A DNA stretch of 64,000 nucleotides from Companilactobacillus pabuli (GTDB taxonomy: Bacteria; Bacillota; Bacilli; Lactobacillales; Lactobacillaceae): NCBI RefSeq assembly GCF_014058425.1, contig NZ_CP049366.1, positions 62,001-126,000 of the forward strand, given 5' to 3'. Positions 1 through 64,000 of this stretch are shown here, piece after piece. The translations under genes and the position numbers were made by a program. The notes beneath the pieces were generated by a model that saw only the letters and a program-made list of their open reading frames with translations, searched no databases and was not told the origin of the DNA. How positions within the stretch are numbered: position 1 is the stretch's first letter; each line of letters begins with the position of its first letter.

Positions 1-160
1 TCGGGAGTGGCAGCTTTGTGGATGCTCAGTACTGAAATTTCACTTAGCAATTTATTGCTTAGTGAAAGGCCAATCTTGAAGATGATTCCCGGTTCTGGAA
101 TTAGCTTCAAGTTGTGCCCCAGTACGTTCCAGCATCCACAAAGCAGAACGGAAGACGGCA
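1..160. repeat. Structured intergenic repeat, single copy
   Basis: A member of the 160-170-bp family found throughout the window. It begins TCGGGAG at the window edge, so its left end may be cut, and ends near CGGAAGACGGCA. The arms CTTTGTGGATGCT (about 14-26) and AGCATCCACAAAG (about 131-143) pair perfectly. Inside lie a hairpin built on TTTCACTTAGCAA/TTGCTTAGTGAAA and a second one on CTTGAAG/CTTCAAG. This stem sequence differs from most other copies, although the ends are shared. Confidence 0.85.
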
Positions 161-262
161 AATTAAACTGACTCAAATAAATCAAGAACCAATATTTTTT
201 TGGTATGTAAGTTCAATACGTTATAAGATATACTTAGAAAGAAAAATAATCACCATGTTTAT

Positions 263-280
263 AATTGGTGCGACCCAATT
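263..280. promoter_or_regulatory. Probable GntR operator upstream of the regulator
   Basis: AATTGGTGCGACCCAATT is an imperfect palindrome 20 bp before the regulator's start codon. Almost the same sequence, on the opposite strand, lies at 1041-1057 before the phosphoketolase gene. The shared form is AATTGGTGCG(A/T)(C/T)CCAAT. The pairing of a local GntR gene with two matching palindromes supports autoregulation plus control of xpk; binding itself is inferred. Confidence 0.65.
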
Positions 281-299
281 TATGAAATGAGGAAAAGTT

Positions 300-1028
300 A
301 TGGCTGATTTAGTTTATCAAAAAATTATTACATCTTTAAAAAAGGCAATTGATGCAGGCGAATTTTCAGATATGCGTTTACCTGACGAAAGATCTTTAGC
401 TGAAAGTTACAAAGTTAGTCGAAGTTCAATCAAACGTGCTTTAGGATTGATGGCTGATCAAGGAATTATCTTTAAGAAACGTGGATCCGGGACTTTTGTT
501 AATCCTTTGTATCTGAAGCAAGGTTCATCGTTTAACTATAGTGGTAAAAATCTAGGTATCACTGATAGTTTCAATGCCAATGGTCAAAAGCCGGGCGTAA
601 AAGTATTGCAATTTGATGTGGTTCATCCGGATAAAGATCTACAGGATAATTTGTTTTTAAAACCTAGTGAATTCGTATATGCCTTCAAGCGTTTGCGTTC
701 ATTGGACGATGTGCCATTCATGATTGAAACGGGATACATTCCTATCAAATTGGCACCGGAATTGTCAGAGCAAATTGCTTCTGAATCTATCTTTAATTAT
801 GTAGAATCTGAATTAGGCAAAGAAGTTAACAAGACTTATTTGAATATTTCGGCCGAACCTTCAGATGCTGAGGGTAAAGAGTTGTTGAATTTAGCTGATA
901 ATGAACCCGTTGGCTTGATGGAAGGAATCTTCTTCTTAGACGATGGAACTCCTTTTGAATTCTCAACAATGAAACTACATTATAAATATTTCAAATACGA
1001 TTCTTTCGTTGATTTAGCCAATAAGTAA
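300..1028 (+). CDS. GntR/HutC-family transcriptional regulator
   Basis: A 242-residue DNA-binding regulator. Residues about 1-70 form a GntR winged helix (LPDERSLAESYKVSRSSIKRA, then GSGTFV). Residues about 85-235 form a UTRA effector domain, which in this family binds a sugar, sugar phosphate or amine. The ATG at 300 follows a GAGGAAAAG ribosome site. It lies immediately upstream of phosphoketolase in the same direction. Matching palindromes at 263-280 and 1041-1057 suggest that it controls itself and xpk. The ligand cannot be read from the sequence; a pentose or hexose phosphate would be a guess. Confidence 0.88.
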   Translation: MADLVYQKIITSLKKAIDAGEFSDMRLPDERSLAESYKVSRSSIKRALGLMADQGIIFKKRGSGTFVNPLYLKQGSSFNYSGKNLGITDSFNANGQKPGVKVLQFDVVHPDKDLQDNLFLKPSEFVYAFKRLRSLDDVPFMIETGYIPIKLAPELSEQIASESIFNYVESELGKEVNKTYLNISAEPSDAEGKELLNLADNEPVGLMEGIFFLDDGTPFEFSTMKLHYKYFKYDSFVDLANK

Positions 1029-1040
1029 GAGTTTACAAAT

Positions 1041-1057
1041 ATTGGAACGCACCAATT
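1041..1057. promoter_or_regulatory. Probable GntR operator before phosphoketolase
   Basis: ATTGGAACGCACCAATT is the reverse-strand counterpart of the palindrome at 263-280. It ends 10 bp upstream of the xpk -35 box. That position would suit either an activator or a repressor that hinders polymerase access. Confidence 0.65.
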
Positions 1058-1067
1058 TCCGAAATGG

Positions 1068-1096
1068 TTGACTTTTATTGTAGTTCTCGCTATCAT
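1068..1096 (+). promoter_or_regulatory. Sigma-A promoter of phosphoketolase
   Basis: TTGACT at 1068-1073 is followed after exactly 17 bp by TATCAT at 1091-1096. This is a strong vegetative-type promoter 35 bp before the xpk start codon and just downstream of the putative GntR operator. Confidence 0.75.
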
Positions 1097-1130
1097 TACA
1101 ATTGTAAATACATAAGGAGTGTGTGCTGGA

Positions 1131-3485
1131 ATGACAGATTACTCATCAAAAGAATACTTAAATTTAATCGATAAATACTGGCGAGCAGCAAACTACGTTT
1201 CTGTTGGTCAATTATATTTAAAAGATAATCCATTATTAAGACGTGAATTAAAAGCTAGTGATGTCAAGGTTCATCCAATCGGACACTGGGGAACAATCGC
1301 TGGACAAAACTTTATTTACGCTCATTTGAATCGTGTCATTAACAAATATGGTTTGAAGATGTTCTACATTGAAGGCCCCGGTCATGGTGGGCAAGTAATG
1401 GTTTCTAATTCTTACCTTGATGGTAGTTATACAGAAATCTATCCAGAAATTACCCAAGATACTAAGGGTATGCAAAAACTCTTTAAACAATTTTCATTCC
1501 CTGGTGGTGTGGCTTCTCATGCTGCTCCAGAAACACCAGGTTCAATGCATGAAGGTGGAGAATTAGGTTATTCTCTATCACACGGTGTCGGTGCTATTCT
1601 CGATAACCCTGACGAAATTGCTGCTGTAGTTATCGGTGATGGTGAATCTGAAACTGGTCCTTTGGCTGCTTCATGGTTCTCAAATACTTTCATTAATCCC
1701 GTTAATGACGGTGCTGTTTTACCAATTTTAAATCTAAACGGCTTTAAGATCTCTAACCCTACAATTTTGTCACGTAAGAGTGATGAAGATTTGACTAAGT
1801 ACTTTGAAGGTATGGGTTGGGATCCAATGTTCGTTGAAGGCACAGACCCTCAAAAGATGCATCCTGAAATGGCTAAAGTTATGGATGAAGCTATTGAAAA
1901 AATCAAATCCATTCAAACCGAAGCTAGAAAGCATCCAGCATCAGAAGCTAAAATGCCTAAGTGGCCAGTAATTATCTTCCGTGCTCCTAAGGGCTGGACT
2001 GGTCCTAAGACTTGGGATGGTGAACCAATTGAAGGCTCATTTAGAGCTCACCAAATTCCAATTCCTGTTGATCAAAATGATATGCAACACGCTGATAAAT
2101 TAGTTGAATGGCTAGAGTCTTATAAACCAGATGAACTATTTGATGAAAATGGTAAATTGGATAGTGATATTGCTGCTATTATCCCTAAGGGACAAGCAAG
2201 AATGGCTATGAATCCTATTGTAAATGGTGGGGTTGATCCTAAGCCATTGAAACTTCCAGATTATAAGAATTACGCTTTGAAATTTGATAAACCAGGTACT
2301 AAAATTGCTCAAGATATGATTGAGCTAGGTAAATACCTCGGTGATGTCATTAAGAACAATGAAAAGAACTTTAGAATCTTTGGACCTGATGAAACGATGT
2401 CAAACCGTCTTTATGGCGCATTTGATGCTTCACCTCGTCAATGGATGGAACCAGTTAAAGAACCAAATGATCAATTTGAAGCTCCAGTTGGTCGTATCAT
2501 CGATTCACAACTTTCAGAACACCAAGCTGAAGGATTTAACGAAGGTTATACTTTGACTGGACGTCACAGTATTTTCCCAAGTTACGAAGCTTTCTTGAGA
2601 GTTGTTGATTCAATGTTGACACAACACTTCAAGTGGTTGAGAAAAGCTAACGAATTGAGTTGGAGAAATAAGTATCCATCACTTAACGTTATTGCTACAT
2701 CAACTGCTTTCCAACAAGATCACAACGGTTATACTCACCAAGATCCAGGTATCATTACTCACTTAGCTGAAAAGAAACCTGAATACATCCGTGAATATTT
2801 CCCAGCTGACACAAACTCATTGCTTGCTGTTATGCCTAAGATTTTGGATGATCAAGAAAAAATCAACTTATTGGTAACTTCAAAACAACCTAGACTTCAA
2901 TTCTATTCAATTGAAGAAGGTCAAGAATTAGCTGATAAGGGTCTTAAGGTAATCGATTGGGCATCAAATGACAACGGCGACCCAGATATCGTTATCGCTG
3001 CTGCTGGTACTGAACCAAACCTTGAATCATTAGCTGCTATCAGTATTTTGAGAAAGGCTAAACCAGAACTCAAGATTAGATTCGTTAACGTTGTTGACTT
3101 GTTGAAGTTGAGATCACCAAAGGTTGATCCTCGTGGCTTGACTGATGAACAATTCAACGAAATCTTTACTGTTGATAAACCAGTATTGTTCGCATTCCAT
3201 GGTTTTGAAGATATCATTAAGGAAATCTTCTTTGACCGTGACAATCACAATCTATACGTTCATGGCTACCGTGAAAATGGTGATATTACAACTCCATTCG
3301 ATATGCGTGTAGTTAATCAAATGGATCGTTTCCACTTGGCAGAGGTTGCTGCTGTTGCTGTTCAAGGTGACGCTGCTAGTGACTTTGCTGACGAAATGGA
3401 AGCTAAGGTTGATAAACACAACAAGTACATTCGTGAGTATGGTGATGATTTGCCAGAAGTTAATGATTGGACTTGGGATGTTTAG
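1131..3485 (+). CDS. xpk: Xylulose-5-phosphate/fructose-6-phosphate phosphoketolase
   Basis: Thiamine-diphosphate enzyme that cleaves xylulose 5-phosphate (and often fructose 6-phosphate) with phosphate to acetyl phosphate plus glyceraldehyde 3-phosphate or erythrose 4-phosphate. It is the key step of heterolactic fermentation. The 784 residues match the usual family length. Visible signatures include YWRAANYLSVGQ-like [15 protein letters not shown] near the N terminus, [15 protein letters not shown] near residue 170 for cofactor binding, and [13 protein letters not shown] chose ATG 1131 after AAGGAG at 1114-1119; a GTG 12 bp earlier overlaps the ribosome site. A structured repeat begins 35 bp after the stop codon and may serve as its 3' end. 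Confidence 0.97.
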
Positions 3486-3519
3486 ATAGATAATTACTTA
3501 TAGTGTGGAGTGTTAAGAT

Positions 3520-4020
3520 GCCGTCGTCCGTTCGGCCCTGAAAAACGCTGGAGAATGTCGACACAACTTGAAACCAATCCCAAAACCGGGGATTGTTTCC
3601 AAGATTGGTCTTGTCCTAAGCGATAAATCGCTAAGGACAATTTGGCGGCTGAGCGTTTTTCAGAGCCTCGCTCCCGACTAGATAGTAATTTCTATCTTTA
3701 TATAAGTAACTTCAGAAAATTAATAGAAGATATTATTAGAATTGCAGTACATTGCTGCGTTCTTAGTAATATCTTCTTTTTTATTGATGAAAAGTAATAG
3801 AACTGTTATTCAAAAAGTATGTGTCTAATTCTATTCAAATAGAAAATGGACTATAGTCGGGAGCGAAAATCCTGTGGCGGCTCAATAGCCAAATTATTCT
3901 TAGCAACTTGTTGCTTAGAATAAGACCGAGTTTTGAGATTTTGCGCACTTGGTTTATGCAAAAGCTCAAAATCGCGTCGGCTATGTTCCAGCCAGCCACA
4001 GGATTTTTGCGGACGACGGC
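3520..4020. repeat. Composite structured repeat (two elements around a hairpin core)
   Basis: Element A (3520-3681) runs from GCCGTCGTCCG to CTCCCGACTAG with stem arms CTGAAAAACGCT and AGCGTTTTTCAG. Element B (3852-4020) is inverted, running from TAGTCGGGAG to CGGACGACGGC, with a different stem, AATCCTGTGGC paired with GCCACAGGATT. Between them a hairpin (about 3725-3777) with arms AGAAGATATTA and TAATATCTTCT ends in TTTT. The unit therefore has 11-bp terminal inverted repeats. No reading frame inside looks protein-coding. Confidence 0.9.
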
Positions 4021-4390
4021 ATTCTTAGTCAAAATACATTAGAAAAATTAGAAATATGAATTAAATAATACTGTTCACAATCAATAAACAACTGTCCGCA
4101 AAGACCGCCATATCAGCATTCGTGGCATAAATAAGTTTAAAAATAATTGTCTAAGTTTAGTTTTAAGAATTCTAAGAAAAGATTTCAAAATAATTTGAAC
4201 GATTTTTAAAGGCATACTGCCAGTAGTAGGAAATCTTTAATTTGTTTTAAGAGTATCTCTCGGTTTATTAGAAAAGAAATGACAGTTGTAAATAGTCGCC
4301 TAAACGCCGGTGTAAAAGGGTTGTAAAACCTTTTTTAGCATGGTATTGTCATCTATGGAAAAAAGAAAAAGACACTAAGGGGTGGATGTT
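4021..4390. other. AT-rich intergenic stretch, weak terminator-like hairpin
   Basis: No convincing gene is visible. A short hairpin, AAAAGG/CCTTTT with a T-run, lies at 4314-4336, upstream of the small membrane-protein gene. It could be a weak terminator or part of that gene's leader. I saw no recognised riboswitch. Confidence 0.35.
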
Positions 4391-4576
4391 ATGACAACAA
4401 GAAACGTAAAATTCATGAAAGTAGCACTAATGGCGGTGGTCGCAATCTTATTGATGATGCTATTCGTTTTGCAAAGTCGATACACCATTCCAGCAGTTGC
4501 TCTAGCAGCAGTTGCATTGGCTGTCTACTCAGAAGATAGAATTTCAAAAACACATACATTCAAATTTATGGATTAA
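4391..4576 (+). CDS. Small hydrophobic membrane protein, unknown function
   Basis: A 61-residue protein with two closely spaced hydrophobic segments, about residues 8-26 and 29-43, separated by a short QSRYTIP turn, and a short charged tail. This predicts a helical hairpin in the membrane. ATG 4391 follows an AAGGGGTGG ribosome site; a GTG nine bases upstream overlaps that site. It stands alone with its own terminator at 4597-4626. I do not recognise a family. Good translation signals and the terminator argue that it is a real small gene. Confidence 0.6.
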   Translation: MTTRNVKFMKVALMAVVAILLMMLFVLQSRYTIPAVALAAVALAVYSEDRISKTHTFKFMD

Positions 4577-4596
4577 TCAATCTATAAAAAATTGCC

Positions 4597-4626
4597 ACAG
4601 ATCTCAATTTGAGGTCTGTTTTTTTG
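4597..4626 (+). terminator. Rho-independent terminator
   Basis: CAGATCTCA and TGAGGTCTG pair with one G-T wobble around a short loop, followed by a run of T. It ends the small membrane-protein transcript. Confidence 0.75.
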
Positions 4627-4629
4627 TAT

Positions 4630-4660
4630 AAAAAAAGCCTGAACTCATAATAAGTTCAGA
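4630..4660 (-). terminator. Rho-independent terminator for the HxlR/MFS unit
   Basis: CTGAACT at 4639-4645 pairs with AGTTCAG at 4653-4659. Read on the minus strand it is followed by a T-run, just past the stop codon of the HxlR gene. Confidence 0.75.
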
Positions 4661-4665
4661 CTTTC

Positions 4666-5055
4666 TTAGTCTGCATAAGGTAATTTGTCATATTCAACGT
4701 CTTCGCGATTTAAAAGAACGATGTTTTCACCATTAGCTTTACGACGGTCAATATCCTCCTCACCCCAAACACAAAGTTCTTCTAGAATCTTGTTGAGTGA
4801 GTGACCATAGTCCGTTAAAGAATATTCAACCTTAGGTGGAACTTGACTGAAAACTTTACGAGCAACGATGCCGTCGTCTTCGAGTTCTCGTAATTGTTGC
4901 GTCAACATTTTTTGCGTGATATTAGGAATGGCACGGCGCAATTGACCAGTCCGCATTTTACCATGTTTTAAGTGACAGAGGATGATAGGTTTCCACTTGC
5001 CACCGATAATTCTCATAGTATTTTCAACACCAATATTGTAAACAGCTTGTTTCAT
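4666..5055 (-). CDS. HxlR-family transcriptional regulator
   Basis: A 129-residue winged-helix regulator of the HxlR family. The signature IGGKWKPIILCHL is followed by GQLRRAIPNITQKMLTQQLRELE and a beta wing, VPPKVEYSLTDYG. Members often sense electrophiles, redox change or drugs. ATG 5055 is preferred because GGAGG lies seven bases upstream; an ATG nine bases earlier abuts that ribosome site. It is 50 bp downstream of the MFS gene on the same strand, so the two are probably co-transcribed. A perfect palindrome at 6400-6419 upstream of the pair is its likely operator. Confidence 0.88.
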   Translation of the reverse strand: MKQAVYNIGVENTMRIIGGKWKPIILCHLKHGKMRTGQLRRAIPNITQKMLTQQLRELEDDGIVARKVFSQVPPKVEYSLTDYGHSLNKILEELCVWGEEDIDRRKANGENIVLLNREDVEYDKLPYAD

Positions 5056-5105
5056 GAAAAACATCCTCCGTTAAGTAAATGTTATCTTACCACCGTCAAT
5101 GTTTC

Positions 5106-6311
5106 TTAGCAATTTTCTAAGTCTAAATCTTCAACCTTGACGTTATTTTCCATCTTGATCAATATGCCAATCAATAAAACATCGACAACAAGCATAGCCA
5201 CACCTAACCAAGGAGTATTAACTAATTGACTGTGGGCAACAGCTTGTCCACCAATCGTTGAGCCTAAGGTAATTCCGACGTTAAAAGCTGAGATATTTAA
5301 GGCTGAAGCCAAAGGAACCTCATTAGGTGTGTATTTTTCAGCTAATTGGACGATATAAAGTTGTAATCCAGGCACATTCATGAAAGCAAATAGTCCTAAC
5401 AACATTACTGCTAAAAGTCCTAAGAAGTGAAGATTAATAAAGAATCTCATTACGACTAAAGCAACGCCTAAGCCGACAAACATTTTGAGTAAGGCAGGTA
5501 AAGGACGTTTGTTGGCCCATTTACCACCTAAAGTATTACCAATCGCCACAGCTACTCCATAAAAAATCAAGATGACGACAATGGCATTTTGTGACCAGTT
5601 CATATTTTTGTTCAAAATGGTTGTGAGATAAGTGTAAACTGGGAAAGTTGCTCCATAACCTAAAGCTGTAATTAGTAGAATCAAGAGTAATTGTGGTTGC
5701 TTTAAAATTTTCCAAATACCTTTGACACTAGTAGGTTTAGGCAATGGTAATTCGTTCGGCACAAGGATAATATTGGTGATTAAACCAACTAATCCCAAAG
5801 CTACCAAGAAGAAAAACGATAATCTCCAACCGAGGGTATTTCCAATAAATGTCCCAATCGGAACACCGGTAATAGTAGCGACTGTTAATCCAGTAAACAT
5901 AACGGCAATCGCTGAAGCACGTTTATTCGGCGCTACCACGTCGGCTGCAATCAAAGATGCAATCGTCATAAAAATCCCATGTGACAAAGCAGCAATAACA
6001 CGTCCGACCAAAAGAATGGCAAAACTAGGTGCGATTGCTGCCAAAGTATTACCAATGATAAAACTAATCATGATACCAATCAGTAATTTCTTACGATCCC
6101 AACGATTAGTTAGTAAAGCTAAAATTGGAGCGCCGAACATAATTCCTGTAGCGTAAATGGAAACAGTCAGACCTCCTTGTGCAAGAGAAATGCCAAAAGT
6201 TTTCGTAAGTAAAGGCATGATTCCCACACTGATAAATTCTGTTGATCCAATGGCAAAAGCACTGATAGCTAGTGACAAAAGAATCCATGTAGATGATACT
6301 TTCTTGTTCAT
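5106..6311 (-). CDS. MFS transporter, AraJ/YdhP-like drug or sugar efflux family
   Basis: A 401-residue major facilitator with about 12 membrane segments. The N-terminal ISAFAIGSTEFISVGIMP and the loop ALLTNRWDRKKLL are typical of the AraJ/DHA1 efflux group. These proteins export drugs, sugars or small metabolites by proton antiport; the substrate cannot be told from sequence. It is the first gene of a two-gene unit with an HxlR regulator, an arrangement usual for stress-inducible exporters. A promoter at 6352-6379 and a palindrome at 6400-6419 lie upstream. Confidence 0.85.
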   Translation of the reverse strand: MNKKVSSTWILLSLAISAFAIGSTEFISVGIMPLLTKTFGISLAQGGLTVSIYATGIMFGAPILALLTNRWDRKKLLIGIMISFIIGNTLAAIAPSFAILLVGRVIAALSHGIFMTIASLIAADVVAPNKRASAIAVMFTGLTVATITGVPIGTFIGNTLGWRLSFFFLVALGLVGLITNIILVPNELPLPKPTSVKGIWKILKQPQLLLILLITALGYGATFPVYTYLTTILNKNMNWSQNAIVVILIFYGVAVAIGNTLGGKWANKRPLPALLKMFVGLGVALVVMRFFINLHFLGLLAVMLLGLFAFMNVPGLQLYIVQLAEKYTPNEVPLASALNISAFNVGITLGSTIGGQAVAHSQLVNTPWLGVAMLVVDVLLIGILIKMENNVKVEDLDLENC

Positions 6312-6351
6312 AATTTCTGACCCCTATAGTTAAAATTTGAGTATGTGTAAC

Positions 6352-6379
6352 AGTATAGAGGGTTGAGATAAATAAACAA
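6352..6379 (-). promoter_or_regulatory. Promoter of the MFS/HxlR unit
   Basis: On the minus strand, TTGTTT (6374-6379) is followed after 16 bp by TATACT (6352-6357). The start codon lies about 40 bp downstream. Confidence 0.6.
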
Positions 6380-6399
6380 TTACGCACTATAAAGTGCTG

Positions 6400-6419
6400 T
6401 AGGTACTAAAAAGTACCTA
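6400..6419. promoter_or_regulatory. Probable HxlR operator
   Basis: TAGGTACTAAAAAGTACCTA is a perfect palindrome with 8-bp arms around AAAA. It lies 20 bp upstream of the -35 box of the MFS/HxlR promoter. A TACT...AGTA core resembles sites of YodB/HxlR-type regulators. A second short inverted repeat, CACTATAAAGTG, is adjacent at 6385-6396. Confidence 0.55.
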
Positions 6420-6440
6420 ATGGAGTAATAGTGCTTGCGA

Positions 6441-6661
6441 TTCCAATAATATCTTCTATTAATTTCTGAAGTAGTTTGTATAAAGATAGAAATCACTATC
6501 TAGTCGGGAGCGAGGTACTGGAAAATGCTCAGCCGCCAAATTGTCCTTAGCGATTTATCGCTTAGGACAAGACCAAACTTGGAGACAATTCCTGATTTTG
6601 GAATTGGTTTCAAGTTGTGTCGACATTCTCCAGCGTTTTCCAGTGCCGAACGGACGACGGC
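6441..6661. repeat. Half-composite structured repeat
   Basis: The element at 6500-6661 runs TAGTCGGGAG to CGGACGACGGC. Its stem arms are TACTGGAAAATGCT and AGCGTTTTCCAGT, and it carries internal hairpins TTGTCCTTAGCGA/TCGCTTAGGACAA and CTTGGAGAC-type/GGTTTCAAG. Upstream, 6441-6499 holds one arm of the core hairpin (AATATCTTCT) and its usual flank. The opposite arm and the partner element are absent, so this looks like a truncated composite. Confidence 0.85.
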
Positions 6662-6757
6662 AATTGAATGCTGATTAAAACATTTTAATAAACTTATTGA
6701 CATTCTAATTTTTAAATGCTTTACTATTCATTGTAAATTGAAAAGAGGAATTTTATT

Positions 6758-6823
6758 ATGAAAACTAATAATCAACACTCACATTTAAATAATCAATTTG
6801 CCTTTAGCTTTTTCTTTAGATAG
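6758..6823 (+). CDS. Phenylalanine-rich leader peptide
   Basis: A 21-residue reading frame with start ATG 6758, an AAGAGGAA ribosome site and stop TAG at 6821. Its C-terminal part reads FAFSFFFR, with five Phe codons among the last eight. It is followed by mutually exclusive hairpins and a terminator ahead of an ABC transporter operon. This is the layout of translation-coupled attenuation: ribosomes stalling at Phe codons when charged tRNA-Phe is scarce would favour read-through. Leu/Phe-type leader RNAs are known in Lactobacillales; whether this belongs to that class needs a covariance-model search. Confidence 0.75.
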   Translation: MKTNNQHSHLNNQFAFSFFFR

Positions 6824-6828
6824 CGTTT

Positions 6829-6977
6829 GTATCCTTTCGTTGGATACGGGCGCGTACGTGTTCGTATCTATCGAATGGCTAAAGCTTTTAAGCATGTTTA
6901 AGAAGCCAGATAGATACAGGGTTGAATCTATCTGGAGAAAATATTTCGGGCCCGTGTATTGAAACCAGTTAGATTCT
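6829..6977 (+). promoter_or_regulatory. Attenuator leader with competing helices
   Basis: GTATCC/GGATAC form a hairpin at 6829-6847. CCAGATAGAT (6906-6915) pairs perfectly with ATCTATCTGG (6926-6935). Alternatively GTATCTATC (6864-6872) pairs with GATAGATAC (6909-6917). That would free GAATCTATCTGG (6924-6935) to pair with the terminator arm CCAGTTAGATTC (6966-6977), with one mismatch. ATACGGGC (6844-6851) can also pair with GCCCGTGTAT (6950-6959) with bulges. The alternatives describe an antiterminator/terminator switch downstream of the leader peptide. Confidence 0.65.
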
Positions 6978-7003
6978 AATCCGAATCTAGCTGGTTTTTT
7001 TTA
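6963..7003 (+). terminator. Attenuator terminator before the ABC operon
   Basis: AACCAGTTAGATT pairs with GAATCTAGCTGGTT with small imperfections, followed by eight T. It lies 20 bp before the first structural gene, so it must be bypassed for expression. Confidence 0.8.
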
Positions 7004-7023
7004 TACTTCGGGAGGATTAAATA

Positions 7024-7989
7024 ATGAAAAAATCAATTATCAGTTTATTAACAATTGCCATGGTGGCTTTAGTTTTAGTGGGATGTTCAAATAATTCATC
7101 ATCAAGTAAGGAATTGAATGTCGGTATTTTGCAGATTGTGCCGCACGGTTCACTAGATGCTGCTAGAAAAGGTTTCAAACAAGAACTTAATCAAGAAATT
7201 AAAAAACACGATAAATCAATTAAAGTAAATTATAACTATCAAAATGCTCAAGGAGATCAATCCAATTTGAACTCGATGGCACAACAATTAACACAAAAGA
7301 AAAATGATTTGATTTTAGGAATCGCTACACCATCAGCTCAAGCATTGGCTAAGAAGACTAAATCAACACCAATCGTAGTAACAGCAGTCACTAATTTGCA
7401 AAGTGCCGGATTGGTTAAATCGGATAAGAAACCTGATACTAATGTCACAGGAACTAAGGATCTTGGACCAGTTGATAAACAAGTGAAATTGTTGACGACT
7501 TTGACTAAGAATAATAAGCCAATCGGAGTTTTGTACAACTCATCAGAAGAAAATTCCGTGCTTCAGGTCAAGATGGTTAAAAAATACGCTAAGAATCACA
7601 GTTTGAAATTAAATATCGTCAGTGTAACTAGTACCAACGATGTTGCCAGTGCCGTTTCTGGAATGGCTGACAAGGTTTCCGGAATTTATTTACCAACTGA
7701 TAATCTAATGGCTAGTTCAATGAAAACTATCGGTAAAAAAGCTCGTGAAGCAAAACTTCCAGTCGTAACAGGATCAATTGAAATGGCTGAAGATGGTGGA
7801 ACAGCAACTTATGGAATCAATTACGAAGATCTTGGCAAACAAACAGCCAAAATGGCTTACAAGATTTTGATCGACAAAAAGAAGCCGCAAGATATGCCAG
7901 TCGAAACTTCACATACTTTGAGACTTTACGTTAACAAAACTTACGCTAAAGAAATTGGCTTAAACCCTGATCAAATTAAACAACCTTAG
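7024..7989 (+). CDS. TrpX/YtgP-type ABC transporter substrate-binding lipoprotein
   Basis: A 321-residue lipoprotein with a signal peptide ending in the lipobox LVGC (Cys21). The mature part starts LNVGILQIVPHGSLD and belongs to the ABC_sub_bind family (TrpX-like, periplasmic-binding fold type I). Such transporters are assigned to tryptophan or other aromatic amino acids in streptococci and lactobacilli. The Phe-rich leader upstream points to phenylalanine or aromatic uptake. It is followed 11 bp later by the permease. A GGGAGG ribosome site lies 8 bp before the ATG. Confidence 0.88.
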   Translation: MKKSIISLLTIAMVALVLVGCSNNSSSSKELNVGILQIVPHGSLDAARKGFKQELNQEIKKHDKSIKVNYNYQNAQGDQSNLNSMAQQLTQKKNDLILGIATPSAQALAKKTKSTPIVVTAVTNLQSAGLVKSDKKPDTNVTGTKDLGPVDKQVKLLTTLTKNNKPIGVLYNSSEENSVLQVKMVKKYAKNHSLKLNIVSVTSTNDVASAVSGMADKVSGIYLPTDNLMASSMKTIGKKAREAKLPVVTGSIEMAEDGGTATYGINYEDLGKQTAKMAYKILIDKKKPQDMPVETSHTLRLYVNKTYAKEIGLNPDQIKQP

Positions 7990-8000
7990 GAGGTAAACTT

Positions 8001-8948
8001 ATGATTATTTCAAGTCTTGGACAAGGATTACTGTGGGCACCTTTAGCAATCGGTGTTTTCATTACGTTTAGAATTCTAGATATTCCTGATTTAACGACTG
8101 AAGGCAGTTTTCCTTTTGGGGCTGCAGTTGCGGTCAGTTTGATGTTAAAAGGTCAATCAGCTATCACGGCATCGTTAGTAGGATTTTTAGCGGGTTGTTT
8201 GGCAGGACTGATAACAGGGCTATTAGATACTAAGTTACATATTCCTTCACTATTAGCAGGAATTTTGACAATGACAGGTTTGTATTCAATCAACATGCAC
8301 ATTATGGGAAAATCAAATGTTCCTTTGTTGAATGAGAAAGTTTTGACAGAATATTTACCAAGTTGGGATTTGGATATTCAAACGATAGTTTTAGGTTTGA
8401 TTGTTACTGGTCTAGTCGTAGTTTTATTATATTTGATGTTCAAAACTAGATTAGGTTTGTCGTTGATGGCAACTGGTAACAACAAAGAAATGTCGAGTGC
8501 TAATGGGATAAATACAGATGGAATGATTATTTTTGGCTACATGATCTCTAACGGTTTGATTGCCTTATCAGGAGCCTTAATTGCTCAAAGTAATGGTTAC
8601 GCTGATATTGGGATGGGAATTGGTACGATTGTTATCGGCTTAGCTTCAGTCTTAGTTGGAGAGATTTTTTTACGAGGTCACAATATTTTAACTAGATTGA
8701 TAGCAATGGTCGTTGGGGCAATTGTATATCGCTTATTACTGACGGTAGCGATGAGTTTAGGTTTCCCAGCCGATGATTTGAAGATTTTGTCAGCTATTAT
8801 TTTGGTTATCGTCATCTGTGTACCAATCATTCAAAATAAGATTCAAACGAAACGTCAATTGAAAAAATACTTACAACAAATGGAGGCCAAAGACGATGAA
8901 AGTACTACAAGTGCAGCACCTACAAAAAGTCTTCTTTCCCGGGACTGA
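8001..8948 (+). CDS. ABC transporter permease, TrpY-like
   Basis: A 315-residue integral membrane protein with about eight or nine hydrophobic segments. The IPDLTTEGSFPFGAAVAVSL and LAGILTMTGLYSIN signatures are those of the branched-chain/aromatic (BPD_transp_2-like) permease group that accompanies ABC_sub_bind proteins. A TAGGAGG site precedes the ATG. Its last 53 bp overlap the start of the ATPase gene, implying translational coupling. The hydrophilic C-terminal tail of about 40 residues is Lys- and Ser-rich. Confidence 0.86.
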   Translation: MIISSLGQGLLWAPLAIGVFITFRILDIPDLTTEGSFPFGAAVAVSLMLKGQSAITASLVGFLAGCLAGLITGLLDTKLHIPSLLAGILTMTGLYSINMHIMGKSNVPLLNEKVLTEYLPSWDLDIQTIVLGLIVTGLVVVLLYLMFKTRLGLSLMATGNNKEMSSANGINTDGMIIFGYMISNGLIALSGALIAQSNGYADIGMGIGTIVIGLASVLVGEIFLRGHNILTRLIAMVVGAIVYRLLLTVAMSLGFPADDLKILSAIILVIVICVPIIQNKIQTKRQLKKYLQQMEAKDDESTTSAAPTKSLLSRD

Positions 8949-9651
8949 AAATGAGCGCCACGTACTAAAAAATATTAATTTACAAGTAGACGAGGGCGAC
9001 TTCATTGCCGTGATTGGCAATAATGGAGCCGGTAAATCAACGTTGTTAAATACGATTGCCGGAACTTTGTCAGCTGATAGTGGTGAAATTGACTTGGCCA
9101 ATCACAATGTTTCCAAAAAATCCGTTGCCTATAGGTCTCGTTGGATGTCGCGTGTCTTTCAAGATCCCAAAATGGGAACTGCTGGAGATTTAACCGTTTT
9201 GCAAAATTTAGTCTTGGCCCAAAGTCACACAAATACAGTCAATTTACACTGGTACCAAAAAAAGGACGACGTTAAAAAATATCAAGAACTTTTGCAGACT
9301 TTGAATATGGGTTTGGAAAATTTCTTGAATACTCAAGTAAAATACCTTTCTGGTGGTCAAAGACAAGCCTTGTCATTATTGATGGCAACTTTAAGCCAGC
9401 CCAAATTATTATTGTTAGATGAACACACTGCTGCGCTTGATCCTAAGACTAGTCAAGAAGTTATGAAGATCACCGATGAAATGGTGCAGAGAAAACACTT
9501 AACCACGATGATGATCACACATAAGATGTCGGATGCTTTAAAATACGGCAATCGTTTAATTATGGTTCAAGATGGTCAGATTAAATTAGATGTCAAAGGT
9601 GTTGAAAAGCAAAATCTAAATAAAGAGCAGCTGTTAGAGGCCTTTGCCTAA
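8896..9651 (+). CDS. ABC transporter ATP-binding protein, TrpZ-like
   Basis: A 251-residue ATPase with Walker A GNNGAGKST near residues 42-50, signature LSGGQRQALSL, Walker B LLLLDEH and the H-loop MITHKMSDA. It energises the transporter formed with the two upstream genes. The start overlaps the permease gene by 53 bp; ATG 8896 follows GGAGG. The aspartate-glutamate of Walker B is followed by His (DEHTAALDP), common in this subfamily. Confidence 0.9.
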   Translation: MKVLQVQHLQKVFFPGTENERHVLKNINLQVDEGDFIAVIGNNGAGKSTLLNTIAGTLSADSGEIDLANHNVSKKSVAYRSRWMSRVFQDPKMGTAGDLTVLQNLVLAQSHTNTVNLHWYQKKDDVKKYQELLQTLNMGLENFLNTQVKYLSGGQRQALSLLMATLSQPKLLLLDEHTAALDPKTSQEVMKITDEMVQRKHLTTMMITHKMSDALKYGNRLIMVQDGQIKLDVKGVEKQNLNKEQLLEAFA

Positions 9652-9654
9652 ACA

Positions 9655-9697
9655 AAAAAAGCTAGTTACTGAAGTAGAGATCAGTAACTAGCTTTTT
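9655..9697. terminator. Bidirectional terminator
   Basis: AAAAAGCTAGTTACTGA pairs perfectly with TCAGTAACTAGCTTTTT around an 8-base loop. It ends the ABC operon and would work in both directions. Confidence 0.85.
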
Positions 9698-9895
9698 GAT
9701 TCTAATCCATTTATCAGGGGGGAAGGATGGATTTTCTCTGTTATGTTTTAGTGAGAATCATTAATTTATATATGAAGATTATTTATAGGGGGGATAAGTT
9801 AAAGCTTTTTGATTTCCTTTAACTTACAAATACATCATAACGAGTAAATGTGAAGAAAGTATGATGCCAATGTTTCAAAAATTGGAAGAATAAAT
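9698..9895. other. Intergenic stretch with two hairpins and two G6 runs
   Basis: The stretch lies between convergent genes. AATCCAT/ATGGATT bracket a CAGGGGGGAAGG segment, and AAGTTAAAG/CTTTAACTT form a perfect 9-bp hairpin near 9797-9827 after a TAGGGGGGAT segment. I cannot assign a gene. It could be an unrecognised small RNA or degenerate sequence. Confidence 0.3.
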
Positions 9896-10699
9896 TTATT
9901 CGAGATAAATCTTCTTCAAACTATTGATTTCTGACTCAGTTACCCCTAGTTCGTTTTTGATATACTTATCTATGTTACCGTATTCCTTGTCGATAGTTCT
10001 CATGGCTGTGGCTAAGTAATTAGTATGAACGGTCATTAAGTCGTGAACTGAACTAAGTACATCAGGATCGGTGTAGCCTTTTTCCTTTAACATGGAAAGT
10101 AAATCTGTAACGTATTCTTTGTTGGCTTTGTTAGTCAATAAATAATCTGACTTGATAGTTTCAAAGGGTACTCCTAAAGCTTGCAAGAAGAAAACAGCCC
10201 CCATACCAGTTCTATCTTTACCAGCACTGCAATGGAAGATCAATGATTCATCTTTGCCAGTATTTAGTAATAATTGGTTAAAGAATTTACGATAAGCTGC
10301 TTTTGCTGAATCTCCTGTGATAATATCACGGTAAACAGCAATCATATGGGCATAACCATCAGTTGGATCGCCGTCAATTTCAGGGATGTAACCTTCACTT
10401 TGGACTTCAGAAGATTTTGTTTCATCTTCTTTAAATACGGGAGCCCAAACGTAACGAACGCCATCGGGACGTTTGTCAGGCTTTTTATCAACTTCTTGTT
10501 TAGAACGAAAGTCGACATCAATCTTTAGACCGTAATCCTTGAGAAATTTCAAATCATTATCAGTCAAATCGGCCAAACCAGCAGATCTTAATACTTTGTG
10601 ATATTTAACAGTTTTGCCATCGCTAGTTTTGTAGCCGCCAAGTTCACGGAAATTAACGCCTTTTTCAAGGTTTAAAACACGTTCATTATCGTTAGCCAT
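9896..10699 (-). CDS. Tyrosine/dual-specificity protein phosphatase (Y_phosphatase3)
   Basis: A 267-residue cytoplasmic phosphatase of the IphP/Y_phosphatase3 family. The start NLEKGVNFRELGGYKTSDGKTVK is the family hallmark. The catalytic loop HCSAGKDRTG carries nucleophile Cys157 and Arg163 (C-x5-R), and the general-acid region lies in the WAPVF...E segment. Such enzymes act on phosphotyrosine, phosphoserine or phosphoinositides; the substrate is unknown. The ATG follows GAGAGG. It is divergent from the glycerate kinase gene with 63 bp between start codons. Confidence 0.9.
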   Translation of the reverse strand: MANDNERVLNLEKGVNFRELGGYKTSDGKTVKYHKVLRSAGLADLTDNDLKFLKDYGLKIDVDFRSKQEVDKKPDKRPDGVRYVWAPVFKEDETKSSEVQSEGYIPEIDGDPTDGYAHMIAVYRDIITGDSAKAAYRKFFNQLLLNTGKDESLIFHCSAGKDRTGMGAVFFLQALGVPFETIKSDYLLTNKANKEYVTDLLSMLKEKGYTDPDVLSSVHDLMTVHTNYLATAMRTIDKEYGNIDKYIKNELGVTESEINSLKKIYLE

Positions 10700-10762
10700 C
10701 TTAATTACCTCTCAATATTTTTCTACGTACTATTATAACAAAAAGGAAGAGTTATCCTCATA

Positions 10763-11875
10763 ATGAAGTTCATTATTGCGCCCGGAAAATACAATAATAA
10801 TATTAGTTCCAAAAAAATTGGCCAAGCCATCTATAGTGGTATTTCTCGCGCTTTACCAAGTGCTGAAATCGTGACTATGCCAGTAACTGACAGTAAATAT
10901 GGAATGCCAGCGTTGGTTAAACATACTATTGGTGGCAAGTGGGTCAAACTGTCTCTTTTTGATGCCTTTTGGGAGGAAAAGACTGGCCGTTATTTAGTTA
11001 CTAACATTGATAGTCAAGATACCGCGATTATCGATTCTGAACAAGTCGTGGGCGTAGATTTAGCAAAAAATAAAAGCCGAGATCAGTTGTTCCATGCCAC
11101 AAGTTATGGTATGGGTGAATTGGTGGTCGATGCTGTTACGAGCGGTTTAAGAAATATCGTGATCTGTTTGGGTAAGACTGCCGTGGCTGATGGTGGCTTA
11201 GGAGTTCTTCAGGCTTTAGGAGCCAAGATTTATGATGAAGCTGGGGAATTGGTCCCGGAGGGTGAAAATCCACTGATAAGCGCTCAGAGAATTGATTTAG
11301 AGGATGTCTTTGAACTACTGGGTAATCGAACTAAAATTACTGTTTTGTTAAATTACTCTAGTTCTTATAAATTATGCGATAAAGTTGAATATCTCAATGA
11401 AGCTCAAGAAGGATTTCTAGAAGATAATTTAGTTTATATTAGCGAAAAGATGAATCAGAAGTATAATTTAGATATACACCCGATGCCGCATTCTGATTCA
11501 ATCAAGACATTGGCAGGGGCGTTTGCAATGATTAATGCACGTATTTTGCGTTCATCGTTTGAATGGGTCAGTAAAGTTACAGGAATGGACTCTATCATTC
11601 GGACAGCGGATATTTTAATTACAGCTACTGATAAAATATCAGGTGATTCGATGAATGATGATATTTTATATCATTTAAGTCGAACGGCTGGAGATGAAAA
11701 AATTCCTACTTTTGTTTTGTGTAATAATTTTGTTGATAACTTTCAAAATTACGAGCAGATGTTTACGGGTATCTTTTCGACACAAATGACTGAGTATGAC
11801 GATGAAATTACTATTTTTGAAAATTATGAATCAGTCGCAAATCAATTAACAAGAACACTTTTGGCATTAAAATGA
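10763..11875 (+). CDS. Glycerate kinase
   Basis: A 370-residue kinase of the GlxK/GarK type, converting D-glycerate to phosphoglycerate with ATP. The N-terminal MKFIIAPGKYNNNISSKKIGQAI is a variant of the usual PDSFKGSLSA motif. The segment NIVICLGKTAVADGGLGVLQALGAK matches the family's GGSATNDGG(A/M)G loop but with GKTAVADGGLG. The C-terminal region ITGMDSIIRTADILITATDKIS is also recognisable. The altered motifs suggest a divergent member, so substrate identity is less certain than the family. Confidence 0.82.
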   Translation: MKFIIAPGKYNNNISSKKIGQAIYSGISRALPSAEIVTMPVTDSKYGMPALVKHTIGGKWVKLSLFDAFWEEKTGRYLVTNIDSQDTAIIDSEQVVGVDLAKNKSRDQLFHATSYGMGELVVDAVTSGLRNIVICLGKTAVADGGLGVLQALGAKIYDEAGELVPEGENPLISAQRIDLEDVFELLGNRTKITVLLNYSSSYKLCDKVEYLNEAQEGFLEDNLVYISEKMNQKYNLDIHPMPHSDSIKTLAGAFAMINARILRSSFEWVSKVTGMDSIIRTADILITATDKISGDSMNDDILYHLSRTAGDEKIPTFVLCNNFVDNFQNYEQMFTGIFSTQMTEYDDEITIFENYESVANQLTRTLLALK

Positions 11876-11954
11876 CACAATTTATTGAATAATATAATTG
11901 AATGCATTAATCTAAAAACAAAGGAATCTATTAAGTGCATTGGAGGATTGAATT

Positions 11955-12425
11955 ATGGAACAAGATTATAAGAAGATTTTGGTTCCGGTAGATGGATCAA
12001 AAGAAGCTGAAATGGCTTTTAAGAAAGCCGTAAAAGTTGCACAAATGAATGGTGGACATCTAGACGTGCTAACTGTTCTGGACACCAAACAATTCATCGG
12101 ATTACATGGTGGAATGCTTAACGGAGATGTGATTTACCAACTATCCGAAGATGCCCAAAAATATCTTAATGAATTAAAAGATGGCGCTGTTAAGAATGGT
12201 TTCAACGAAGATGACATTGCTATTCACGTTCGTTTCGGAGAACCAAAGACAGTTATTTCTCAAGAATTCGTAGAAGAATACGAAAATGATTTGATTATGA
12301 TTGGTTCAACCGGTATGAATGCCGTAACTAGATTACTAGTTGGTTCAGTTTCTGAATATGTTACAAGAAATGCTAGAACTGATGTTATCATCGTTAGAAC
12401 TGATACTAACAACGATAAGATTTAA
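11955..12425 (+). CDS. Universal stress protein (UspA family)
   Basis: A 156-residue UspA-fold protein. It has YKKILVPVDGSKEAEMAFKKAV at the N terminus and the ATP-binding motif GSTGMNAVTRLLVGSVSEYV near residues 117-136, matching G-2x-G-9x-G-S/T. Members bind nucleotide and act in stress survival. It is monocistronic, with a GGAGG site and a terminator at 12443-12467. A second copy lies at 22338. Confidence 0.92.
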   Translation: MEQDYKKILVPVDGSKEAEMAFKKAVKVAQMNGGHLDVLTVLDTKQFIGLHGGMLNGDVIYQLSEDAQKYLNELKDGAVKNGFNEDDIAIHVRFGEPKTVISQEFVEEYENDLIMIGSTGMNAVTRLLVGSVSEYVTRNARTDVIIVRTDTNNDKI

Positions 12426-12442
12426 TTAGATTTATAAATTTA

Positions 12443-12467
12443 AGCTGGCCAATTGCCGGCTTTTTTG
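12443..12467 (+). terminator. Rho-independent terminator
   Basis: AGCTGGC pairs with GCCGGCT around CAATT, followed by six T. It separates the stress protein from the tag gene, whose ribosome site GGAGA follows closely. Confidence 0.7.
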
Positions 12468-12480
12468 CTGGAGAAAATAT

Positions 12481-13026
12481 ATGCGATGCAACTGGGCCAA
12501 TAGTTCCGAAGAAATGCAACAATATCACGATACGGAGTGGGGCAAACCAAATCACAATGAAACCTACTTTTTTGAGATGTTAACACTAGAAGGTGCTCAA
12601 GCAGGATTGTCTTGGGCAACGATTATTAAACGAAGAGCGACGTATCGTCTAGCTTATGATGATTTTGATATCGATAAAGTGGCTCATTATACGGATGCTA
12701 AAAAATCAGAATTATTGCAAGATAAAGGGATTATTCGTAACCATCTTAAAGTCGATTCTTCTATTAATAATGCTCAAATAATTGAAAAAATGCATCAAAA
12801 TGGAGAAAAATTTTCGGATTATATCTGGAATTTTGTTGATAATAAACCGATAATTAATCATTATAGTGATATGGATGAAATGCCAGCACAGACTGATTTG
12901 TCACAGAGAATTAGCAAAGATTTGAAGAAACGTGGTTTTCGATTCGTCGGGCCTACGATTGTTTATTCTTTTTTGCAAGCGGTAGGGGTTATCAATGACC
13001 ACTTAGATTCCTGTGATTTTAAGTAA
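12481..13026 (+). CDS. tag: DNA-3-methyladenine glycosylase I
   Basis: A 181-residue base-excision repair enzyme that removes 3-methyladenine from alkylated DNA. RCNWA at the N terminus, DTEWGKP and FEMLTLEGAQAGLSW are family signatures. The zinc-snap ligands known from E. coli Tag are present: Cys3 and His16 near the N terminus and His174 and Cys178 near the C terminus. Length is typical. The gene follows the terminator of the stress gene and is followed by an unrelated unknown gene 39 bp later. Confidence 0.95.
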   Translation: MRCNWANSSEEMQQYHDTEWGKPNHNETYFFEMLTLEGAQAGLSWATIIKRRATYRLAYDDFDIDKVAHYTDAKKSELLQDKGIIRNHLKVDSSINNAQIIEKMHQNGEKFSDYIWNFVDNKPIINHYSDMDEMPAQTDLSQRISKDLKKRGFRFVGPTIVYSFLQAVGVINDHLDSCDFK

Positions 13027-13065
13027 AAATTAGTATAATGGTATTGAAGACGGAGGATAATTTTT

Positions 13066-13554
13066 ATGAATTCTGAAACTATTAGCACTTTGGCCGACTG
13101 GCTTTATACAAACAGAAAAAAAATTGAAGACAAATCAGAAAAATTCGATGCTCAAAAAGTTTACAATATTTTGGACTCACTAGAAGTCTTAAGAAAGCCT
13201 ATCAAAGAATATTTCGATATGACTGAAGATGACTACTATCAAAATGAATCTGACCATCGTTTAACATTGCAAAACCCTGATCAAAAGTTAAGTGAATTAC
13301 ACGATCGTGTACAAGTAAACCATGTTGACGGTTCACTTGAAGGACATGACATCAATTTCACTTACAATCATGAAGACCCATATGCAGAAAAAGAATATCA
13401 AGTTAAGACTGATATCAACTTGGTCAATTATTCTTTTACTGTTATTGGTGCTGTTTATGACAATACTATCGTCGCCGATGTAAGAAATTCTATTTCTAAA
13501 GATGCAATCCTATCAATCGGATTGGCAGCTCACGCTATTGAGGAATGGCAATAA
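13066..13554 (+). CDS. Conserved-looking protein of unknown function
   Basis: A 162-residue acidic soluble protein with no signal peptide or membrane segment. The N-terminal half appears helical (ISTLADWLYTNRKKIED, KVYNILDSLEVLRKP), and the C-terminal half has strand-like segments (YSFTVIGAVYDNTIVADVRN). I do not recognise a family. It has an ACGGAGGA site. Its stop codon overlaps the start of the next ABC ATPase gene (TAATG), so it is probably translated with the small ABC transporter downstream and may be functionally tied to it. Confidence 0.65.
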   Translation: MNSETISTLADWLYTNRKKIEDKSEKFDAQKVYNILDSLEVLRKPIKEYFDMTEDDYYQNESDHRLTLQNPDQKLSELHDRVQVNHVDGSLEGHDINFTYNHEDPYAEKEYQVKTDINLVNYSFTVIGAVYDNTIVADVRNSISKDAILSIGLAAHAIEEWQ

Positions 13555-14369
13555 TGAAATTAATATCAGTCAATGACTTGTCATTGCAAATTGAGGGCTA
13601 CTTTGCATTTAAGCATGTAGCTTTTTCTTTATCTCAAAATGAAGTAATTGGTATCAACGGCGATAATGGTAGTGGTAAAACGCAACTTTTAGAAGCAATC
13701 GTGAACAATAAAACACCTGATAGCGGAACAATCGACTATACTCCAGGTGTTAGGATCGGCTATTTGCCTCAGGAAAATCCCCAGATAATTGAACAAAGTA
13801 CCGGCAAATATTTGGAAGATATGAGACGTTTGTCTAAAAATTTGGCTGTTCGTAAGGACCAACTTCAAGGTATGGTCACCTTCATGGGACTGACTCCTTA
13901 TTTAGATACGCCCGTCAGTCAATTATCACTCGGATTAAAAAGACAGGTAGATTTTTTGGCATCTGTGGCCGGTCACCCCAATGTTTTAGTTTTAGATGAA
14001 CCCTTCGCATTTCAAAGTGAAAAAACTATTCAAAAAATGTTAGATTTGATAATTGATTTAAAGGATAACAATTCTGGCATTATCTTGTCAGCAACCCGAT
14101 TTGATAAAAAAATTGCCACAAATTTTGACCAACTTTATTTATTAGATGGTGATTTGAAAATTCAAAATTCCAGAGAAAATTCAGCACTAAGTTTGTTGAT
14201 TTTTCGGGTCAATCCTAATTCAAAGGCGATTACTCATGATGTTGAAAACTTTTTAGTATCCAATCAAGATAATCAAATTGAATTAGAAGTTCCATTAAAA
14301 TTACGGAAATCAATTTTAGATAAGATGTTGCAATTAAATTATCAATTTGAAGGGATGAAGAGAAATTGA
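13554..14369 (+). CDS. ABC transporter ATP-binding protein
   Basis: A 271-residue ATPase with Walker A GDNGSGKTQL, a degenerate signature QLSLGLKRQVDFLASV in place of LSGGQ, and Walker B VLVLDEPFAF. The last roughly 60 residues form an extra domain after ISATRF. ATG 13554 overlaps the previous stop codon; an ATG nine bases upstream lacks ribosome-site spacing. The next gene, a six-helix permease, starts within its stop codon, so the pair forms a small exporter of CcmA/antibiotic-export style. The substrate is unknown. Confidence 0.82.
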   Translation: MKLISVNDLSLQIEGYFAFKHVAFSLSQNEVIGINGDNGSGKTQLLEAIVNNKTPDSGTIDYTPGVRIGYLPQENPQIIEQSTGKYLEDMRRLSKNLAVRKDQLQGMVTFMGLTPYLDTPVSQLSLGLKRQVDFLASVAGHPNVLVLDEPFAFQSEKTIQKMLDLIIDLKDNNSGIILSATRFDKKIATNFDQLYLLDGDLKIQNSRENSALSLLIFRVNPNSKAITHDVENFLVSNQDNQIELEVPLKLRKSILDKMLQLNYQFEGMKRN

Positions 14370-15043
14370 AGGTAAGAATTCTTTTAAAAAGTTATTTGCA
14401 GTTGTATTTTCAAAACTTTTTATATTTAACGATGTTATTTTCAATCATTGTCTTTGGATTGTTGGCAGATCATTTGTTAGAAATTGGTAATTTGAAAAAA
14501 TTTAGTTTATTGTTAATAGCAATGTTTCTCTTGTCACTTTTTTCGACCATGAATCTTTACTACAATGACAGTCAACAGAACAAATACTTGAAGCAAAAGA
14601 TCAACAGTCATTTTGCTGATTGGTTGAGTCAATTGTTAGTCGCAGTCATAGCAAATTTGTTTTCGAGTGTTTTGATTTTTATTTTTAGTTTAATTTTAGA
14701 TAGTAATATTCTCTTAGACTTTGTTGGAATCTCAAGTCTCTTCAGCGTTGGATTTTTAGGCAGTGGAATTGCTACTTTGTTTCAAACTCAATGGTACAAT
14801 CATTCCACAGTTGGTCAGATTGGCGCGTTGATTTTTACTTATCTAGCATTTTCCGGCAGTGTCGTTAGTATTTTGACTGCAGTGGAGTGGCTATTACCTC
14901 CTTTATCAAAAATAATAATAACCTTGCAAAATACTTCTTCGATAACGAAAATTTTGCCAATAGTTGGGCAAACGTTATTGTATGCAATAATTCTATTTTT
15001 TATAAGTGGATTGGTTTATAAAAAAAACAGAAAAAACGCATAA
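14366..15043 (+). CDS. ABC-2-type permease subunit, six membrane helices
   Basis: A 225-residue strongly hydrophobic protein with about six membrane segments and a basic C-terminal end (KKNRKNA). The TTG start at 14366 overlaps the stop codon of the ATPase gene (ATTGA), and GAAGGGATGAAGAG lies upstream as ribosome site. It has no recognisable sequence motif beyond the helices; the assignment as partner permease rests on coupling to the ATPase gene. Confidence 0.72.
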   Translation: MKVRILLKSYLQLYFQNFLYLTMLFSIIVFGLLADHLLEIGNLKKFSLLLIAMFLLSLFSTMNLYYNDSQQNKYLKQKINSHFADWLSQLLVAVIANLFSSVLIFIFSLILDSNILLDFVGISSLFSVGFLGSGIATLFQTQWYNHSTVGQIGALIFTYLAFSGSVVSILTAVEWLLPPLSKIIITLQNTSSITKILPIVGQTLLYAIILFFISGLVYKKNRKNA

Positions 15044-15103
15044 AAGTATTGCAATGTTATAGTAAATTCTGTTTTAATACTCTGATGAACAAGGAGGATT
15101 TTT

Positions 15104-15628
15104 ATGAGTAACGTTTTTTTGCGCCAAGCTAAGCTTGATGATTTACCAAGAATCATTGATATTATTGACAGTGCTAAGAAGACCTTAAAGGACCGAGGCG
15201 TTGATCAATGGCAACAAGGTTATCCAAATAAAGAAATCCTTGAACAAGACATTCAAGAAGGTATCAGTTTTGTTCTAATGTTAAATGGTCGTGTTGTAGG
15301 AAGTGCAGCTTTACAACAAGGCTACGATAAAAATTATCAAGATATGAATTCTGGAGCATGGGATGATGATTCTGATGTGACGTATTCAATCATTCACCGT
15401 ATTGCTATAGAAGCAGACCACCAAGGAGAGCATCTTAGTGCAGCTTTGATTCAACAATTAATGACAATGTCTTATTACCTAGGCTATCGTGATGTCAGAA
15501 TCGATACTCACCCCGACAATTTAGTAATGCAACACATTATCACTAGTAACGGTTTTGAAGAAAAAGGTACCATTACGATGGATGAAGATAAAGGTGTCAG
15601 ATTGGCATATCAAATTCTTTTGAAATAA
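15104..15628 (+). CDS. GNAT-family N-acetyltransferase
   Basis: A 174-residue acetyl-CoA-dependent acyltransferase. It starts VFLRQAKLDDLPRIIDII, as many GNATs do. The acetyl-CoA region is IHRIAIEADHQGEHLSAALIQQLM, a variant of the R/Q-x-x-G-x-G/A motif, followed by VRIDTHPDNLVMQHIITSNGFEEKG, typical of motif B. The substrate is unknown. It is monocistronic, with AAGGAGG before the ATG and a terminator at 15679-15702. Confidence 0.85.
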   Translation: MSNVFLRQAKLDDLPRIIDIIDSAKKTLKDRGVDQWQQGYPNKEILEQDIQEGISFVLMLNGRVVGSAALQQGYDKNYQDMNSGAWDDDSDVTYSIIHRIAIEADHQGEHLSAALIQQLMTMSYYLGYRDVRIDTHPDNLVMQHIITSNGFEEKGTITMDEDKGVRLAYQILLK

Positions 15629-15678
15629 GCGTTGAAAGATTATTTTTCATATATTTGATATATAATTGAACCATAATT

Positions 15679-15702
15679 AACCATCGTTAAGATGGTTTTT
15701 TT
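15679..15702 (+). terminator. Rho-independent terminator
   Basis: AACCATC and GATGGTT pair around GTTAA and are followed by a T-run. This ends the acetyltransferase transcript. Confidence 0.75.
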
Positions 15703-15738
15703 AATATATTTTTCCAAGGTATTGGATATTAGGAGAAT

Positions 15739-16914
15739 GTGAAATTGAAATTTAATAATGTTGCTAGAAGGGTGCTTTCACCTAGACCTTCAGAATTTAT
15801 TTCAACTCAAACAGAGAACTTTTTGAGAAGGTTAAAACCAAGACCATTCGTTGTTGATTATATTGAGGGCGTTTATAAGAATAATGTCTTGCCAAACATT
15901 AACGATGATACAGTGACAATTTCTGTTCTAACTGATACTCATGCCAAGGCCGTAGTCAGTGCTTCTTATTATGGAATCAATGGCATGAGGCATATAATTG
16001 AAGCAAATCAAGTCAGCAATGACGTCGGAATAGATCTTAACGTCCATTTAGGTGACTTGATGGATGGTAGTGACAAGCCTGAGATCAGTCGTGGACTGTT
16101 GAAATTTGCGGTTGAAAATTATCAAGCCAGTAAACCACCATTTTTTATCGTTGAGGGTAATCATGATGAAAATGACAAATATGATGAACATCGTTTCTTC
16201 AAGTCAGCATCATTTCACCGAGATGATTATGATTCACTAGTAACAAAGTACGATTTTGAACAATCTGAGATTCTACGTTTGAATCCCGTTTCTAGAGTGG
16301 GTTGGTTCGATAAAGGTGATGTACGAATCATCTTCATCGATACCAGTGATATTCCTTATATTCTTAGTAATGGTTCTAAGAAATATGACTTTAAGAAGGT
16401 TCGAGGGGTCAGAGAGCAACAATTAGAGGATTTGACCACCGTTTTACAGAAGACTGTCGATAAACATGTAGTTGTGATGGGACATGCTAATATAGTTAGT
16501 CCTTCTGGACGCAGTGCTTTGAATTTTAACGGTGACCTGGTTCAACAGTTATTAGTCGCTTTTAATAATAAAGAGACTGGACAATTAAAAAATGAATTAA
16601 CAGGAGATTTTGGAGTAAATATTCGCTATGATTTCTCTGCTACCGGGATTTCTAAGGTAACAACATATATTTGTGGTCATATGCACTATGAAAAAAACTA
16701 CAAAGTTTCTGAAATTAATCATATAATATTAAATTGTTCGGCCCTTATGGGAAAGAAACACGGACTAACAACTGACTATAACAAGAAATGGGATAGACGA
16801 TATAATGAAATCTCTGAATTATCAGGGTATTTCATTAATATCGACCCGAACAAACTACGCTTACAGATTTTTGGTTACGGAGCCGCAACAAGGTATGTAA
16901 GCTTTGAAATATAA
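15739..16914 (+). CDS. Calcineurin-like metallophosphoesterase
   Basis: A 391-residue binuclear metallophosphoesterase. All five metal-binding motifs are visible in order: DTHAKA (D-x-H), GDLMDGSD, GNHDEND, GHAN and GHMHYE. It hydrolyses phosphomono- or diesters; the substrate cannot be told. There is no signal peptide, so it should act in the cytoplasm. AGGAG precedes both GTG 15739 (close) and TTG 15745 (better spaced), so the start is uncertain by two codons. asnB follows 14 bp later in the same direction, probably in one transcript. Confidence 0.87.
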   Translation: MKLKFNNVARRVLSPRPSEFISTQTENFLRRLKPRPFVVDYIEGVYKNNVLPNINDDTVTISVLTDTHAKAVVSASYYGINGMRHIIEANQVSNDVGIDLNVHLGDLMDGSDKPEISRGLLKFAVENYQASKPPFFIVEGNHDENDKYDEHRFFKSASFHRDDYDSLVTKYDFEQSEILRLNPVSRVGWFDKGDVRIIFIDTSDIPYILSNGSKKYDFKKVRGVREQQLEDLTTVLQKTVDKHVVVMGHANIVSPSGRSALNFNGDLVQQLLVAFNNKETGQLKNELTGDFGVNIRYDFSATGISKVTTYICGHMHYEKNYKVSEINHIILNCSALMGKKHGLTTDYNKKWDRRYNEISELSGYFINIDPNKLRLQIFGYGAATRYVSFEI

Positions 16915-16928
16915 GGGAGAATTATTTT

Positions 16929-18848
16929 ATGTGTGGAATTGTCGGATTCGTTGATAAGAATATTGCAGACAAGAAGCCTGTCATCGAAGCTATGATGGAA
17001 ACGATCAAGCATCGTGGTCCAAATAGTTCGGGTGAATTGGTTGAAGGTGATACAGCATTTGGTTTTCGACGTTTGAGTATCATCGATATTAACAGTGGTA
17101 TGCAACCTATCTATAACGAAGATAGATCTAAAGCCATTATTTTTAATGGTGAAATTTATAACTATAAAGATGTAAGAAAAGATTTAAAGAAGGCAGGACA
17201 TATTTTCAGTACTGAAACTGATACTGAAGTTTTGCTACACGGTTTTGAGGAATGGGGCATTGAGGGCCTTTTGAAGAGAATCCGTGGTATGTTTGCTTTC
17301 GCTATTTACGATTTGAAGACTGGTGATATTACTGGTGCTAGAGATTTCTTTGGTATCAAACCACTTTATTATTACAATCGTGAAGGTACATTTATTTTTG
17401 GTTCAGAAATCAAGTCTTTCTTGAAAGAACCTAACTTTAAAAAAGAATTAAATAAAGCTGCTTTGAAACCATACTTAACTTTCCAATACTCAGCTTTGCA
17501 TGAAACATTCTTCAAGAACGTCTTCAGAATTCCTGAAGGTCACTACTTTACTTATAAGAATGGAAAATTGAGTATCAAGAAGTACTGGGATATGGCATTT
17601 AAAGAAAATCATTTGTCATTTGAAGAAACAGTTAAGAGAATTGACAAAGCCATGCACGAATCAGTTGAAGAACACTCAATCAGTGATGTACCGGTTGGTT
17701 CATTGCTTTCTAGTGGTGTGGATTCAAGTTACGTTACTGCAATTTTGAAGCCACAACATACTTATTCAATTGATTTTGATACAAGTACTTATGAAGAAGG
17801 TAGTGCTGCTAAACTCTTGGCTGATAAATTAGGCCTTGAAAATACTCGTGGTATCGTAACTAAGGAAGAAGCTATCAAGTCTATTCCTTTGATTCAATAC
17901 TACATGGATGAACCAGATGCCAACCCTTCATGTGTACCGCTTTACTTCCTAACTAAATTAGCTAGTCGAGATGTTACGGTAATTCTATCTGGTGAAGGTG
18001 CCGATGAATTGTTTGCCGGCTATGCCAATTATGGATTCCACTCACATTCTAAGGTCATCAGAGTCGTTGCTGAAGACTTGAAGAAGTTGCCTAAGGGTGT
18101 GAAATACAAGTTGGCCCACGGACTAAAGAAGATGCCAAACTTCCCAGGACGTTTGCACTTGTACGAATCAACAGCCAAAGCTGAAGAGTTCTTTATTGGT
18201 CAAGCTAAAATCTTTACTGAAAAAGAAGCTGCTGATTTAGTTAAACCAGAATTTGAAAAATCACGTTCTGTTAAAGACATCGTTATGAGAAGCTACAACA
18301 AAGTTAGTGGCTATGATGATGAAGTTAAGAAGATGCAATATCTCGATCTTCACCAATTCATGTCAAACGATATCTTGTTGAAAGCCGACCGTATGAGTAT
18401 GGCTAATTCAATGGAATTGCGTGTACCATTCCTAGATAAGGAAATGGCTAAAGTAGCTTCAGGTATTCCTACTAAGTATCTTTTGAACAGTAAAGATAGT
18501 AAGTATGCTTTGCGTGTCGCTGCCGAACGTGCTTTACCAGATGAATGGGCTAAGCGTGAAAAACTAGGCTTCCCAGTTCCAATTCGTGACTGGATCAAGA
18601 CTAAGGAAGTTTATGAAGACTTCCGTAAGTTATTCAGTGCTGACTTTGCTGGTGAATTCTTCGATCAAGATGCTATTTTGAAGATGCTTGATGGTTGTTA
18701 TCGTGGTGAAAACGATGATCGTCGTAAAGTTTGGACAATTTATACATTCTTGATCTGGTACAAGGTTTACTTTATCGACAATGGTAAGAAGCCAGATGTT
18801 GATCCACAAGTTGTTGTACCTGGAGAAAAAGTCGAACAAAACGCTTAG
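16929..18848 (+). CDS. asnB: Asparagine synthase (glutamine-hydrolysing)
   Basis: A 639-residue two-domain enzyme that makes asparagine from aspartate, glutamine and ATP. The N-terminal class-II glutaminase has catalytic Cys2 (MCGIVGF) and RLSIID, NGEIYNY and LLHGFEEWG. The synthetase domain carries the pyrophosphate-binding loop PVGSLLSSGVDSSYV and ILSGEGADELFAGY. The length matches bacterial AsnB. The last 35 or so residues are an acidic, Pro/Val-rich tail. A composite structured repeat starts 42 bp after the stop codon and may be its 3' end. Confidence 0.95.
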   Translation: MCGIVGFVDKNIADKKPVIEAMMETIKHRGPNSSGELVEGDTAFGFRRLSIIDINSGMQPIYNEDRSKAIIFNGEIYNYKDVRKDLKKAGHIFSTETDTEVLLHGFEEWGIEGLLKRIRGMFAFAIYDLKTGDITGARDFFGIKPLYYYNREGTFIFGSEIKSFLKEPNFKKELNKAALKPYLTFQYSALHETFFKNVFRIPEGHYFTYKNGKLSIKKYWDMAFKENHLSFEETVKRIDKAMHESVEEHSISDVPVGSLLSSGVDSSYVTAILKPQHTYSIDFDTSTYEEGSAAKLLADKLGLENTRGIVTKEEAIKSIPLIQYYMDEPDANPSCVPLYFLTKLASRDVTVILSGEGADELFAGYANYGFHSHSKVIRVVAEDLKKLPKGVKYKLAHGLKKMPNFPGRLHLYESTAKAEEFFIGQAKIFTEKEAADLVKPEFEKSRSVKDIVMRSYNKVSGYDDEVKKMQYLDLHQFMSNDILLKADRMSMANSMELRVPFLDKEMAKVASGIPTKYLLNSKDSKYALRVAAERALPDEWAKREKLGFPVPIRDWIKTKEVYEDFRKLFSADFAGEFFDQDAILKMLDGCYRGENDDRRKVWTIYTFLIWYKVYFIDNGKKPDVDPQVVVPGEKVEQNA

Positions 18849-18889
18849 ACTTAATAGAGAATAGTGTTAACTAATATTGGTGTTAAGCT

Positions 18890-19393
18890 GCCGTCGTCCG
18901 TTCGGCCCTGGAAAATTGCTGGAACGCCATGGGCACGACTTGGAGCCTTTGCTAAGACCAAGTTCGGGCAAAGTCTTCAAGCTCGACCTTCCACTAAGCG
19001 ATAAATCGCTAAGTGGAATTTCATGGCTGAGCATTTTCCAGGACCTCGCTCCCGACTAGATAGTGATTTCTATCTTTATATAAATAACTTCAGAAAATTA
19101 ATAGAAGATATTATTGGAATTGCAGTATATTGCTGTGGTTTTAGTAGTATCTTCTTTTTTGTGTAGAGAAATAGGGCTGTTATTTAGAAATATGTGTCTA
19201 ATTCTATCCAAATAGAAATTGAAATCTAGTCGGTAGCAAAAGCCCTGTGATGGCTCAGCCGGCAAATTATTCTTAGCGGTTTATCGCTTAGAATAAGACC
19301 CAGCTTTGAAATGCTGCGCACTTGGTTTATGCAGTAGTTCAAAGTGGCGTCGCCAGCGTTCCAGCCAATCACAGGGATTTTGCGGACGACGGC
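18890..19393. repeat. Composite structured repeat
   Basis: This is the clearest complete copy, 504 bp. Element A (18890-19060) has stem arms CCTGGAAAATTGCT and AGCATTTTCCAGG. Its internal hairpins are CTTCCACTAAGCGA/TCGCTAAGTGGAA and CTTGGAGCCTTTGC/GCAAAGTCTTCAAG, and a CCATG/CATGG helix closes the junction. The core hairpin (19103-19154) pairs AGAAGATATTA with TAGTATCTTCT and ends in six T. Element B (19226-19393) is inverted, with stem CCCTGTGATGGCT paired with AGCCAATCACAGGG. Flanks read TTAAGCTGCC... and ...GGCAGTTAA, extending the inverted ends. Confidence 0.92.
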
Positions 19394-19552
19394 AGTTAAC
19401 CACTATCACCATCACCGTTCATTCAATATTAAGAAAAAATAAAAATATTACTAAAAATAATATAAAGTTTTAACAATTTGTTATAGTGTAATCGTTAATT
19501 TTAATTTGGAAGTGGTTTCAGGGGATTCCAAAATTAGAAAGTAGGGGGAAAT

Positions 19553-20686
19553 ATGGATACTAGTCAAGTTAAAAATATGAGTCAAATGTTTTTGAATTGC
19601 CATTCGTTAAAGAAGTTAGATTTATCCAGTTTCAAAACTAAACAAGTCAAAGATATGTCCCAGATGTTCAGTGGCTGTCGTGACTTGAAAGAATTAAATA
19701 TTTCCAACTTTGATACTAGTCAAGTCACTGATATGCAAGGTATGTTCAGTGGTTGTGAGACTTTGGAAGAATTAGATTTGTCCAATTTCGATACGACTAA
19801 TGTCAAAGATATGACGGACATGTTCAAATCTTCAGATGAATTAAAATCAATTAAGTTCGGTGATAAATTTGTGGTTCCCAACCAGCCACGAGATTTGAAA
19901 ATGCCAGAAAAAACTTGGATCGATATTGGGACGGGAACTAGAGATAATCCTAAACCTACCGTTGATGGCATTAATTCCAGTGAACTTTTGAGTAAAGCTG
20001 ATAAAGGCAGATGGATTGTTAAACCGGATGAGAAGTATCATGGTCCGATGACTGTAAAAATCAACAATAATCTTGGTAGTGATTTGGTCGTTGAAGTTCC
20101 AACTGATATCCAGCCAGAATTTGTCGGCAGTACTTTCGAATTATCGGTTCCACAAAAGACCGGATACAAGACTGCTAAAAAAACGGTACAAGTTATGGCC
20201 TTAAAGGATAAACTTTCTAGTAAAGATGTCGTTACTTACACTCCAGTAAAAACTAAGGTTCAGACTCAAGGCATGGTCGAAGATTTCAACGAAGAAATAA
20301 CTGTTTATCCAGATCTTAAATATGCTCAAATTTTTGATGACAATGAAGAATTGACGACTAATAAAGATTTTATTGGTGGCAAGACGTGGTTGAGTAAGAA
20401 ACTTTGGGTAATCGATGGTCAAAAATATTATCAAGCTGATGATCACGAATGGATTAAAGCTACAGAAGTTTTTGAATGTGAAAAAGTTGATGCAACTTTA
20501 AAAACTAAAGACGTCATTGTTACCAATTTAGTCGACTGTCGTATGGATATGTTGACTAATCGTGGTTTGGGCGCTTTGAGTACTTGGAAAGCACAAAATA
20601 TTGCTTATTTGAATCATCACAAGTATTATCAAATTGATGAAAATGAGTTTGTTGATGCCGAAAAGGTTGATGTTGTTAATCAATAA
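19553..20686 (+). CDS. BspA-repeat/SLAP-domain protein lacking a signal peptide
   Basis: A 377-residue protein whose domains belong on the cell surface. Residues 1-95 are four BspA-like leucine-rich repeats (LDLSSFKT, MSQMFSGC, NISNFDTSQVTDM). About 150-250 is a beta-rich stretch, and about 260-377 holds two SLAP-type anchoring repeats (WLSKKLWVIDGQKYYQ and NIAYLNHHKYYQIDENEFV). There is no signal peptide: the frame opens inside the first repeat, with an in-frame TAG six codons upstream. A good TAGGGGGA ribosome site precedes the ATG. It lies 160 bp after a composite repeat. It could be a 5'-truncated relic of a surface-protein gene or a modular partner. The giant protein at 58415 has the same architecture. 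Confidence 0.7.
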   Translation: MDTSQVKNMSQMFLNCHSLKKLDLSSFKTKQVKDMSQMFSGCRDLKELNISNFDTSQVTDMQGMFSGCETLEELDLSNFDTTNVKDMTDMFKSSDELKSIKFGDKFVVPNQPRDLKMPEKTWIDIGTGTRDNPKPTVDGINSSELLSKADKGRWIVKPDEKYHGPMTVKINNNLGSDLVVEVPTDIQPEFVGSTFELSVPQKTGYKTAKKTVQVMALKDKLSSKDVVTYTPVKTKVQTQGMVEDFNEEITVYPDLKYAQIFDDNEELTTNKDFIGGKTWLSKKLWVIDGQKYYQADDHEWIKATEVFECEKVDATLKTKDVIVTNLVDCRMDMLTNRGLGALSTWKAQNIAYLNHHKYYQIDENEFVDAEKVDVVNQ

Positions 20687-20699
20687 TAATTTAAAATTG

Positions 20700-20755
20700 A
20701 ATGGCACTTGTTTAGATATAGTTCAAGACTATTTTCTGAGTAGGTGCCATTTTTC
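20700..20755 (+). terminator. Terminator-like hairpin with large loop
   Basis: AATGGCAC pairs with GTGCCATT across a roughly 34-base loop and is followed by TTTCT. It is a plausible end for the SLAP gene transcript. Confidence 0.5.
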
Positions 20756-21041
20756 TGTAAATCATGTTAAGATAACGCATATATGACGGAGACAAAATAA
20801 GCTGATATTGGCGTTATGACGTTACTATAAAATAAATTTTTATGCCAAATATCGATATTAGTTTGAAACATCACAAAATCAATTTAAGGCTGTGGTTAAG
20901 CTATTTGTTCTCAATTATTTAAGAAAAGAATAAGCCTGAATAATTAAATGTATAAGCTTGTCTCGTTGTGATAAATTGATTATGGTATAATTTTGTTTGA
21001 AATGTGTGAAAAATTAAAAATAGAATTAATATAGTAAGAGG
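20756..21041. promoter_or_regulatory. Intergenic region with extended -10 promoter of D-aspartate ligase
   Basis: TGGTATAAT at 20983-20991 is an extended -10 box about 55 bp before the ligase start. The better -35 candidates are poorly spaced. The upstream 200 bp contain no gene I can support. Confidence 0.5.
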
Positions 21042-22322
21042 TTGATCCCTATCGAAACTGAATCAGGAAAAAAATTCACGCCTATCTTATTAGGTAGTGA
21101 TATGAATGTTTACGGAATGGCTCGTGCTTTCCATGAACTATATGGGGGCACTGTTAAGGCCTATGCCGATATCCAATTGGCACCTACAAGATATACAAAA
21201 ATCTTAAGCTTAACTCTTCACCCAGGATTTTCTGAAGACCCTGTTTTTATTGAAAAAATGCGTGAAATTGCTAAAGAGTACCAAAACTATGAAGAACCAG
21301 TTATTTTGATTGGTTGCGGGGACGGTTATGCGGAACTTATTAGCAAGCATAAAGAAGAATTATCTAAGACTTTTGTTTGCCCATATGTCGATTATGATTT
21401 ATTGAAATCATTAAATAATAAAGAAAGTTTTTATCATGTTGCGGATGAGCATGGTTTGCCACATCCACTCACAAAAATCATCACTAAAGATATGTACGAA
21501 AACAAAAAGGACCTAGATGTTCCTTTTGATTTCCCAGTGGCTTTGAAACCAGCTAATAGTGTTGAATGGTTAGATATTCATTTTGAAGGTCGTAAAAAGG
21601 CTTTCACAATTCACTCTCAAGATGAATATATGAGTATCGTAGGTAAGATTTATGATAATGGTTATAAATCTGACTTGATCCTTCAGGACTTTATTCCTGG
21701 TGATGATTCCAACATGCGTGTTTTAAATGCCTATGTTGATCAAGACCACCATGTGAAGATGATGTGTCTAGGACATCCGATTTTGGAAGATCCTACACCA
21801 CAATCAATCGGTAACTATGTGGCTATCATTCCCGAATTTAATCAAGATGTTTATGACCGTGTTCAAAAGTTCCTTGAAGATATTGAATTCACAGGTTATG
21901 CTAACTTCGATATGAAGTATGATTCTCGTGATAAGACTTTCAAGTTCTTTGAAATCAATTTGCGTCAAGGCAGAAGTAGTTTCTTCGTTACTTTGAATGG
22001 TTATAATTTGGCTAAGTATGTTGTTGAAGATTATGTTGAAGGAACTTTGGAAAATGAACCAACAGTTTATGCCAATAAAAATAAAGCTCAACACAAATTA
22101 TGGTTGGGTGTTCCAGTTAAAGTCTTCAACAAGTACGCAGCTAAAAACGACGCTACTAAGTATGCTGATGAATTGATCAAGCAAGATCGCATCGGAACAA
22201 CTGTTTTCTATGACAAAGATAAATCATTCAAACGTTGGTTGTTATTGACTTACATGTTCCATAACTATGTAAAGAGATTCGACAAGTACTTCCAAGAAAA
22301 TAAAGGACGAGACTTTAAATAA
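21042..22322 (+). CDS. D-aspartate ligase (ATP-grasp), cell-wall cross-bridge
   Basis: A 426-residue ATP-grasp enzyme closely resembling Aslfm of Enterococcus faecium, which adds D-Asp to the Lys epsilon-amino group of UDP-MurNAc-pentapeptide. Matching blocks include PILLGSDMNVYGMAR, GCGDGYAELIS, FPVALKPANSVE, QDFIPGDDSNMRVLNAYVD and FEINLRQGRSSFFVTLNG. The start is unusual: TTG 21042 abuts the ribosome site, while ATC at 21051 has ideal spacing from an extended site AAGAGGTTGATCC, and the next ATG is deep inside the fold. A universal stress gene follows 15 bp later. Confidence 0.9.
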   Translation: MIPIETESGKKFTPILLGSDMNVYGMARAFHELYGGTVKAYADIQLAPTRYTKILSLTLHPGFSEDPVFIEKMREIAKEYQNYEEPVILIGCGDGYAELISKHKEELSKTFVCPYVDYDLLKSLNNKESFYHVADEHGLPHPLTKIITKDMYENKKDLDVPFDFPVALKPANSVEWLDIHFEGRKKAFTIHSQDEYMSIVGKIYDNGYKSDLILQDFIPGDDSNMRVLNAYVDQDHHVKMMCLGHPILEDPTPQSIGNYVAIIPEFNQDVYDRVQKFLEDIEFTGYANFDMKYDSRDKTFKFFEINLRQGRSSFFVTLNGYNLAKYVVEDYVEGTLENEPTVYANKNKAQHKLWLGVPVKVFNKYAAKNDATKYADELIKQDRIGTTVFYDKDKSFKRWLLLTYMFHNYVKRFDKYFQENKGRDFK

Positions 22323-22337
22323 CTGGAGGAATTATAG

Positions 22338-22802
22338 ATGGATGAATTAAGAGATTACAAAGTTGAAAGAGTAGACTATTCCAGAATCATGATTTGCGTG
22401 GATTCAGATGATTTTATTTCATCAAAGAATGCCTTTAACTATGCATGTACTATGGCAAGACACCACAGTTCAGAATTAGGTATCGTATCAGTCTTGGAAA
22501 CAGGCGACCTAAACATCTTCCAATCTCTCGATCCAGATGTATTGAAAGACCGTCGTGAACAAATCAAAAAGTTATTAGCCGTCTATGGCAAAAAGGCTCA
22601 GGAATATGGAGTTAAAGATATTCATTTGATGGTAACTGAAGGAAATCCTGCAACTACTATCGTTGATGAAGTAATTCCAAGTTTTAAACCAGATTTAGTA
22701 ATTGTTGGTGTTGAAGAAAAGAATCGTGGTCGTAATACTATCGGTTCTCAAGCTTCTAAAATTGTCAGCAACGCTAGATGCTCGGTTAGTGTTATCAGAT
22801 AA
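22338..22802 (+). CDS. Universal stress protein (UspA family)
   Basis: A 154-residue UspA-fold protein with YSRIMICVDSDDFISSKNAF at the N terminus. The C-terminal GVEEKNRGRNTIGSQASKIVSNA replaces the usual G-x2-G-x9-G-S loop, so ATP binding is uncertain. It is probably co-transcribed with the D-aspartate ligase 15 bp upstream, linking it to envelope growth or stress. GGAGGA precedes the ATG. A strong terminator follows. Confidence 0.88.
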   Translation: MDELRDYKVERVDYSRIMICVDSDDFISSKNAFNYACTMARHHSSELGIVSVLETGDLNIFQSLDPDVLKDRREQIKKLLAVYGKKAQEYGVKDIHLMVTEGNPATTIVDEVIPSFKPDLVIVGVEEKNRGRNTIGSQASKIVSNARCSVSVIR

Positions 22803-22813
22803 TTATGAATAAT

Positions 22814-22851
22814 AAATAGTGGACATATCAATCAGATAGTCCACTATTTTT
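22814..22851 (+). terminator. Rho-independent terminator
   Basis: AAATAGTGGAC pairs perfectly with GTCCACTATTT, with a T-run. It ends the D-aspartate ligase/stress-protein transcript. Confidence 0.85.
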
Positions 22852-22943
22852 GGATAAACATAATTTTTTTAATAGAATCTAAAGAGTGATATAGTAGTCC
22901 TTAAAAATAAAAATTCCTTCTAAGCGATGGTTGGTAGTAAATT

Positions 22944-23323
22944 GCCGTCGTCCGTTCGGCTTTGTGGACGCTGGAACGTACTGGGCACAACTTTAAGCCA
23001 ATTCCAGAACCGGGAACTGTCTTAAAGCTTGACCTATCACTAAGCGATAAATCGCTAAGTGAAATTTCAGTACTGAGCATCCACAAGCTGTCACTCTCGA
23101 CTAAATAACGTCTTCTATTATTTATTTCAAATGATTAAGAAATAAAAAAATAGAATCTCTATCTAGTCCGGAATAGCAAAGAAAATTGGCTCAGTAGTGA
23201 AATTATTCTTAGCAACTTGTTGCTTAGAATAAGGCCGAGTTTTGAGATTTTGCGCATTTTGCAAAAGCTCAAAATCGTGCCCACTACGTTCCAGCCAAAT
23301 TTTCTTTGCTATGGAGGACGGAA
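22944..23323. repeat. Pair of structured repeats without the usual core
   Basis: The first element (22944-23103) starts GCCGTCGTCCG, with stem CTTTGTGGACGCT/AGCATCCACAAG and hairpins CACTAAGCGA/TCGCTAAGTG and CTTTAAGCC/GTCTTAAAG. The second (23163-23323) is inverted and diverged at its ends (CTAGTCCGGAA ... GGAGGACGGAA). It has a perfect stem AGCAAAGAAAATTGGCT/AGCCAAATTTTCTTTGCT and hairpin ATTATTCTTAGCAA/TTGCTTAGAATAA. The spacer lacks the T-tailed core hairpin found in the other pairs. Confidence 0.85.
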
Positions 23324-23376
23324 TCTTATGCTAATCTAATTTAAGAAAGAATCAAAAATAATGGCGGTGAATTGTA

Positions 23377-25320
23377 TTGTTAATGAGTAAAGTTATCGGT
23401 GGCGCAGGGGATATGATTGATGCTAAACCAGCCGATTATAAAGATAATTTGTACTTGGCTGTCAATGGTGCTTGGCAAGAAAATGCTAAGATTCCAGCCG
23501 ATAAGTCACGTACAGGTGGATTTATGGACCTCGATGAGGGTGTTGAAAAGTCATTAATGAAAGACTTCCATGAATTTGCAAATAATGAAAATGAAATTCC
23601 TGATGAATTGATGTTACAAGCAGTGAAATTGTATCGTTTGGCTAATAATGTTGATCATTTGAGTAAATTTCATCAACAACCAATTTTGAAGGATATGCAA
23701 CGAATCAATGATTTAGAGAGCTTGGCTGATATTAGTAAAGATATTGCTTCACTTTCTAAGGATGGTTTTCCATTGCCAATCGATATCGGCGTTGAAGCAG
23801 ATATGAAAGATACTTCTAAGAACGTTGTTTATGTTGCCGGTGCCGGTTTGATTTTGCCTGACAAGACTTATTACGATGAAGGTAATGAATCCGGAAAGGC
23901 TTTATTGGCTAAGTATGGTGAAGTTGCTGGACGCTTGCTTTCAATGATTGGCTACAAGCTAGAGGATGCTAAAGAAATCGTTGAAAAGGCATTGGCTTTT
24001 GATAAGTCATTAGTTCCAATCGTAAAGAGTTCTGAAGAATGGGCTGACTATACTAAAGTTTACAATCCAATGGACTTCGATGAATTCGTTAAGAAATCTG
24101 ACAAGTTGGATTTGAAGAGTTTAGTAGTTGACCAAATCAATGACACACCAAAGAAGGTTATCATTGAAGAACCAAGATATTTGGACAATTTGAACAAGTT
24201 AGTCAATGACGGTACTTTTGAAAATATCAAAGCTTGGATGATGGTTAAGTTCTTAACTAAGAACGCTTCAATTCTTGATGAAGAATTCCGTCAAACAATC
24301 GGTGAATATAACTTAGCCTTGAGTGGTGCTAAAGAACTTCAAAATAGAACTAAGTATGCTTATAACTTTGCTGCAGGTATTTTCTCTCAAGTTGTTGGTA
24401 CTTACTACGGTAAGAAATACTTCGGTGAAAAGGCCAAAGAAGACGTTCGTAGCATGGTTGAAAAAATGATTTCAATTTATGAACAACGACTTTCAGAAAA
24501 TACTTGGTTGAGTGAAGATACTAAGAAAAAAGCTATCGTCAAATTGGATAAGATTGTTATCAAAGTTGGTTTCCCTGACAAGATTGATGATCTTTACAGT
24601 AAATTTGAAATCAACGAAAATGATTCATTGTATGACAACGTTTCTCGAATCAGAAAAATCGTTGCTCAAGATGCTTTAGATCAATATCACAAGCCAGTCG
24701 ACCGTACTAAATGGTTGATGCCAGGACATATGGTTAATGCTTGTTATGATCCATCGAGAAATGACATTACTTTCCCAGCTGCAATTTTACAAGCACCATT
24801 TTACAGTTTGGACCAAACAAGCAGTGAAAACTTCGGTGGAATTGGTGCCGTTATCGCCCATGAAATTTCTCATGCTTTCGATAACAACGGGGCTCAATTC
24901 GACGAATACGGTAATATGAACAACTGGTGGACTGAAGCTGATTATGCTAAGTTCAAGGAATTAACTAAGAAAATGATTGAAGAATTCGATGGCATTCCTT
25001 ACGCCGGTAGTAAAGTTAACGGAACATTAGTTGTTAGTGAAAATGTAGCCGATGTTGGAGGACTTCGTTGTGCTCTTGAAGCTGCTAAAAAAGAAAGTGA
25101 CTTTGACGTGAAGAAATTCTTCATCAACTGGGCTCGTGTTTGGAGAAACAAGTCAACTAAGCAATTAACAGAAATGTTCTTGTCAATTGACGTTCACTCA
25201 CCAGCACCACTTCGTGCTAACGTAATGGCACAAAATATGGATGAATTCTACGATGCCTTTGATGTAACTGATCAAGATGGTATGTGGTTAGATCCTGATA
25301 AACGTGTAAATATTTGGTAG
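23377..25320 (+). CDS. pepO: M13 family zinc endopeptidase (PepO)
   Basis: A 647-residue neprilysin-family metallopeptidase that cleaves oligopeptides in the cytoplasm, part of casein-peptide use in lactic acid bacteria. The zinc site HEISHAFD lies in GAVIAHEISHAFDNNGAQFD, the third ligand in ENVADVGG, and NAxF/Y-type substrate motifs are in the C-terminal half. No signal peptide is present. The start is TTG 23377, well spaced from GGCGGTGA, or ATG 23383. It is monocistronic with a terminator at 25331-25367. Confidence 0.94.
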   Translation: MLMSKVIGGAGDMIDAKPADYKDNLYLAVNGAWQENAKIPADKSRTGGFMDLDEGVEKSLMKDFHEFANNENEIPDELMLQAVKLYRLANNVDHLSKFHQQPILKDMQRINDLESLADISKDIASLSKDGFPLPIDIGVEADMKDTSKNVVYVAGAGLILPDKTYYDEGNESGKALLAKYGEVAGRLLSMIGYKLEDAKEIVEKALAFDKSLVPIVKSSEEWADYTKVYNPMDFDEFVKKSDKLDLKSLVVDQINDTPKKVIIEEPRYLDNLNKLVNDGTFENIKAWMMVKFLTKNASILDEEFRQTIGEYNLALSGAKELQNRTKYAYNFAAGIFSQVVGTYYGKKYFGEKAKEDVRSMVEKMISIYEQRLSENTWLSEDTKKKAIVKLDKIVIKVGFPDKIDDLYSKFEINENDSLYDNVSRIRKIVAQDALDQYHKPVDRTKWLMPGHMVNACYDPSRNDITFPAAILQAPFYSLDQTSSENFGGIGAVIAHEISHAFDNNGAQFDEYGNMNNWWTEADYAKFKELTKKMIEEFDGIPYAGSKVNGTLVVSENVADVGGLRCALEAAKKESDFDVKKFFINWARVWRNKSTKQLTEMFLSIDVHSPAPLRANVMAQNMDEFYDAFDVTDQDGMWLDPDKRVNIW

Positions 25321-25330
25321 AAATAATTTA

Positions 25331-25367
25331 AAAGCAAACTTCTAAAAAGAAAGTTTGCTTTTTTTTA
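25331..25367 (+). terminator. Rho-independent terminator
   Basis: AAAGCAAACTT pairs perfectly with AAGTTTGCTTT and is followed by a T-run. Confidence 0.85.
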
Positions 25368-25446
25368 TGAATTAATTTGTATGTTTTTACCTTAATGATG
25401 TATTCGTTTTCCTTTATAATATTACTATCGAGGAAAGGTGAGGATA

Positions 25447-26148
25447 ATGGCATATATTGAAGTCAGGAACGAATCAAAGCAATATCAAATGGGAGAGACG
25501 ACTATTTATGCAAATAATAAGCTCTCCTTTGATGTTGAACAAGGAAAACTGACAGTTATTCTGGGACCCAGTGGTGCTGGTAAATCAACGGTTTTAAATA
25601 TTTTAGGTGGTATGGATACGCCGAGTGAAGGACAAGTAATCATTGATGGGACAGATATTGCCCAATTCTCTGAACGAGAGTTAACAACTTATCGTCGTAA
25701 TGATGTTGGATTTATTTTTCAATTTTATAATTTAATACCTAATTTAACTACTAAAGAGAATGTAGAACTAGCTTCAGCAATCGTTAAAGATGCTTTGGAT
25801 GCCACAGATACTTTAAAAGCAGTTGGCTTGGGAGATAGAATTGATAATTTTCCTTCACAATTATCTGGTGGAGAGCAGCAACGTGTGGCTATTGCTAGAG
25901 CCTTGGCTAAAAATCCTAAACTGTTGCTCTGTGACGAACCAACTGGAGCTCTAGATTATCAAACTGGTAAACAAGTTTTAACTTTGTTACAAAATGCTAG
26001 TTATTTGGATAATAAAACTGTCATCGTCATCACACACAATTCAGCTTTGGCCAAGATGGCTGATCGGGTCATTCGAATTCACGATGCCAAAATTCAATCG
26101 ATTGAAGATAACTCTAATCCTATGCCTGTCAAAGACATCGAATGGTAG
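25447..26148 (+). CDS. ABC transporter ATP-binding protein, MacB/LolD type
   Basis: A 233-residue ATPase with Walker [11 protein letters not shown]-loop [11 protein letters not shown], signature [15 protein letters not shown], Walker [13 protein letters not shown] and H-loop ITHNS. These are the marks of the MacB/LolD (3.A.1.122/125) group, which power mechanotransmission rather than import. ATG 25447 follows AAGGTGAGG; an earlier GTG overlaps that site. It is coupled to the FtsX-type permease 11 bp downstream. Such pairs export peptides or drugs, or act in envelope stress. Confidence 0.9.
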
Positions 26149-26159
26149 GTGATGATTAA

Positions 26160-28685
26160 ATGAAACCATTGTCTAAAAATATGATTCAAGACATTAAACA
26201 TTCAAAGGGACGTTTTATCGCCATCATTTTGATTATTATGCTAGGAGTTTTGATTTTTGTCGGTGTTAAAGCCGCAGGTCCTAGCTTGAATGATTCTTTG
26301 AATAAGACGGTTGCGGATAAGAATCTTTCGGATATCCAAGTTTTATCGACTACTGGTTTTAATCAGACAGATGTTGATTTGGCAAAAAAAGTTCCCGGTG
26401 CTCAAGTTGAAGCAACCAAATTTAAATATGTCATTGGTGGAAAAAGCAAAGTAGCTGTAGCTTTGTACGGTTATGATGAAAATGTCAAACAAAACCAATT
26501 GATTATGCGAAGTGGTCGTCTGCCTAGAAGTAGCGATGAGATTGTTTTGGATAAAAATGCTAAAAGTAAATATGATTATAAATTAGGACAAAAATTTAAA
26601 TTTGCTAGTGACGCTGGTTTAAAGAAACGGTCTTACAAAATTGTTGGTTTCGCTGATTCACCACAATACATTGACAATCAATCACGTGGTTCGACAAATA
26701 TTGCGGATGGACAAGTGCAGTTGTTCGCTTACGTACCAAAGAATCAATTGAATATGGCCGTTGGAACAATGCTGAATTTGCATTTTAATTCATTGAAAGA
26801 TAAAAACACTTTCAGTAAATCCTATAAAAAAGCTGTTAATAAAAAATTAAAAGTACTAAAACACGAATTCAGTGGTCGTGCTAGTCAAAGAACAAATGAA
26901 GTTGCGAGTGATTATTTGAAGCAAATCAATAGTCAAAAGCAACAAATAGAACCCTTAAAGGTCGCTGATCCTCAAACTTACAGTGAACAATTAGCTAAAT
27001 TAAATTCTGCAAAAATCAAGATTTTGAAACAATCTAAGACGTCTTATACTTGGCAAACACGTGAAGATTTATCCGGATTTTCTGCCTATGGAGAAAGCTC
27101 TGATCGAATCGCTGCCATTGCTAATGTCTTTCCTGTATTCTTCTTCTTAATAGCAGCGCTAATAACTTTCACCACGATTACAAGAATGGTCGAAGAGGCT
27201 CGTAGTGAAATTGGTACTTTCAAAGCACTTGGTTACACTAAATGGGAAATTTCACGTAATTATTATTACTATGCAATTTCGGCTGGTCTAATTGGTGCTA
27301 TTTTGGGATCAATCATTGGTAATGAGACGTTGCCACGAATCGTCTTAGCCTTATATAAGCAATACATTGCCTTAGATTGGGTAGTTGATTTGCAGTGGTG
27401 GGTCATTTTAATTGCAACAATCTTCTCATTATTGGCTACTTTAGGTGCCGCAATCATTGTTATTAAAAAGGAACTCGTTGCAGGACCTGCGGCTTTGATG
27501 CGTCCCAAGAGTCCTAAGTCAGCTAAGAAAATTTTGTTGGAGAGAATTAAACCACTTTGGAATCATTTGAGCTTTAATAGTAAAGTCAGTTATCGTAATT
27601 TATTTAGATTCAAGTCGAGAATGTTTATGACGATTATCGGAATTGCTGGTGGAACGGCGTTGATTTTGACTGGATTTGGGATTCAGAATTCTATTTCAGC
27701 CAGTGGTAACCGCCAGTATTCAGAAATATTTGATTATCAGGCAGTTGTGAAATTAAATAGTAATAGTAATTTAAGCAAAGTAAGAAAAATTTTGAATCAA
27801 AATGATCAGTATGTAAGTAGTACCGTTATTAACTCGACGACGGCTAAATTAAAAGCTAACAATCAACAAGTCAATGATGTTAACGTTTATACACCTAAAT
27901 CAATCAGTGACTTTGATAAGTACGTTCATCTAGGGACTAATTTGCAGAAACATCAAGTGGTGCTTTCAAAGAAGACGGCCCAGTTATTGGATGTTAAAAA
28001 AGGTGATACGATTCATCTTAATGTAACGAATGGTAAAAAAGTTACAGTTAAAGTAAAAGCTATCACGCAAAACTTCATCGGACATTTTATTTATCTCAGT
28101 CCTAAAATGTATCAAACTACTTTTGGTAAACAAGCGTCTGACAATACTTTATTGTTGCATTTGAAATCTCAGACTAAGAGCCAGCGTAAGAATTTAGCCA
28201 ATAAATTGTTAAATTCAGGTGAAGTTATGGGAACAAGCTATACACATGATGTTTTGAGTACTGTCTCGAAGATGTCGTCTTCGTTGAAACCAATTATCTT
28301 GATTTTTGTTCTCTTATCAGGAATTCTTTCATTTGTTGTTTTGTATAATTTGACTAACATAAATGTTTCCGAAAGAATCAGAGAATTATCGACAATCAAG
28401 GTCTTAGGCTTTTATAATAATGAAGTGACGATGTACATTGTGCGTGAAAATATTATTTTGACTATTGTCGGAATCATTGTTGGTTATGGCGTTGGTAACT
28501 TATTGACAGCTTACATTTTGAATCAAGCAGCTACAGAACAAGTTATCTTCCCATTGACTATCAATTGGTTTGGATATTTGGTAGCAACGCTATTGATGAT
28601 TGTCTTTACAGCAATCGTCATGCTAGTAACGCACAAAAAATTACAACACATCGATATGATTGGTGCATTGAAATCTAATGAATGA
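26160..28685 (+). CDS. FtsX/MacB-type ABC permease with two FtsX domains
   Basis: An 841-residue permease. One N-terminal membrane segment (about 15-38) is followed by a large extracellular region. Three helices near 320-445 form the first FtsX domain, another helix lies near 490-515, then a second extracellular region, and the second three-helix FtsX domain covers about 705-835. A cytoplasmic Lys-rich link (MRPKSPKSAKK) sits between the halves. It is the partner of the ATPase upstream. Its stop codon lies 14 bp before the SDR start, so transcription may continue into that gene. Confidence 0.88.
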   Translation: MKPLSKNMIQDIKHSKGRFIAIILIIMLGVLIFVGVKAAGPSLNDSLNKTVADKNLSDIQVLSTTGFNQTDVDLAKKVPGAQVEATKFKYVIGGKSKVAVALYGYDENVKQNQLIMRSGRLPRSSDEIVLDKNAKSKYDYKLGQKFKFASDAGLKKRSYKIVGFADSPQYIDNQSRGSTNIADGQVQLFAYVPKNQLNMAVGTMLNLHFNSLKDKNTFSKSYKKAVNKKLKVLKHEFSGRASQRTNEVASDYLKQINSQKQQIEPLKVADPQTYSEQLAKLNSAKIKILKQSKTSYTWQTREDLSGFSAYGESSDRIAAIANVFPVFFFLIAALITFTTITRMVEEARSEIGTFKALGYTKWEISRNYYYYAISAGLIGAILGSIIGNETLPRIVLALYKQYIALDWVVDLQWWVILIATIFSLLATLGAAIIVIKKELVAGPAALMRPKSPKSAKKILLERIKPLWNHLSFNSKVSYRNLFRFKSRMFMTIIGIAGGTALILTGFGIQNSISASGNRQYSEIFDYQAVVKLNSNSNLSKVRKILNQNDQYVSSTVINSTTAKLKANNQQVNDVNVYTPKSISDFDKYVHLGTNLQKHQVVLSKKTAQLLDVKKGDTIHLNVTNGKKVTVKVKAITQNFIGHFIYLSPKMYQTTFGKQASDNTLLLHLKSQTKSQRKNLANKLLNSGEVMGTSYTHDVLSTVSKMSSSLKPIILIFVLLSGILSFVVLYNLTNINVSERIRELSTIKVLGFYNNEVTMYIVRENIILTIVGIIVGYGVGNLLTAYILNQAATEQVIFPLTINWFGYLVATLLMIVFTAIVMLVTHKKLQHIDMIGALKSNE

Positions 28686-28699
28686 TTGAGGGTATTAGA

Positions 28700-29404
28700 A
28701 TGAGTTTAGAAAATGATAAAGTCTTAGTTATCGGTGGTACTTCTGGTTTTGGTAAAGAAGTCGCCATCAAAGCTCAACATAGAAAAGCTGAAGTGTATGT
28801 TATTGGACGTGATCAAGCTCGAGTTAATGAGGTTAGATATGATGATGATATCCAAGGTAGTTCATTAGATGCACAAGATCCTAAGCAACTTACTCGTTTT
28901 TTTGAAAAGTACGGTTCATTTGACCATATAGTTTCCATGCTAGGTGGAGCTATGGGCGGTGGCTTTTTGGACAGTTCAATGGACGAAATTCGAAAAGCAA
29001 TTGAAGATAAATTCTTTGCTAACTTACAACTAGTTCAGATTGCTAGTAAAAATCTTCGTAAGAATGGCTCGATTATTTTAACTTCTGGTTCAGGTGGTCA
29101 TCCCTATGATGCTTCTGGTGCTATCATTGGAAATCAGGCTATCAATACGATGGTAGAAGGTGTGGCAGTCGAATTAGCACCTAACAATCGTATCAATGCT
29201 GTATCACCAACTTGGACTCCAACTGGTTTATGGCGTGATATGAATTCTAAACAATTAGCCAAACAAGAAGACAATGTGGCAGAAAATGTCCCATTAGGTA
29301 GAGTTGCCAAAATCGACGAAGTAGCATCTGCTTATATTTATTTGATGGAAAATGATTTTATCACTGGTCAAGTTCTCAAAGTCGACGGTGGCGTTGATTT
29401 GTAG
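28700..29404 (+). CDS. SDR-family oxidoreductase, atypical active site
   Basis: A 234-residue Rossmann protein. The nucleotide loop is VLVIGGTSGFGKEVA, followed by VIGRD, and the C-terminal YLMENDFITGQVLKVDGG is standard for short-chain dehydrogenases. The active site is odd: after the Ser-bearing segment LTSGSGG, the place for Tyr-x3-Lys reads IIGNQ, so both catalytic residues appear missing. ATG 28700 follows TTGAGGG. It is upstream of a MerR regulator and may be co-regulated with it. It could act as an NAD(P)-sensing protein or use a shifted active site. Confidence 0.82.
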   Translation: MSLENDKVLVIGGTSGFGKEVAIKAQHRKAEVYVIGRDQARVNEVRYDDDIQGSSLDAQDPKQLTRFFEKYGSFDHIVSMLGGAMGGGFLDSSMDEIRKAIEDKFFANLQLVQIASKNLRKNGSIILTSGSGGHPYDASGAIIGNQAINTMVEGVAVELAPNNRINAVSPTWTPTGLWRDMNSKQLAKQEDNVAENVPLGRVAKIDEVASAYIYLMENDFITGQVLKVDGGVDL

Positions 29405-29417
29405 TTAATGTGTTATG

Positions 29418-29435
29418 CTTAAAGTCAACTTTAAG
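29418..29435. promoter_or_regulatory. MerR-type operator before merR
   Basis: CTTAAAGTCAACTTTAAG is a perfect palindrome with a CA centre, immediately before the ribosome site of the MerR gene. The same palindrome occurs at 30307-30324. The sequence resembles the AdhR/NmlR-type consensus CTTA(A/G)AGT-N2-ACT(T/C)TAAG. Confidence 0.7.
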
Positions 29436-29449
29436 TGGAGGATGATAAA

Positions 29450-29896
29450 ATGCCAGTAAAAATTGATAAAAAATACCGTATCGGTGATTTTTCTGAGATA
29501 GTCGGTTTGAATAGCCCCACATTACGTTATTACGAAAAAGAAGGATTGATTAGACCACATCGAAATGAAAGTGGGATTCGTTACTACACCGAGCAAGATG
29601 TTCACTGGGTCAATTTCTTATTGCATCTCAAAAGTACTGGGATGTCGATTGATCAATTAAAGCGTTATGTTCAATTGCGTGCTCAAGGTGATTCGACAAT
29701 CAATCAACGAATTGAATTATTGGAAGAAGTTCGTCGTAATTTTGAAGTTGAGTACCAAAAGCTTCAAGATGGTTGGACGATTTTGAATGATAAATTAGAT
29801 TGGTACAAGGGCAAACAAGGTGGACATATTGAAGATAGCGAAAGTTTTTCCGAGTATTTGAAGAATTTGAATCATGGGTACTTGGAGGATAGATAG
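29450..29896 (+). CDS. MerR-family regulator, AdhR/NmlR-like
   Basis: A 148-residue regulator. The N-terminal winged helix reads YRIGDFSEIVGLNSPTLRYYEKEGLIRP, then the dimerisation helix extends from about residue 80. There are no clustered cysteines, as expected for the aldehyde- or electrophile-responding AdhR/NmlR branch and not the metal-binding branch. ATG 29450 follows GTGGAGG. Two identical palindromes (29418-29435 and 30307-30324) imply autoregulation and control of the decarboxylase-like/cupin operon. A structured repeat begins 11 bp after its stop codon. Confidence 0.88.
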   Translation: MPVKIDKKYRIGDFSEIVGLNSPTLRYYEKEGLIRPHRNESGIRYYTEQDVHWVNFLLHLKSTGMSIDQLKRYVQLRAQGDSTINQRIELLEEVRRNFEVEYQKLQDGWTILNDKLDWYKGKQGGHIEDSESFSEYLKNLNHGYLEDR

Positions 29897-29906
29897 CTTT
29901 TAAGCT

Positions 29907-30075
29907 GCCGTCTTCCACACAAGTCCTGTGATTGGCTGGAACGCTGCCGGCACTATTTTGAGCTTTTGCATGGCCCCAAAGACGCAAAATCTCAAAACTA
30001 GGCCTTACTGTAAGTGCTAAAGCACTAACAGTAATTTGGCGGCTGAGCCATCACAGGGCTTGTGTTCCAGACTAG
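29907..30075. repeat. Structured intergenic repeat, divergent stem set
   Basis: It starts GCCGTC and ends near CAGACTAGA. It keeps the fold with almost wholly different stems: ACACAAGTCCTGTGATTGGCT/AGCC-ATCACAGGGCTTGTGT as outer stem, TTACTGTAAGTGCT/AGCACTAACAGTAA as one hairpin and TTTTGAGCTTTTGC/GCAAAATCTCAAAA as the other, with GCCG/CGGC closing the junction. This copy gives the strongest covariation evidence. Confidence 0.88.
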
Positions 30076-30212
30076 ATCCTAGTTCTATTATTTATTTTGT
30101 TTAATTCAAAAAGTAAACTTACATACAACTAATACATTGAAAATGGAACTTCTCTGCATTTTTATATAATTAAACTATGATAAGAACCAATAAATTGCTT
30201 TAAAAAATTAAT

Positions 30213-30270
30213 AGAGGATGTCATCAGAATTGCAGTATATTGCTGTGATTCTAGTGATATCCTCTTTTGT
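30213..30270. terminator. Core hairpin of the repeat family, covaried copy
   Basis: AGAGGATGTCAT pairs with GTGATATCCTCT, with the inner GCAGTATATTGCTG loop motif and a TTTTGTTTT tail. Compared with the usual AGAAGAT/ATCTTCT arms, both arms carry the matching A-to-G and T-to-C change. It probably ends transcripts from the merR side. Confidence 0.65.
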
Positions 30271-30302
30271 TTTGTCGGGATAAAATAATTTAAATCTATC
30301 TC

Positions 30303-30333
30303 TTGACTTAAAGTTGACTTTAAGTTGTTTAAT
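30303..30333 (+). promoter_or_regulatory. MerR-controlled promoter of the CMD/cupin operon
   Basis: TTGACT (30303-30308) and TTTAAT (30328-30333) are separated by 19 bp. The palindrome CTTAAAGTTGACTTTAAG (30307-30324) fills the spacer. A long spacer occupied by the operator is the classic MerR activation arrangement. Confidence 0.7.
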
Positions 30334-30366
30334 ATAACTATCAACTTAATAAACGGAGGAATAAAA

Positions 30367-30690
30367 ATGGCAAAAAGACAAACAGCTGGTCGTGACAATT
30401 TGGGAGAATTTGCTCCTCAATTTGCGGCTTTAAATGATGATGTACTATTTGGTGAAGTTTGGAGTAAAGAAAACGAACTTTCTGCTCATGATCGTTCAAT
30501 GATTACTATTGCCAGCATCATTTCAGCAGGTAACATTGAACAATTAGATGCCCATTTAAAGATTGGTAAGAAGAACGGTATCACTAAAGATGAAATCGTT
30601 GCAGAAATCACACATCTATCATTCTATGCAGGTTGGCCTAAGGCTTGGAGTGCTTTCAATCGTGCAAAAGAAATTTGGAAGGAAGATTAA
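30367..30690 (+). CDS. Carboxymuconolactone decarboxylase-family protein
   Basis: A 107-residue all-helical protein of the CMD/AhpD-like fold: KELSAHDRSMITIASIISAGN-type segment, then LDAHLKIGKKNGITKDEIVAEITHLSFYAGWPKAWSAF. No CxxC peroxidatic pair is present, so it is closer to the decarboxylase branch than to AhpD. ATG 30367 follows ACGGAGGA. It is the first gene of a MerR-controlled unit, with a cupin gene 2 bp downstream. The pair is common in lactobacilli, often near redox or aldehyde-stress genes; the reaction is unknown. Confidence 0.88.
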   Translation: MAKRQTAGRDNLGEFAPQFAALNDDVLFGEVWSKENELSAHDRSMITIASIISAGNIEQLDAHLKIGKKNGITKDEIVAEITHLSFYAGWPKAWSAFNRAKEIWKED

Positions 30691-30692
30691 TT

Positions 30693-31103
30693 ATGGCTAA
30701 AAATGAAGAATTAAAAAATGGTGGAGTTTTCCCCATCGGAGATAAGAACGTTGATTATGCTAAATACTTTATCGGACAAAGTTATTTAGATAGTTTAGTA
30801 AAACCAGAAGATAACATTGATTTTGGAATCAGTAATGTTACCTTTGAACCAGGTTGTCGTAATGACTGGCACATTCACCACAATGGTTTCCAAATTCTAT
30901 TGGTTACAGGTGGCGAAGGCTGGTATCAAGAATGGGGCAAAGATGCTCAATTATTGAAACAAGGCGACGTTGTAGTCATTAAAGAAGGTGTTAAACACTG
31001 GCATGGAGCAACTAAAGACAGCTGGTTCAGTCATGTTGCTATTACTAAAGGTAATTCAGAATGGCTTGAAAAAGTTACTGATGAAGAATATGACAAATTA
31101 TAA
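30693..31103 (+). CDS. Cupin-domain protein
   Basis: A 136-residue single-cupin protein. The metal-binding motif is FEPGCRNDWHIHHNGFQILLVTGGEGWYQEWG, with His-x-His and a later Glu/Gln, and the second motif is GDVVVIKEGVKHWHGA, supplying another His. ATG 30693 lies 2 bp after the previous stop codon with a GGAAG ribosome site, so the two are translated together. It is likely a small metal-dependent enzyme in the MerR-controlled stress unit. Confidence 0.88.
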   Translation: MAKNEELKNGGVFPIGDKNVDYAKYFIGQSYLDSLVKPEDNIDFGISNVTFEPGCRNDWHIHHNGFQILLVTGGEGWYQEWGKDAQLLKQGDVVVIKEGVKHWHGATKDSWFSHVAITKGNSEWLEKVTDEEYDKL

Positions 31104-31175
31104 AATGAAATCGGTATCACTTTATCATTTAACCTACTGAACAAATGTAATATCATTGAAGTAGGGGTGATTTGA

Positions 31176-31826
31176 ATGGATCAAGATTATAAAACAATCC
31201 TGAAGAGATTCAAAGATGAGGTAACGAGTGAAAATCCACTTTCAAAGGCAGAACAAGAATTGACGATTATCAGTGCTTTGACTGTTCTGCAAGATAAGGC
31301 TGATTTAAAAGAACATTTTTCAATTGCTTTGAACACAGTGTCAGTTGATTTAATTCGTGAGGTAGTTTATCAATTAAGTCCAGCTATTGGTTCAAGTAAA
31401 GTTAAAAATGCATTGAGGATATTAAATACTGTTACGAAAAAAGATGGACAACATTTTGCAATCCCAGAGGATACTTATAAAGCCGGTTTAGAATTTCAAA
31501 AACCACTTTATGGCAATGAAATTAAAGATTTAATGGCAGATTTACCAGCTAATGCTGGAAAGTTATTGCCAGAATGGTTGACTAAGAATTTCTTTGGTGA
31601 TTATTACACTAGAGGTGCTTTACCAGTTAAAGACCGTGAAAGATATTTGCTGGCAGCTCTGATTACGATGAATGTCGATTTTCAAATTAAGGCGCATGCT
31701 TTAGGTAGCTTGAAGGCCGGTAATTCCGAATCAGAGTTAATCTGGACGGCTTTAACTTTGTTGCCTTATATCGGTTTTCCATTAGTAATTAATTCAGTTC
31801 AAAAGATTCATCAAGCAAATGAATAA
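31176..31826 (+). CDS. Carboxymuconolactone decarboxylase-like protein, two-repeat form
   Basis: A 216-residue helical protein with two CMD-like halves. Residues 20-95 start LSKAEQELTIISALTVLQD, and residues 140-216 include PVKDRERYLLAALITM and IKAHALGSLKAGNSESELIWTALTLLPYIGFP. It has no CxxC. It follows the CMD/cupin operon but has its own GTAGGGGTGAT ribosome site and a 72-bp gap, so it may have its own promoter. The role is unknown; the family link and location suggest the same stress response. Confidence 0.8.
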   Translation: MDQDYKTILKRFKDEVTSENPLSKAEQELTIISALTVLQDKADLKEHFSIALNTVSVDLIREVVYQLSPAIGSSKVKNALRILNTVTKKDGQHFAIPEDTYKAGLEFQKPLYGNEIKDLMADLPANAGKLLPEWLTKNFFGDYYTRGALPVKDRERYLLAALITMNVDFQIKAHALGSLKAGNSESELIWTALTLLPYIGFPLVINSVQKIHQANE

Positions 31827-31943
31827 TGTAAATTAGACTGTGAAAGCAGTCTATTTTTTTACACTTTTTTTACATTAAATAGATTATATATATACATCCC
31901 CACTGCATACTATAGTCAATGACATATGTGGAGGGAAATATCG

Positions 31944-33029
31944 ATGTCGACAATTTTGACAAATGTTTCTAAGTCTTATGATTCGGATAAAACAGTTTTA
32001 AATGACGTAACTGCTGAAATCCAAACAGGGGAATTTTTCGTAATCGTTGGTCCATCAGGTTGTGGTAAAAGTACTTTATTGCGAATGATTGCAGGATTAA
32101 CTTCTATCAGCGAAGGAGAAATTCATATCGACGGTCAATTGGTTAATGATTTACCACCCAAAGATCGTAATTTAACAATGGTTTTCCAAAGTTATGCACT
32201 TTTCCCATTCTTAAGTGTTTGGGATAACGTGGCCTTTGGACTAAAAGCTCGCAAAAATACTTCTCAATCAGAAATTGAAGAACGAGTTAATGAAGCCTTA
32301 AAGATGGTTAATCTGGAAGAATTGAAGGACCGCAAGCCACGTGAATTATCAGGTGGTCAAAGACAACGTGTTGCTTTAGCTCGTGCTGTTGCTAGTGATG
32401 CTAAAATCTGTCTAATGGATGAACCTCTTTCTAACTTGGATGCTCAATTAAGAATTAAAATGCGCCAAGAAATTTATGCACTTCAAAGAAAACTTGGTTT
32501 GACTTTGATCTATGTCACTCATGATCAAGTAGAAGCAATGACAATGGCTGATCACATCATGGTATTGCACGATTCACAAGTTCAACAAATTGGTACACCA
32601 ACTGAAATTTACAAACATCCAGCTAATGAATTCGTGGCTAGTTTCTTTGGAGTACCACCAATCAATCTATTGCCAGCAGTTAAAATCAATAATCAAACTA
32701 TCAAAGTTAACGATGATTTTGAAATGTCTATCAACCAACAAGTTCCTGAAAGTGAATTCCAAGTTGGAATTAGACCAAATGAATTGATGCTTGAAAAAGT
32801 CGATGAACTAACAGCTAACGCAACAGTTAAGAGTGTTGAATTCCTAGGCGATGAAAAAATTGTTTATGCAAAAATGGCACATAACGATCTTGAACTTGCG
32901 GCGATTGTTGCTAGTGATGCTGAATTTAAGGCTTATGATACGATTCTAGTTTCAGCTACAGAAAAAGTATTGTTATTTAATCATGAAGGTGTCAATATTA
33001 CGCAGATGGAGGCCGTAGTCAATGCTTAA
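31944..33029 (+). CDS. ugpC: Glycerol-3-phosphate-type ABC importer ATP-binding protein
   Basis: A 361-residue ATPase of the CUT1/MalK/UgpC group. It has Walker A GPSGCGKST, signature ELSGGQRQRVALARAV, Walker B CLMDEPLSNLDAQLR and H-loop VTHDQVEAMTM. A C-terminal OB/TOBE regulatory domain covers about residues 235-361 (FQVGIRPNELM). ATG 31944 follows GGAGGG. It is first in a four-gene operon whose other members resemble UgpA, UgpE and UgpB. Such ATPases can serve several CUT1 transporters. Confidence 0.88.
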   Translation: MSTILTNVSKSYDSDKTVLNDVTAEIQTGEFFVIVGPSGCGKSTLLRMIAGLTSISEGEIHIDGQLVNDLPPKDRNLTMVFQSYALFPFLSVWDNVAFGLKARKNTSQSEIEERVNEALKMVNLEELKDRKPRELSGGQRQRVALARAVASDAKICLMDEPLSNLDAQLRIKMRQEIYALQRKLGLTLIYVTHDQVEAMTMADHIMVLHDSQVQQIGTPTEIYKHPANEFVASFFGVPPINLLPAVKINNQTIKVNDDFEMSINQQVPESEFQVGIRPNELMLEKVDELTANATVKSVEFLGDEKIVYAKMAHNDLELAAIVASDAEFKAYDTILVSATEKVLLFNHEGVNITQMEAVVNA

Positions 33030-33963
33030 GACTTCCACGACTGACGTTGTTCCAGAAAAAAATGTTCAAGCAAAACAACGTCACGGTTTTCGTTTAAATG
33101 CTAAAGATAAATATTTTGCTTCAATCTTTTTAGGTCCATCAATTTTGATTTTGGGACTATTTGTTTTCTATCCAATGTTTAAAACTCTCTATATCAGTAT
33201 GTTTTTAACTAATACCTTAGGTAAAACAACAGTCTACGTTGGTTTTCAAAACTATGCTAAATTAATTACCTCGCCAGATTTCATCTCTAGTATGTGGGTC
33301 ACCTTCGTCTATGTGTTAGCAGTGACGGTTTTAACGATAGCTTTAGGATTATTGTTGGCTAACTTGGCTAGTCAAAAATTACCCGGTATCAGTATTTTTA
33401 GAACGCTTTACTCAGTAACTATGGGTGTCTCCGTAGCCGTAGCTGCGATATTCTGGTTATTCATTTTTAATCCTTCAACTGGATTCTTTGCTTTATTGAG
33501 TAATTGGTTGAATTTGCCAGTTGTTAATTGGCTAACTAGTCCTACTAATGCTATGTGGGCGGTTATCATCACAACAGTTTGGATGCATTTAGGATTTACT
33601 TTCCTAATCTTGTTAGGAGCTATCGAATCAGTTCCTAGTACTTTATACGAAGCAGCTGATGTTGAAGGAGCATCTTCCAGATATCAATTTTTCCACATTA
33701 CTATTCCTATGATTTCACCAACCTTATTCTTTGTTTCAACAATTACGATCATTGATGCATTCAAGAGTTTTGGTTTGATTGATTTAATCACTAAAGGTGG
33801 TCCTACTAATGCCACTAATATGTTAGTTTATCGAATTTACAAAGACGCCTTTTATAGCGGAAATTATGCTAAATCTAGTGCAGAAGCAATCATCCTAACA
33901 ATTATCATTGCTTTCTTCACCTTATTGCAATTTAAATTCTTAGAGAAAAAGGTGAACTACTAA
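33022..33963 (+). CDS. ugpA: ABC permease, UgpA-like
   Basis: A 313-residue membrane protein with six helices after a roughly 30-residue cytoplasmic N terminus. The EAA loop is VPSTLYEAADVEGASSRYQFFHITIPMI, which docks on the ATPase. The gene overlaps the ATPase gene by 8 bp, and its stop codon shares a base with the next start. It forms the membrane channel with UgpE for glycerol-3-phosphate or a related glycerophosphodiester. Confidence 0.87.
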   Translation: MLKTSTTDVVPEKNVQAKQRHGFRLNAKDKYFASIFLGPSILILGLFVFYPMFKTLYISMFLTNTLGKTTVYVGFQNYAKLITSPDFISSMWVTFVYVLAVTVLTIALGLLLANLASQKLPGISIFRTLYSVTMGVSVAVAAIFWLFIFNPSTGFFALLSNWLNLPVVNWLTSPTNAMWAVIITTVWMHLGFTFLILLGAIESVPSTLYEAADVEGASSRYQFFHITIPMISPTLFFVSTITIIDAFKSFGLIDLITKGGPTNATNMLVYRIYKDAFYSGNYAKSSAEAIILTIIIAFFTLLQFKFLEKKVNY

Positions 33964-34793
33964 TGACACAAATTGATGAAAGAGCAGCTTTGAAAAAGTT
34001 TTTTAATTATTTATTACTGATTGTTTTGGCAATAATAATTTTGGCTCCATTCTTTATTGGAATTTGGACCAGCTTTTTACCAACAATGGATATTGCTAAA
34101 GGAAACCTCTTCAGTACGAATATTTCGTTTGATAATTATGTAGCAGCTTTCACTAAGACACCAATCTTACGTTACTTATTGAATACGTTAGTGATTTCAA
34201 CGATTACAATGATTGCACAATTAATTTTTTGTTCTATGAGTGCCTATGCATTTGTCTTTTTGAAATTCAAATATCGTAAGACCATCTTTACATTGTTCCT
34301 AATTACGATGATGTTACCATTTGAAGCTGAAATCATTCCTAACTTTGCAACGGTTAAGCAAATGGGCTTGTTAGATAATTACGCAGTTTTGATCGTGCCA
34401 TTCTTAACTTCCGCTTTTGGGACTTTCATGCTTCGTCAATCATTCATGCAAACACCGCTTGAATTGAAGGAAGCTTCTGATATTGAAGGTTTGAATCATT
34501 TCCAATTTTACTGGAACATTGTTTTGCCTTACAACAAGATCAGCATGATAACTTTAGGAGCATACAGTTTCTTAGGTTCATGGAATCAATATCTCTGGCC
34601 AATGTTGACAACATTCAGTAACAATTCTCGAATGATTCAAAACGGTTTGAAACAATTACAATCTGAAGAGACTTTCAACGATTGGGGTATGATTCAAGCC
34701 AGTGCAGCGATTATTGTTATTCCAACTATCATCGTCTTGTTTATTGGTCAACATTACTTCAAATCAGGGATGAATGAGGGGGCAGTTAAATAA
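33963..34793 (+). CDS. ugpE: ABC permease, UgpE-like
   Basis: A 276-residue permease with six helices. The EAA loop is TPLELKEASDIEGLNHFQFYWNIVLPYNK, and the family segment GSWNQYLWPMLTT is near the C terminus. TAATG coupling links it to both neighbours, giving a tight ugpC-ugpA-ugpE-ugpB order. Confidence 0.87.
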   Translation: MTQIDERAALKKFFNYLLLIVLAIIILAPFFIGIWTSFLPTMDIAKGNLFSTNISFDNYVAAFTKTPILRYLLNTLVISTITMIAQLIFCSMSAYAFVFLKFKYRKTIFTLFLITMMLPFEAEIIPNFATVKQMGLLDNYAVLIVPFLTSAFGTFMLRQSFMQTPLELKEASDIEGLNHFQFYWNIVLPYNKISMITLGAYSFLGSWNQYLWPMLTTFSNNSRMIQNGLKQLQSEETFNDWGMIQASAAIIVIPTIIVLFIGQHYFKSGMNEGAVK

Positions 34794-36145
34794 TGTCTAA
34801 ATATAAGAAATTAGTTATGCCATTGATTGCTGTCTTAGGAATCTTGTTAGTCGCAATTTTTGGACACAGCCTTTCTGTTAAATCAGCCGATAATCATGAT
34901 CGAATTCCAATTGTTTTTTGGCATGAAATGGGTGGACCTTCAGAAGACGCCTTGGAAAAAGTGGTCGATGGGTTTAACAAGTCACAAACAAAGTACAAGG
35001 TTATTCCTAAGTATCAAGGTACTTACGATGAAGCTATCCAAAAGATTTTACAAACACACAATACAAGCACTTCACCAGCAGTTTTCCAAGCTTTTGATAT
35101 TTCAACTGCTCAAATGCTTCACAGTGGTTATACAACACCAGTACAAAATTTTATTGATGAAGATAATTATGATGTAAGCAAGATTTCTTCAGTAGCTCGT
35201 GCCTTTTATGCCAATAAAGGTAAGCAACAAGCTATGCCATTTAACACTTCACAACCAGTTTTGTATTACAATGCTAGTTTATTGAAGAAGTACAATATCA
35301 CACCACCACCAGTCTCACCTTCATACAGTGACATCACTAGAGTTGCCAAAGAATTGTATGAAAAGTCTCATCACAAGGTTAAAGGTATGACCGTTCAAGT
35401 TTACGGTTGGTTCTTGGAACAAGCACTAGCTAATGCCAATGCTCAATTAGCTAACAATAATGATGGACATACTGGTAATCCAACTAAGGTTTCTATCAAT
35501 AATCCCGACACAGTAGAATTCTTGGAATGGATCAGAGAAAATATCAAATCTGGCGATTTCATTGACTATGGTTCAGGTGCTAGTGCTGGTGCTAATCAAA
35601 CTGCCGGTTTCTTGTCTGACAAGGTTGGAATCTTCATTCAATCATCTGCAAGTATCGGTCAATTAACTAAGAACAACAAAAATGAATTAGGAATCACATA
35701 CTTCCCACATCCCGATAACAAAAAAGCCAATGGTGTAGCTATCGGTGGGGCAGCACTTTGGATTTCTAATGACAAGCCAAAAGATGTTCAACGTGGAGCT
35801 TTTGAATTCATTAAATATACTTTGAAACCAGAAGTTCAAGCACAGTGGCAAAAATCTACTGGATATTTAGCTTTGAATAAAGATTCACAAAAAACATCTA
35901 TTCTTAAAGATCTCTATGCTAAGAATCCTGAATCAAAAGTACCGGGTCAACAATTAGCTACTGCCAAAGCTAATTATTCAAACTCTGGTATTTTGATGGA
36001 AGGAATGCAATTAACACGTCAACTCGAAGAAATAGCTATGGAAACAGTCTACAATGGTGGCGACATCAAGAAAGCTTTAGATACCGCTGATAAGAATATC
36101 AACGATAATTTAACACAGTTGAATCGAGCTAACGGATACAAATAA
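34793..36145 (+). CDS. ugpB: ABC substrate-binding protein, UgpB-like, no lipobox
   Basis: A 450-residue extracellular binding protein of the UgpB cluster (VFWHEMGGPSEDALEKVVDGFN, YQGTYDEAIQKIL, GFLSDKVGIFIQSSAS). It captures sn-glycerol 3-phosphate or glycerophosphodiesters. The N terminus has a hydrophobic segment, LIAVLGILLVAIFGHSLSVKSAD, but no cysteine, so lipid anchoring is not predicted; an uncleaved membrane anchor is more likely. It is the last gene of the operon, with a bidirectional terminator just after. Confidence 0.87.
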   Translation: MSKYKKLVMPLIAVLGILLVAIFGHSLSVKSADNHDRIPIVFWHEMGGPSEDALEKVVDGFNKSQTKYKVIPKYQGTYDEAIQKILQTHNTSTSPAVFQAFDISTAQMLHSGYTTPVQNFIDEDNYDVSKISSVARAFYANKGKQQAMPFNTSQPVLYYNASLLKKYNITPPPVSPSYSDITRVAKELYEKSHHKVKGMTVQVYGWFLEQALANANAQLANNNDGHTGNPTKVSINNPDTVEFLEWIRENIKSGDFIDYGSGASAGANQTAGFLSDKVGIFIQSSASIGQLTKNNKNELGITYFPHPDNKKANGVAIGGAALWISNDKPKDVQRGAFEFIKYTLKPEVQAQWQKSTGYLALNKDSQKTSILKDLYAKNPESKVPGQQLATAKANYSNSGILMEGMQLTRQLEEIAMETVYNGGDIKKALDTADKNINDNLTQLNRANGYK

Positions 36146-36146
36146 A

Positions 36147-36190
36147 AAAGAAGCTTATCGGAGTACGATTACGCTCTGATAAGCTTCTTT
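36147..36190. terminator. Bidirectional terminator between convergent genes
   Basis: AAAGAAGCTTATCGGAG pairs with CTCTGATAAGCTTCTTT with one mismatch. It ends the ugp operon and also the DMT transporter gene on the other strand. Confidence 0.85.
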
Positions 36191-36193
36191 GTG

Positions 36194-37105
36194 TTATTTA
36201 GAATTTCTACGTAGGTTAAACAAATTAGGTGGCAATGCCTGTAAGAAAGTAATTCCTAGGATCAACAGTGCACCCATTAATTCCGCAAAACTAACTTTCG
36301 TATTCAACACAGTTACTGCTAAGACCGTTGCAGTCAATGGTTCAAAAGCACTCAACATGCCCGTAGTAGCTGGAGTTAAGTAATTGAGACTTTGTAAGTA
36401 GAACAAGTAAGAAAACATTGTACCACCAGTAACAATAAAGATGATACAAATAATAGCTGTCCAATTCAACTCTGGAACGTGAGTTAAATCGGCAAATGGT
36501 GCAAAGACGATCCCACCAAGTAACATTGACCAACCAGTAACGATTCGTGCGTCAAAACGTTTTAATAATTCACGTGGCAATAGAGTGTAAGAAGCTTGAC
36601 TGATACCAGCCCCAACACCCCACAGAACCGCCGCTGGCGATAGCATCAGTTGATTGATGTGTCCGTGTGTTACTAGTAAGAATGTTCCTAAAAGTGCTAA
36701 GACGATTGAAATCAAATCGATTCTTCTTGGCATTTGCAGCTTTCGCAGTGAGATATAAATAATAATGAATAATGGCCCTAAAAATTGTAAAACCGTAGCT
36801 GTTGGCGCATTGCCATATTTAATAGCCATGAAATAAGTATACTGAGCTGGCAACATTCCCAGTAGTCCAAAGGCTAGTAATTGGAAAATATAGCGTGGCT
36901 TTTTCAAAATGGCAAATAATTCTTTGGAGTCGATGAAGTAACACCAAATGACTAACATCAATCCGGCAAAGAGCAAGCGGACACCGACAATCCACTGTGT
37001 GGGGATGTTTTCTTGAGTGAATAAATATTGTGCGATACTGCCAGAAAATCCCCATAGAACTGGTCCGGTAATCGCATAGAAGAACCCTTTTTGCTTATCA
37101 GTCAT
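36194..37105 (-). CDS. DMT-family (EamA) transporter
   Basis: A 303-residue membrane protein with about ten helices in two EamA repeats: residues about 8-140 (AITGPVLWGFSGSIAQYLF, ALLGTFLLVTHG) and 150-295 (PAAVLWGVGAGISQASYTLLPRELL, PATTGMLSAFEPLTATVLAV). The family exports amino acids or metabolites; the substrate is unknown. The C-terminal tail NLFNLRRNSK is basic. It is monocistronic, divergent from the NatA-type ATPase gene, with GGGGGA before the ATG. Confidence 0.87.
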   Translation of the reverse strand: MTDKQKGFFYAITGPVLWGFSGSIAQYLFTQENIPTQWIVGVRLLFAGLMLVIWCYFIDSKELFAILKKPRYIFQLLAFGLLGMLPAQYTYFMAIKYGNAPTATVLQFLGPLFIIIYISLRKLQMPRRIDLISIVLALLGTFLLVTHGHINQLMLSPAAVLWGVGAGISQASYTLLPRELLKRFDARIVTGWSMLLGGIVFAPFADLTHVPELNWTAIICIIFIVTGGTMFSYLFYLQSLNYLTPATTGMLSAFEPLTATVLAVTVLNTKVSFAELMGALLILGITFLQALPPNLFNLRRNSK

Positions 37106-37226
37106 GATAATCCCCCTTTCGCATAGGTCTCATGCTAACACATTAAAAATTTAATCCAATATGTCCAGTAAAAAAATATTAGTTCCTGTATAATTTTAGT
37201 TATTAAAGTAGAGAGGGGGATTTGGA

Positions 37227-38123
37227 ATGTTAAAAATTACAGATATTCACAAGAATTTTGGCGATTTAAAGGCTTTAGATGATGTTTCGTTTGATGTTGA
37301 TGATGGTCATATTTTGGGCCTGATTGGACAAAATGGTGCCGGTAAATCGACAACTTTTCACAGTATTTTGAACTTTTTGCATTATCAGGGGACTATCACT
37401 TGGAATAATCAACCAATTACTGAAGATATTTTCAATCAAATTGGTTATCTGCCCGAAGAACGTAGTTTAATGCCCAAATTGACTGTTGAACAACAGATTG
37501 TTTATTTGGCTCGTTTAAAGGGGAAAACAGCTAAAGAAATTCGTCCACAGATTGATGTTTGGTTACAAAAGTTTGCGGTCAAGGGAACTAAAAAAGATAA
37601 GATCAAAGATTTATCCAAAGGTAATCAACAAAAGGTACAGCTAATCTGCACTTTGATTCATCATCCCAGGTTGATTATTTTGGATGAGCCATTCAGTGGT
37701 CTTGATCCGGTTAACTCCGACCTCTTGAAAAAGGCCATTTTTGAGGCCAAAGATCAAGGGGCGGCGATAATCTTCTCTAGTCACGATATGGAAAATGTCG
37801 AGGAACTTTGTGACAGTTTAGTAATGCTTCGAAATGGTCAAGTAGTCTTGAAGGGTACCGTTCGCCAAGTTCGTCAGGAATTCGGTCGCACGAGAATTTT
37901 TGTCACAACCGATTGGACTAAAGAACAACTCGAACAATTGCCACACGTTGTCAAAGTTGAACCGCAGGAAGAAAAGCGTTTCGTTTTAAGATTAGATGAT
38001 GAAACAGCTGGTAAGGAAATATTCGATGAGTTAACTCACGGTCAGTATATCGAAGAATTCAATCAGCAACCACCAACTTTGAACGAAATATTCCGTTTGA
38101 AAGCAGGTGCCAAAGATGAATAA
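37227..38123 (+). CDS. ABC transporter ATP-binding protein, NatA/YhaQ-like
   Basis: A 298-residue ATPase with Walker A GQNGAGKST, signature DLSKGNQQKVQLI, Walker B LIILDEPFSGLDP and H-loop FSSHDMENVEEL. A C-terminal domain of about 80 residues (RIFVTTDWTKEQLEQLPHV) is as in YhaQ/NatA. The signature is SKGNQQK, normal for this group. Its end overlaps the start of the permease gene. The pair exports sodium, drugs or an unknown compound. Confidence 0.88.
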   Translation: MLKITDIHKNFGDLKALDDVSFDVDDGHILGLIGQNGAGKSTTFHSILNFLHYQGTITWNNQPITEDIFNQIGYLPEERSLMPKLTVEQQIVYLARLKGKTAKEIRPQIDVWLQKFAVKGTKKDKIKDLSKGNQQKVQLICTLIHHPRLIILDEPFSGLDPVNSDLLKKAIFEAKDQGAAIIFSSHDMENVEELCDSLVMLRNGQVVLKGTVRQVRQEFGRTRIFVTTDWTKEQLEQLPHVVKVEPQEEKRFVLRLDDETAGKEIFDELTHGQYIEEFNQQPPTLNEIFRLKAGAKDE

Positions 38124-39339
38124 ATTATGGATTGTCACCCTAGAAACTTTTTGGAGACAAGTTAAGTCTTGGAGCTTTTTGACTTTGATTTTGGGACCAT
38201 TTATTATGTTTGCCATTACTATCGGGGCAGGATACTTAGGTTATCAAAGTGGTGGCACGAGTTCAGAAATTGCCGTTATCAGCAATCAACCGCAACTTCG
38301 TCAAAACTTCATCAAAGAAAATAAAGATGACGTCATGAAAAAAGTTACCGATGTCAAGACTGCTAAAAAGAAAATGAATAATAATAGTCTTGCTGGATAT
38401 TTACTTTTGGACATTGATAATCAAAAAATCAGCGCCAAATACGTTGGAACTAGTTCATTGAGTTCATCTTTGAAAACTAAAGTGAATAGTTATTTAGCTA
38501 AAACACAACAGCAACTAAATTTGGCCAATGCCCAACTTTCATCAGCACAAATCAAGGCTTTAGCACAACAACCGAGTTTTAAAGAAACTGTCCAAAAGAA
38601 GACAGGAACAGCTAATACAGCAAAAACCATCTCATTTTGGATCACGATCATCATGGTTTACATGATTTTGAATACTTATACGAGTATCACTGCCCAAGAA
38701 ATTGCTTCTGAAAAAGGTACCAAGATTATGGAAATTATTTTCTCCAGTACGACGGCTGTGAAGTATTTCTTAGGTAAAGTTTTCGGTGTTTTATTGGTTA
38801 TTCTGCTTCAAATTTTGATTTATCTTTTCGGAGGATGGGGCGCTTATATCTTTGCCCAAAATTCAGATTTGACTAAAGATATCGTCGCTCAAAATCAATC
38901 ATTGATTACTTCTGTTTTGAAGAATCTCTTGAGTATCAACTTAGTATATCTCCTCTTAGGAGTGGTTATCTTTACAATTTTAGCGGCCTTCTCAGGTGCT
39001 TTAGTTGCCAAAGTAGAAGATGCAGCTAAGGCTGCTCAACCAGTAATCATGTTGAATTTATTAGCATTTTTCGTAACTTTCCCATTCCAAAACAATCTCG
39101 ATTCAATCGTCGTAAAAATCCTATCCTATATACCATTTTTCTCTTCATACTTCATGCCACTAAGAATCATTAACAACGATGCCGCTGGTATAGAAATCGT
39201 CATTTCACTAGTAATTCTAGTAGCAAGCTGTATTTTGTTAGCTTGGTATATTGGTAAAATTTATCAAGGCTTGATGCTACAGACTGATGATTCTAGTTTC
39301 TGGAAGAGATTCACCCGTGGACTTTCTTATAGTAAATAA
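38116..39339 (+). CDS. ABC-2 permease, NatB/YhaP-like
   Basis: A 407-residue permease. One helix near the N terminus (about 20-45) is followed by an extracellular domain (about 50-170), then five helices (about 175-395). The segment TSITAQEIASEKGTKIMEIIFSS is typical of NatB/YhaP. ATG 38116 overlaps the ATPase stop codon and follows AGGTG. It is partnered with the ATPase and followed by a bidirectional terminator. Confidence 0.86.
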   Translation: MNKLWIVTLETFWRQVKSWSFLTLILGPFIMFAITIGAGYLGYQSGGTSSEIAVISNQPQLRQNFIKENKDDVMKKVTDVKTAKKKMNNNSLAGYLLLDIDNQKISAKYVGTSSLSSSLKTKVNSYLAKTQQQLNLANAQLSSAQIKALAQQPSFKETVQKKTGTANTAKTISFWITIIMVYMILNTYTSITAQEIASEKGTKIMEIIFSSTTAVKYFLGKVFGVLLVILLQILIYLFGGWGAYIFAQNSDLTKDIVAQNQSLITSVLKNLLSINLVYLLLGVVIFTILAAFSGALVAKVEDAAKAAQPVIMLNLLAFFVTFPFQNNLDSIVVKILSYIPFFSSYFMPLRIINNDAAGIEIVISLVILVASCILLAWYIGKIYQGLMLQTDDSSFWKRFTRGLSYSK

Positions 39340-39341
39340 CC

Positions 39342-39382
39342 AAAAAGGCAACCTACTAAATTAAAATAGTAGATTGCCTTTA
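39342..39382. terminator. Bidirectional terminator
   Basis: AAAGGCAACCTACTA and TAGTAGATTGCCTTT pair with one mismatch. It separates the NatB-type gene from the convergent aquaporin gene. Confidence 0.82.
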
Positions 39383-39390
39383 TTTATTAT

Positions 39391-40110
39391 CTAAAAGAAT
39401 AATGCGTAAGTTTTAACCGCTACGATAGCACCAAGGATTGGAGCTACAACTGGTACCCAACTGTACTTCCATTGAGAAGAACCTTTAGGATTTAAAGGTA
39501 ATAGAGCATGCAAGATACGAGGACCTAAGTCACGAGCTGGATTCAAAGCAGGACCTGTTGGGCCACCGAATGAAACAACCAAACACATAACCAAGAATCC
39601 AAGACCGATAAAGTCGGCACGTGGATCAATATGGTCTGAAGTCAATGCCACAGCACCGAAGACCAAAATGAATGTTCCAATAAATTCGTTGATAAAACCG
39701 TTCAAACGACTATTTTCAGCGTCGATTGTTGAGAAAGTTCCAAGAATACTTTCAACGTTTTCTGTTTTGTTATAGTAAGGTTTGTAGGCTGCGACGATCA
39801 ACATTTGACCAAAGATTGCACCTAAGAATTGAGCGATAAGGTAAGGACCAACTTCTGCCCATGGGAATTGACCATTGATAGCCAAGCCTAAAGTCATGGC
39901 CGGATTGATTTGACCACCTGAGATGGGACCGAACATCATAGCTGGTACCATAACACCGATACCATAACCAAATCCAATCAAAATCCACCCACCGTGGAAT
40001 CCTTTCGTTCCTTTTAATTCAACGTTGGCAACTGAACCATTACCGAGGGCAACCATGATAGCTGTTCCGATAAATTCAGCGATACAACGTACTAACAACG
40101 TATAATGCAT
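39391..40110 (-). CDS. MIP-family aquaglyceroporin (GlpF-like)
   Basis: A 239-residue channel with six helices and two pore motifs, GGQINPAMTL and GPALNPARDLGPR. The Asp after the second NPA (NPARD) is the mark of glycerol-conducting members. ATG 40110 follows AGGGGTAG; longer upstream frames lack a ribosome site. In Lactobacillaceae such channels pass glycerol, water, small acids or lactate. It may work with the ugp importer and glycerate kinase elsewhere in the window. A terminator-like leader lies 150 bp upstream on its strand. Confidence 0.9.
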   Translation of the reverse strand: MHYTLLVRCIAEFIGTAIMVALGNGSVANVELKGTKGFHGGWILIGFGYGIGVMVPAMMFGPISGGQINPAMTLGLAINGQFPWAEVGPYLIAQFLGAIFGQMLIVAAYKPYYNKTENVESILGTFSTIDAENSRLNGFINEFIGTFILVFGAVALTSDHIDPRADFIGLGFLVMCLVVSFGGPTGPALNPARDLGPRILHALLPLNPKGSSQWKYSWVPVVAPILGAIVAVKTYALFF

Positions 40111-40265
40111 AATTAATACTACCCCTAAATTTAATTGATTTGGCTTATCAAGATTTTTGAAATTTAGTAAAACACGAATATTAAAATCCACTCAAAAATG
40201 GGTTAAATCATATAAATTCGTAATAATTTGTCTTTTATGAGTGAATCAAGTTCAAATTTCACATA

Positions 40266-40350
40266 AAAAAATTGCTCCAACAACAAGGGGCAATAATTAT
40301 TAACATAAACTTCAAAATAAATCAAATGGTAAGCAACGTTTAACATTGTA
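40266..40350 (-). promoter_or_regulatory. Short terminated transcript or attenuator upstream of glpF-like gene
   Basis: On the minus strand an extended -10 (TGATACAAT, at 40345-40353) is followed about 55 bases later by ATTGCCCC/GGAGCAAT, a hairpin with one wobble, and eight T. A transcript from here would end after about 70-75 bases unless read-through is allowed. It could be a regulated leader of the channel gene or a separate small RNA. Confidence 0.45.
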
Positions 40351-40440
40351 TCATACATTCCGAATATTTTTGGCTATTTTCAGAAAAATCAAATAGTTTT
40401 TGCTCTATAATAGAAATAATTCTAAAAGCGAGGTAGGAAT

Positions 40441-41385
40441 ATGAAAGTTCTCAGTTTAGTTAATTTAACAAAGAAACAAACGGAAAAAATTCAATCAATT
40501 TCTGGTGTAGACTTAAAAGTTATTTCTCCTAAAAAAGTCACTGCCCAAGATCTTGATGGAGTAGAAGTGCTTTATGATTGGTCCAATACTTTGAAAGACG
40601 CCGTTTTAAAGAGCAATACCTTGAACTGGATTCAAGTTGTCCGTGCTGGCGTCGACGCTTTACCTTTGCGCGAATTGAATGAGAAGGGTGTTATTTTAAC
40701 TAACGGTTCTGGTGCTAATGCCATCAACATTGCTGAACAAACTTTGGCTTACATGTTGATGTTCGTTCGTCGCATGAATTATACTGCACGACGCCAAGAT
40801 GCTAGAGAATGGAAACACGAAGAAGGCTATGACGAAGTTTACAATAAGACCGTCATGATCGTCGGTGTTGGTCACATTGGTAAAATGGTTGCTCAATACG
40901 CTAAGGCTTTGGGAATGAAGACAATTGGCGTTAGAAGAAGTGACAAACCAGTTGCTAATATCGATGAGATGATTTCAATGGAAGATATGAAAAAGCGTAT
41001 CAATGAAGTTCATTTCGTAGTTAACGCATTGCCTGGAACTGATGATACTGTGGGATTATTTAATCAAGAAATTTTCCAACTTATGTCCAAAAAAGCTTAT
41101 TACATCAATGTTGGTCGTGGTAAGACTACTAATATGGATGATTTAGTTGCTGCCCTTAAAAATGGAGAAATTGCTGGAGCTGGTCTTGATGTTACGACAC
41201 CTGAACCACTTCCAAGCACTAGTCCACTTTGGGATATGGAAAATGTCATTATCACACCTCATGATGCTGGCGATAGTATTCACTATGGCGAGCGTGCCTT
41301 CAAGATTTTTAAACGTAATTTGAAATCATATGTTGAAAACGGTGAAGTAGTCGAAAACGTCGTTAACTATTCAACTGGATATTAG
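40441..41385 (+). CDS. NAD-dependent D-2-hydroxyacid dehydrogenase family protein
   Basis: A 314-residue oxidoreductase. The Rossmann motif GVGHIGKMVAQYAKALGMKTIGVRR lies near residues 143-167. The catalytic Arg is in YINVGRGKTTN, the Glu in LDVTTPEPLPSTSPLW and the His in ITPHDAG. It reduces or oxidises 2-hydroxyacids; the subgroup (GhrA-, phosphoglycerate- or hydroxyisocaproate-like) is not clear. AGGTAGG precedes the ATG, and TATAAT at 40406-40411 is the probable -10. Monocistronic. Confidence 0.87.
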   Translation: MKVLSLVNLTKKQTEKIQSISGVDLKVISPKKVTAQDLDGVEVLYDWSNTLKDAVLKSNTLNWIQVVRAGVDALPLRELNEKGVILTNGSGANAINIAEQTLAYMLMFVRRMNYTARRQDAREWKHEEGYDEVYNKTVMIVGVGHIGKMVAQYAKALGMKTIGVRRSDKPVANIDEMISMEDMKKRINEVHFVVNALPGTDDTVGLFNQEIFQLMSKKAYYINVGRGKTTNMDDLVAALKNGEIAGAGLDVTTPEPLPSTSPLWDMENVIITPHDAGDSIHYGERAFKIFKRNLKSYVENGEVVENVVNYSTGY

Positions 41386-41465
41386 TTGTACTCGTTTACA
41401 CGAGAAAAGTGGTTTGAGAAACTCGATGGATGTATTAAAATGTTACTAGATATATGAAAGGAAAA

Positions 41466-41879
41466 ATGATGTTATCTAGTGACTATTTTATAGGCTTCAT
41501 GTTGGTTTTCTTGTTTTGGCTTTTACTATTACTTTTGGAAATAATTTTAAACATGAGAAACACGATAATAGAATTATCTTTCTTTTCTGATGAAAAATTG
41601 AATACTTTAGATAAAAAACTCAATCAACGTTTTGGTGTTAAGTTTCAGGGACCATTTGAAATTTTGGAATTCTTGATAGTCGGATATATCGTTTATTCGA
41701 TTTTGACTGACTTGAGATTTCAAGGATTTCAATTAGATGCTGTTTCATTTAATCAGATTGTGTTGTTTTCCGTAATCGTTTTGGCGGTGATAGTTGGCGA
41801 TGTGATTTTGATTGCCAAGGATTTACATATTTATAAATTCATCAAGCATTCGATGACTTTATCTAAAAAAAATAATTAA
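41466..41879 (+). CDS. Small membrane protein of unknown function
   Basis: A 137-residue protein with three hydrophobic segments, about 6-28, 65-82 and 98-120, and a charged loop between the first two (FFSDEKLNTLDKKLNQRFG). I recognise no family. Start ATG 41466 or ATG 41469 after AAAGGA. It sits directly before another unknown protein with coiled-coil and membrane segments, but a terminator and a new promoter separate them. Confidence 0.6.
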   Translation: MMLSSDYFIGFMLVFLFWLLLLLLEIILNMRNTIIELSFFSDEKLNTLDKKLNQRFGVKFQGPFEILEFLIVGYIVYSILTDLRFQGFQLDAVSFNQIVLFSVIVLAVIVGDVILIAKDLHIYKFIKHSMTLSKKNN

Positions 41880-41906
41880 AAGTTCATATTTTTATGAGCT
41901 TTTTTA
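41878..41906 (+). terminator. Rho-independent terminator
   Basis: AAAGTTCAT and ATGAGCTTT pair with one wobble and are followed by a T-run. Confidence 0.7.
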
Positions 41907-41911
41907 TTTTA

Positions 41912-41944
41912 GTGTCATATTATGACACCCCTCCTTTTTATAAT
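41912..41944 (+). promoter_or_regulatory. Palindromic operator and -10 box
   Basis: GTGTCATATTATGACAC (41912-41928) is a palindrome with 8-bp arms. It lies where a -35 box would be for TATAAT at 41939-41944, and no good -35 is otherwise present. This arrangement suggests control by an unidentified regulator bound at the promoter. Confidence 0.55.
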
Positions 41945-41970
41945 GACTTTAGTTATTGGAGGGATAGAAT

Positions 41971-43122
41971 ATGGAAAAAAATACTGAATATAGAGCTAGT
42001 ACATTTGAAGATGCACAGTCGACTTTGCAAGAAGCAAGTAGTTTGCAGGGAGATCAAAGATGGAATTCATTTAAATATGACTGGTCAATCGATAATGCTA
42101 AAAAATTGAATCAAATGTCACTAGAGGATTTGACAGAACACCTCAAGTTATTGATAGGTGCTAAGTTGTCTCTAGAGCAGCTAAGTAAATGGTTTGGTGA
42201 GGATGTTGATGAGTACACTAAATCATATAATCAAAAAATTGATGAAATAAATAATAGTTTTGATGATTTTACTTTTTTGGCTCGCCATCCAAATGAAGAA
42301 GCGTATAGGGAAAAACATAATGGTGATCTTCCTCAAACAAAGCCGATTGATTATTATCGTAGAAAATTTTCTAATTGGGTAATTGCAATTGGAATTGTTT
42401 TGCTAATGACTGCTCGCTTTAGAGGTTTAGGTGTTTTTATGCTAGTTGCAGGTATTTTGTTTCATTTTTTTGCCAAACATGGATATAAGTTTTCACAACC
42501 AGTTGCTAGTTTTAAAAATCATCTGATTGTTCAAAAGAAACAGCGTATTTTGAATGCTGATAAAAAATATTGTCAAGATAATGACTGTAGTGATGAAACC
42601 TTGAAAAGCAAATTCAAATATGAGGAAAGTCTAACACCAATCTATTCATCGTTCACTGATCAAATTAGATTAGATAAAAATCAAACTGAATATAAATTAA
42701 GCCATTATAGCGATATTGTTCAACAAAATATTCAATATTTTCCACCAATGGAAACAAAGGATATGCGTCGACTACTCAAAATTTACGAAGCTTTACTAAA
42801 TGGAGTGCCAACTTGGGAAAAAGCTTTGAGATATGTAGGTCAAAATGAAAAAATTGACGAAATGAAAAATACTTTGAGTGATGCAATCAAAAACGCTACG
42901 TCTGAGATTACGCAAGAAATTAAGAATGCTAAAAATGAAGTAACTTCAGAGATAAAGAAAAATAGCGAGATGCTAGATAAAGTTGCGGAAGAAACTCATC
43001 ATCAAACAAATGCTATTAATTATTGGAATACTGTTCAAACTTCAATGCAAGCTTATCAAATGACAATGATGAACGAAACAAGAAAGAATACTGAAGTAAT
43101 AGCCGCACAATATCAAAAATAA
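41971..43122 (+). CDS. Coiled-coil membrane protein of unknown function
   Basis: A 383-residue protein. The hydrophilic N-terminal 130 residues contain EDLTEHLKLLIGAKLSLEQL. Two adjacent hydrophobic segments at about 136-171 (WVIAIGIVLLMTARF, GVFMLVAGILFHFFAKHG) would form a membrane hairpin. A cytoplasmic part follows, ending in a heptad-rich stretch (about 290-345: IKNATSEITQEIKNAKNEVTSEI) typical of a coiled coil. I recognise no family. GGAGGG precedes the ATG. The operator-like palindrome upstream suggests regulated expression. Confidence 0.65.
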   Translation: MEKNTEYRASTFEDAQSTLQEASSLQGDQRWNSFKYDWSIDNAKKLNQMSLEDLTEHLKLLIGAKLSLEQLSKWFGEDVDEYTKSYNQKIDEINNSFDDFTFLARHPNEEAYREKHNGDLPQTKPIDYYRRKFSNWVIAIGIVLLMTARFRGLGVFMLVAGILFHFFAKHGYKFSQPVASFKNHLIVQKKQRILNADKKYCQDNDCSDETLKSKFKYEESLTPIYSSFTDQIRLDKNQTEYKLSHYSDIVQQNIQYFPPMETKDMRRLLKIYEALLNGVPTWEKALRYVGQNEKIDEMKNTLSDAIKNATSEITQEIKNAKNEVTSEIKKNSEMLDKVAEETHHQTNAINYWNTVQTSMQAYQMTMMNETRKNTEVIAAQYQK

Positions 43123-43173
43123 AAAAATTGACCAATTATACTGTGGATAGCAGTATAATTGGTCAATTTTTTT
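43123..43173. terminator. Bidirectional terminator
   Basis: AATTGACCAATTATACTG pairs perfectly with CAGTATAATTGGTCAATT around a short loop, with A- and T-runs outside. It ends both the coiled-coil gene and proA. Confidence 0.9.
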
Positions 43174-43179
43174 GTGAGT

Positions 43180-44427
43180 TTAATGTCTAATTTGTCCATC
43201 ACCTTGGACCAAATATTTAGTAGTTGTTAATTCGTTAGCGCCCATAGGACCTCTAGCGTGAAGTTTTTGAGTACTGATACCAATTTCAGCTCCGAAACCG
43301 AATTGTTGGCCATCAGTAAATCTTGTTGAAGCGTTAGTATAAACGACTGCGGCATCGATTTGTTTCATGAACTTGCGACTAGCAGTGTAGTTTTCTGTGA
43401 TGATTGATTCACTGTGTTTAGTGTTGTACTTATTGATATGCTTGATAGCATCGTCAATTGAGTCAACTACCTTGATAGCAATGATGTAGTCATCATATTC
43501 GGTACCCCAATCTTCTTCAGTAGCAGGGATGATGTCAGGTACGATGGCTTTAGATAAGACGTCACCACGGACTTCAACATTGTTAGCACGTAAGGCATCA
43601 TAAAGATCAGGTAAGAATTCATTAGCGATGTCTTTGTGCAAAATAACCTTTTCAGCTGCGTTGCAGACAGAAGGACGTTGAACCTTGGCGTTGATGATAA
43701 TTTTGAGAGCTTTTTCCAAGTCGGCATCTTTATCAACATAAATGTGGCAATTGCCGGCACCAGTTTCAATAATAGGAACTTTGGCTTTGTTGACGACCAT
43801 TTTGATAAATTTGCCACTGCCACGGGGAATCAAAACGTCAATATAATCAGTCAATTCCATCATCTTTTGTGCAGTTTCGTGGCTAACGTCGTCGATTAAT
43901 TGCACAGCATTAGGATTAATATCAGAATCCTTCAAGGCTTGGCGCAAAACTTCTGACAAGATGATATTAGAATTGATAGCTTCTTTACCACCACGTAAGA
44001 TTACTGCGTTACCGGCTTTAAAACATAGTCCGGCAGCATCGACAGTTACGTTAGGGCGAGCTTCATAGATCATCCCGATAACACCTAGGGGAACTCGTTC
44101 TTGAGTAATGTCCAAACCAGTTGCAGTTTGCCAACCACGATCGATTTTGCCGATTGGATCTTCAAGGTCCATTACTTGGCGTAAACCGTCAGACATATCG
44201 TTGATTCGATCAGGAGTTAATAAAAGACGGTCAATCATGGCTTTTTTGATACCATTTTTCTTGGCATTTTCAACGTCTTCTTTATTAGCTTCGATAATTT
44301 TTTCTGTATTAACTACTAGAGCGTTGGCCATATTCAAAAGGGCAGTATTCTTTTTCTTAGTACCTAATTGTCCTAATTCAAAAGCAGCACTCTGAGCATT
44401 TTGACCCATTTGTTCAAGGTTCGTCAT
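43180..44427 (-). CDS. proA: Gamma-glutamyl phosphate reductase
   Basis: A 415-residue enzyme reducing L-glutamyl 5-phosphate with NADPH to glutamate semialdehyde, the second step of proline synthesis. The catalytic cysteine is in RPSVCNAAEKV; VPLGVIGMIYEARPNVT and LKAGNAVILRGGKEA-like FKAGNAVILRGGKEAI are family blocks. ATG 44427 follows AGGAGTGA. It is downstream of proB, but a marR gene and a strong terminator lie between them, unlike the usual proBA order. Confidence 0.94.
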   Translation of the reverse strand: MTNLEQMGQNAQSAAFELGQLGTKKKNTALLNMANALVVNTEKIIEANKEDVENAKKNGIKKAMIDRLLLTPDRINDMSDGLRQVMDLEDPIGKIDRGWQTATGLDITQERVPLGVIGMIYEARPNVTVDAAGLCFKAGNAVILRGGKEAINSNIILSEVLRQALKDSDINPNAVQLIDDVSHETAQKMMELTDYIDVLIPRGSGKFIKMVVNKAKVPIIETGAGNCHIYVDKDADLEKALKIIINAKVQRPSVCNAAEKVILHKDIANEFLPDLYDALRANNVEVRGDVLSKAIVPDIIPATEEDWGTEYDDYIIAIKVVDSIDDAIKHINKYNTKHSESIITENYTASRKFMKQIDAAVVYTNASTRFTDGQQFGFGAEIGISTQKLHARGPMGANELTTTKYLVQGDGQIRH

Positions 44428-44481
44428 GAAATCACTCCTAAAACGCTTTTTTGATTTACCTTTAAGTATATCATTGTACAA

Positions 44482-44596
44482 AAAAATAGTGGACGGCTGT
44501 ATCCACTATTTACGTCTAAGTATTAATTTAATTTGTTGATTATGTTGCCGTCAACGTAGTAATAAAACTACTCCAAAAATACGTGGCTGTCAACAT
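44482..44596 (-). promoter_or_regulatory. Structured leader and terminator before proA
   Basis: On the minus strand, the 3' hairpin AATAGTGGA/TCCACTATT (44485-44510) is followed by seven T just before proA. Upstream, 44542-44596 can fold with ATGTTG/CAACAT and ACGTA/TACGT helices and an inner GTAGT/ACTAC hairpin. A TATACT lies beyond the terminator, so proA may have its own promoter. Alternatively the hairpins form an attenuator. No T-box consensus was seen. Confidence 0.5.
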
Positions 44597-44599
44597 AAA

Positions 44600-45025
44600 T
44601 TATTGCTGATTAATATTTTTAATGATGTGATCAATCATTTCAATAAACAAGCGTTGTTCTTCATCGCTCATATCAGCAGTGGCATTTTGTTCAGCCTTTT
44701 GCCAAATTTCTTCAACTTGTTTAGCTAGAGCTGTTCCTTTAGGAGTCAAACTGACTAGGGTGATACGTTTATCCTTAGTGGATTTTTCAGTTCGAACTAG
44801 GCCACTTTTTAGCATTCGACTAATGGACTTAGCAATAGTTGAATGATCCACGCAAAGAGCGACTACTAATTGATTTTGGGCAATGCGGTCTTCCTTTAAT
44901 AATTCCAATAAAATCAAATCTTGCCCTGGATAGAGACCGAGTGGGCGCATGTTTTTAGTGACTAAATTTTTGTAGCAATTGATCAAGCTGATAATGGCTT
45001 TTTCAATCGGAAAGTTTGTTTCCAT
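44600..45025 (-). CDS. MarR-family transcriptional regulator
   Basis: A 141-residue winged-helix regulator: LGLYPGQDLILLELLKEDRIAQNQLVVAL, then the recognition helix CVDHSTIAKSISRMLKSGLVRTEKS and wing KDKRITLVSLTPKG. It lies 12 bp downstream of proB with AAGGAG and is followed by a terminator. Members usually repress exporters or stress genes; none is adjacent, so its target is unclear. Its position splits the proline genes. Confidence 0.88.
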   Translation of the reverse strand: METNFPIEKAIISLINCYKNLVTKNMRPLGLYPGQDLILLELLKEDRIAQNQLVVALCVDHSTIAKSISRMLKSGLVRTEKSTKDKRITLVSLTPKGTALAKQVEEIWQKAEQNATADMSDEEQRLFIEMIDHIIKNINQQ

Positions 45026-45037
45026 ATATTTCTCCTT

Positions 45038-45850
45038 CTAGCCACTAACTTTTGAGAACAAAGTACCAACGGGATCACCTGATAAGATATTAAAGATGAC
45101 ATTAGGATCTTTACCATTTGTGAGGACCATTTCTTGGTTGTGTTTCAAAATTAGTTCAGCAGCTTTGAGTTTCGTCGTCATGCCACCAGTTCCAAATTTT
45201 GTTCCGTGACCACCGGCTGCAGCAATAATGGCTGGACTGATTGTTTGAATGCTAGAAACTAGTTTAGCATCAGGAACTTTGAGTGGATTAGCTGAGTAAA
45301 AGCCATCGATATCGGATAGCATGATTAACAAGTCAGCATCAACTAAGTTAGCTACAATAGCTGAAAGTTGATCGTTGTCGCCAAATTTAGTGTGGTGATC
45401 AAGTTCTGAGACTGTTACTGTATCATTTTCGTTGACGATAGGGATAGTATTTTCCATCGACAATAATTCTTGGAAACTGTTCATCACGTTAGTGTGGCTT
45501 TCAGGATAGTCGATGATATCACGGGTAATCAGCATTTGAGCTACCGACATACCGTATTCGTGGAAAGCTTCGTTGTAAATTTGCATCAATTCGGCTTGAC
45601 CGACAGCAGCCACAGCTTGTTGTTTAGAAATTTTAATCGGACGCTTGTCGATACCTAAAACTCCCATTCCTACGCCAATAGCACCGGAAGAAACTAAGAC
45701 GACATCTTTGCCATCTTTTTTCAAAGTACTCAAAACGTGAGCTAATTCTTTAATGACCTTTAAATTAATTTTGCTGTTTTGACGAATCAAAGTACTAGTA
45801 CCAATTTTAACGACGATTCGATCAGCAATGATGTGACGCTTATTTTGCAT
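45038..45850 (-). CDS. proB: Glutamate 5-kinase
   Basis: A 270-residue amino-acid kinase that phosphorylates L-glutamate, the first step of proline synthesis. It shows RIVVKIGTSTL, VSSGAIGVGMGVLG, ENDTV and FGTGGMTTKLKAAE. It is the short form lacking the C-terminal PUA domain, as in many Firmicutes. GAGGGAA precedes the ATG. It is followed by marR and then proA, and is divergent from the small gene at 45946. Confidence 0.93.
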   Translation of the reverse strand: MQNKRHIIADRIVVKIGTSTLIRQNSKINLKVIKELAHVLSTLKKDGKDVVLVSSGAIGVGMGVLGIDKRPIKISKQQAVAAVGQAELMQIYNEAFHEYGMSVAQMLITRDIIDYPESHTNVMNSFQELLSMENTIPIVNENDTVTVSELDHHTKFGDNDQLSAIVANLVDADLLIMLSDIDGFYSANPLKVPDAKLVSSIQTISPAIIAAAGGHGTKFGTGGMTTKLKAAELILKHNQEMVLTNGKDPNVIFNILSGDPVGTLFSKVSG

Positions 45851-45945
45851 TTATAATTCCCTCATAAAAAAAGATTTTGACCAAATAATTATTTTCCAAT
45901 ACTATTAAGATAGAACAAGAGCGAGAATAAGAAAAGGGTGTATTC

Positions 45946-46227
45946 ATGTACAAAATATTAATTATGCTTCATGACGGTGACGATTATATTCGAATGAACA
46001 AGGTTTACATAGAAAGTATGCCCGTTGCTGGCCAATATATCATCCATTCAGATGGTTTGCCATATTATGTAGAAGAAGTAACGACCTTCGTTGGTTACGT
46101 CAGCAGCAAAGGTGCTATTGCCATTGTAGTAGTACATCCAGCTGATAAAGATGCCGAAGTTAATAAATTGTACGGCGTTGATATTGCTAGAGATTTGGAC
46201 GATCCTGAATATAACAAAAAGGATTAA
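45946..46227 (+). CDS. Small conserved-looking protein of unknown function
   Basis: A 93-residue soluble protein with beta-rich segments (MYKILIMLHDGDDYI, GQYIIHSDGLPYYVEEVTTFVGYVS, AIAIVVVHPADKD) and an acidic C terminus. No family recognised. AAAGGGTG lies 8 bp before the ATG. It is divergent from proB and followed 36 bp later by a composite structured repeat. Confidence 0.65.
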   Translation: MYKILIMLHDGDDYIRMNKVYIESMPVAGQYIIHSDGLPYYVEEVTTFVGYVSSKGAIAIVVVHPADKDAEVNKLYGVDIARDLDDPEYNKKD

Positions 46228-46262
46228 AGATGGAGAAATTTATATTTTAATTGGTGTTAAGA

Positions 46263-46661
46263 TTCCGTCGTCCGTACGGCCCTGAAAAACGCTGGAACGC
46301 TGCCGACACAACTTGAAACCAATCCCAAAACCGGGGATTGTTTCCAAGATTGGTCTTGTCCTAAGCGATAAATCGCTAAGGACAATTTGGCGGCTGAGCA
46401 TTTTTCAGAGCCTCGCTCCCGACTAGATAGTGATTTCTATCTTTATATAAATAACTTCAGAAAATTAATAGAAGATATTATTAGAATTGCAGTATATTGC
46501 TATATTTCTAGTGATATCTTCTTTTTTATATGAAGAAATATGTTTGTTATTCAAAAAGTATGTGTCTAATTTCATCTAAATAGGAGATGGACTCTAGTCG
46601 GGAGCAAAAATCCTGTGTCGGCTATGTTCCAGCCAGCCACAGAATTTTTGCGGACGACGGC
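46263..46661. repeat. Composite structured repeat with shrunken right element
   Basis: Element A (46263-46426) begins TCCGTCGTCCG, with stem CCTGAAAAACGCT/AGCATTTTTCAG and GCCG/CGGC junction helix. The core hairpin (46469-46522) has arms AGAAGATATTA/TGATATCTTCT and TTTTTT. Element B (46593-46661) keeps its ends and outer stem (AATCCTGTG/CACAGAATT) but has lost both internal hairpins, leaving 69 bp. Confidence 0.9.
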
Positions 46662-46796
46662 ATATTTAGCAATACGTCAATAATGTTTAAACATGTGAAA
46701 ACGCTAACCCAAAATCGGTAAATTTAATTTAATGTATTTGAAAACAAATTACTCCTAAAAGCATATATCATGAACGTTGGTAGGATAGATAGAGAT

Positions 46797-46841
46797 GGAC
46801 AAAACAATTAACCCCCCTTTAGTTGTTTTGTCCCTTTTTTT
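46797..46841 (+). terminator. Strong orphan terminator
   Basis: GGACAAAACAA pairs perfectly with TTGTTTTGTCC and is followed by CTTTTTTT. No annotated gene lies upstream on this strand, so it points to a short non-coding transcript beginning in about 46700-46790. Confidence 0.7.
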
Positions 46842-46849
46842 CTCACAGC

Positions 46850-47011
46850 AAAAAAAATAAAGGCCTACCACTAGCCTTTACTTTTGCGAGAATTTTTTAA
46901 ATCAGAGCCTACCACAAACCCTGATTTCTAAGCAGTTGAGAAGGAGTACTACTTTTCAAAAAGGATAACAATGAAAATATTGTTAGGTTAATACATCTCG
47001 CCTATATAACC
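46850..47011 (-). ncRNA. Candidate small RNA with two GTGGTAGG loops
   Basis: On the minus strand, a TATAAT box (47018-47023) precedes about 160 bases that end in the hairpin AAAGGC/GCCTTT (46859-46879) plus a T-run. A second hairpin, AAATCAG/CTGATTT, lies at 46899-46927. Both loops display GTGGTAGG. The opposite (plus-strand) transcript ending at 46841 contains TTGGTAGG near 46772. The -35 box is weak. It could be a trans-acting RNA using exposed G-rich loops; no toxin peptide was found nearby. Confidence 0.4.
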
Positions 47012-47023
47012 ATTTTAATTATA

Positions 47024-47345
47024 AGTCGAATATAAAAACTTTTCTACATCTAAGAAAAAATATTTTGAACAAAATAGCAATATTTTAAAAGTATAGTCCA
47101 TTTCCATATAATATATTGTTGCATTTGTGAAATCGCGTGACACTGTTTAGTCATCATGTCATAATTTAATTATCAACAATTAGAGAAAAAATACTGACGG
47201 TATATAGAAAATTCAAATTGCTATAAGTATTTTATATAAAGTTGAAAACAAATCGTCTATGCCTGGGTGCATAATGAATGACGATGAATGAGAATAAAAA
47301 AAACAATTGCATATTAAGATATTCCAATAGAAGGGTGGTAACATA
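47024..47345. other. Intergenic region upstream of a small gene
   Basis: AT-rich. An imperfect hairpin at 47252-47285 has ATCGTC/GACGAT outer and TATGC/GCATA inner arms, within 60 bp of the next gene's start. I see no protein-coding gene. Confidence 0.35.
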
Positions 47346-47621
47346 TTGAAACAAGTCAAAGTTTCCAACGTTGAACGCGATAACTTTATTCGTTCCGTTG
47401 AAGAATCAGTTGGATCCTTCAATTTGGGCTCTGAGAGGTCGCTAATCAATTTGGTGTTTAAGCATTTGAAGTTGCTAGAATATAACGATAACTTGGAAAC
47501 CGAATTGATCAACTTCCGCCGAGAGTTAATCGAATATGACATCAATACAGGTCACCGCAACAATCGTGACGTTGAAGAATTATTATTTAAAATTAAAAAT
47601 AGAAATTTACCATATATCTAA
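47346..47621 (+). CDS. Small helical protein of unknown function
   Basis: A 91-residue charged protein predicted to be helical (LGSERSLINLVFKHLKLLEYNDNLETELINFRRELIEYDI). It has no membrane segment or known motif. The start is TTG 47346 after GAAGGGTGG. It has its own terminator at 47627-47660. The strong ribosome site and compact terminator support a real gene. Confidence 0.6.
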   Translation: MKQVKVSNVERDNFIRSVEESVGSFNLGSERSLINLVFKHLKLLEYNDNLETELINFRRELIEYDINTGHRNNRDVEELLFKIKNRNLPYI

Positions 47622-47626
47622 TATAT

Positions 47627-47660
47627 AATGTAGGAATTTATTTTATTCCTGCATTTTTTT
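47627..47660 (+). terminator. Rho-independent terminator
   Basis: AATGTAGGAA pairs with TTCCTGCATT with one wobble and is followed by a T-run. Confidence 0.8.
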
Positions 47661-47698
47661 TATATTCATGATGATAATATTATAAACGAGGTGATAGC

Positions 47699-48451
47699 GT
47701 GGTAAAAATAAATCAATTTTTAATACAAGATGTTCCTATTTTAGAAGTCGAACTAAAAGAAAACCTTCACAAGCCATTGCCATTAGTTATTTTTTATCAT
47801 GGATGGCGCTCTAGTAAAGAATTAGTTTTGACTCAAGCTCGTAAATTAGCACAAAAAAATATCCGTGTGGTCTTACCTGATGCTCTTAATCATGGGCAAA
47901 GACATACGGATATTTCTTCAATTCCTTCAATGACTTTTTGGAACAGTATTCAAGGTAATATTGCAGAATTCTCATTGATTCGTGATTTTTATAACGATAA
48001 GAAATTGATCAAAGATCAAAAAATTGGCGTTGGCGGATATTCAATGGGTGGTATGACGACTGGGGCTTTAATGACAGCTCACCCAGAAATTAGTGCTGCT
48101 TCCATCATTATGGGAACACCGAATTTATCAGCTTATGCCAAACTAGTTCGTGAGGATGCCAAAGCCAGAAACATTTATGTACCAAAGGATTTTGATTTAT
48201 TGACGAGTTGGATCAGATACTATGATTTGAATCTTCAGCCGGAAAAAATCAATAATCGACCTTTGTTATTTTGGCATGGGACAGATGATAAAAGAATTCC
48301 TTATCAACAATCACGAAAGTTTTTTGAAAAAATTCATCCAGAAAGTTATGGGCAACAGACAGCCTTTATTACTGGTTACAAAGCGGGTCATCTAGTGGAA
48401 CCACGTTTAATGGATAAAATTGCTAATTTCTTTGAGTATTACTTGGAATAG
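47699..48451 (+). CDS. Alpha/beta hydrolase (esterase, YitV/YtmA-like)
   Basis: A 250-residue alpha/beta-hydrolase. The nucleophile elbow is GVGGYSMGGMTT (Ser), the oxyanion region is FYHGWRSSKEL, and the acid and base are probably in WHGTDDKRIPY and YKAGHLVEP. It is close to YitV-type esterases of Bacillus. The start is GTG 47699 after GAGGTGAT. The last 29 bp overlap the convergent efflux gene. The substrate is unknown. Confidence 0.86.
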   Translation: MVKINQFLIQDVPILEVELKENLHKPLPLVIFYHGWRSSKELVLTQARKLAQKNIRVVLPDALNHGQRHTDISSIPSMTFWNSIQGNIAEFSLIRDFYNDKKLIKDQKIGVGGYSMGGMTTGALMTAHPEISAASIIMGTPNLSAYAKLVREDAKARNIYVPKDFDLLTSWIRYYDLNLQPEKINNRPLLFWHGTDDKRIPYQQSRKFFEKIHPESYGQQTAFITGYKAGHLVEPRLMDKIANFFEYYLE

Positions 48452-49808
48452 CTTTATACAAAATAAATAGGTTGATTAAACCAATGATTAGTAAAATGAT
48501 AAACGCATGTTGTGTTCCGATTGCAGTGGAAACTTTGGTTGATAGAGAGTGGTTGCTTTGACTTAGGGCGATAATGGCAGAAACGATTGAAGTACCAGTA
48601 GCTCCAGCAAATTGTTGAAGGGTATTGAAAACAGCATTACCATCAGCCTGATTTTTGTCAGGGAGAAGGTTTAAACCGTCAGTCATGATATTCCCGGAAG
48701 ACATTCCCATACCGCACATGTAAAGAATATAAACCCAAACAATTACAGTCGTACTTAAATTGCGACTCAAAAGGGTAAATACTAATAGTGAAATATCAGC
48801 AAAAGTTACACCGAATAAAATTGGCAAACGAGCTCCAAACTTATCCAGAATCTTACCGCCTAATGGGGCAAAGATAGCACCGACTACTCCGGCAGGTAGA
48901 ACGGCCATTCCGGCAATCGTAGCACTTTGACTATTTACCAATTGAATGTAGTTAGGCAAAATAAAAGCAAAACCTAATGACAAAACTTGGAATAAGAAGA
49001 AACTCAAAACGTGACCGGAAAATTTGAGATTTTTCAAAATGGAAATATTGATCAAAGGATGCTCGATTTTTCTAGAACGAGTCACGAAGCCGATCAATCC
49101 CAAAATCCCGATGATAAATGATAGAGCAATTAAAAGATTGAAATTACTCATATTACTAAAGCCGTAAATCAAACCAGCAAAAGTAAAAATTAAATAAATC
49201 AAACTTAGTAAGTCGAATGCAGTTTTTTGTATTTGACTTTTTTGTTCGATATTTTTGATACCTAGGAAAAAGGAAATTATTAAAATAGGTACTAAAATTA
49301 CGAAAATATAACGCCAACCTAAACCGCTGATTACTAAACCACCAAAAGTGGGTCCAACGGCTGGAGCTACGGCAGTAATCAAGGTACCAATTCCCATCAT
49401 TAAACCGATTTTAGAAGTAGGAACATTTTCCAAAATAATATTGAACATTAAAGGTAAAGCAATTCCTGTACCCAAGCCTTGAATTGTACGTCCAAGTAAA
49501 AGGATTGGGAATATTGGTGCTATTGCATCTATTACTAAACCAAGAATAAATAATAAGTTGGCACATAGAAATAGTGATTTAGTTTTGAAATTTTTCTTCA
49601 AAAATGATGACAGGGGAACGATGATGGCAACGACTAACAAATAAATAGTCGTCATCCATTGAACAGTTGAAGTTGTGACGTTGAATTCTTTCATCAAAGT
49701 GGGAAAGGAGATATTCATCGAAGTTTCTACGATAACTCCGCAAAATGACATTAAACCGGTGGCAATGACTGCCAAAATTACTTTAAAGGGTATTTTTTGT
49801 TCTCTCAT
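48423..49808 (-). CDS. DHA2-family multidrug MFS transporter
   Basis: A 461-residue major facilitator with 14 membrane segments. The EmrB/QacA group shows in the N-terminal ETSMNISFPTLMKEFNVTTSTVQWMTTIYLL and the motif GRTIQGLGTGIALPLMFNIIL. It exports hydrophobic cations or drugs by proton antiport. It is 6 bp downstream of a MarR gene in the same operon. A palindrome at 50255-50270 controls the pair. Confidence 0.9.
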   Translation of the reverse strand: MREQKIPFKVILAVIATGLMSFCGVIVETSMNISFPTLMKEFNVTTSTVQWMTTIYLLVVAIIVPLSSFLKKNFKTKSLFLCANLLFILGLVIDAIAPIFPILLLGRTIQGLGTGIALPLMFNIILENVPTSKIGLMMGIGTLITAVAPAVGPTFGGLVISGLGWRYIFVILVPILIISFFLGIKNIEQKSQIQKTAFDLLSLIYLIFTFAGLIYGFSNMSNFNLLIALSFIIGILGLIGFVTRSRKIEHPLINISILKNLKFSGHVLSFFLFQVLSLGFAFILPNYIQLVNSQSATIAGMAVLPAGVVGAIFAPLGGKILDKFGARLPILFGVTFADISLLVFTLLSRNLSTTVIVWVYILYMCGMGMSSGNIMTDGLNLLPDKNQADGNAVFNTLQQFAGATGTSIVSAIIALSQSNHSLSTKVSTAIGTQHAFIILLIIGLINLFILYKAIPSNTQRN

Positions 49809-49814
49809 AAATAG

Positions 49815-50234
49815 TTAAACCTCCAAGGCATAATAGTGTAGTATTTTTTCGAATTGCTTTATTTCTGCTGCAGAGAAATTTGCCTCAAGAGTTTCTTGTT
49901 GCTTTTCCATATAGTTGTTGATGTCTTTTTCGAGCGCATGGGCTTTGTCGGTTAAGAAAACTGATCTTTGCCGAGCATCTTTTTTAGAAGGCTGACGATA
50001 GATCAAGTCTTTTTTTTCCATCCGCTGTAATAAGACAGTCGTCGTTGAACGCTGGATAAAGAATTCATTCTCAATGTCTCGTTGAAAGATTTCTTTTTCA
50101 CTGTTGCGACTCAAATAATCAATAACTGACATTTGCATCCAAGTCATATCGTAGTTTTTGGCAAAATTATCAAAATTCTTAGTGATATGGTTGGTGGCAA
50201 TCTTCAGCAACATATTGGTATATTTTTTTGACAT
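49815..50234 (-). CDS. MarR-family regulator of the efflux pump
   Basis: A 139-residue regulator. The helix-turn-helix region reads REKEIFQRDIENEFFIQRSTTTVLLQRMEKKDLIYR-like, and the wing is KDARQRSVFLTDKA. It is the first gene of the marR-MFS operon. The palindrome at 50255-50270, overlapping the promoter, fits autorepression lifted by drugs. GAAAGGAAAG precedes the ATG. Confidence 0.88.
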   Translation of the reverse strand: MSKKYTNMLLKIATNHITKNFDNFAKNYDMTWMQMSVIDYLSRNSEKEIFQRDIENEFFIQRSTTTVLLQRMEKKDLIYRQPSKKDARQRSVFLTDKAHALEKDINNYMEKQQETLEANFSAAEIKQFEKILHYYALEV

Positions 50235-50254
50235 ATGCTTTCCTTTCTATAATT

Positions 50255-50276
50255 CGTTAGATGACTAACGATTATA
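50255..50276 (-). promoter_or_regulatory. MarR operator at the efflux promoter
   Basis: CGTTAGATGACTAACG (50255-50270) has perfect 6-bp arms. It lies directly after a minus-strand TATAAT box (50271-50276), so a bound regulator would block transcription start. The TTAG...CTAA core is common for MarR sites. Confidence 0.65.
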
Positions 50277-50364
50277 TGCTAGCGCAATTCCAAAAAATGT
50301 GCAATTTGATTTAACAATATTTATCTGTTGTCATATTATTACATTTATAAAAAGGAGTGATTCG

Positions 50365-51711
50365 ATGGATGCAAGGGATAAATTTATTGTTGAGCATAAG
50401 GACGATTTTGAAGAGATATTGAAGAAGTTGATTGCCTTGAAAAGTATCAGTGCTACCGGTGAAGGAATTGACGAAACAGTTCAGTTTTTGCGTAATTTGT
50501 TAACAAAATTATTAGGTGCAAAGGTCGAAATCATTCCAACGGCTGGTAATCCAGTAATTTTGGCTAATATTTCCGGTAAAGAAAATAAGAATGTCTTGTT
50601 TTATGGTCACTATGATGTCATGACACCAGGAGATACGATTTATTGGGACTCAGATCCGTTTGAACTAACTAAACGAAATGGTCATTTTTATGCTCGAGGA
50701 GTTGGTGACAATAAAGGACAATTGTTGGCCCAAATCTTAGGGATGTATACTTATTTACAAATTCATCACGAATTTCCTTTTAATGTCACGTTATTTATTG
50801 AAGGTGAGGAAGAACAAGGCAGTGTCAACCTTGAACCGACGGTAAAGAAAATCGCTACAACTAAATTGCAAAAGGTTGATCAAGTCTTTGTAATGGACGG
50901 AGCGTTCAATGCTGATGGTACTCATGTATTGAGATTGGGCAATCGTGGTGTGTTCGCTTTTGAATTATCAACGACAACCGGCAGTCACGACAATCACTCG
51001 GGAAATTTGGGCAATATCATGGATAATCCTTTCGTGCAGTTGTTGAAATATTTGCATAAAATTTATGATTTTGAAACGGGTACTGTTAAATTACCGCATT
51101 TTTATGAAGGTGTAGAAAAACCAACTGAACAAGAAAAAGTTTGGATTAAACAATTGCCATACGACAAAGAATCAATTTTACAGCAATCAGGAATTAAGCA
51201 TCTGGACTTTGACAAAGAAACCTACTATGAAAAATTGATGTTTGAACCTACATTTAATTTCTTCAGTGTCAAATCAGGTTATATGGAAAAAGGCGTGAAA
51301 ACTATCATCCCTCATCAAGCCAGTTTAAAAGTCGATTGTCGACTAGTTGGAAAGCAATCGATTACTGCCATTAAACAGGATTTGGAAAAGGCTTTTGCTA
51401 AAGAAATCAGGGCGGGAGATTTAGAACTCAATTATTTAGGTAATATTCCACCAGAACATACAGAAGCTGATTTAACAGAAATCGAAAAGATTCAGCAAGC
51501 CATTGTCAAAGCAACCGGCAAGGCCTACATCGAACCAGTAATGCCCGGTGGTGTTCCTAATTACGTTTGGAAGGACAATTTACACGTCCCAGTTTTTACG
51601 ATTCCATATGCTAATTATGATGAGCACAATCATGACTTCAATGAGAATTTAACCGAAAAAGCCTTTTATGATGGGATTAAGATTAGCTATGAATTATTAG
51701 GATTGGGATAG
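50365..51711 (+). CDS. M20-family dipeptidase/carboxypeptidase
   Basis: A 448-residue zinc peptidase. Metal-site motifs are LFYGHYDVMTPGD, YARGVGDNKGQ and FIEGEEEQGS; a dimerisation domain covers about residues 190-330, and PGGVPNY with HNHDFNENL complete the catalytic domain. It is similar to CNDP/M20 dipeptidases. ATG 50365 follows AAAGGAGTGA; longer upstream frames lack a ribosome site. A composite structured repeat begins 10 bp after the stop codon. Confidence 0.9.
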   Translation: MDARDKFIVEHKDDFEEILKKLIALKSISATGEGIDETVQFLRNLLTKLLGAKVEIIPTAGNPVILANISGKENKNVLFYGHYDVMTPGDTIYWDSDPFELTKRNGHFYARGVGDNKGQLLAQILGMYTYLQIHHEFPFNVTLFIEGEEEQGSVNLEPTVKKIATTKLQKVDQVFVMDGAFNADGTHVLRLGNRGVFAFELSTTTGSHDNHSGNLGNIMDNPFVQLLKYLHKIYDFETGTVKLPHFYEGVEKPTEQEKVWIKQLPYDKESILQQSGIKHLDFDKETYYEKLMFEPTFNFFSVKSGYMEKGVKTIIPHQASLKVDCRLVGKQSITAIKQDLEKAFAKEIRAGDLELNYLGNIPPEHTEADLTEIEKIQQAIVKATGKAYIEPVMPGGVPNYVWKDNLHVPVFTIPYANYDEHNHDFNENLTEKAFYDGIKISYELLGLG

Positions 51712-51720
51712 GTTAAGGAT

Positions 51721-52125
51721 GCCGTCGTCCGCAAAAATCCTGTGGCTGGCTGGAACATAGCCGCCACAGGATTTTTGCTACCGACTAGATTTCAATTTCT
51801 ATTTAAGTAGAATCGGACACATACTTTTTGAATAACAGCTCTATTTCTTTGTACCAATTCAAAAAAAGAAGATATTACTAAACTTGCAGCAATATACTGC
51901 AATTCCAATAATATCTTCTATTAATTTTCTGAAGTTATTTATATAAAGATAGAAATAACTATCTAGTCGGGAGAGAGGCCCTGAAAAATGCTCAGCCGTC
52001 AAATTGTCCTTAGCGATTTATCGCTTAGGACAAGACCAATCTTGGAGACAATTCCCGATTTTGGAATTGGCTTCAAGTTGCGTCGGCAGCGTTCCAGCGT
52101 TTTTCAGGGTCGACCGGACGACGGC
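51721..52125. repeat. Composite structured repeat with shrunken left element
   Basis: The left element (51721-51788) is the 68-bp stem-only form: GCCGTCGTCCG, arms AAAAATCCTGTGGC/GCCACAGGATTTTT, then CCGACTAG. The core hairpin (51867-51919) has arms AGAAGATATTA/TAATATCTTCT, reversed relative to the other composites. The right element (51963-52125) is full length, with stem CCCTGAAAAATGCT/AGCGTTTTTCAGGG, and ends CGGACGACGGC. It separates the M20 peptidase and AMP-ligase 3' ends by only 10 and 16 bp. Confidence 0.9.
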
Positions 52126-52141
52126 AGCGTAACATCAAAAT

Positions 52142-53599
52142 CTATATAACTTTATACTCCAAATTAGCCAACCGATTACGAAGTATTTTCCCATTTGTAG
52201 AACGTGGAAACTCGTCAATTTGGCGATATTCCATTGGAACTTGATAATTTAACAGATTATGTTTGCCAAAGTCAGCAAGATTGGCACTAGTCAAAAACGC
52301 ATTGTCACGCAAAGTTAAATAGGCGATGGGGACATTTTTTCCAGCACGTGATTTGGTACCAACGACACAAATATCCTTAATACCATTAACACTGCGAAAG
52401 ACATTCTCCACTTCCTCAGGATAGACGATTTTATCCGCAATGTAGATTAAATCAGCTTGACGTCCTTTGAGATATAAGAAGTTGTCGTCATCTAAATATC
52501 CAACATCACCAGTCTTGAAAAAGCCATCTTCGGTAAAACGAGATTGGAACAATTCATTTTTATTCAAATAACCTAAGGCTACCGTTGGAGATTTAACTTC
52601 AATGCAACCGACATTATCTTGATTGATATTAGTAATGCGAATTTGCGTTGTGAAGAAGGGCTGACCGCAAGAGCCAGATTTTATTTTTGCATCATTGAAA
52701 TTTAAAGCCGAAATATTAGCGGTCGTTTCTGTCATACCGTATGTTTGCAAGACAGGAATATCCAACATGTTGCAGCGAAGGACGGTCCAACTATCAATCA
52801 GACCGGTACCTAAAAATACGCAGCGAAAATGGTCGTTGTATCTTTTGCCACGAGGTAAGCCATTGAGTAGTTCTCGCAATAATGGTGGTGTTAGAGAAAT
52901 AATCGTAGCACGTTCATTGATTAAGATTTTATTGATCAAATCGATATCGAAACCGTCAATCAAATAAACACTAATGCCGTAAATCAACGATCGCATGATA
53001 ATTGAAAATCCCGGAATATTGAAGATTGGCAATGACAAGACCCAGATATCCTGTTTGCTGATGCCTAAATTCAAACTAGTTCCCATAGCGGAGTAAAAAT
53101 AATTACCGTACGTTAACATCACACCAGTGTCATTTCTATCGGCACTTGGCGTATAGAAGACTGAAGCAATTCCCTCAGTGGGATATTCTGAAACAGGTTG
53201 ATAATCCAAATTGCCATTCATACTCAAAACTTCTGACATAAAAATCTTATCCCAATTGACTTTTACGATTTCTTCAGTGTGTGCTGAATCACTGATTAAG
53301 ATAGTTTTAGGTTGGCAATCATCGACTTGATATTGCAAAGTTTCTAACGGTAATTCGGTATCAAGGAAGATTGTTCGTGCCCCTAGTTGTTGAAGTGCTA
53401 AAATGGCAACGTAGCCATTAAAACAATTATCGGAAAATAAAGCTACGGGGTCATTTTTACGAATACCGCTAGTATATAATTTGCCAGCAAAGGCTTGGAC
53501 AGTTGAATTAAGTTCGCCAAAAGTGAAATCTGCGTGTTCTAAAATTAAAGCAATCTTATCAGGATCAAGTTTGGCACGTTTAACTAACCAATTTTCCAA
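52142..53599 (-). CDS. AMP-binding (acyl-CoA synthetase-like) enzyme with degenerate P-loop
   Basis: A 485-residue ANL-superfamily protein that would adenylate a carboxylic acid and transfer it to CoA. A5 (QTYGMTETTANIS), A7/A8 (FKTGDVGYLDDDNFLYLKGRQADLIYIADKI) and A10 with its lysine (RSTNGKILRNRL) are present. The A3 P-loop, normally SGTTGxPKG, reads PSADRNDTG, so ATP handling may be altered. It resembles small MenE-like ligases of lactobacilli. It is divergent from a hotdog thioesterase gene, which would use a CoA thioester. Confidence 0.83.
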   Translation of the reverse strand: MENWLVKRAKLDPDKIALILEHADFTFGELNSTVQAFAGKLYTSGIRKNDPVALFSDNCFNGYVAILALQQLGARTIFLDTELPLETLQYQVDDCQPKTILISDSAHTEEIVKVNWDKIFMSEVLSMNGNLDYQPVSEYPTEGIASVFYTPSADRNDTGVMLTYGNYFYSAMGTSLNLGISKQDIWVLSLPIFNIPGFSIIMRSLIYGISVYLIDGFDIDLINKILINERATIISLTPPLLRELLNGLPRGKRYNDHFRCVFLGTGLIDSWTVLRCNMLDIPVLQTYGMTETTANISALNFNDAKIKSGSCGQPFFTTQIRITNINQDNVGCIEVKSPTVALGYLNKNELFQSRFTEDGFFKTGDVGYLDDDNFLYLKGRQADLIYIADKIVYPEEVENVFRSVNGIKDICVVGTKSRAGKNVPIAYLTLRDNAFLTSANLADFGKHNLLNYQVPMEYRQIDEFPRSTNGKILRNRLANLEYKVI

Positions 53600-53707
53600 A
53601 ATATGACCTCTTTTCCTTTAAAAATTTGATACGCTTATATATGATTTGATTGTAAAACATAAAAACAATAAAAATTAACTAATTTCTGAAAAAAATTGAG
53701 GTATAAA

Positions 53708-54076
53708 ATGGGTTTGCTAGATGATTTAGGTATAGAAGTAGTCGAACAGGGTAGACATAAAGTGGTTCTACAGCTGGATTTGACCGAAGAACACTTACAA
53801 ATGGAAAATAATAAGACCGGTGTGATCAATGCCATGCTGTCCGAAACCGCCGCAAGCATTGGAGCAAACTTGAATGTTGAAGATGGCAGTTCCGCTGCCG
53901 TCTTGGGTGTATCCTTACATAATTTAAACACACTTAAACTGGGAAAACTCGTTGTGGAAGCGATTTCTGTTCGAGTGGGCGAAAATGTTCAAACTTGGCA
54001 AGCTACTACCCACTATGACCAGAGTGCCATCAGTAATAGTTTGAGTACAATAACGTTAAAAAAAATCCAGATCTAA
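53708..54076 (+). CDS. PaaI-type hotdog thioesterase
   Basis: A 122-residue hotdog-fold protein, related to PaaI/DHNA-CoA thioesterases. It shows HLQMENNKTGVINAMLSETAASIGANLN, where the usual HG-x-GG..LaE motif is diverged (no HxxGG), and SLHNLNTLKLGKLVVEAISVRVGENVQTWQ. It would hydrolyse an acyl-CoA. ATG 53708 follows TTGAGG. It is divergent from the acyl-CoA ligase gene, and its stop codon overlaps the convergent HdeD-like gene by 4 bp. Confidence 0.78.
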   Translation: MGLLDDLGIEVVEQGRHKVVLQLDLTEEHLQMENNKTGVINAMLSETAASIGANLNVEDGSSAAVLGVSLHNLNTLKLGKLVVEAISVRVGENVQTWQATTHYDQSAISNSLSTITLKKIQI

Positions 54077-54594
54077 TTGTGATAGATTCTGGAGTTAATA
54101 ATTTCAAAAAAGGCTAAGACGATTAAGCTGACGCCAAATAATTGATATATAAAAATAATAGTTTTCGAAGGGTTCAGAATAAACACGATTCCTGCAATCA
54201 TTAATAGGGCTGAATAAAAATAGTCCAAGTAGGGTGTTATCTGAACTCTTTTTGTCATTTCATGAGAATCTCGAAATTGGTTAATTCCGTTGACTAACAA
54301 GATAATTCCTAAAACTGGTGGCACTAATGGTACGAAAAAACGAGCAAATAGTAAAACTCCCAAAGCCAGGAATAACGCTCCAACACCCAAACCAATGGCG
54401 ATATTGTTTTCACCGGTGGTTTTACGAATACTTAAGCCATCAATAATAGATAGAATCCCATAAATGGCAATGTAGCTAGAAACGATGTAAATGATAATAT
54501 TAAAACTTTTAATTGGTGCAATGACGATTAAAATTCCCGCCACTAGCAAAAAAATAAACCGTAACCAACGATAAAGTTGGAACTGTCTAACCAT
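54073..54594 (-). CDS. HdeD/DUF308-family membrane protein
   Basis: A 173-residue protein with six membrane helices in three tandem pairs (FIFLLVAGILIVIAPI, YGILSIIDG, LFLALGVLLFARF, VLGIILLVNGINQFRDS, ALLMIAGIVFILNPSKTI, SLIVLAFFEII). The alternation of 'AGI' helices with short turns is typical of HdeD/DUF308 proteins, linked to acid stress in E. coli. ATG 54594 follows AGGGGGAG. Monocistronic. Confidence 0.82.
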   Translation of the reverse strand: MVRQFQLYRWLRFIFLLVAGILIVIAPIKSFNIIIYIVSSYIAIYGILSIIDGLSIRKTTGENNIAIGLGVGALFLALGVLLFARFFVPLVPPVLGIILLVNGINQFRDSHEMTKRVQITPYLDYFYSALLMIAGIVFILNPSKTIIFIYQLFGVSLIVLAFFEIINSRIYHN

Positions 54595-54790
54595 TTTTAT
54601 ACTCCCCCTAAAAAACTCTCTAAATATATGATAACAGAAAAGCTTTGAAATAGAATTGTTCATAGAAATATATTTCACAAGCCTATCGATAAATTTATAA
54701 ACAGACTAATCTGACGGTAATGAGCTTTTTACTTTAATTGTGAAACCAATGTGGTAATTTAGAGTTAATAGATATTAGGAGGAACTTATA

Positions 54791-56515
54791 ATGAGTGTTC
54801 GTGCATCTGATAAAATGGTTGATGTTTTAGCAAAGTGGGGTGTCGATAACATCTATGGTTTACCCGGGGATTCTGTTGATACAACTATTGATGCCTTATA
54901 TCGAGCCCAAGATAAAATTAAATTCACACATGTTTTGCATGAAGAAGTCGCTGCCTTGTCAGCTGCTGCCCATGCTAAATTGACTGGGAAACTTGGAGTC
55001 TGCCTTTCAATCGGTGGTCCTGGCGCAATCCATCTACTAAATGGACTTTACGATGCCAAAATGGATCATGCTCCAGTTTTAGCAATTTTAGGTCAAGTTC
55101 AATCTAAATTACTCAATACTGATTTCTTTCAAGAAGTCGATACGCACGTTTTGTTCGATGATGTGGCTGTTTATAACAAAATCATCATGGACCCACAATC
55201 ATTACCAAGAATTATGGATGAAGCTATCAGAACTGCTATTGCCAAAAAAGGTGTCGCTGTTTTGACTATTCCTGATGACATTCCTGATCACATGATCAAA
55301 GATAATTTCACACCTAACGTCGATAATTTCCAAATGGAAAATTACAAAGTCGACGATGCTCAAATCAAAAAGGCTCTCGAAATGATTAAGATTCATTCCA
55401 ATCCTATCGTTTTAGCAGGTGTCGGGATTAAAGATGCCAAGAAAGAAACTAAAGAATTTATCGAAAAATATAAGATTCCGATTATTTTGACTATGCCGGC
55501 CAAAGGATTAGTTGATGATGACCATCCTTATAACTTGGGACAATTAGGTAAGTTAGGGACTAAGCCAGCCTTTGAGATGATGCAAAAAGCTGACCTCGTC
55601 ATTATGCTGGGAACTGATTATCCTTATGCACCATATTTGAATAAGAAAGTCGATGCCATCCAAATCGATACTAATGCGGACAGATTGGGCAAACGTCGTC
55701 ATGTCAATATCGCCATTCAAGCTGATGCTAAAGAAGCTATTAGTCGTTTGAATGAACTAGGTGAGCCAGTTAAAGAGCGTCCATTTTTGGATGAAGCTGT
55801 TGCTAAAATCGGTCAATGGCACAGCTGGATGCACGATGTTTATACGAAGAAACACACTGGTGTCTTGCCATCATTGATGTTCCACAATCTCAGTAAAAAT
55901 GCTCCTAGCGATACTATCTGGTCAATCGATGTCGGAACTTCAACTGCTTTTGGAGCCAGATTCTTAACTGCCAAATCTAGTCAAAAGTATACGATTTCAG
56001 CTTGGTTAGGAACAATGGGCTGTGCTTTACCAGGAGCAATTGCTGCCAAACACGACTTCCCAGATCGTCCCGTTTATGCGGTAGCTGGCGATGGTGCCAC
56101 AGCTATGGTCATGCAAGATTTCGCTACTGCGGTCAGATATAATTTGCCAATGCTGTATATCGTCTTGAATAACAAGTTGTTGGCTTTCATCGAATATGAA
56201 CAACAATCTGCTGGTCAACAAAATTACGGAATTAGTCTACCAGAAATTGATTTTGCCAAAGTTGCACAAGCTTGTGGTGGAATCGGTGAAAGAATCACAA
56301 CTGATGAAGAATTAGCAGATGCTATTAAGAAGTATCGTCGTCCTGATAAGCCAGTTTTGTTGGATGTGGCTGTAACTGACGAAGCTCCACTTCCAGGTAA
56401 AATCATGATGGATGAAGCTCATGGTTATGCTAAATTTGGTTTGGGACACGTGATTGATAAGAAGAGTTTGCCAGAATTACCACCAATGAAAGAAATCTTG
56501 CGTTCATTCTTGTAG
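54791..56515 (+). CDS. Pyruvate oxidase (acetyl-phosphate forming)
   Basis: A 574-residue thiamine-diphosphate and FAD enzyme turning pyruvate, phosphate and oxygen into acetyl phosphate, CO2 and H2O2. The catalytic Glu is in FTHVLHEEVAALSAAAHAKLTG. The central FAD domain is about 190-350. The cofactor motif GDGATAMVMQDFATAVRYNLPMLYIVLNN lies near 434-462. It is of the SpxB/PoxB type. The 3' end is partly copied at 57309-57391, past the toxin-antitoxin genes. Together with phosphoketolase it feeds acetate kinase for ATP. Confidence 0.93.
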   Translation: MSVRASDKMVDVLAKWGVDNIYGLPGDSVDTTIDALYRAQDKIKFTHVLHEEVAALSAAAHAKLTGKLGVCLSIGGPGAIHLLNGLYDAKMDHAPVLAILGQVQSKLLNTDFFQEVDTHVLFDDVAVYNKIIMDPQSLPRIMDEAIRTAIAKKGVAVLTIPDDIPDHMIKDNFTPNVDNFQMENYKVDDAQIKKALEMIKIHSNPIVLAGVGIKDAKKETKEFIEKYKIPIILTMPAKGLVDDDHPYNLGQLGKLGTKPAFEMMQKADLVIMLGTDYPYAPYLNKKVDAIQIDTNADRLGKRRHVNIAIQADAKEAISRLNELGEPVKERPFLDEAVAKIGQWHSWMHDVYTKKHTGVLPSLMFHNLSKNAPSDTIWSIDVGTSTAFGARFLTAKSSQKYTISAWLGTMGCALPGAIAAKHDFPDRPVYAVAGDGATAMVMQDFATAVRYNLPMLYIVLNNKLLAFIEYEQQSAGQQNYGISLPEIDFAKVAQACGGIGERITTDEELADAIKKYRRPDKPVLLDVAVTDEAPLPGKIMMDEAHGYAKFGLGHVIDKKSLPELPPMKEILRSFL

Positions 56516-56569
56516 GATAATGTTGGCATACTTCAATCTGAAAGAAAAAATAAAATTGAATAATAATAT

Positions 56570-56617
56570 ACGAATCAATACGTATTTTTTAAATGTAGGT
56601 ATTGATCCGTTTTTTTG
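56570..56617 (+). terminator. Rho-independent terminator
   Basis: ACGAATCAATAC pairs with GTATTGATCCGT (one mismatch) and seven T follow. It ends the pyruvate oxidase transcript. Confidence 0.8.
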
Positions 56618-56748
56618 TCTCACATTTTAATGATGGGAATATTCCGACAATTAACTTAATTGAAATATATTTGTCATGGTATTTCTGATGTAAATTTGCA
56701 GCACAAATGCTATTATATATTAAAATTGATTAAGAGGAGGTTAATGAC

Positions 56749-56991
56749 ATGTCTGAAGTAAAACCACTTTCATCTTTGAGAAACTATACAAAAATATTTA
56801 ATGAGTTAAAACCAGGACACCCCATTATTTTCACAAAAAATGGAAATGAGGTAGGAACTTTGATTGATTCAAAAGAATGGAATAAGCTGCAATCTGAAAT
56901 GAGATTGATAAAGGAATTAACTCGTGAGGATAAATCCTTTGATGGCATCTCATTAAAAGAATTCAGAAAGAATCATAATCGTAATGTATAA
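56749..56991 (+). CDS. Phd/YefM-family antitoxin
   Basis: An 80-residue antitoxin. The N-terminal DNA-binding fold reads VKPLSSLRNYTKIFNELKPGHPIIFTKNGNEVGTLIDSKEW, and the C-terminal 30 residues form the charged toxin-binding tail. AGGAGG precedes the ATG. Its last 8 bp overlap the toxin gene. By family, it neutralises the toxin and represses the operon. It is flanked by copies of the pyruvate oxidase 3' end, a sign of insertion here. Confidence 0.85.
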   Translation: MSEVKPLSSLRNYTKIFNELKPGHPIIFTKNGNEVGTLIDSKEWNKLQSEMRLIKELTREDKSFDGISLKEFRKNHNRNV

Positions 56992-57301
56992 GGTTAAGAT
57001 ATCCAAGGGATATGAATTTGACTATATGATGTTAGAACAGAATTTAAGAGTTAATGGATATAGTGAAAAGCATATTAATAGTTTGTTAGATAAGATGGAT
57101 CATCAGATTGATTTATTAGAAGAAAATCCGAATATGGGAATAAAGCTGGAGAAGTATACACGTTTTGAAAATAATTTTAGATTTGTTGTTTGTGAGGATT
57201 ACCTACAGTTCTATAGAGTTTATGAAAATGATCAAGAAGTACATGTTCTCAGAATAGTAAATGGAAGAACAGATTATTTAGCAAATTTGGAATTAATTTA
57301 A
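56984..57301 (+). CDS. RelE/ParE-superfamily toxin
   Basis: A 105-residue protein with the RelE/ParE pattern: an N-terminal strand (YKVKISKGYEFDYMML), two helices, then strands RFVVCEDYLQFYRVYENDQEVHVLRIVNGRTDYL. The ending RIVNGRTDY resembles the R-(I/V)-x-H-x-R-x-D-Y active region of ribosome-dependent RNases. It starts inside the antitoxin gene (8-bp overlap). It probably halts translation when the antitoxin is lost. Confidence 0.83.
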   Translation: MYKVKISKGYEFDYMMLEQNLRVNGYSEKHINSLLDKMDHQIDLLEENPNMGIKLEKYTRFENNFRFVVCEDYLQFYRVYENDQEVHVLRIVNGRTDYLANLELI

Positions 57302-57308
57302 AATATAG

Positions 57309-57391
57309 TTTGGAATACGTGTTTGATAAGAAGAGTTTGCCAGAGTTACCACCAATGAGAGAAATCTTGCGCTCGTTCTTGTAGGATAATG
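57309..57391 (+). pseudogene. Duplicated 3' end of pyruvate oxidase
   Basis: About 83 bp repeat the end of the pyruvate oxidase gene and its stop codon (56441-56522), with about 7 differences in 82 aligned positions. Shared blocks include TTTGATAAGAAGAGTTTGCC-like text and TTCTTGTAGGATAATGTT. It has no start codon and is not a gene. The two copies bracket the terminator and the toxin-antitoxin pair, as expected if that segment inserted at, or recombined with, the gene's 3' end. Confidence 0.88.
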
Positions 57392-57412
57392 TTAAATAGG
57401 ATGGTGTTTGTG

Positions 57413-57526
57413 ATGGAAGATAAGGAAAAGAGTCTTTGGGAAATTGTTGCCGAGCAAGAAAATAAGTATGGCAGTATTTCTACCTCTGAAATTGATTGGG
57501 GAGAAGATATCGAGTTAGATGATTGA
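57413..57526 (+). CDS. Small acidic protein, possibly antitoxin remnant
   Basis: A 37-residue frame (MEDKEKSLWEIVAEQENKYG, then a tail ending WGEDIELDD) with an AGGATGG site 5-10 bases upstream. It is strongly acidic and begins 21 bp after the duplicated pyruvate oxidase end. The tail resembles the toxin-binding ends of small antitoxins, but this is only an impression. It is convergent with the ToxN-like gene, sharing a terminator. Confidence 0.4.
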   Translation: MEDKEKSLWEIVAEQENKYGSISTSEIDWGEDIELDD

Positions 57527-57540
57527 AAAATAGATATTTA

Positions 57541-57578
57541 AAAAGAACAACTGAAATGCTCATTTCAGTTGTTCTTTT
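57541..57578. terminator. Bidirectional terminator
   Basis: AAAAGAACAACTGAAAT pairs perfectly with ATTTCAGTTGTTCTTTT around GCTC. It overlaps the last codons of the ToxN-like gene on the minus strand and ends transcripts from both sides. Confidence 0.88.
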
Positions 57579-57990
57579 TAATGTCATTCCAGACATCTAA
57601 CTTGTTAAGATCTTTTTCAATATTTACAGCGTAAGGAATATTTTTTAAATCATACTCACTTAAATATTGTTGATACAGTGATTTTGCATATTTAGGTATA
57701 GGACACATCTTTCTATAATCAAAGCAAGCAATATAGTTATCTTTCGTTTTAGATGTAGTCGGTAAGAGATATACGTATGATTTTATCCAATCATCATTTT
57801 TAATATTTGAACGCCAAGGGATGGCAAAAGATAATCTTCTTGATTGAAATGATAATCTAGCAAGTAGTAAATTAGCTCTTTTTGCACTTTTATCTGTTAC
57901 TAGCATTTCATTGTCTTGAGTTATTTGAAAATATTTAGGTAATAGTGTAACTAACTTAATCTTTGGACTTTTTCGTAATGGACTGTTCAT
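57565..57990 (-). CDS. ToxN/AbiQ/TenpN-like toxin (type III family candidate)
   Basis: A 141-residue basic protein. The pattern RRLSFAIPWRSNI followed about 35 residues later by NYIACFDYRKMCPIP matches the two conserved blocks of type III toxins (APL/IPLRSN-like strand, then 'LGLINF..MIPI'). These are endoribonucleases neutralised by tandem-repeat RNAs and often protect against phage. ATG 57990 is preferred over TTG 58008, with GGGGA upstream. A TATAAT at 58035-58040 serves it. Three 60-bp repeats lie on its upstream side, transcribed divergently. The family call is from motif memory and is moderate. Confidence 0.6.
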   Translation of the reverse strand: MNSPLRKSPKIKLVTLLPKYFQITQDNEMLVTDKSAKRANLLLARLSFQSRRLSFAIPWRSNIKNDDWIKSYVYLLPTTSKTKDNYIACFDYRKMCPIPKYAKSLYQQYLSEYDLKNIPYAVNIEKDLNKLDVWNDIKKNN

Positions 57991-58034
57991 TAGTTTAGTA
58001 ATCCCCAATATTATTTTGTTGAAATAAGTATATC

Positions 58035-58063
58035 ATTATAGAACAATCGTAAACAGCGTCTAA
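58035..58063 (-). promoter_or_regulatory. Promoter of the ToxN-like gene
   Basis: On the minus strand TTAGAC (58058-58063) and TATAAT (58035-58040) are 17 bp apart. The promoter lies between the toxin gene and the repeat array, so toxin transcription need not pass through the repeats. Confidence 0.55.
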
Positions 58064-58066
58064 ATA

Positions 58067-58095
58067 TTGCATTTAAAAGACTTAGAATATATACT
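58067..58095 (+). promoter_or_regulatory. Promoter driving the tandem-repeat RNA
   Basis: TTGCAT (58067-58072) and TATACT (58090-58095) have a 17-bp spacer on the plus strand. Start would be near 58102, just before the first 60-bp repeat. The two promoters are back to back, only 3 bp between their -35 boxes. Confidence 0.65.
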
Positions 58096-58118
58096 ATGTT
58101 TACAATGTAAGTATCTTT

Positions 58119-58281
58119 CCGATGAGTGACGGGGTGTTTATTAAAACGTAGAATATTACTCGATTGAATGGATTTTTTCCGATGAGTGACGGGGTGTTTA
58201 TTGAAACGTAGAATATTACTCGATTGAATGGATTTTTTCCGATGAGTGACGGGGTGTTTATGAAACGTAGAATATTACTCG
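58119..58281. repeat. Tandem 60-bp direct repeats, 2.7 copies
   Basis: Copies start at 58119, 58179 and 58239, period exactly 60. The shared part includes CCGATGAGTGACGGGGTGTT and AAACGTAGAATATTACTCG. Copies one and two differ at a single base (TTAAAAC versus TTGAAAC). The third has one base fewer in that spot and diverges after TTACTCGG. There are no unique spacers, so this is not a CRISPR array. Confidence 0.95.
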
Positions 58282-58368
58282 GAGGAGTTTTTCGTTTTCA
58301 GGGGAATGGAGAATTATTAGGAAATACCATTCCAGAATTTAACGGCTTAAAAGCCAAAAAAGGCTGAA
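58260..58368 (+). CDS. Possible 35-residue peptide in the third repeat
   Basis: An ATG created by the one-base deletion in the third repeat opens a frame MKRRILLGGVFRFQGNGELL and onward, ending TGA at 58366. The upstream GGGGTG is a poor ribosome site. The matching segments of the first two repeats hit stop codons within eight codons. It may be chance within a non-coding RNA. Confidence 0.2.
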
Positions 58369-58390
58369 CTTTAATTAGTTCAGCCTTTTC
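58356..58390. terminator. Bidirectional terminator
   Basis: AAAAGGCTGAACT pairs perfectly with AGTTCAGCCTTTT around TTAATT. It ends the repeat RNA on the plus strand and the giant surface-protein gene on the minus strand. Confidence 0.88.
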
Positions 58391-58414
58391 GTATACGGTT
58401 GTTTTTTTAAACTA

Positions 58415-61400
58415 TTAATGATCAGTATCTACATCAGAAGCTTTTACAAATTCATCTGTAGCCACACGATAGTATTTAATGCCATTGATATAAACGATAC
58501 TATCGACGAACCAATCTGAATCAGCTACTAATGATCTATTAGTAATTAATTCACCTTTAGCCGTGTAGAGATTCTGAATTGGTGTGTCATTTTTAACTCT
58601 GACGGTCATCTTTGTTGGTTGATAAACATAAGCATCAGAATCTTTAACAAATTCATCGTCAGCGATGCGATAGTATTTTTCTCCGTCGATAAAGTAAGCA
58701 ATTTGGTCACTGTACCAACTCGAATTTGGTTGAATTTCACGATTACCAACTATTTGGTCCGCAGACTCATAAAGAACTTTGGTGGTTTTATCATAAGTTC
58801 TAATTTGTGTATCGAGGTCTCGGTAAGGATAAACTTGACTAGCTTTGACCCATTCATTAGTGGCGATACGATAATACTTGATTCCAGAAACGACAATTGT
58901 TTGATCAGTAAACCAATCAGTTTGAGGTGCCAATTGTTGACTCTTTAAAACGGTCATATTGTCGTAGTTCCATTGATAAATAGGGATATTGCTAGAATCA
59001 GGATAGGTAGAGATATCCAAATCGGCTTTTTGAACCGTTGGTTGAGTAGTTGTACTTGGGATTTTAGTAAATTTGGGTTCGGTAATAATTTGAATAGTTG
59101 GTTGACCATTTTTATCGGCGACGATGATACCAGTTCCAGGAGTTACTTGGTATCCAGGTACTTCAGGTTTAATCGTAACCGTGTCGCCAAATTTAGCAGA
59201 TTGATTGTCAGAGTTGGTATTACCAGAAACCTGCATTGTTTGGTGATTTGGTAGCGAAATAGTCGTTTGCCAATTTTTAACTGGATTGGCAGTATAGCTA
59301 GGTTGTTGCGTTACTGAAACGTAGAAGTGACCATCTTTGCCGATAGCAATCACACCTTTACCAGGCTTGTTGACAGTGTAACCTGAATTGTCGGTGTTAG
59401 GGTTAAGGATGATTGTTTGACCATAATGAACGTCGGTACCGTTGATTTTAATTTGAGAATCAGCAGTTGGACCGTTCACACTAGTTGACCAAGTAGGAAC
59501 TTTGGTAGGTGAATATGTTGGAGCCTTAGCAATGTCTAAGAACGTTGAGCCATCAGAATTAGCTTTGATGACCGCGATACCGGGAATGGTATCGTAGCCT
59601 GGAATATTTGGTGACAAAGTTACTGTTTGACCGACTTTAGCATTCGTACCTGAAACTTGGATAGTTTTTCCAGTTGGATCAGTCACTGTTGTAGACCAAT
59701 TAGGAACATTGTTTGGTGTGTAAGTCAAATTCGAAGAATCAACAGTAACGCTGCCATCTTTGTTGTAAGAAATTGGTAAAGTCGACTCTGAAGCTGTATA
59801 GCCAGGAATCTTTGGAACATTGACAGTTTGATTCTTGATTGTGACGTCACCAGTTGGTGTGGTTATTTGAATCGTCGTGCCATCTTTAGTGGTTATGGTT
59901 TGGGTAGAACTAGGAATGGGAATTGGTATGTAAATTGGGTTATTAGTAATTTTGATTTCTGGTTGACCAGTCTTAGGATCGGCATAAATTTTACCAATAC
60001 CAGGTGTCTGAACTCGATAGCCGGTACCAGTTACATCAGGGTCGATTGAAATGGTATCACCGATTTTGGCAGTGACATTATTACTGTTGGTAGAACCGCT
60101 GGCAGAGACTGTTGTATTGTCAGGTCCAACTACACCACTAACTGTCCAAGAAGGAACAGTATTTGGAATATATTTGACTGAAGAAATATCAACTGAAGAA
60201 GTGCCATCTTTGTTGTAAATTACGTTTAAATTTTTAGGACTGTCAGATGATAATGTATAACCAGGGATGTCAGGAACTTCAATCGTAGTCGTTGTATTTC
60301 CATAGTTACCTTCAGGAATAGAAACTGTGCTAGTTGAACCTGATGCAGCTGTGAAAGTAACTGAAGACTTTGGAATCATGATAGGTTCATAAGTTGGTTG
60401 AGTAGTGATATCAATTTCTGGAGCACCGGTTGTAGTGTTGGCTTTGATAGTACCGATACCTGGAGTTGCTACCTGATAACCAGTACCACTGACATCAGGA
60501 TTAATAGAAACAGTGTCACCAATTTTAGCAGTAGCGTTGTCACTATTAGTTGAGCCTGAAGCGGAAATAGTCGTATTTTCAGGTCCTTTGACGTTATTAG
60601 TTGTCCAAGCAGTCACTTTATTAGGAACATAAGTAACCTTTGATGTGTCAACCGAAGATGAGCCATCTTTGTTGTAGGTTACTTGTAAAGTCTTAGGACT
60701 GTCAGCTGATAATGTGTAACCAGGAATATCGGGAACAGTGATCGTAGTTGCTGTATTGCCATATTTGCCTTCAGGAATTTCAACATCTTTAGTTACACCA
60801 GTGGTTGTAGTGAAAGTAACTGAAGATTTTGGAATTGTGATAGGTTCATAAGTTGGCTGCTTATCAATTCTAATTGTTGGTTCTCCAGTCTTAGGATCAA
60901 TAATAATCGTACCAGTACCGGGAGTTAATACTTGATAACCAGTACCACTAACATCAGGATCGATTGAAACGGTATCGCCAACTTTAGTCGTGGTATTGTC
61001 ACTATTAGTTGTGCCTGAAACCGAAATGGTAGTATCGTCTGGACCTTTTACGTCACTAGCTGTCCAAGAAGTAACGGTATTAGGAACGTAAGTAACTTTT
61101 GATGTATCGACTGAAGAAGTGCCATCTTTGTTATAAGTTACTTGTAAAGTCTTAGGACTGTCAGTTGATAATGTATAACCAGGGATGTCAGGAACATCAA
61201 TCGTAGTCGTTGTATCACCGTATTGACCTTCAGGAATTTCAACTGTTTCTGAACCAGTTTTTGTTTTGAAGGTGACTGAAGATGCATTAATGGTGATAGG
61301 TTTATAAGTTGGCTCAGTTTTGATATCAACTTCTGGAGCACCAGTTGTAGTGTTTGCGGTGATAACACCAGTACCAGGTTTTTCAACTTGATAGCCAGTG

Positions 61401-63829
61401 CCACTGACATCAGGACTAATTGAAACAGTATCACCGATTTTAGCAGTAGTATTATCAATATTAGTTGTACCTGAGGCTGAAACTTTAGTATTGTCAGGTC
61501 CGATTAGATTGTCAACTGTCCAAGAAGGAACAGTATTAGGAATATAGGTAACTTTTGATGTATCGACTGAAGAAGTGCCATCTTTGTTATAAGTTACTTG
61601 TAAGGTCTTGGGACTGTCGGCTGATAATGTATAACCGGGAATATCAGGAACTTCAATCGTAGCTGATGTATTACCATATTGACCTTCAGGAATTGTGACG
61701 TTTTTAGTTACACCAGTCGTTGTTGTAAATTGAGCTGAAGATTCTGGAACGTCGATTCCGACATATTCAGGTTGTGTTAAAACCGTATAAGTGGGATTGC
61801 CATTCTCATCAGCAGAAATCAAACCACTACCTACTTTGGAAACAGTATAGCCAGTATTAGTGGTATCAGGATTGATGTAAAAAGTATCACCAATTCGAGC
61901 AGGATCACCAGTGCTGCTAGTAGTGCCAGTAACTGTCATTGTTTGTCCGGTTGGGGAGTTGACGCCATTTACCGTCCATTGGCTAACTAGATTACCGACA
62001 TAATTAATGTAGTAATTAGTTGTAGCTTGAGTAGTAGAAGTTATCGTGGCAACAACGGTTGAGATATCTGGTGTATAGCCGGGAAAAGTATTTGGCGTTA
62101 CAGAGAAGGAACTATTTAAAGTCCCCGTATGTGTAAAGGTTTGATTCCCCAGGCTGGTGGGAACTGTCAAAGTTACCGTATATTTTGGAACTGTAGGATC
62201 ACTTTCTGAATTAGGAGTGAAAGTAGCAGGATATAGATTCAAACTACCTTTGACTGAATTTAGATTGTAATTGTAATTATCACTATTATTAGGTTCAGCT
62301 GAAAAAGCAACATTACCATCAGTCCAACCATTTGATTTAGAAGAAGGTAAAGCTGTGTAATTCTTGAAAGTATCGGCACTTGATAAAGTAATAGATTGCA
62401 AATCCGTACCGTCAAACATCCCTTCGTTTTTAGATGAATCACCGGTGTCGGGATTAGTATCCATATTCCAAGAAGAAATAGATAAGTTCTTAAGCTTTTT
62501 ATCATTTTGGAACATTCCCAGCATTGTTTTAGCATATGAGAATTGCCAATTTGATACGTCTAGAGCATTTAAACTGATGTCATTTTTAAACATATAGTTA
62601 AAATTGACACCTTTTTTAATTGTAGATGCACGTTCTGGAAATGTAATATCTTGAATCGAGCTATCATCTAGAAACATGTCGCTAGTATCATTAAGGCTGG
62701 TAAGATTTAAATCGCTAAGATCAACAACTTCATCAGTAGTTTTACTTCCGGTAACAGTCGTTAATTTAGTATCATTGGCAAACAAACCTGAGACATTTTC
62801 TGTAGAAGAAGTATCTAATTGATTGATATTATTAATAGTCGTTAAATTAGATAAATCAGAAAACATGTGATTCATATCATCAGCACCAGTTACTTTACCA
62901 TCAAAGGTGATGTTGTTGATATTATTGGCATACTTTTGCCATGGTGAAGTTGCGACTGGTGTGGTTGGTGCTGTATTGGTAGTAGAAGTAGTCGAATTGG
63001 AATTATCAAGACTACTATTTTGTGCTGTATCTGAATTGGTGCTAGATTGTTTTTGAGAAGTATTAGATGTATCAGTGTCAGATGCAGTATTTGTAGTGGT
63101 TGAAGCGGCGCTAGTATCACTGTTTGTATCAGTTGAACTTGTATCGCTTGGAGTGGCTGTTGGCGTGGTTGTAGTTGTTGTAGGAGTAGTGGCTGTTTCA
63201 GTGGATGATGAACCACTAACTTTGTCAGTTGTAGTAGTGGTATTATCTGCTAAAGCTGTTGTTTGAGTACTATCTCCTAAATGCAAGCTACCATCTGCAG
63301 AAATGAACCATGGCGTTGTACCTTGGATACCTTGAGCGATATTGGTGTTGGCAGTTGTGGCAGTATTAGTGTCAGCGCTAAGTTCAGTTGGTGTAACACC
63401 AAGACTTTCTAGTTGAATTTTTGATTTAGCCAAATTAGTTTCAACCGTATTGGTCGAATCAGTTTTATTGTCATTATTAGTTGAAGTACTTGCTGAAGTT
63501 GTAGGAGATTCAGCGACGTTAGCCGTACTTTTTGATTCATTAGTAGCATCAGTTGAAGCTTGATTGTTATCGACAATTGTCGACTGAACGGCAGTATTAG
63601 TTTGTGCTGTTGTCGAACTGTCGGTTGGAGACTGAGTAGTCGTGCTGGATTTAGCAGCATTTATTTGAGTTGGTATTGTATCAGCTTTGACGTTCAAACT
63701 AGGGGTCCCCATTAAAAAGATTCCGCCAGCTAATGAAAGAGTTGCTACGACGATCCAATTCTTTTTGGATTTAACGAGCTTCTTTCTCATAACACTGTTA
63801 GGATCATGTTTTAATTGTTCAAACCGCAT
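58415..63829 (-). CDS. Giant BspA-like/SLAP-anchored surface protein
   Basis: A 1804-residue secreted protein. The N-terminal signal (RKKLVKSKKNWIVVATLSL) is of the KxYKxGKxW-like extended type, with cleavage near VKA-DT. Then come a Ser/Thr/Asn/Asp-rich linker (about 55-295), BspA-like leucine-rich repeats (about 300-500), a beta-rich spacer, five or so MucBP-like repeats of about 152 residues plus shorter relatives (to about 1600), and three C-terminal SLAP repeats (ending IKYYRVATDEFVKASDV). No LPxTG is present, so binding to the wall is probably non-covalent through SLAP. ATG 63829 follows GAAGG; an ATG 54 bp earlier lacks a ribosome site. Probable adhesion or matrix role. Confidence 0.87.
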   Translation of the reverse strand: MRFEQLKHDPNSVMRKKLVKSKKNWIVVATLSLAGGIFLMGTPSLNVKADTIPTQINAAKSSTTTQSPTDSSTTAQTNTAVQSTIVDNNQASTDATNESKSTANVAESPTTSASTSTNNDNKTDSTNTVETNLAKSKIQLESLGVTPTELSADTNTATTANTNIAQGIQGTTPWFISADGSLHLGDSTQTTALADNTTTTTDKVSGSSSTETATTPTTTTTTPTATPSDTSSTDTNSDTSAASTTTNTASDTDTSNTSQKQSSTNSDTAQNSSLDNSNSTTSTTNTAPTTPVATSPWQKYANNINNITFDGKVTGADDMNHMFSDLSNLTTINNINQLDTSSTENVSGLFANDTKLTTVTGSKTTDEVVDLSDLNLTSLNDTSDMFLDDSSIQDITFPERASTIKKGVNFNYMFKNDISLNALDVSNWQFSYAKTMLGMFQNDKKLKNLSISSWNMDTNPDTGDSSKNEGMFDGTDLQSITLSSADTFKNYTALPSSKSNGWTDGNVAFSAEPNNSDNYNYNLNSVKGSLNLYPATFTPNSESDPTVPKYTVTLTVPTSLGNQTFTHTGTLNSSFSVTPNTFPGYTPDISTVVATITSTTQATTNYYINYVGNLVSQWTVNGVNSPTGQTMTVTGTTSSTGDPARIGDTFYINPDTTNTGYTVSKVGSGLISADENGNPTYTVLTQPEYVGIDVPESSAQFTTTTGVTKNVTIPEGQYGNTSATIEVPDIPGYTLSADSPKTLQVTYNKDGTSSVDTSKVTYIPNTVPSWTVDNLIGPDNTKVSASGTTNIDNTTAKIGDTVSISPDVSGTGYQVEKPGTGVITANTTTGAPEVDIKTEPTYKPITINASSVTFKTKTGSETVEIPEGQYGDTTTTIDVPDIPGYTLSTDSPKTLQVTYNKDGTSSVDTSKVTYVPNTVTSWTASDVKGPDDTTISVSGTTNSDNTTTKVGDTVSIDPDVSGTGYQVLTPGTGTIIIDPKTGEPTIRIDKQPTYEPITIPKSSVTFTTTTGVTKDVEIPEGKYGNTATTITVPDIPGYTLSADSPKTLQVTYNKDGSSSVDTSKVTYVPNKVTAWTTNNVKGPENTTISASGSTNSDNATAKIGDTVSINPDVSGTGYQVATPGIGTIKANTTTGAPEIDITTQPTYEPIMIPKSSVTFTAASGSTSTVSIPEGNYGNTTTTIEVPDIPGYTLSSDSPKNLNVIYNKDGTSSVDISSVKYIPNTVPSWTVSGVVGPDNTTVSASGSTNSNNVTAKIGDTISIDPDVTGTGYRVQTPGIGKIYADPKTGQPEIKITNNPIYIPIPIPSSTQTITTKDGTTIQITTPTGDVTIKNQTVNVPKIPGYTASESTLPISYNKDGSVTVDSSNLTYTPNNVPNWSTTVTDPTGKTIQVSGTNAKVGQTVTLSPNIPGYDTIPGIAVIKANSDGSTFLDIAKAPTYSPTKVPTWSTSVNGPTADSQIKINGTDVHYGQTIILNPNTDNSGYTVNKPGKGVIAIGKDGHFYVSVTQQPSYTANPVKNWQTTISLPNHQTMQVSGNTNSDNQSAKFGDTVTIKPEVPGYQVTPGTGIIVADKNGQPTIQIITEPKFTKIPSTTTQPTVQKADLDISTYPDSSNIPIYQWNYDNMTVLKSQQLAPQTDWFTDQTIVVSGIKYYRIATNEWVKASQVYPYRDLDTQIRTYDKTTKVLYESADQIVGNREIQPNSSWYSDQIAYFIDGEKYYRIADDEFVKDSDAYVYQPTKMTVRVKNDTPIQNLYTAKGELITNRSLVADSDWFVDSIVYINGIKYYRVATDEFVKASDVDTDH
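59750..61780 (-). repeat. In-gene repeats of 450-459 bp
   Basis: The marker GCCATCTTTGTT(G/A) recurs at 59753, 60203, 60662, 61121 and 61577, giving periods of 450, 459, 459 and 456 bp, all multiples of three. Each unit encodes a W-T/S-V-x-GP module and an IPGYTLS-type module. Near-identity between neighbouring units implies recent expansion or gene conversion, and array length is likely to vary between strains. Confidence 0.85.
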
Positions 63830-64000
63830 AAATAAGCCTTCTATACTATAAATTTGATTCCCTAGATTTAATTCTCTTTTCATCTTTAGTATAGTTTATT
63901 GGTCTAGACATGTATCAATTTTCGGGTAAATAATATGTTATATGTACTATATGTATATGTAAATATTTATGATAAAAATATGAATAAAAATAAGTAAAAA
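63830..64000 (-). promoter_or_regulatory. Upstream region of the surface-protein gene
   Basis: On the minus strand, TTGATA (63913-63918) and TATACT (63888-63893) are 19 bp apart, giving a transcript with a leader of about 50 bases. A GTCTAGAC palindrome lies in the spacer. The rest to the window edge is very AT-rich without a visible gene. Confidence 0.45.

Follow-up and report, generated by a model that had tools for sequence, protein, structure and literature searches.

In Companilactobacillus pabuli, which has a genome of 2.5 Mb, a three-gene ABC importer (7024-9651) is preceded by a leader ORF, overlapping hairpins and a strong terminator, which raises the question of what this upstream region senses and how it could control the importer. 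The window, i.e. the whole stretch of 64,000 nucleotides, was analyzed, and 36 Companilactobacillus genomes were compared. Comparison shows a conserved frame, alternative helices that are conserved and covary, and an association with aromatic amino-acid genes. Judging from its sequence, the element is very likely a ribosome-mediated transcription attenuator that senses the charging of Phe-tRNA through a seven-segment relay. We infer the order of events, the idle state, phenylalanine starvation as the signal, and phenylalanine (perhaps also tyrosine) as the cargo. The leader with its competing hairpins would very probably allow lactic acid bacteria to induce an amino-acid importer under phenylalanine shortage.

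Leader frame and organization of the importer locus

All features described here are on the forward strand. The leader ORF (6758-6823) encodes the peptide MKTNNQHSHLNNQFAFSFFFR in 21 codons, with the ATG at 6758-6760, a TAG stop codon at 6821-6823 and the C-terminal end FAFSFFFR; codons 14, 16, 18, 19 and 20 are Phe codons. This is the Phe-rich frame that an earlier note on this DNA had described. A Shine-Dalgarno-like AGAGGA (6744-6749) is located 8 bases 5' of the ATG, and a purine-rich stretch precedes the leader start in all 27 genus loci. A putative promoter, TTGACA and TTTACT separated by 17 bases (6697-6725), was recognized by eye; the consensus scan did not list it because its rule calls for A as the second base of the downstream hexamer. 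Downstream of the leader are the genes encoding a substrate-binding lipoprotein (ABC_sub_bind, PF04392; 7024-7989) predicted to be of the Phe/Tyr type and not TrpX, an ABC permease (BPD_transp_2; 8001-8948) and an ABC ATPase (8896-9651). The region has the parts expected of an attenuator: a short ORF with a ribosome-binding site, which is putatively translated, a conserved run of Phe codons, and a mutually exclusive antiterminator and intrinsic terminator.

In the same part of the window, a 200-base sequence at 3519-3718 is found again in the opposite orientation at 6463-6662, the two being 92% complementary; this inverted pair looks like a repeat family.

Conservation of the leader peptide

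An ortholog of the binding protein (at least 68% identity) was found in 27 of the 36 genus genomes, and all 27 orthologous operons have the leader peptide. A frame lost in relatives while the terminator is kept had been proposed in the earlier note as evidence against attenuation, and the comparison found the frame conserved at 27 of 27 genus loci. One species (L010) shows about 300 extra bases of short repeats separating the terminator from the binding-protein gene. Among 397 genomes of the family, 58 gave a match to the leader DNA used as query (E <= 1e-25). Alignment of 62 distinct leaders (L120 and L121, exact duplicates of L122, and L159, which has no leader, were left out) shows an N-terminus variable in length and sequence and a constant end, LNxxFxFSFFFR-stop, with Ile at the first x in one row (L148 or L150). 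At the five Phe positions, three of 310 codons are changed, in each case from one of TTT and TTC to the other; the codon separating the first two Phe codons encodes Ala in 60 leaders, Asn in one and Gly in one. Codon conservation could be partly attributable to RNA pairing.

A second BLAST search, covering 295 genomes of the order, gave matches in 22 and showed leaders in other Lactobacillales families, most of them ending in [FY][FY]FS[FY]FR-stop. Among the 18 divergent leaders from BLAST loci (19 rows before the mislocated L156 was removed, with the L162 row being the second leader there), codons -6, -5, -3 and -2 encode Phe or Tyr without exception (18 of 18). Codon -7 does so in 16 leaders and encodes Ala and Gly in the remaining two. 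The last residue is Arg in all 62 aligned and 18 divergent leaders counted. In families other than Lactobacillaceae, the peptide usually combines Phe with Tyr, so that the wider family probably senses both amino acids.

A degenerate pattern for the aromatic leader end matched 167 of 395 genomes with one mismatch at most; as it presupposes aromatic codons, it was excluded as evidence for such codons. Inspection of 39 loci from this pattern found four without such a leader (L202, L220, L221 and L222) and two that look like chance (L219 and L243). The exact pattern TGGCAAAGCCGATAA matched five of 256 genomes, one of the five (L280) not being a leader. In addition, L162 (genome G137) contains two leaders, FSFSFFR and FYFSYFR, in one stretch, and three related matches to the binding protein lie within about 5 kb in this genome.

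Alternative helices of the leader RNA

The fold of 6740-7005 has a z of -5.6, with none of 200 shuffles as good. The intrinsic terminator T pairs 6961-6976 with 6983-6998 (16 bp), is followed by a T-run, and is the sole terminator-like site listed in 6640-7040 (shuffle mean 0.2). It is preceded by five further helices. Hairpin Hm1 (6823-6834 with 6842-6853), whose 5' arm begins at the final base of the stop codon, is paired in 99.7% of cells of the 62 leaders and has no pair changed on both sides. Hairpin H0 (6842-6853 with 6858-6869; 99.9% paired, one pair changed on both sides) is mutually exclusive with Hm1 and with helix B (6864-6872 with 6909-6917, 9 bp; 99.6% paired), in which the pair 6871:6910 appears as UA, AU and UG. 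Helix B is in turn exclusive with both H0 and hairpin C (6906-6915 with 6926-6935, 10 bp; 99.5% paired), which hides the antiterminator strand and whose pair 6910:6931 appears as AU, UA, GU and UG. The antiterminator D (6924-6935 with 6965-6976; 92.5% paired, three pairs changed on both sides) has a U-U mismatch at 6931:6969, and its weak pairs are 6924:6976 and 6931:6969. The segments shared are 6842-6853 between Hm1 and H0, 6864-6869 between H0 and B, 6909-6915 between B and C, 6926-6935 between C and D, and 6965-6976 between D and T, so that along the chain Hm1-H0-B-C-D-T every helix precludes its successor. Helices B and C coincide exactly with those given in the earlier note; the terminator arm that it had placed at 6966-6977 is 6965-6976, and the exclusive hairpins Hm1 and H0, as well as the helix of the Phe codons described below, were absent from it.

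Helices were also analyzed as two sets in the 62 leaders, using shuffles that ignore the relatedness of the leaders. The termination set (H0, C and T) is 99.0% paired; its covariation score of 0.151 was equalled in 0 of 500 shuffles, and its seven pairs with changes on both sides were equalled in 3 of the 500. The antitermination set (Hm1, B and D) is 97.1% paired, with a score of 0.126 that was likewise equalled in 0 of 500 shuffles; its four pairs changed on both sides were matched by 66 of 500 shuffles and are thus not beyond chance. Controls with slid partners were paired in 45.1% of cells at most. In distant families, e.g. L156 and L171, the arms of C, D and T differ in sequence and have the same layout, as judged by eye.

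Two further pairings involve the region of the leader ORF. The Phe codons themselves form a helix (6802-6808 with 6878-6884) that is a candidate for the ribosome-free state; it is paired in 99% of cells, shows little covariation because its sequence is almost invariant, and has a counterpart in the consensus of the Rfam family RF02863. The minimum-energy structure contains a 14-bp pairing of 6810-6823 with 6928-6941, paired in 92.2% of cells, with the pair 6820:6931 lost in nine of the 62 leaders; this pairing may reflect a common CTATC sequence.

Between C and the terminator, most rows of the 62-leader alignment contain a GGGCCC palindrome (6948-6953). The palindrome centred on it is kept with its flanks in most leaders, and in places it varies as a palindrome, e.g. 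ATAGGCCTAT in L149.

Proposed attenuation mechanism and folding models

When Phe-tRNA is charged and plentiful, the leading ribosome would translate FAFSFFF, reach the stop codon and sit on the 5' arm of Hm1; H0 would then form and prevent B, C would form and hide the antiterminator strand, and the terminator would end transcription ahead of the importer genes. When phenylalanine is scarce, the ribosome would stall on the Phe codons, and Hm1 would form and block H0; 6864-6872 would then pair with 6909-6917 (B), C would be blocked, D would form and the importer would be made. With no ribosome, the stretch of Phe codons could itself pair downstream, which should favour termination. The ribosome footprint should reach over the 5' arm of Hm1 from the stop codon and leave this arm free during a stall on the first Phe codons.

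In folds of the window leader, D has a probability of 0.91-0.99 with the ribosome edge at 6804-6822, 0.94-0.98 at edges 6824-6828 despite H0 being formed, and 0.82-0.99 at 6838-6848. With the edge at 6830-6836, H0 reaches 0.96-1.0, C only 0.42-0.67 and D still 0.32-0.56, so the stop-codon state is not clean. The probability of D is 0.11 when the leader is free from 6757. Without ribosome, the helix of the Phe codons has a probability of only 0.20, and the 14-bp pairing, a possible ribosome-free competitor, one of 0.64.

Upstream pairing of the terminator arm was compared between the stalled and the stop state in all leaders with a detected terminator, which left out one of 62 aligned and two of 36 divergent leaders. 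Among 61 leaders, the stalled state gave the higher value in 45 and the lower one in none, with 16 ties (means of 0.80 stalled and 0.65 at the stop); among the divergent leaders (n = 34), it gave the higher value in 22 and the lower one in six, with six ties. The ribosome-free state is not clearly off, with a mean of 0.67 in the 61 leaders. A kinetic proxy, namely an antiterminator strand that is open ahead of the synthesis of the terminator arm, failed to separate the two states both in the 62 leaders (stalled above stop in 48; means of 0.29 and 0.22) and in the divergent ones, which include the mislocated L156 (11 of 36; means of 0.23 and 0.23). Given the mixed fold results and the undiscriminating proxy, the anatomy of the relay is well supported, its switching in the folding models only in part.

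Genes downstream of the leaders

Leaders of the Phe/Tyr type are also located before genes encoding shikimate dehydrogenase AroE (L175, L182 and L218), DAHP synthase (L205), prephenate dehydratase (L206 and L209) and a family-3 binding protein (L203). L203, L205, L206, L209 and L218 were found by the degenerate aromatic pattern, and L218 was reached by the RF02863 model too. Furthermore, four MFS transporter genes (L157, L158, L160 and L161) are preceded by a Tyr/Phe leader, YYFGLVYFR or YYFGFAYFR. Of the MFS proteins, L157 and L161 were scanned, and both carry a fused chorismate mutase domain. These leaders suggest that an order known for its T-boxes may run much of its aromatic amino-acid supply through leader peptides.

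Identity of the importer

The importer at 7024-9651 is probably not the tryptophan importer, and a paralog probably is. A second importer is encoded in the genus; its binding protein shares about 35% identity, and 40 of the 41 upstream regions of this paralog show a Trp leader with one Trp near the end and a WQSR-stop ending; at the 41st place (L031, in a 1.5-Mb genome), no Trp peptide was found within 600 bases upstream. The leader of the C. pabuli TrpX operon (L032, C1:2094178-2094355; the others of the genus are L033-L071) has the WQSR-stop peptide ahead of a terminator. In 28 sampled genomes of the order, the best paralog match has a clear Trp leader, by reading, in 21. Of the rest, the one TrpX locus scanned, L309, has a T-box and no clear Trp leader: relatives have one mechanism in place of the other.

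A tree of 59 binding proteins separates 32 proteins with a Phe/Tyr leader from 27 Trp paralogs by one branch (100/100); the Trp rows were picked as paralog matches, so that their label is not independent, and eight of 67 proteins (five Trp and three Phe/Tyr) that failed the motif filter are absent from the tree and included in the ligand-residue count given below. With the NCBIfam model of TrpX, NF041285 (cut-off of 390 bits), the window protein scored 321.9 bits; four Phe/Tyr-leader proteins including it range between 306 and 325 bits, and five Trp paralogs, three of them scored as the matched stretch only, between 437 and 476 bits. According to the available text of PMC6816091, Gln-284 of SP1069 hydrogen-bonds the indole and admits Trp, while Tyr at this position blocks Trp, and a second ligand position is Ala with Phe bound and Glu with Tyr bound. 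At the ligand-selecting position, all 32 Trp paralogs have Gln. The window protein has Tyr-267 there, and the 35 proteins with a Phe/Tyr leader have Tyr in 34 cases and Phe in one. The second position is Ser in the window protein and in 28 of the 35, and so does not decide between Phe and Tyr as cargo.

TrpX was rejected as the identity of the window binding protein, given its score below the NF041285 cut-off and Tyr-267 where TrpX has Gln. The suggestion of the earlier note that the importer responds to phenylalanine, and not to tryptophan, is supported by the codon content, the Trp leader of the paralog, the NCBIfam scores, the ligand residue and the aromatic-pathway genes that carry such leaders. 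The analysis predicts tryptophan as the cargo of the paralog and phenylalanine or tyrosine as that of the importer at 7024-9651.

Relation to Rfam families and published elements

The Rfam search for leu/phe leader families suggested in the earlier note was run, and no family matched the window at gathering score; proteobacterial amino-acid leader families were not among the four Rfam matches with E <= 5 in 6700-7030. A T-box (RF00230) at the leader was rejected: the window has no such match, and the 23 T-box matches in the rest of the genome are all away from the two ABC loci. Below threshold, the window matches RF04312 (trpB motif) at 26.5 bits (cut-off of 59) and RF02863 (Enterococcus sRNA 2410) at 19.6 bits (cut-off of 61). 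Relatives reach RF02863 (L175 with 90 bits and L218 with 65.8 bits), and the Trp sister switch reaches RF04312 (L312 and L298). A covariance search of 158 genomes of the order (E <= 0.001) found RF04312 in 93 (35 over the cut-off) and RF02863 in 88 (39 over the cut-off); in the C. pabuli genome this search gave an RF04312 match just after the Trp leader, with 38 bits and thus below the cut-off, and no match to RF02863. Members of RF02863 share the peptide and the layout, which makes homology with the window leader likely, at a score below that of family membership.

For each family 30 loci were examined, these being the best-scoring matches and some of them from close relatives. A Phe/Tyr leader was defined by a start codon, an SD-like site and at least four Phe/Tyr in the last eight residues; the RF02863 model itself does not presuppose the peptide. 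Such a leader is found at 29 of the 30 RF02863 loci, in 0 of 150 shifted controls and in 0 of 30 on the other strand. The remaining locus, L359, reads FYFSYFRRCL-stop and falls outside the definition because the usual TAG stop is changed to CGG, which extends the leader three codons. At RF04312 loci, a Trp leader is found in 30 of 30, with its stop codon 12-24 bases before the motif (9 of 150 shifted controls and 0 of 30 on the other strand). RF02863 begins inside the Phe/Tyr codons and spans the same helices as the window leader, but its Rfam type is that of an sRNA gene; the string 2410 does not occur in the available text of PMC3166299. RF04312 corresponds to the second half of the Trp sister switch and is in print as a strong riboswitch candidate, for which the authors left a classic attenuator possible (PMC11109978).

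Two S. agalactiae elements, gbs2033 (270 nt) and gbs1262 (195 nt), were described in 2015 as new riboswitches before paralogous ABC operons, with a short terminated RNA by RNA-seq, and an element of the gbs2033 type lies before aroFBC-tyrA of E. faecium too (PMC4448216); the term leader peptide has 0 occurrences in the main text of that paper as available. They resemble the two switches described here in being upstream of two paralogous ABC operons and differ in being called riboswitches; from the descriptions rather than from sequence comparison, they are probably the same two switches. A switch of this kind seems to account for RNAs filed as an unexplained sRNA, as a strong riboswitch candidate and, probably, as two streptococcal riboswitches. 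As far as sequence comparison indicates, the element belongs to a known class, the leader-peptide attenuators, within a widespread family so far catalogued piecemeal under other names.

The enterobacterial trp, his, pheA and pheST leaders are ribosome-mediated attenuators. The window leader resembles them in its leader peptide rich in the regulated residue, its chain of exclusive hairpins and its intrinsic terminator; it differs in the lack of any Rfam match to the window at gathering score, in its seven-segment relay (Hm1, H0, B, C, D and T) and in controlling an importer. In Firmicutes, the ilv leader Rli60 of Listeria (PMC5864092) and His leader peptides (PMC2965389, PMC9413887) represent, in the texts available, the same kind of attenuation with other amino acids and other RNAs, and a Leu-rich leader peptide of Staphylococcus is among the matches listed. 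A proposed uORF with Phe codons, uORFC-13-1, precedes a terminator and a shikimate gene, aroF, in Acholeplasma (PMC8632094); it comprises 24 Acholeplasma sequences with at least one Phe codon and is likened to the window leader by description only. The homologous Trp importer of Streptococcus suis, trpXYZ, uses T-box transcription attenuation and not a leader peptide (PMC9382623, as available). Leader-peptide attenuation had been called unusual in Gram-positives in the earlier note, which is only partly right: the accessible literature describes His and Ile/Leu/Val leaders in Firmicutes, and the element described here is widespread in the order. Among the matches listed from open PMC papers, no title or abstract opening mentions a Phe/Tyr leader peptide in Lactobacillales.

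Alternative explanations

Following the 2015 proposal for the S. agalactiae elements, the window element could be a metabolite riboswitch for an aromatic amino acid with an incidental ORF. The strong RNA conservation in 6802-6884 is consistent with this, as are the published proposals (PMC4448216 and, for the trpB motif, PMC11109978); however, an incidental ORF agrees poorly with the start codon, SD-like site and Phe/Tyr-rich frame found at nearly all RF02863 loci examined and in none of their controls, with a frame that is kept while its N-terminal length and sequence vary, and with a residue type that tracks gene function, Trp for TrpX and Phe/Tyr for aromatic genes. We consider a riboswitch highly improbable.

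A second alternative is a switch based on nascent-peptide arrest, like TnaC. A peptide ending in Arg could stall the ribosome on binding of free Phe/Tyr, and not through empty tRNA, and the Arg that precedes the stop codon throughout the aligned and divergent leaders, and in many Trp leaders, points in this direction. Nevertheless, several aromatic codons with exchange between Phe and Tyr fit codon reading, the AGATAG stretch takes part in RNA pairing of the RF02863 consensus, and some leaders (L359 and L367) continue past the Arg, so arrest as the mechanism is very unlikely here. A broader version, in which the terminal Arg marks both Phe/Tyr and many Trp leaders as arrest peptides and the sister switches read free aromatic amino acids in addition to tRNA charging, is somewhat less remote, albeit still doubtful. 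Finally, the strong terminator could simply separate neighbouring units, with the ORF present by chance, which is scarcely credible for a region whose alternative helices covary and whose leaders recur across the order.
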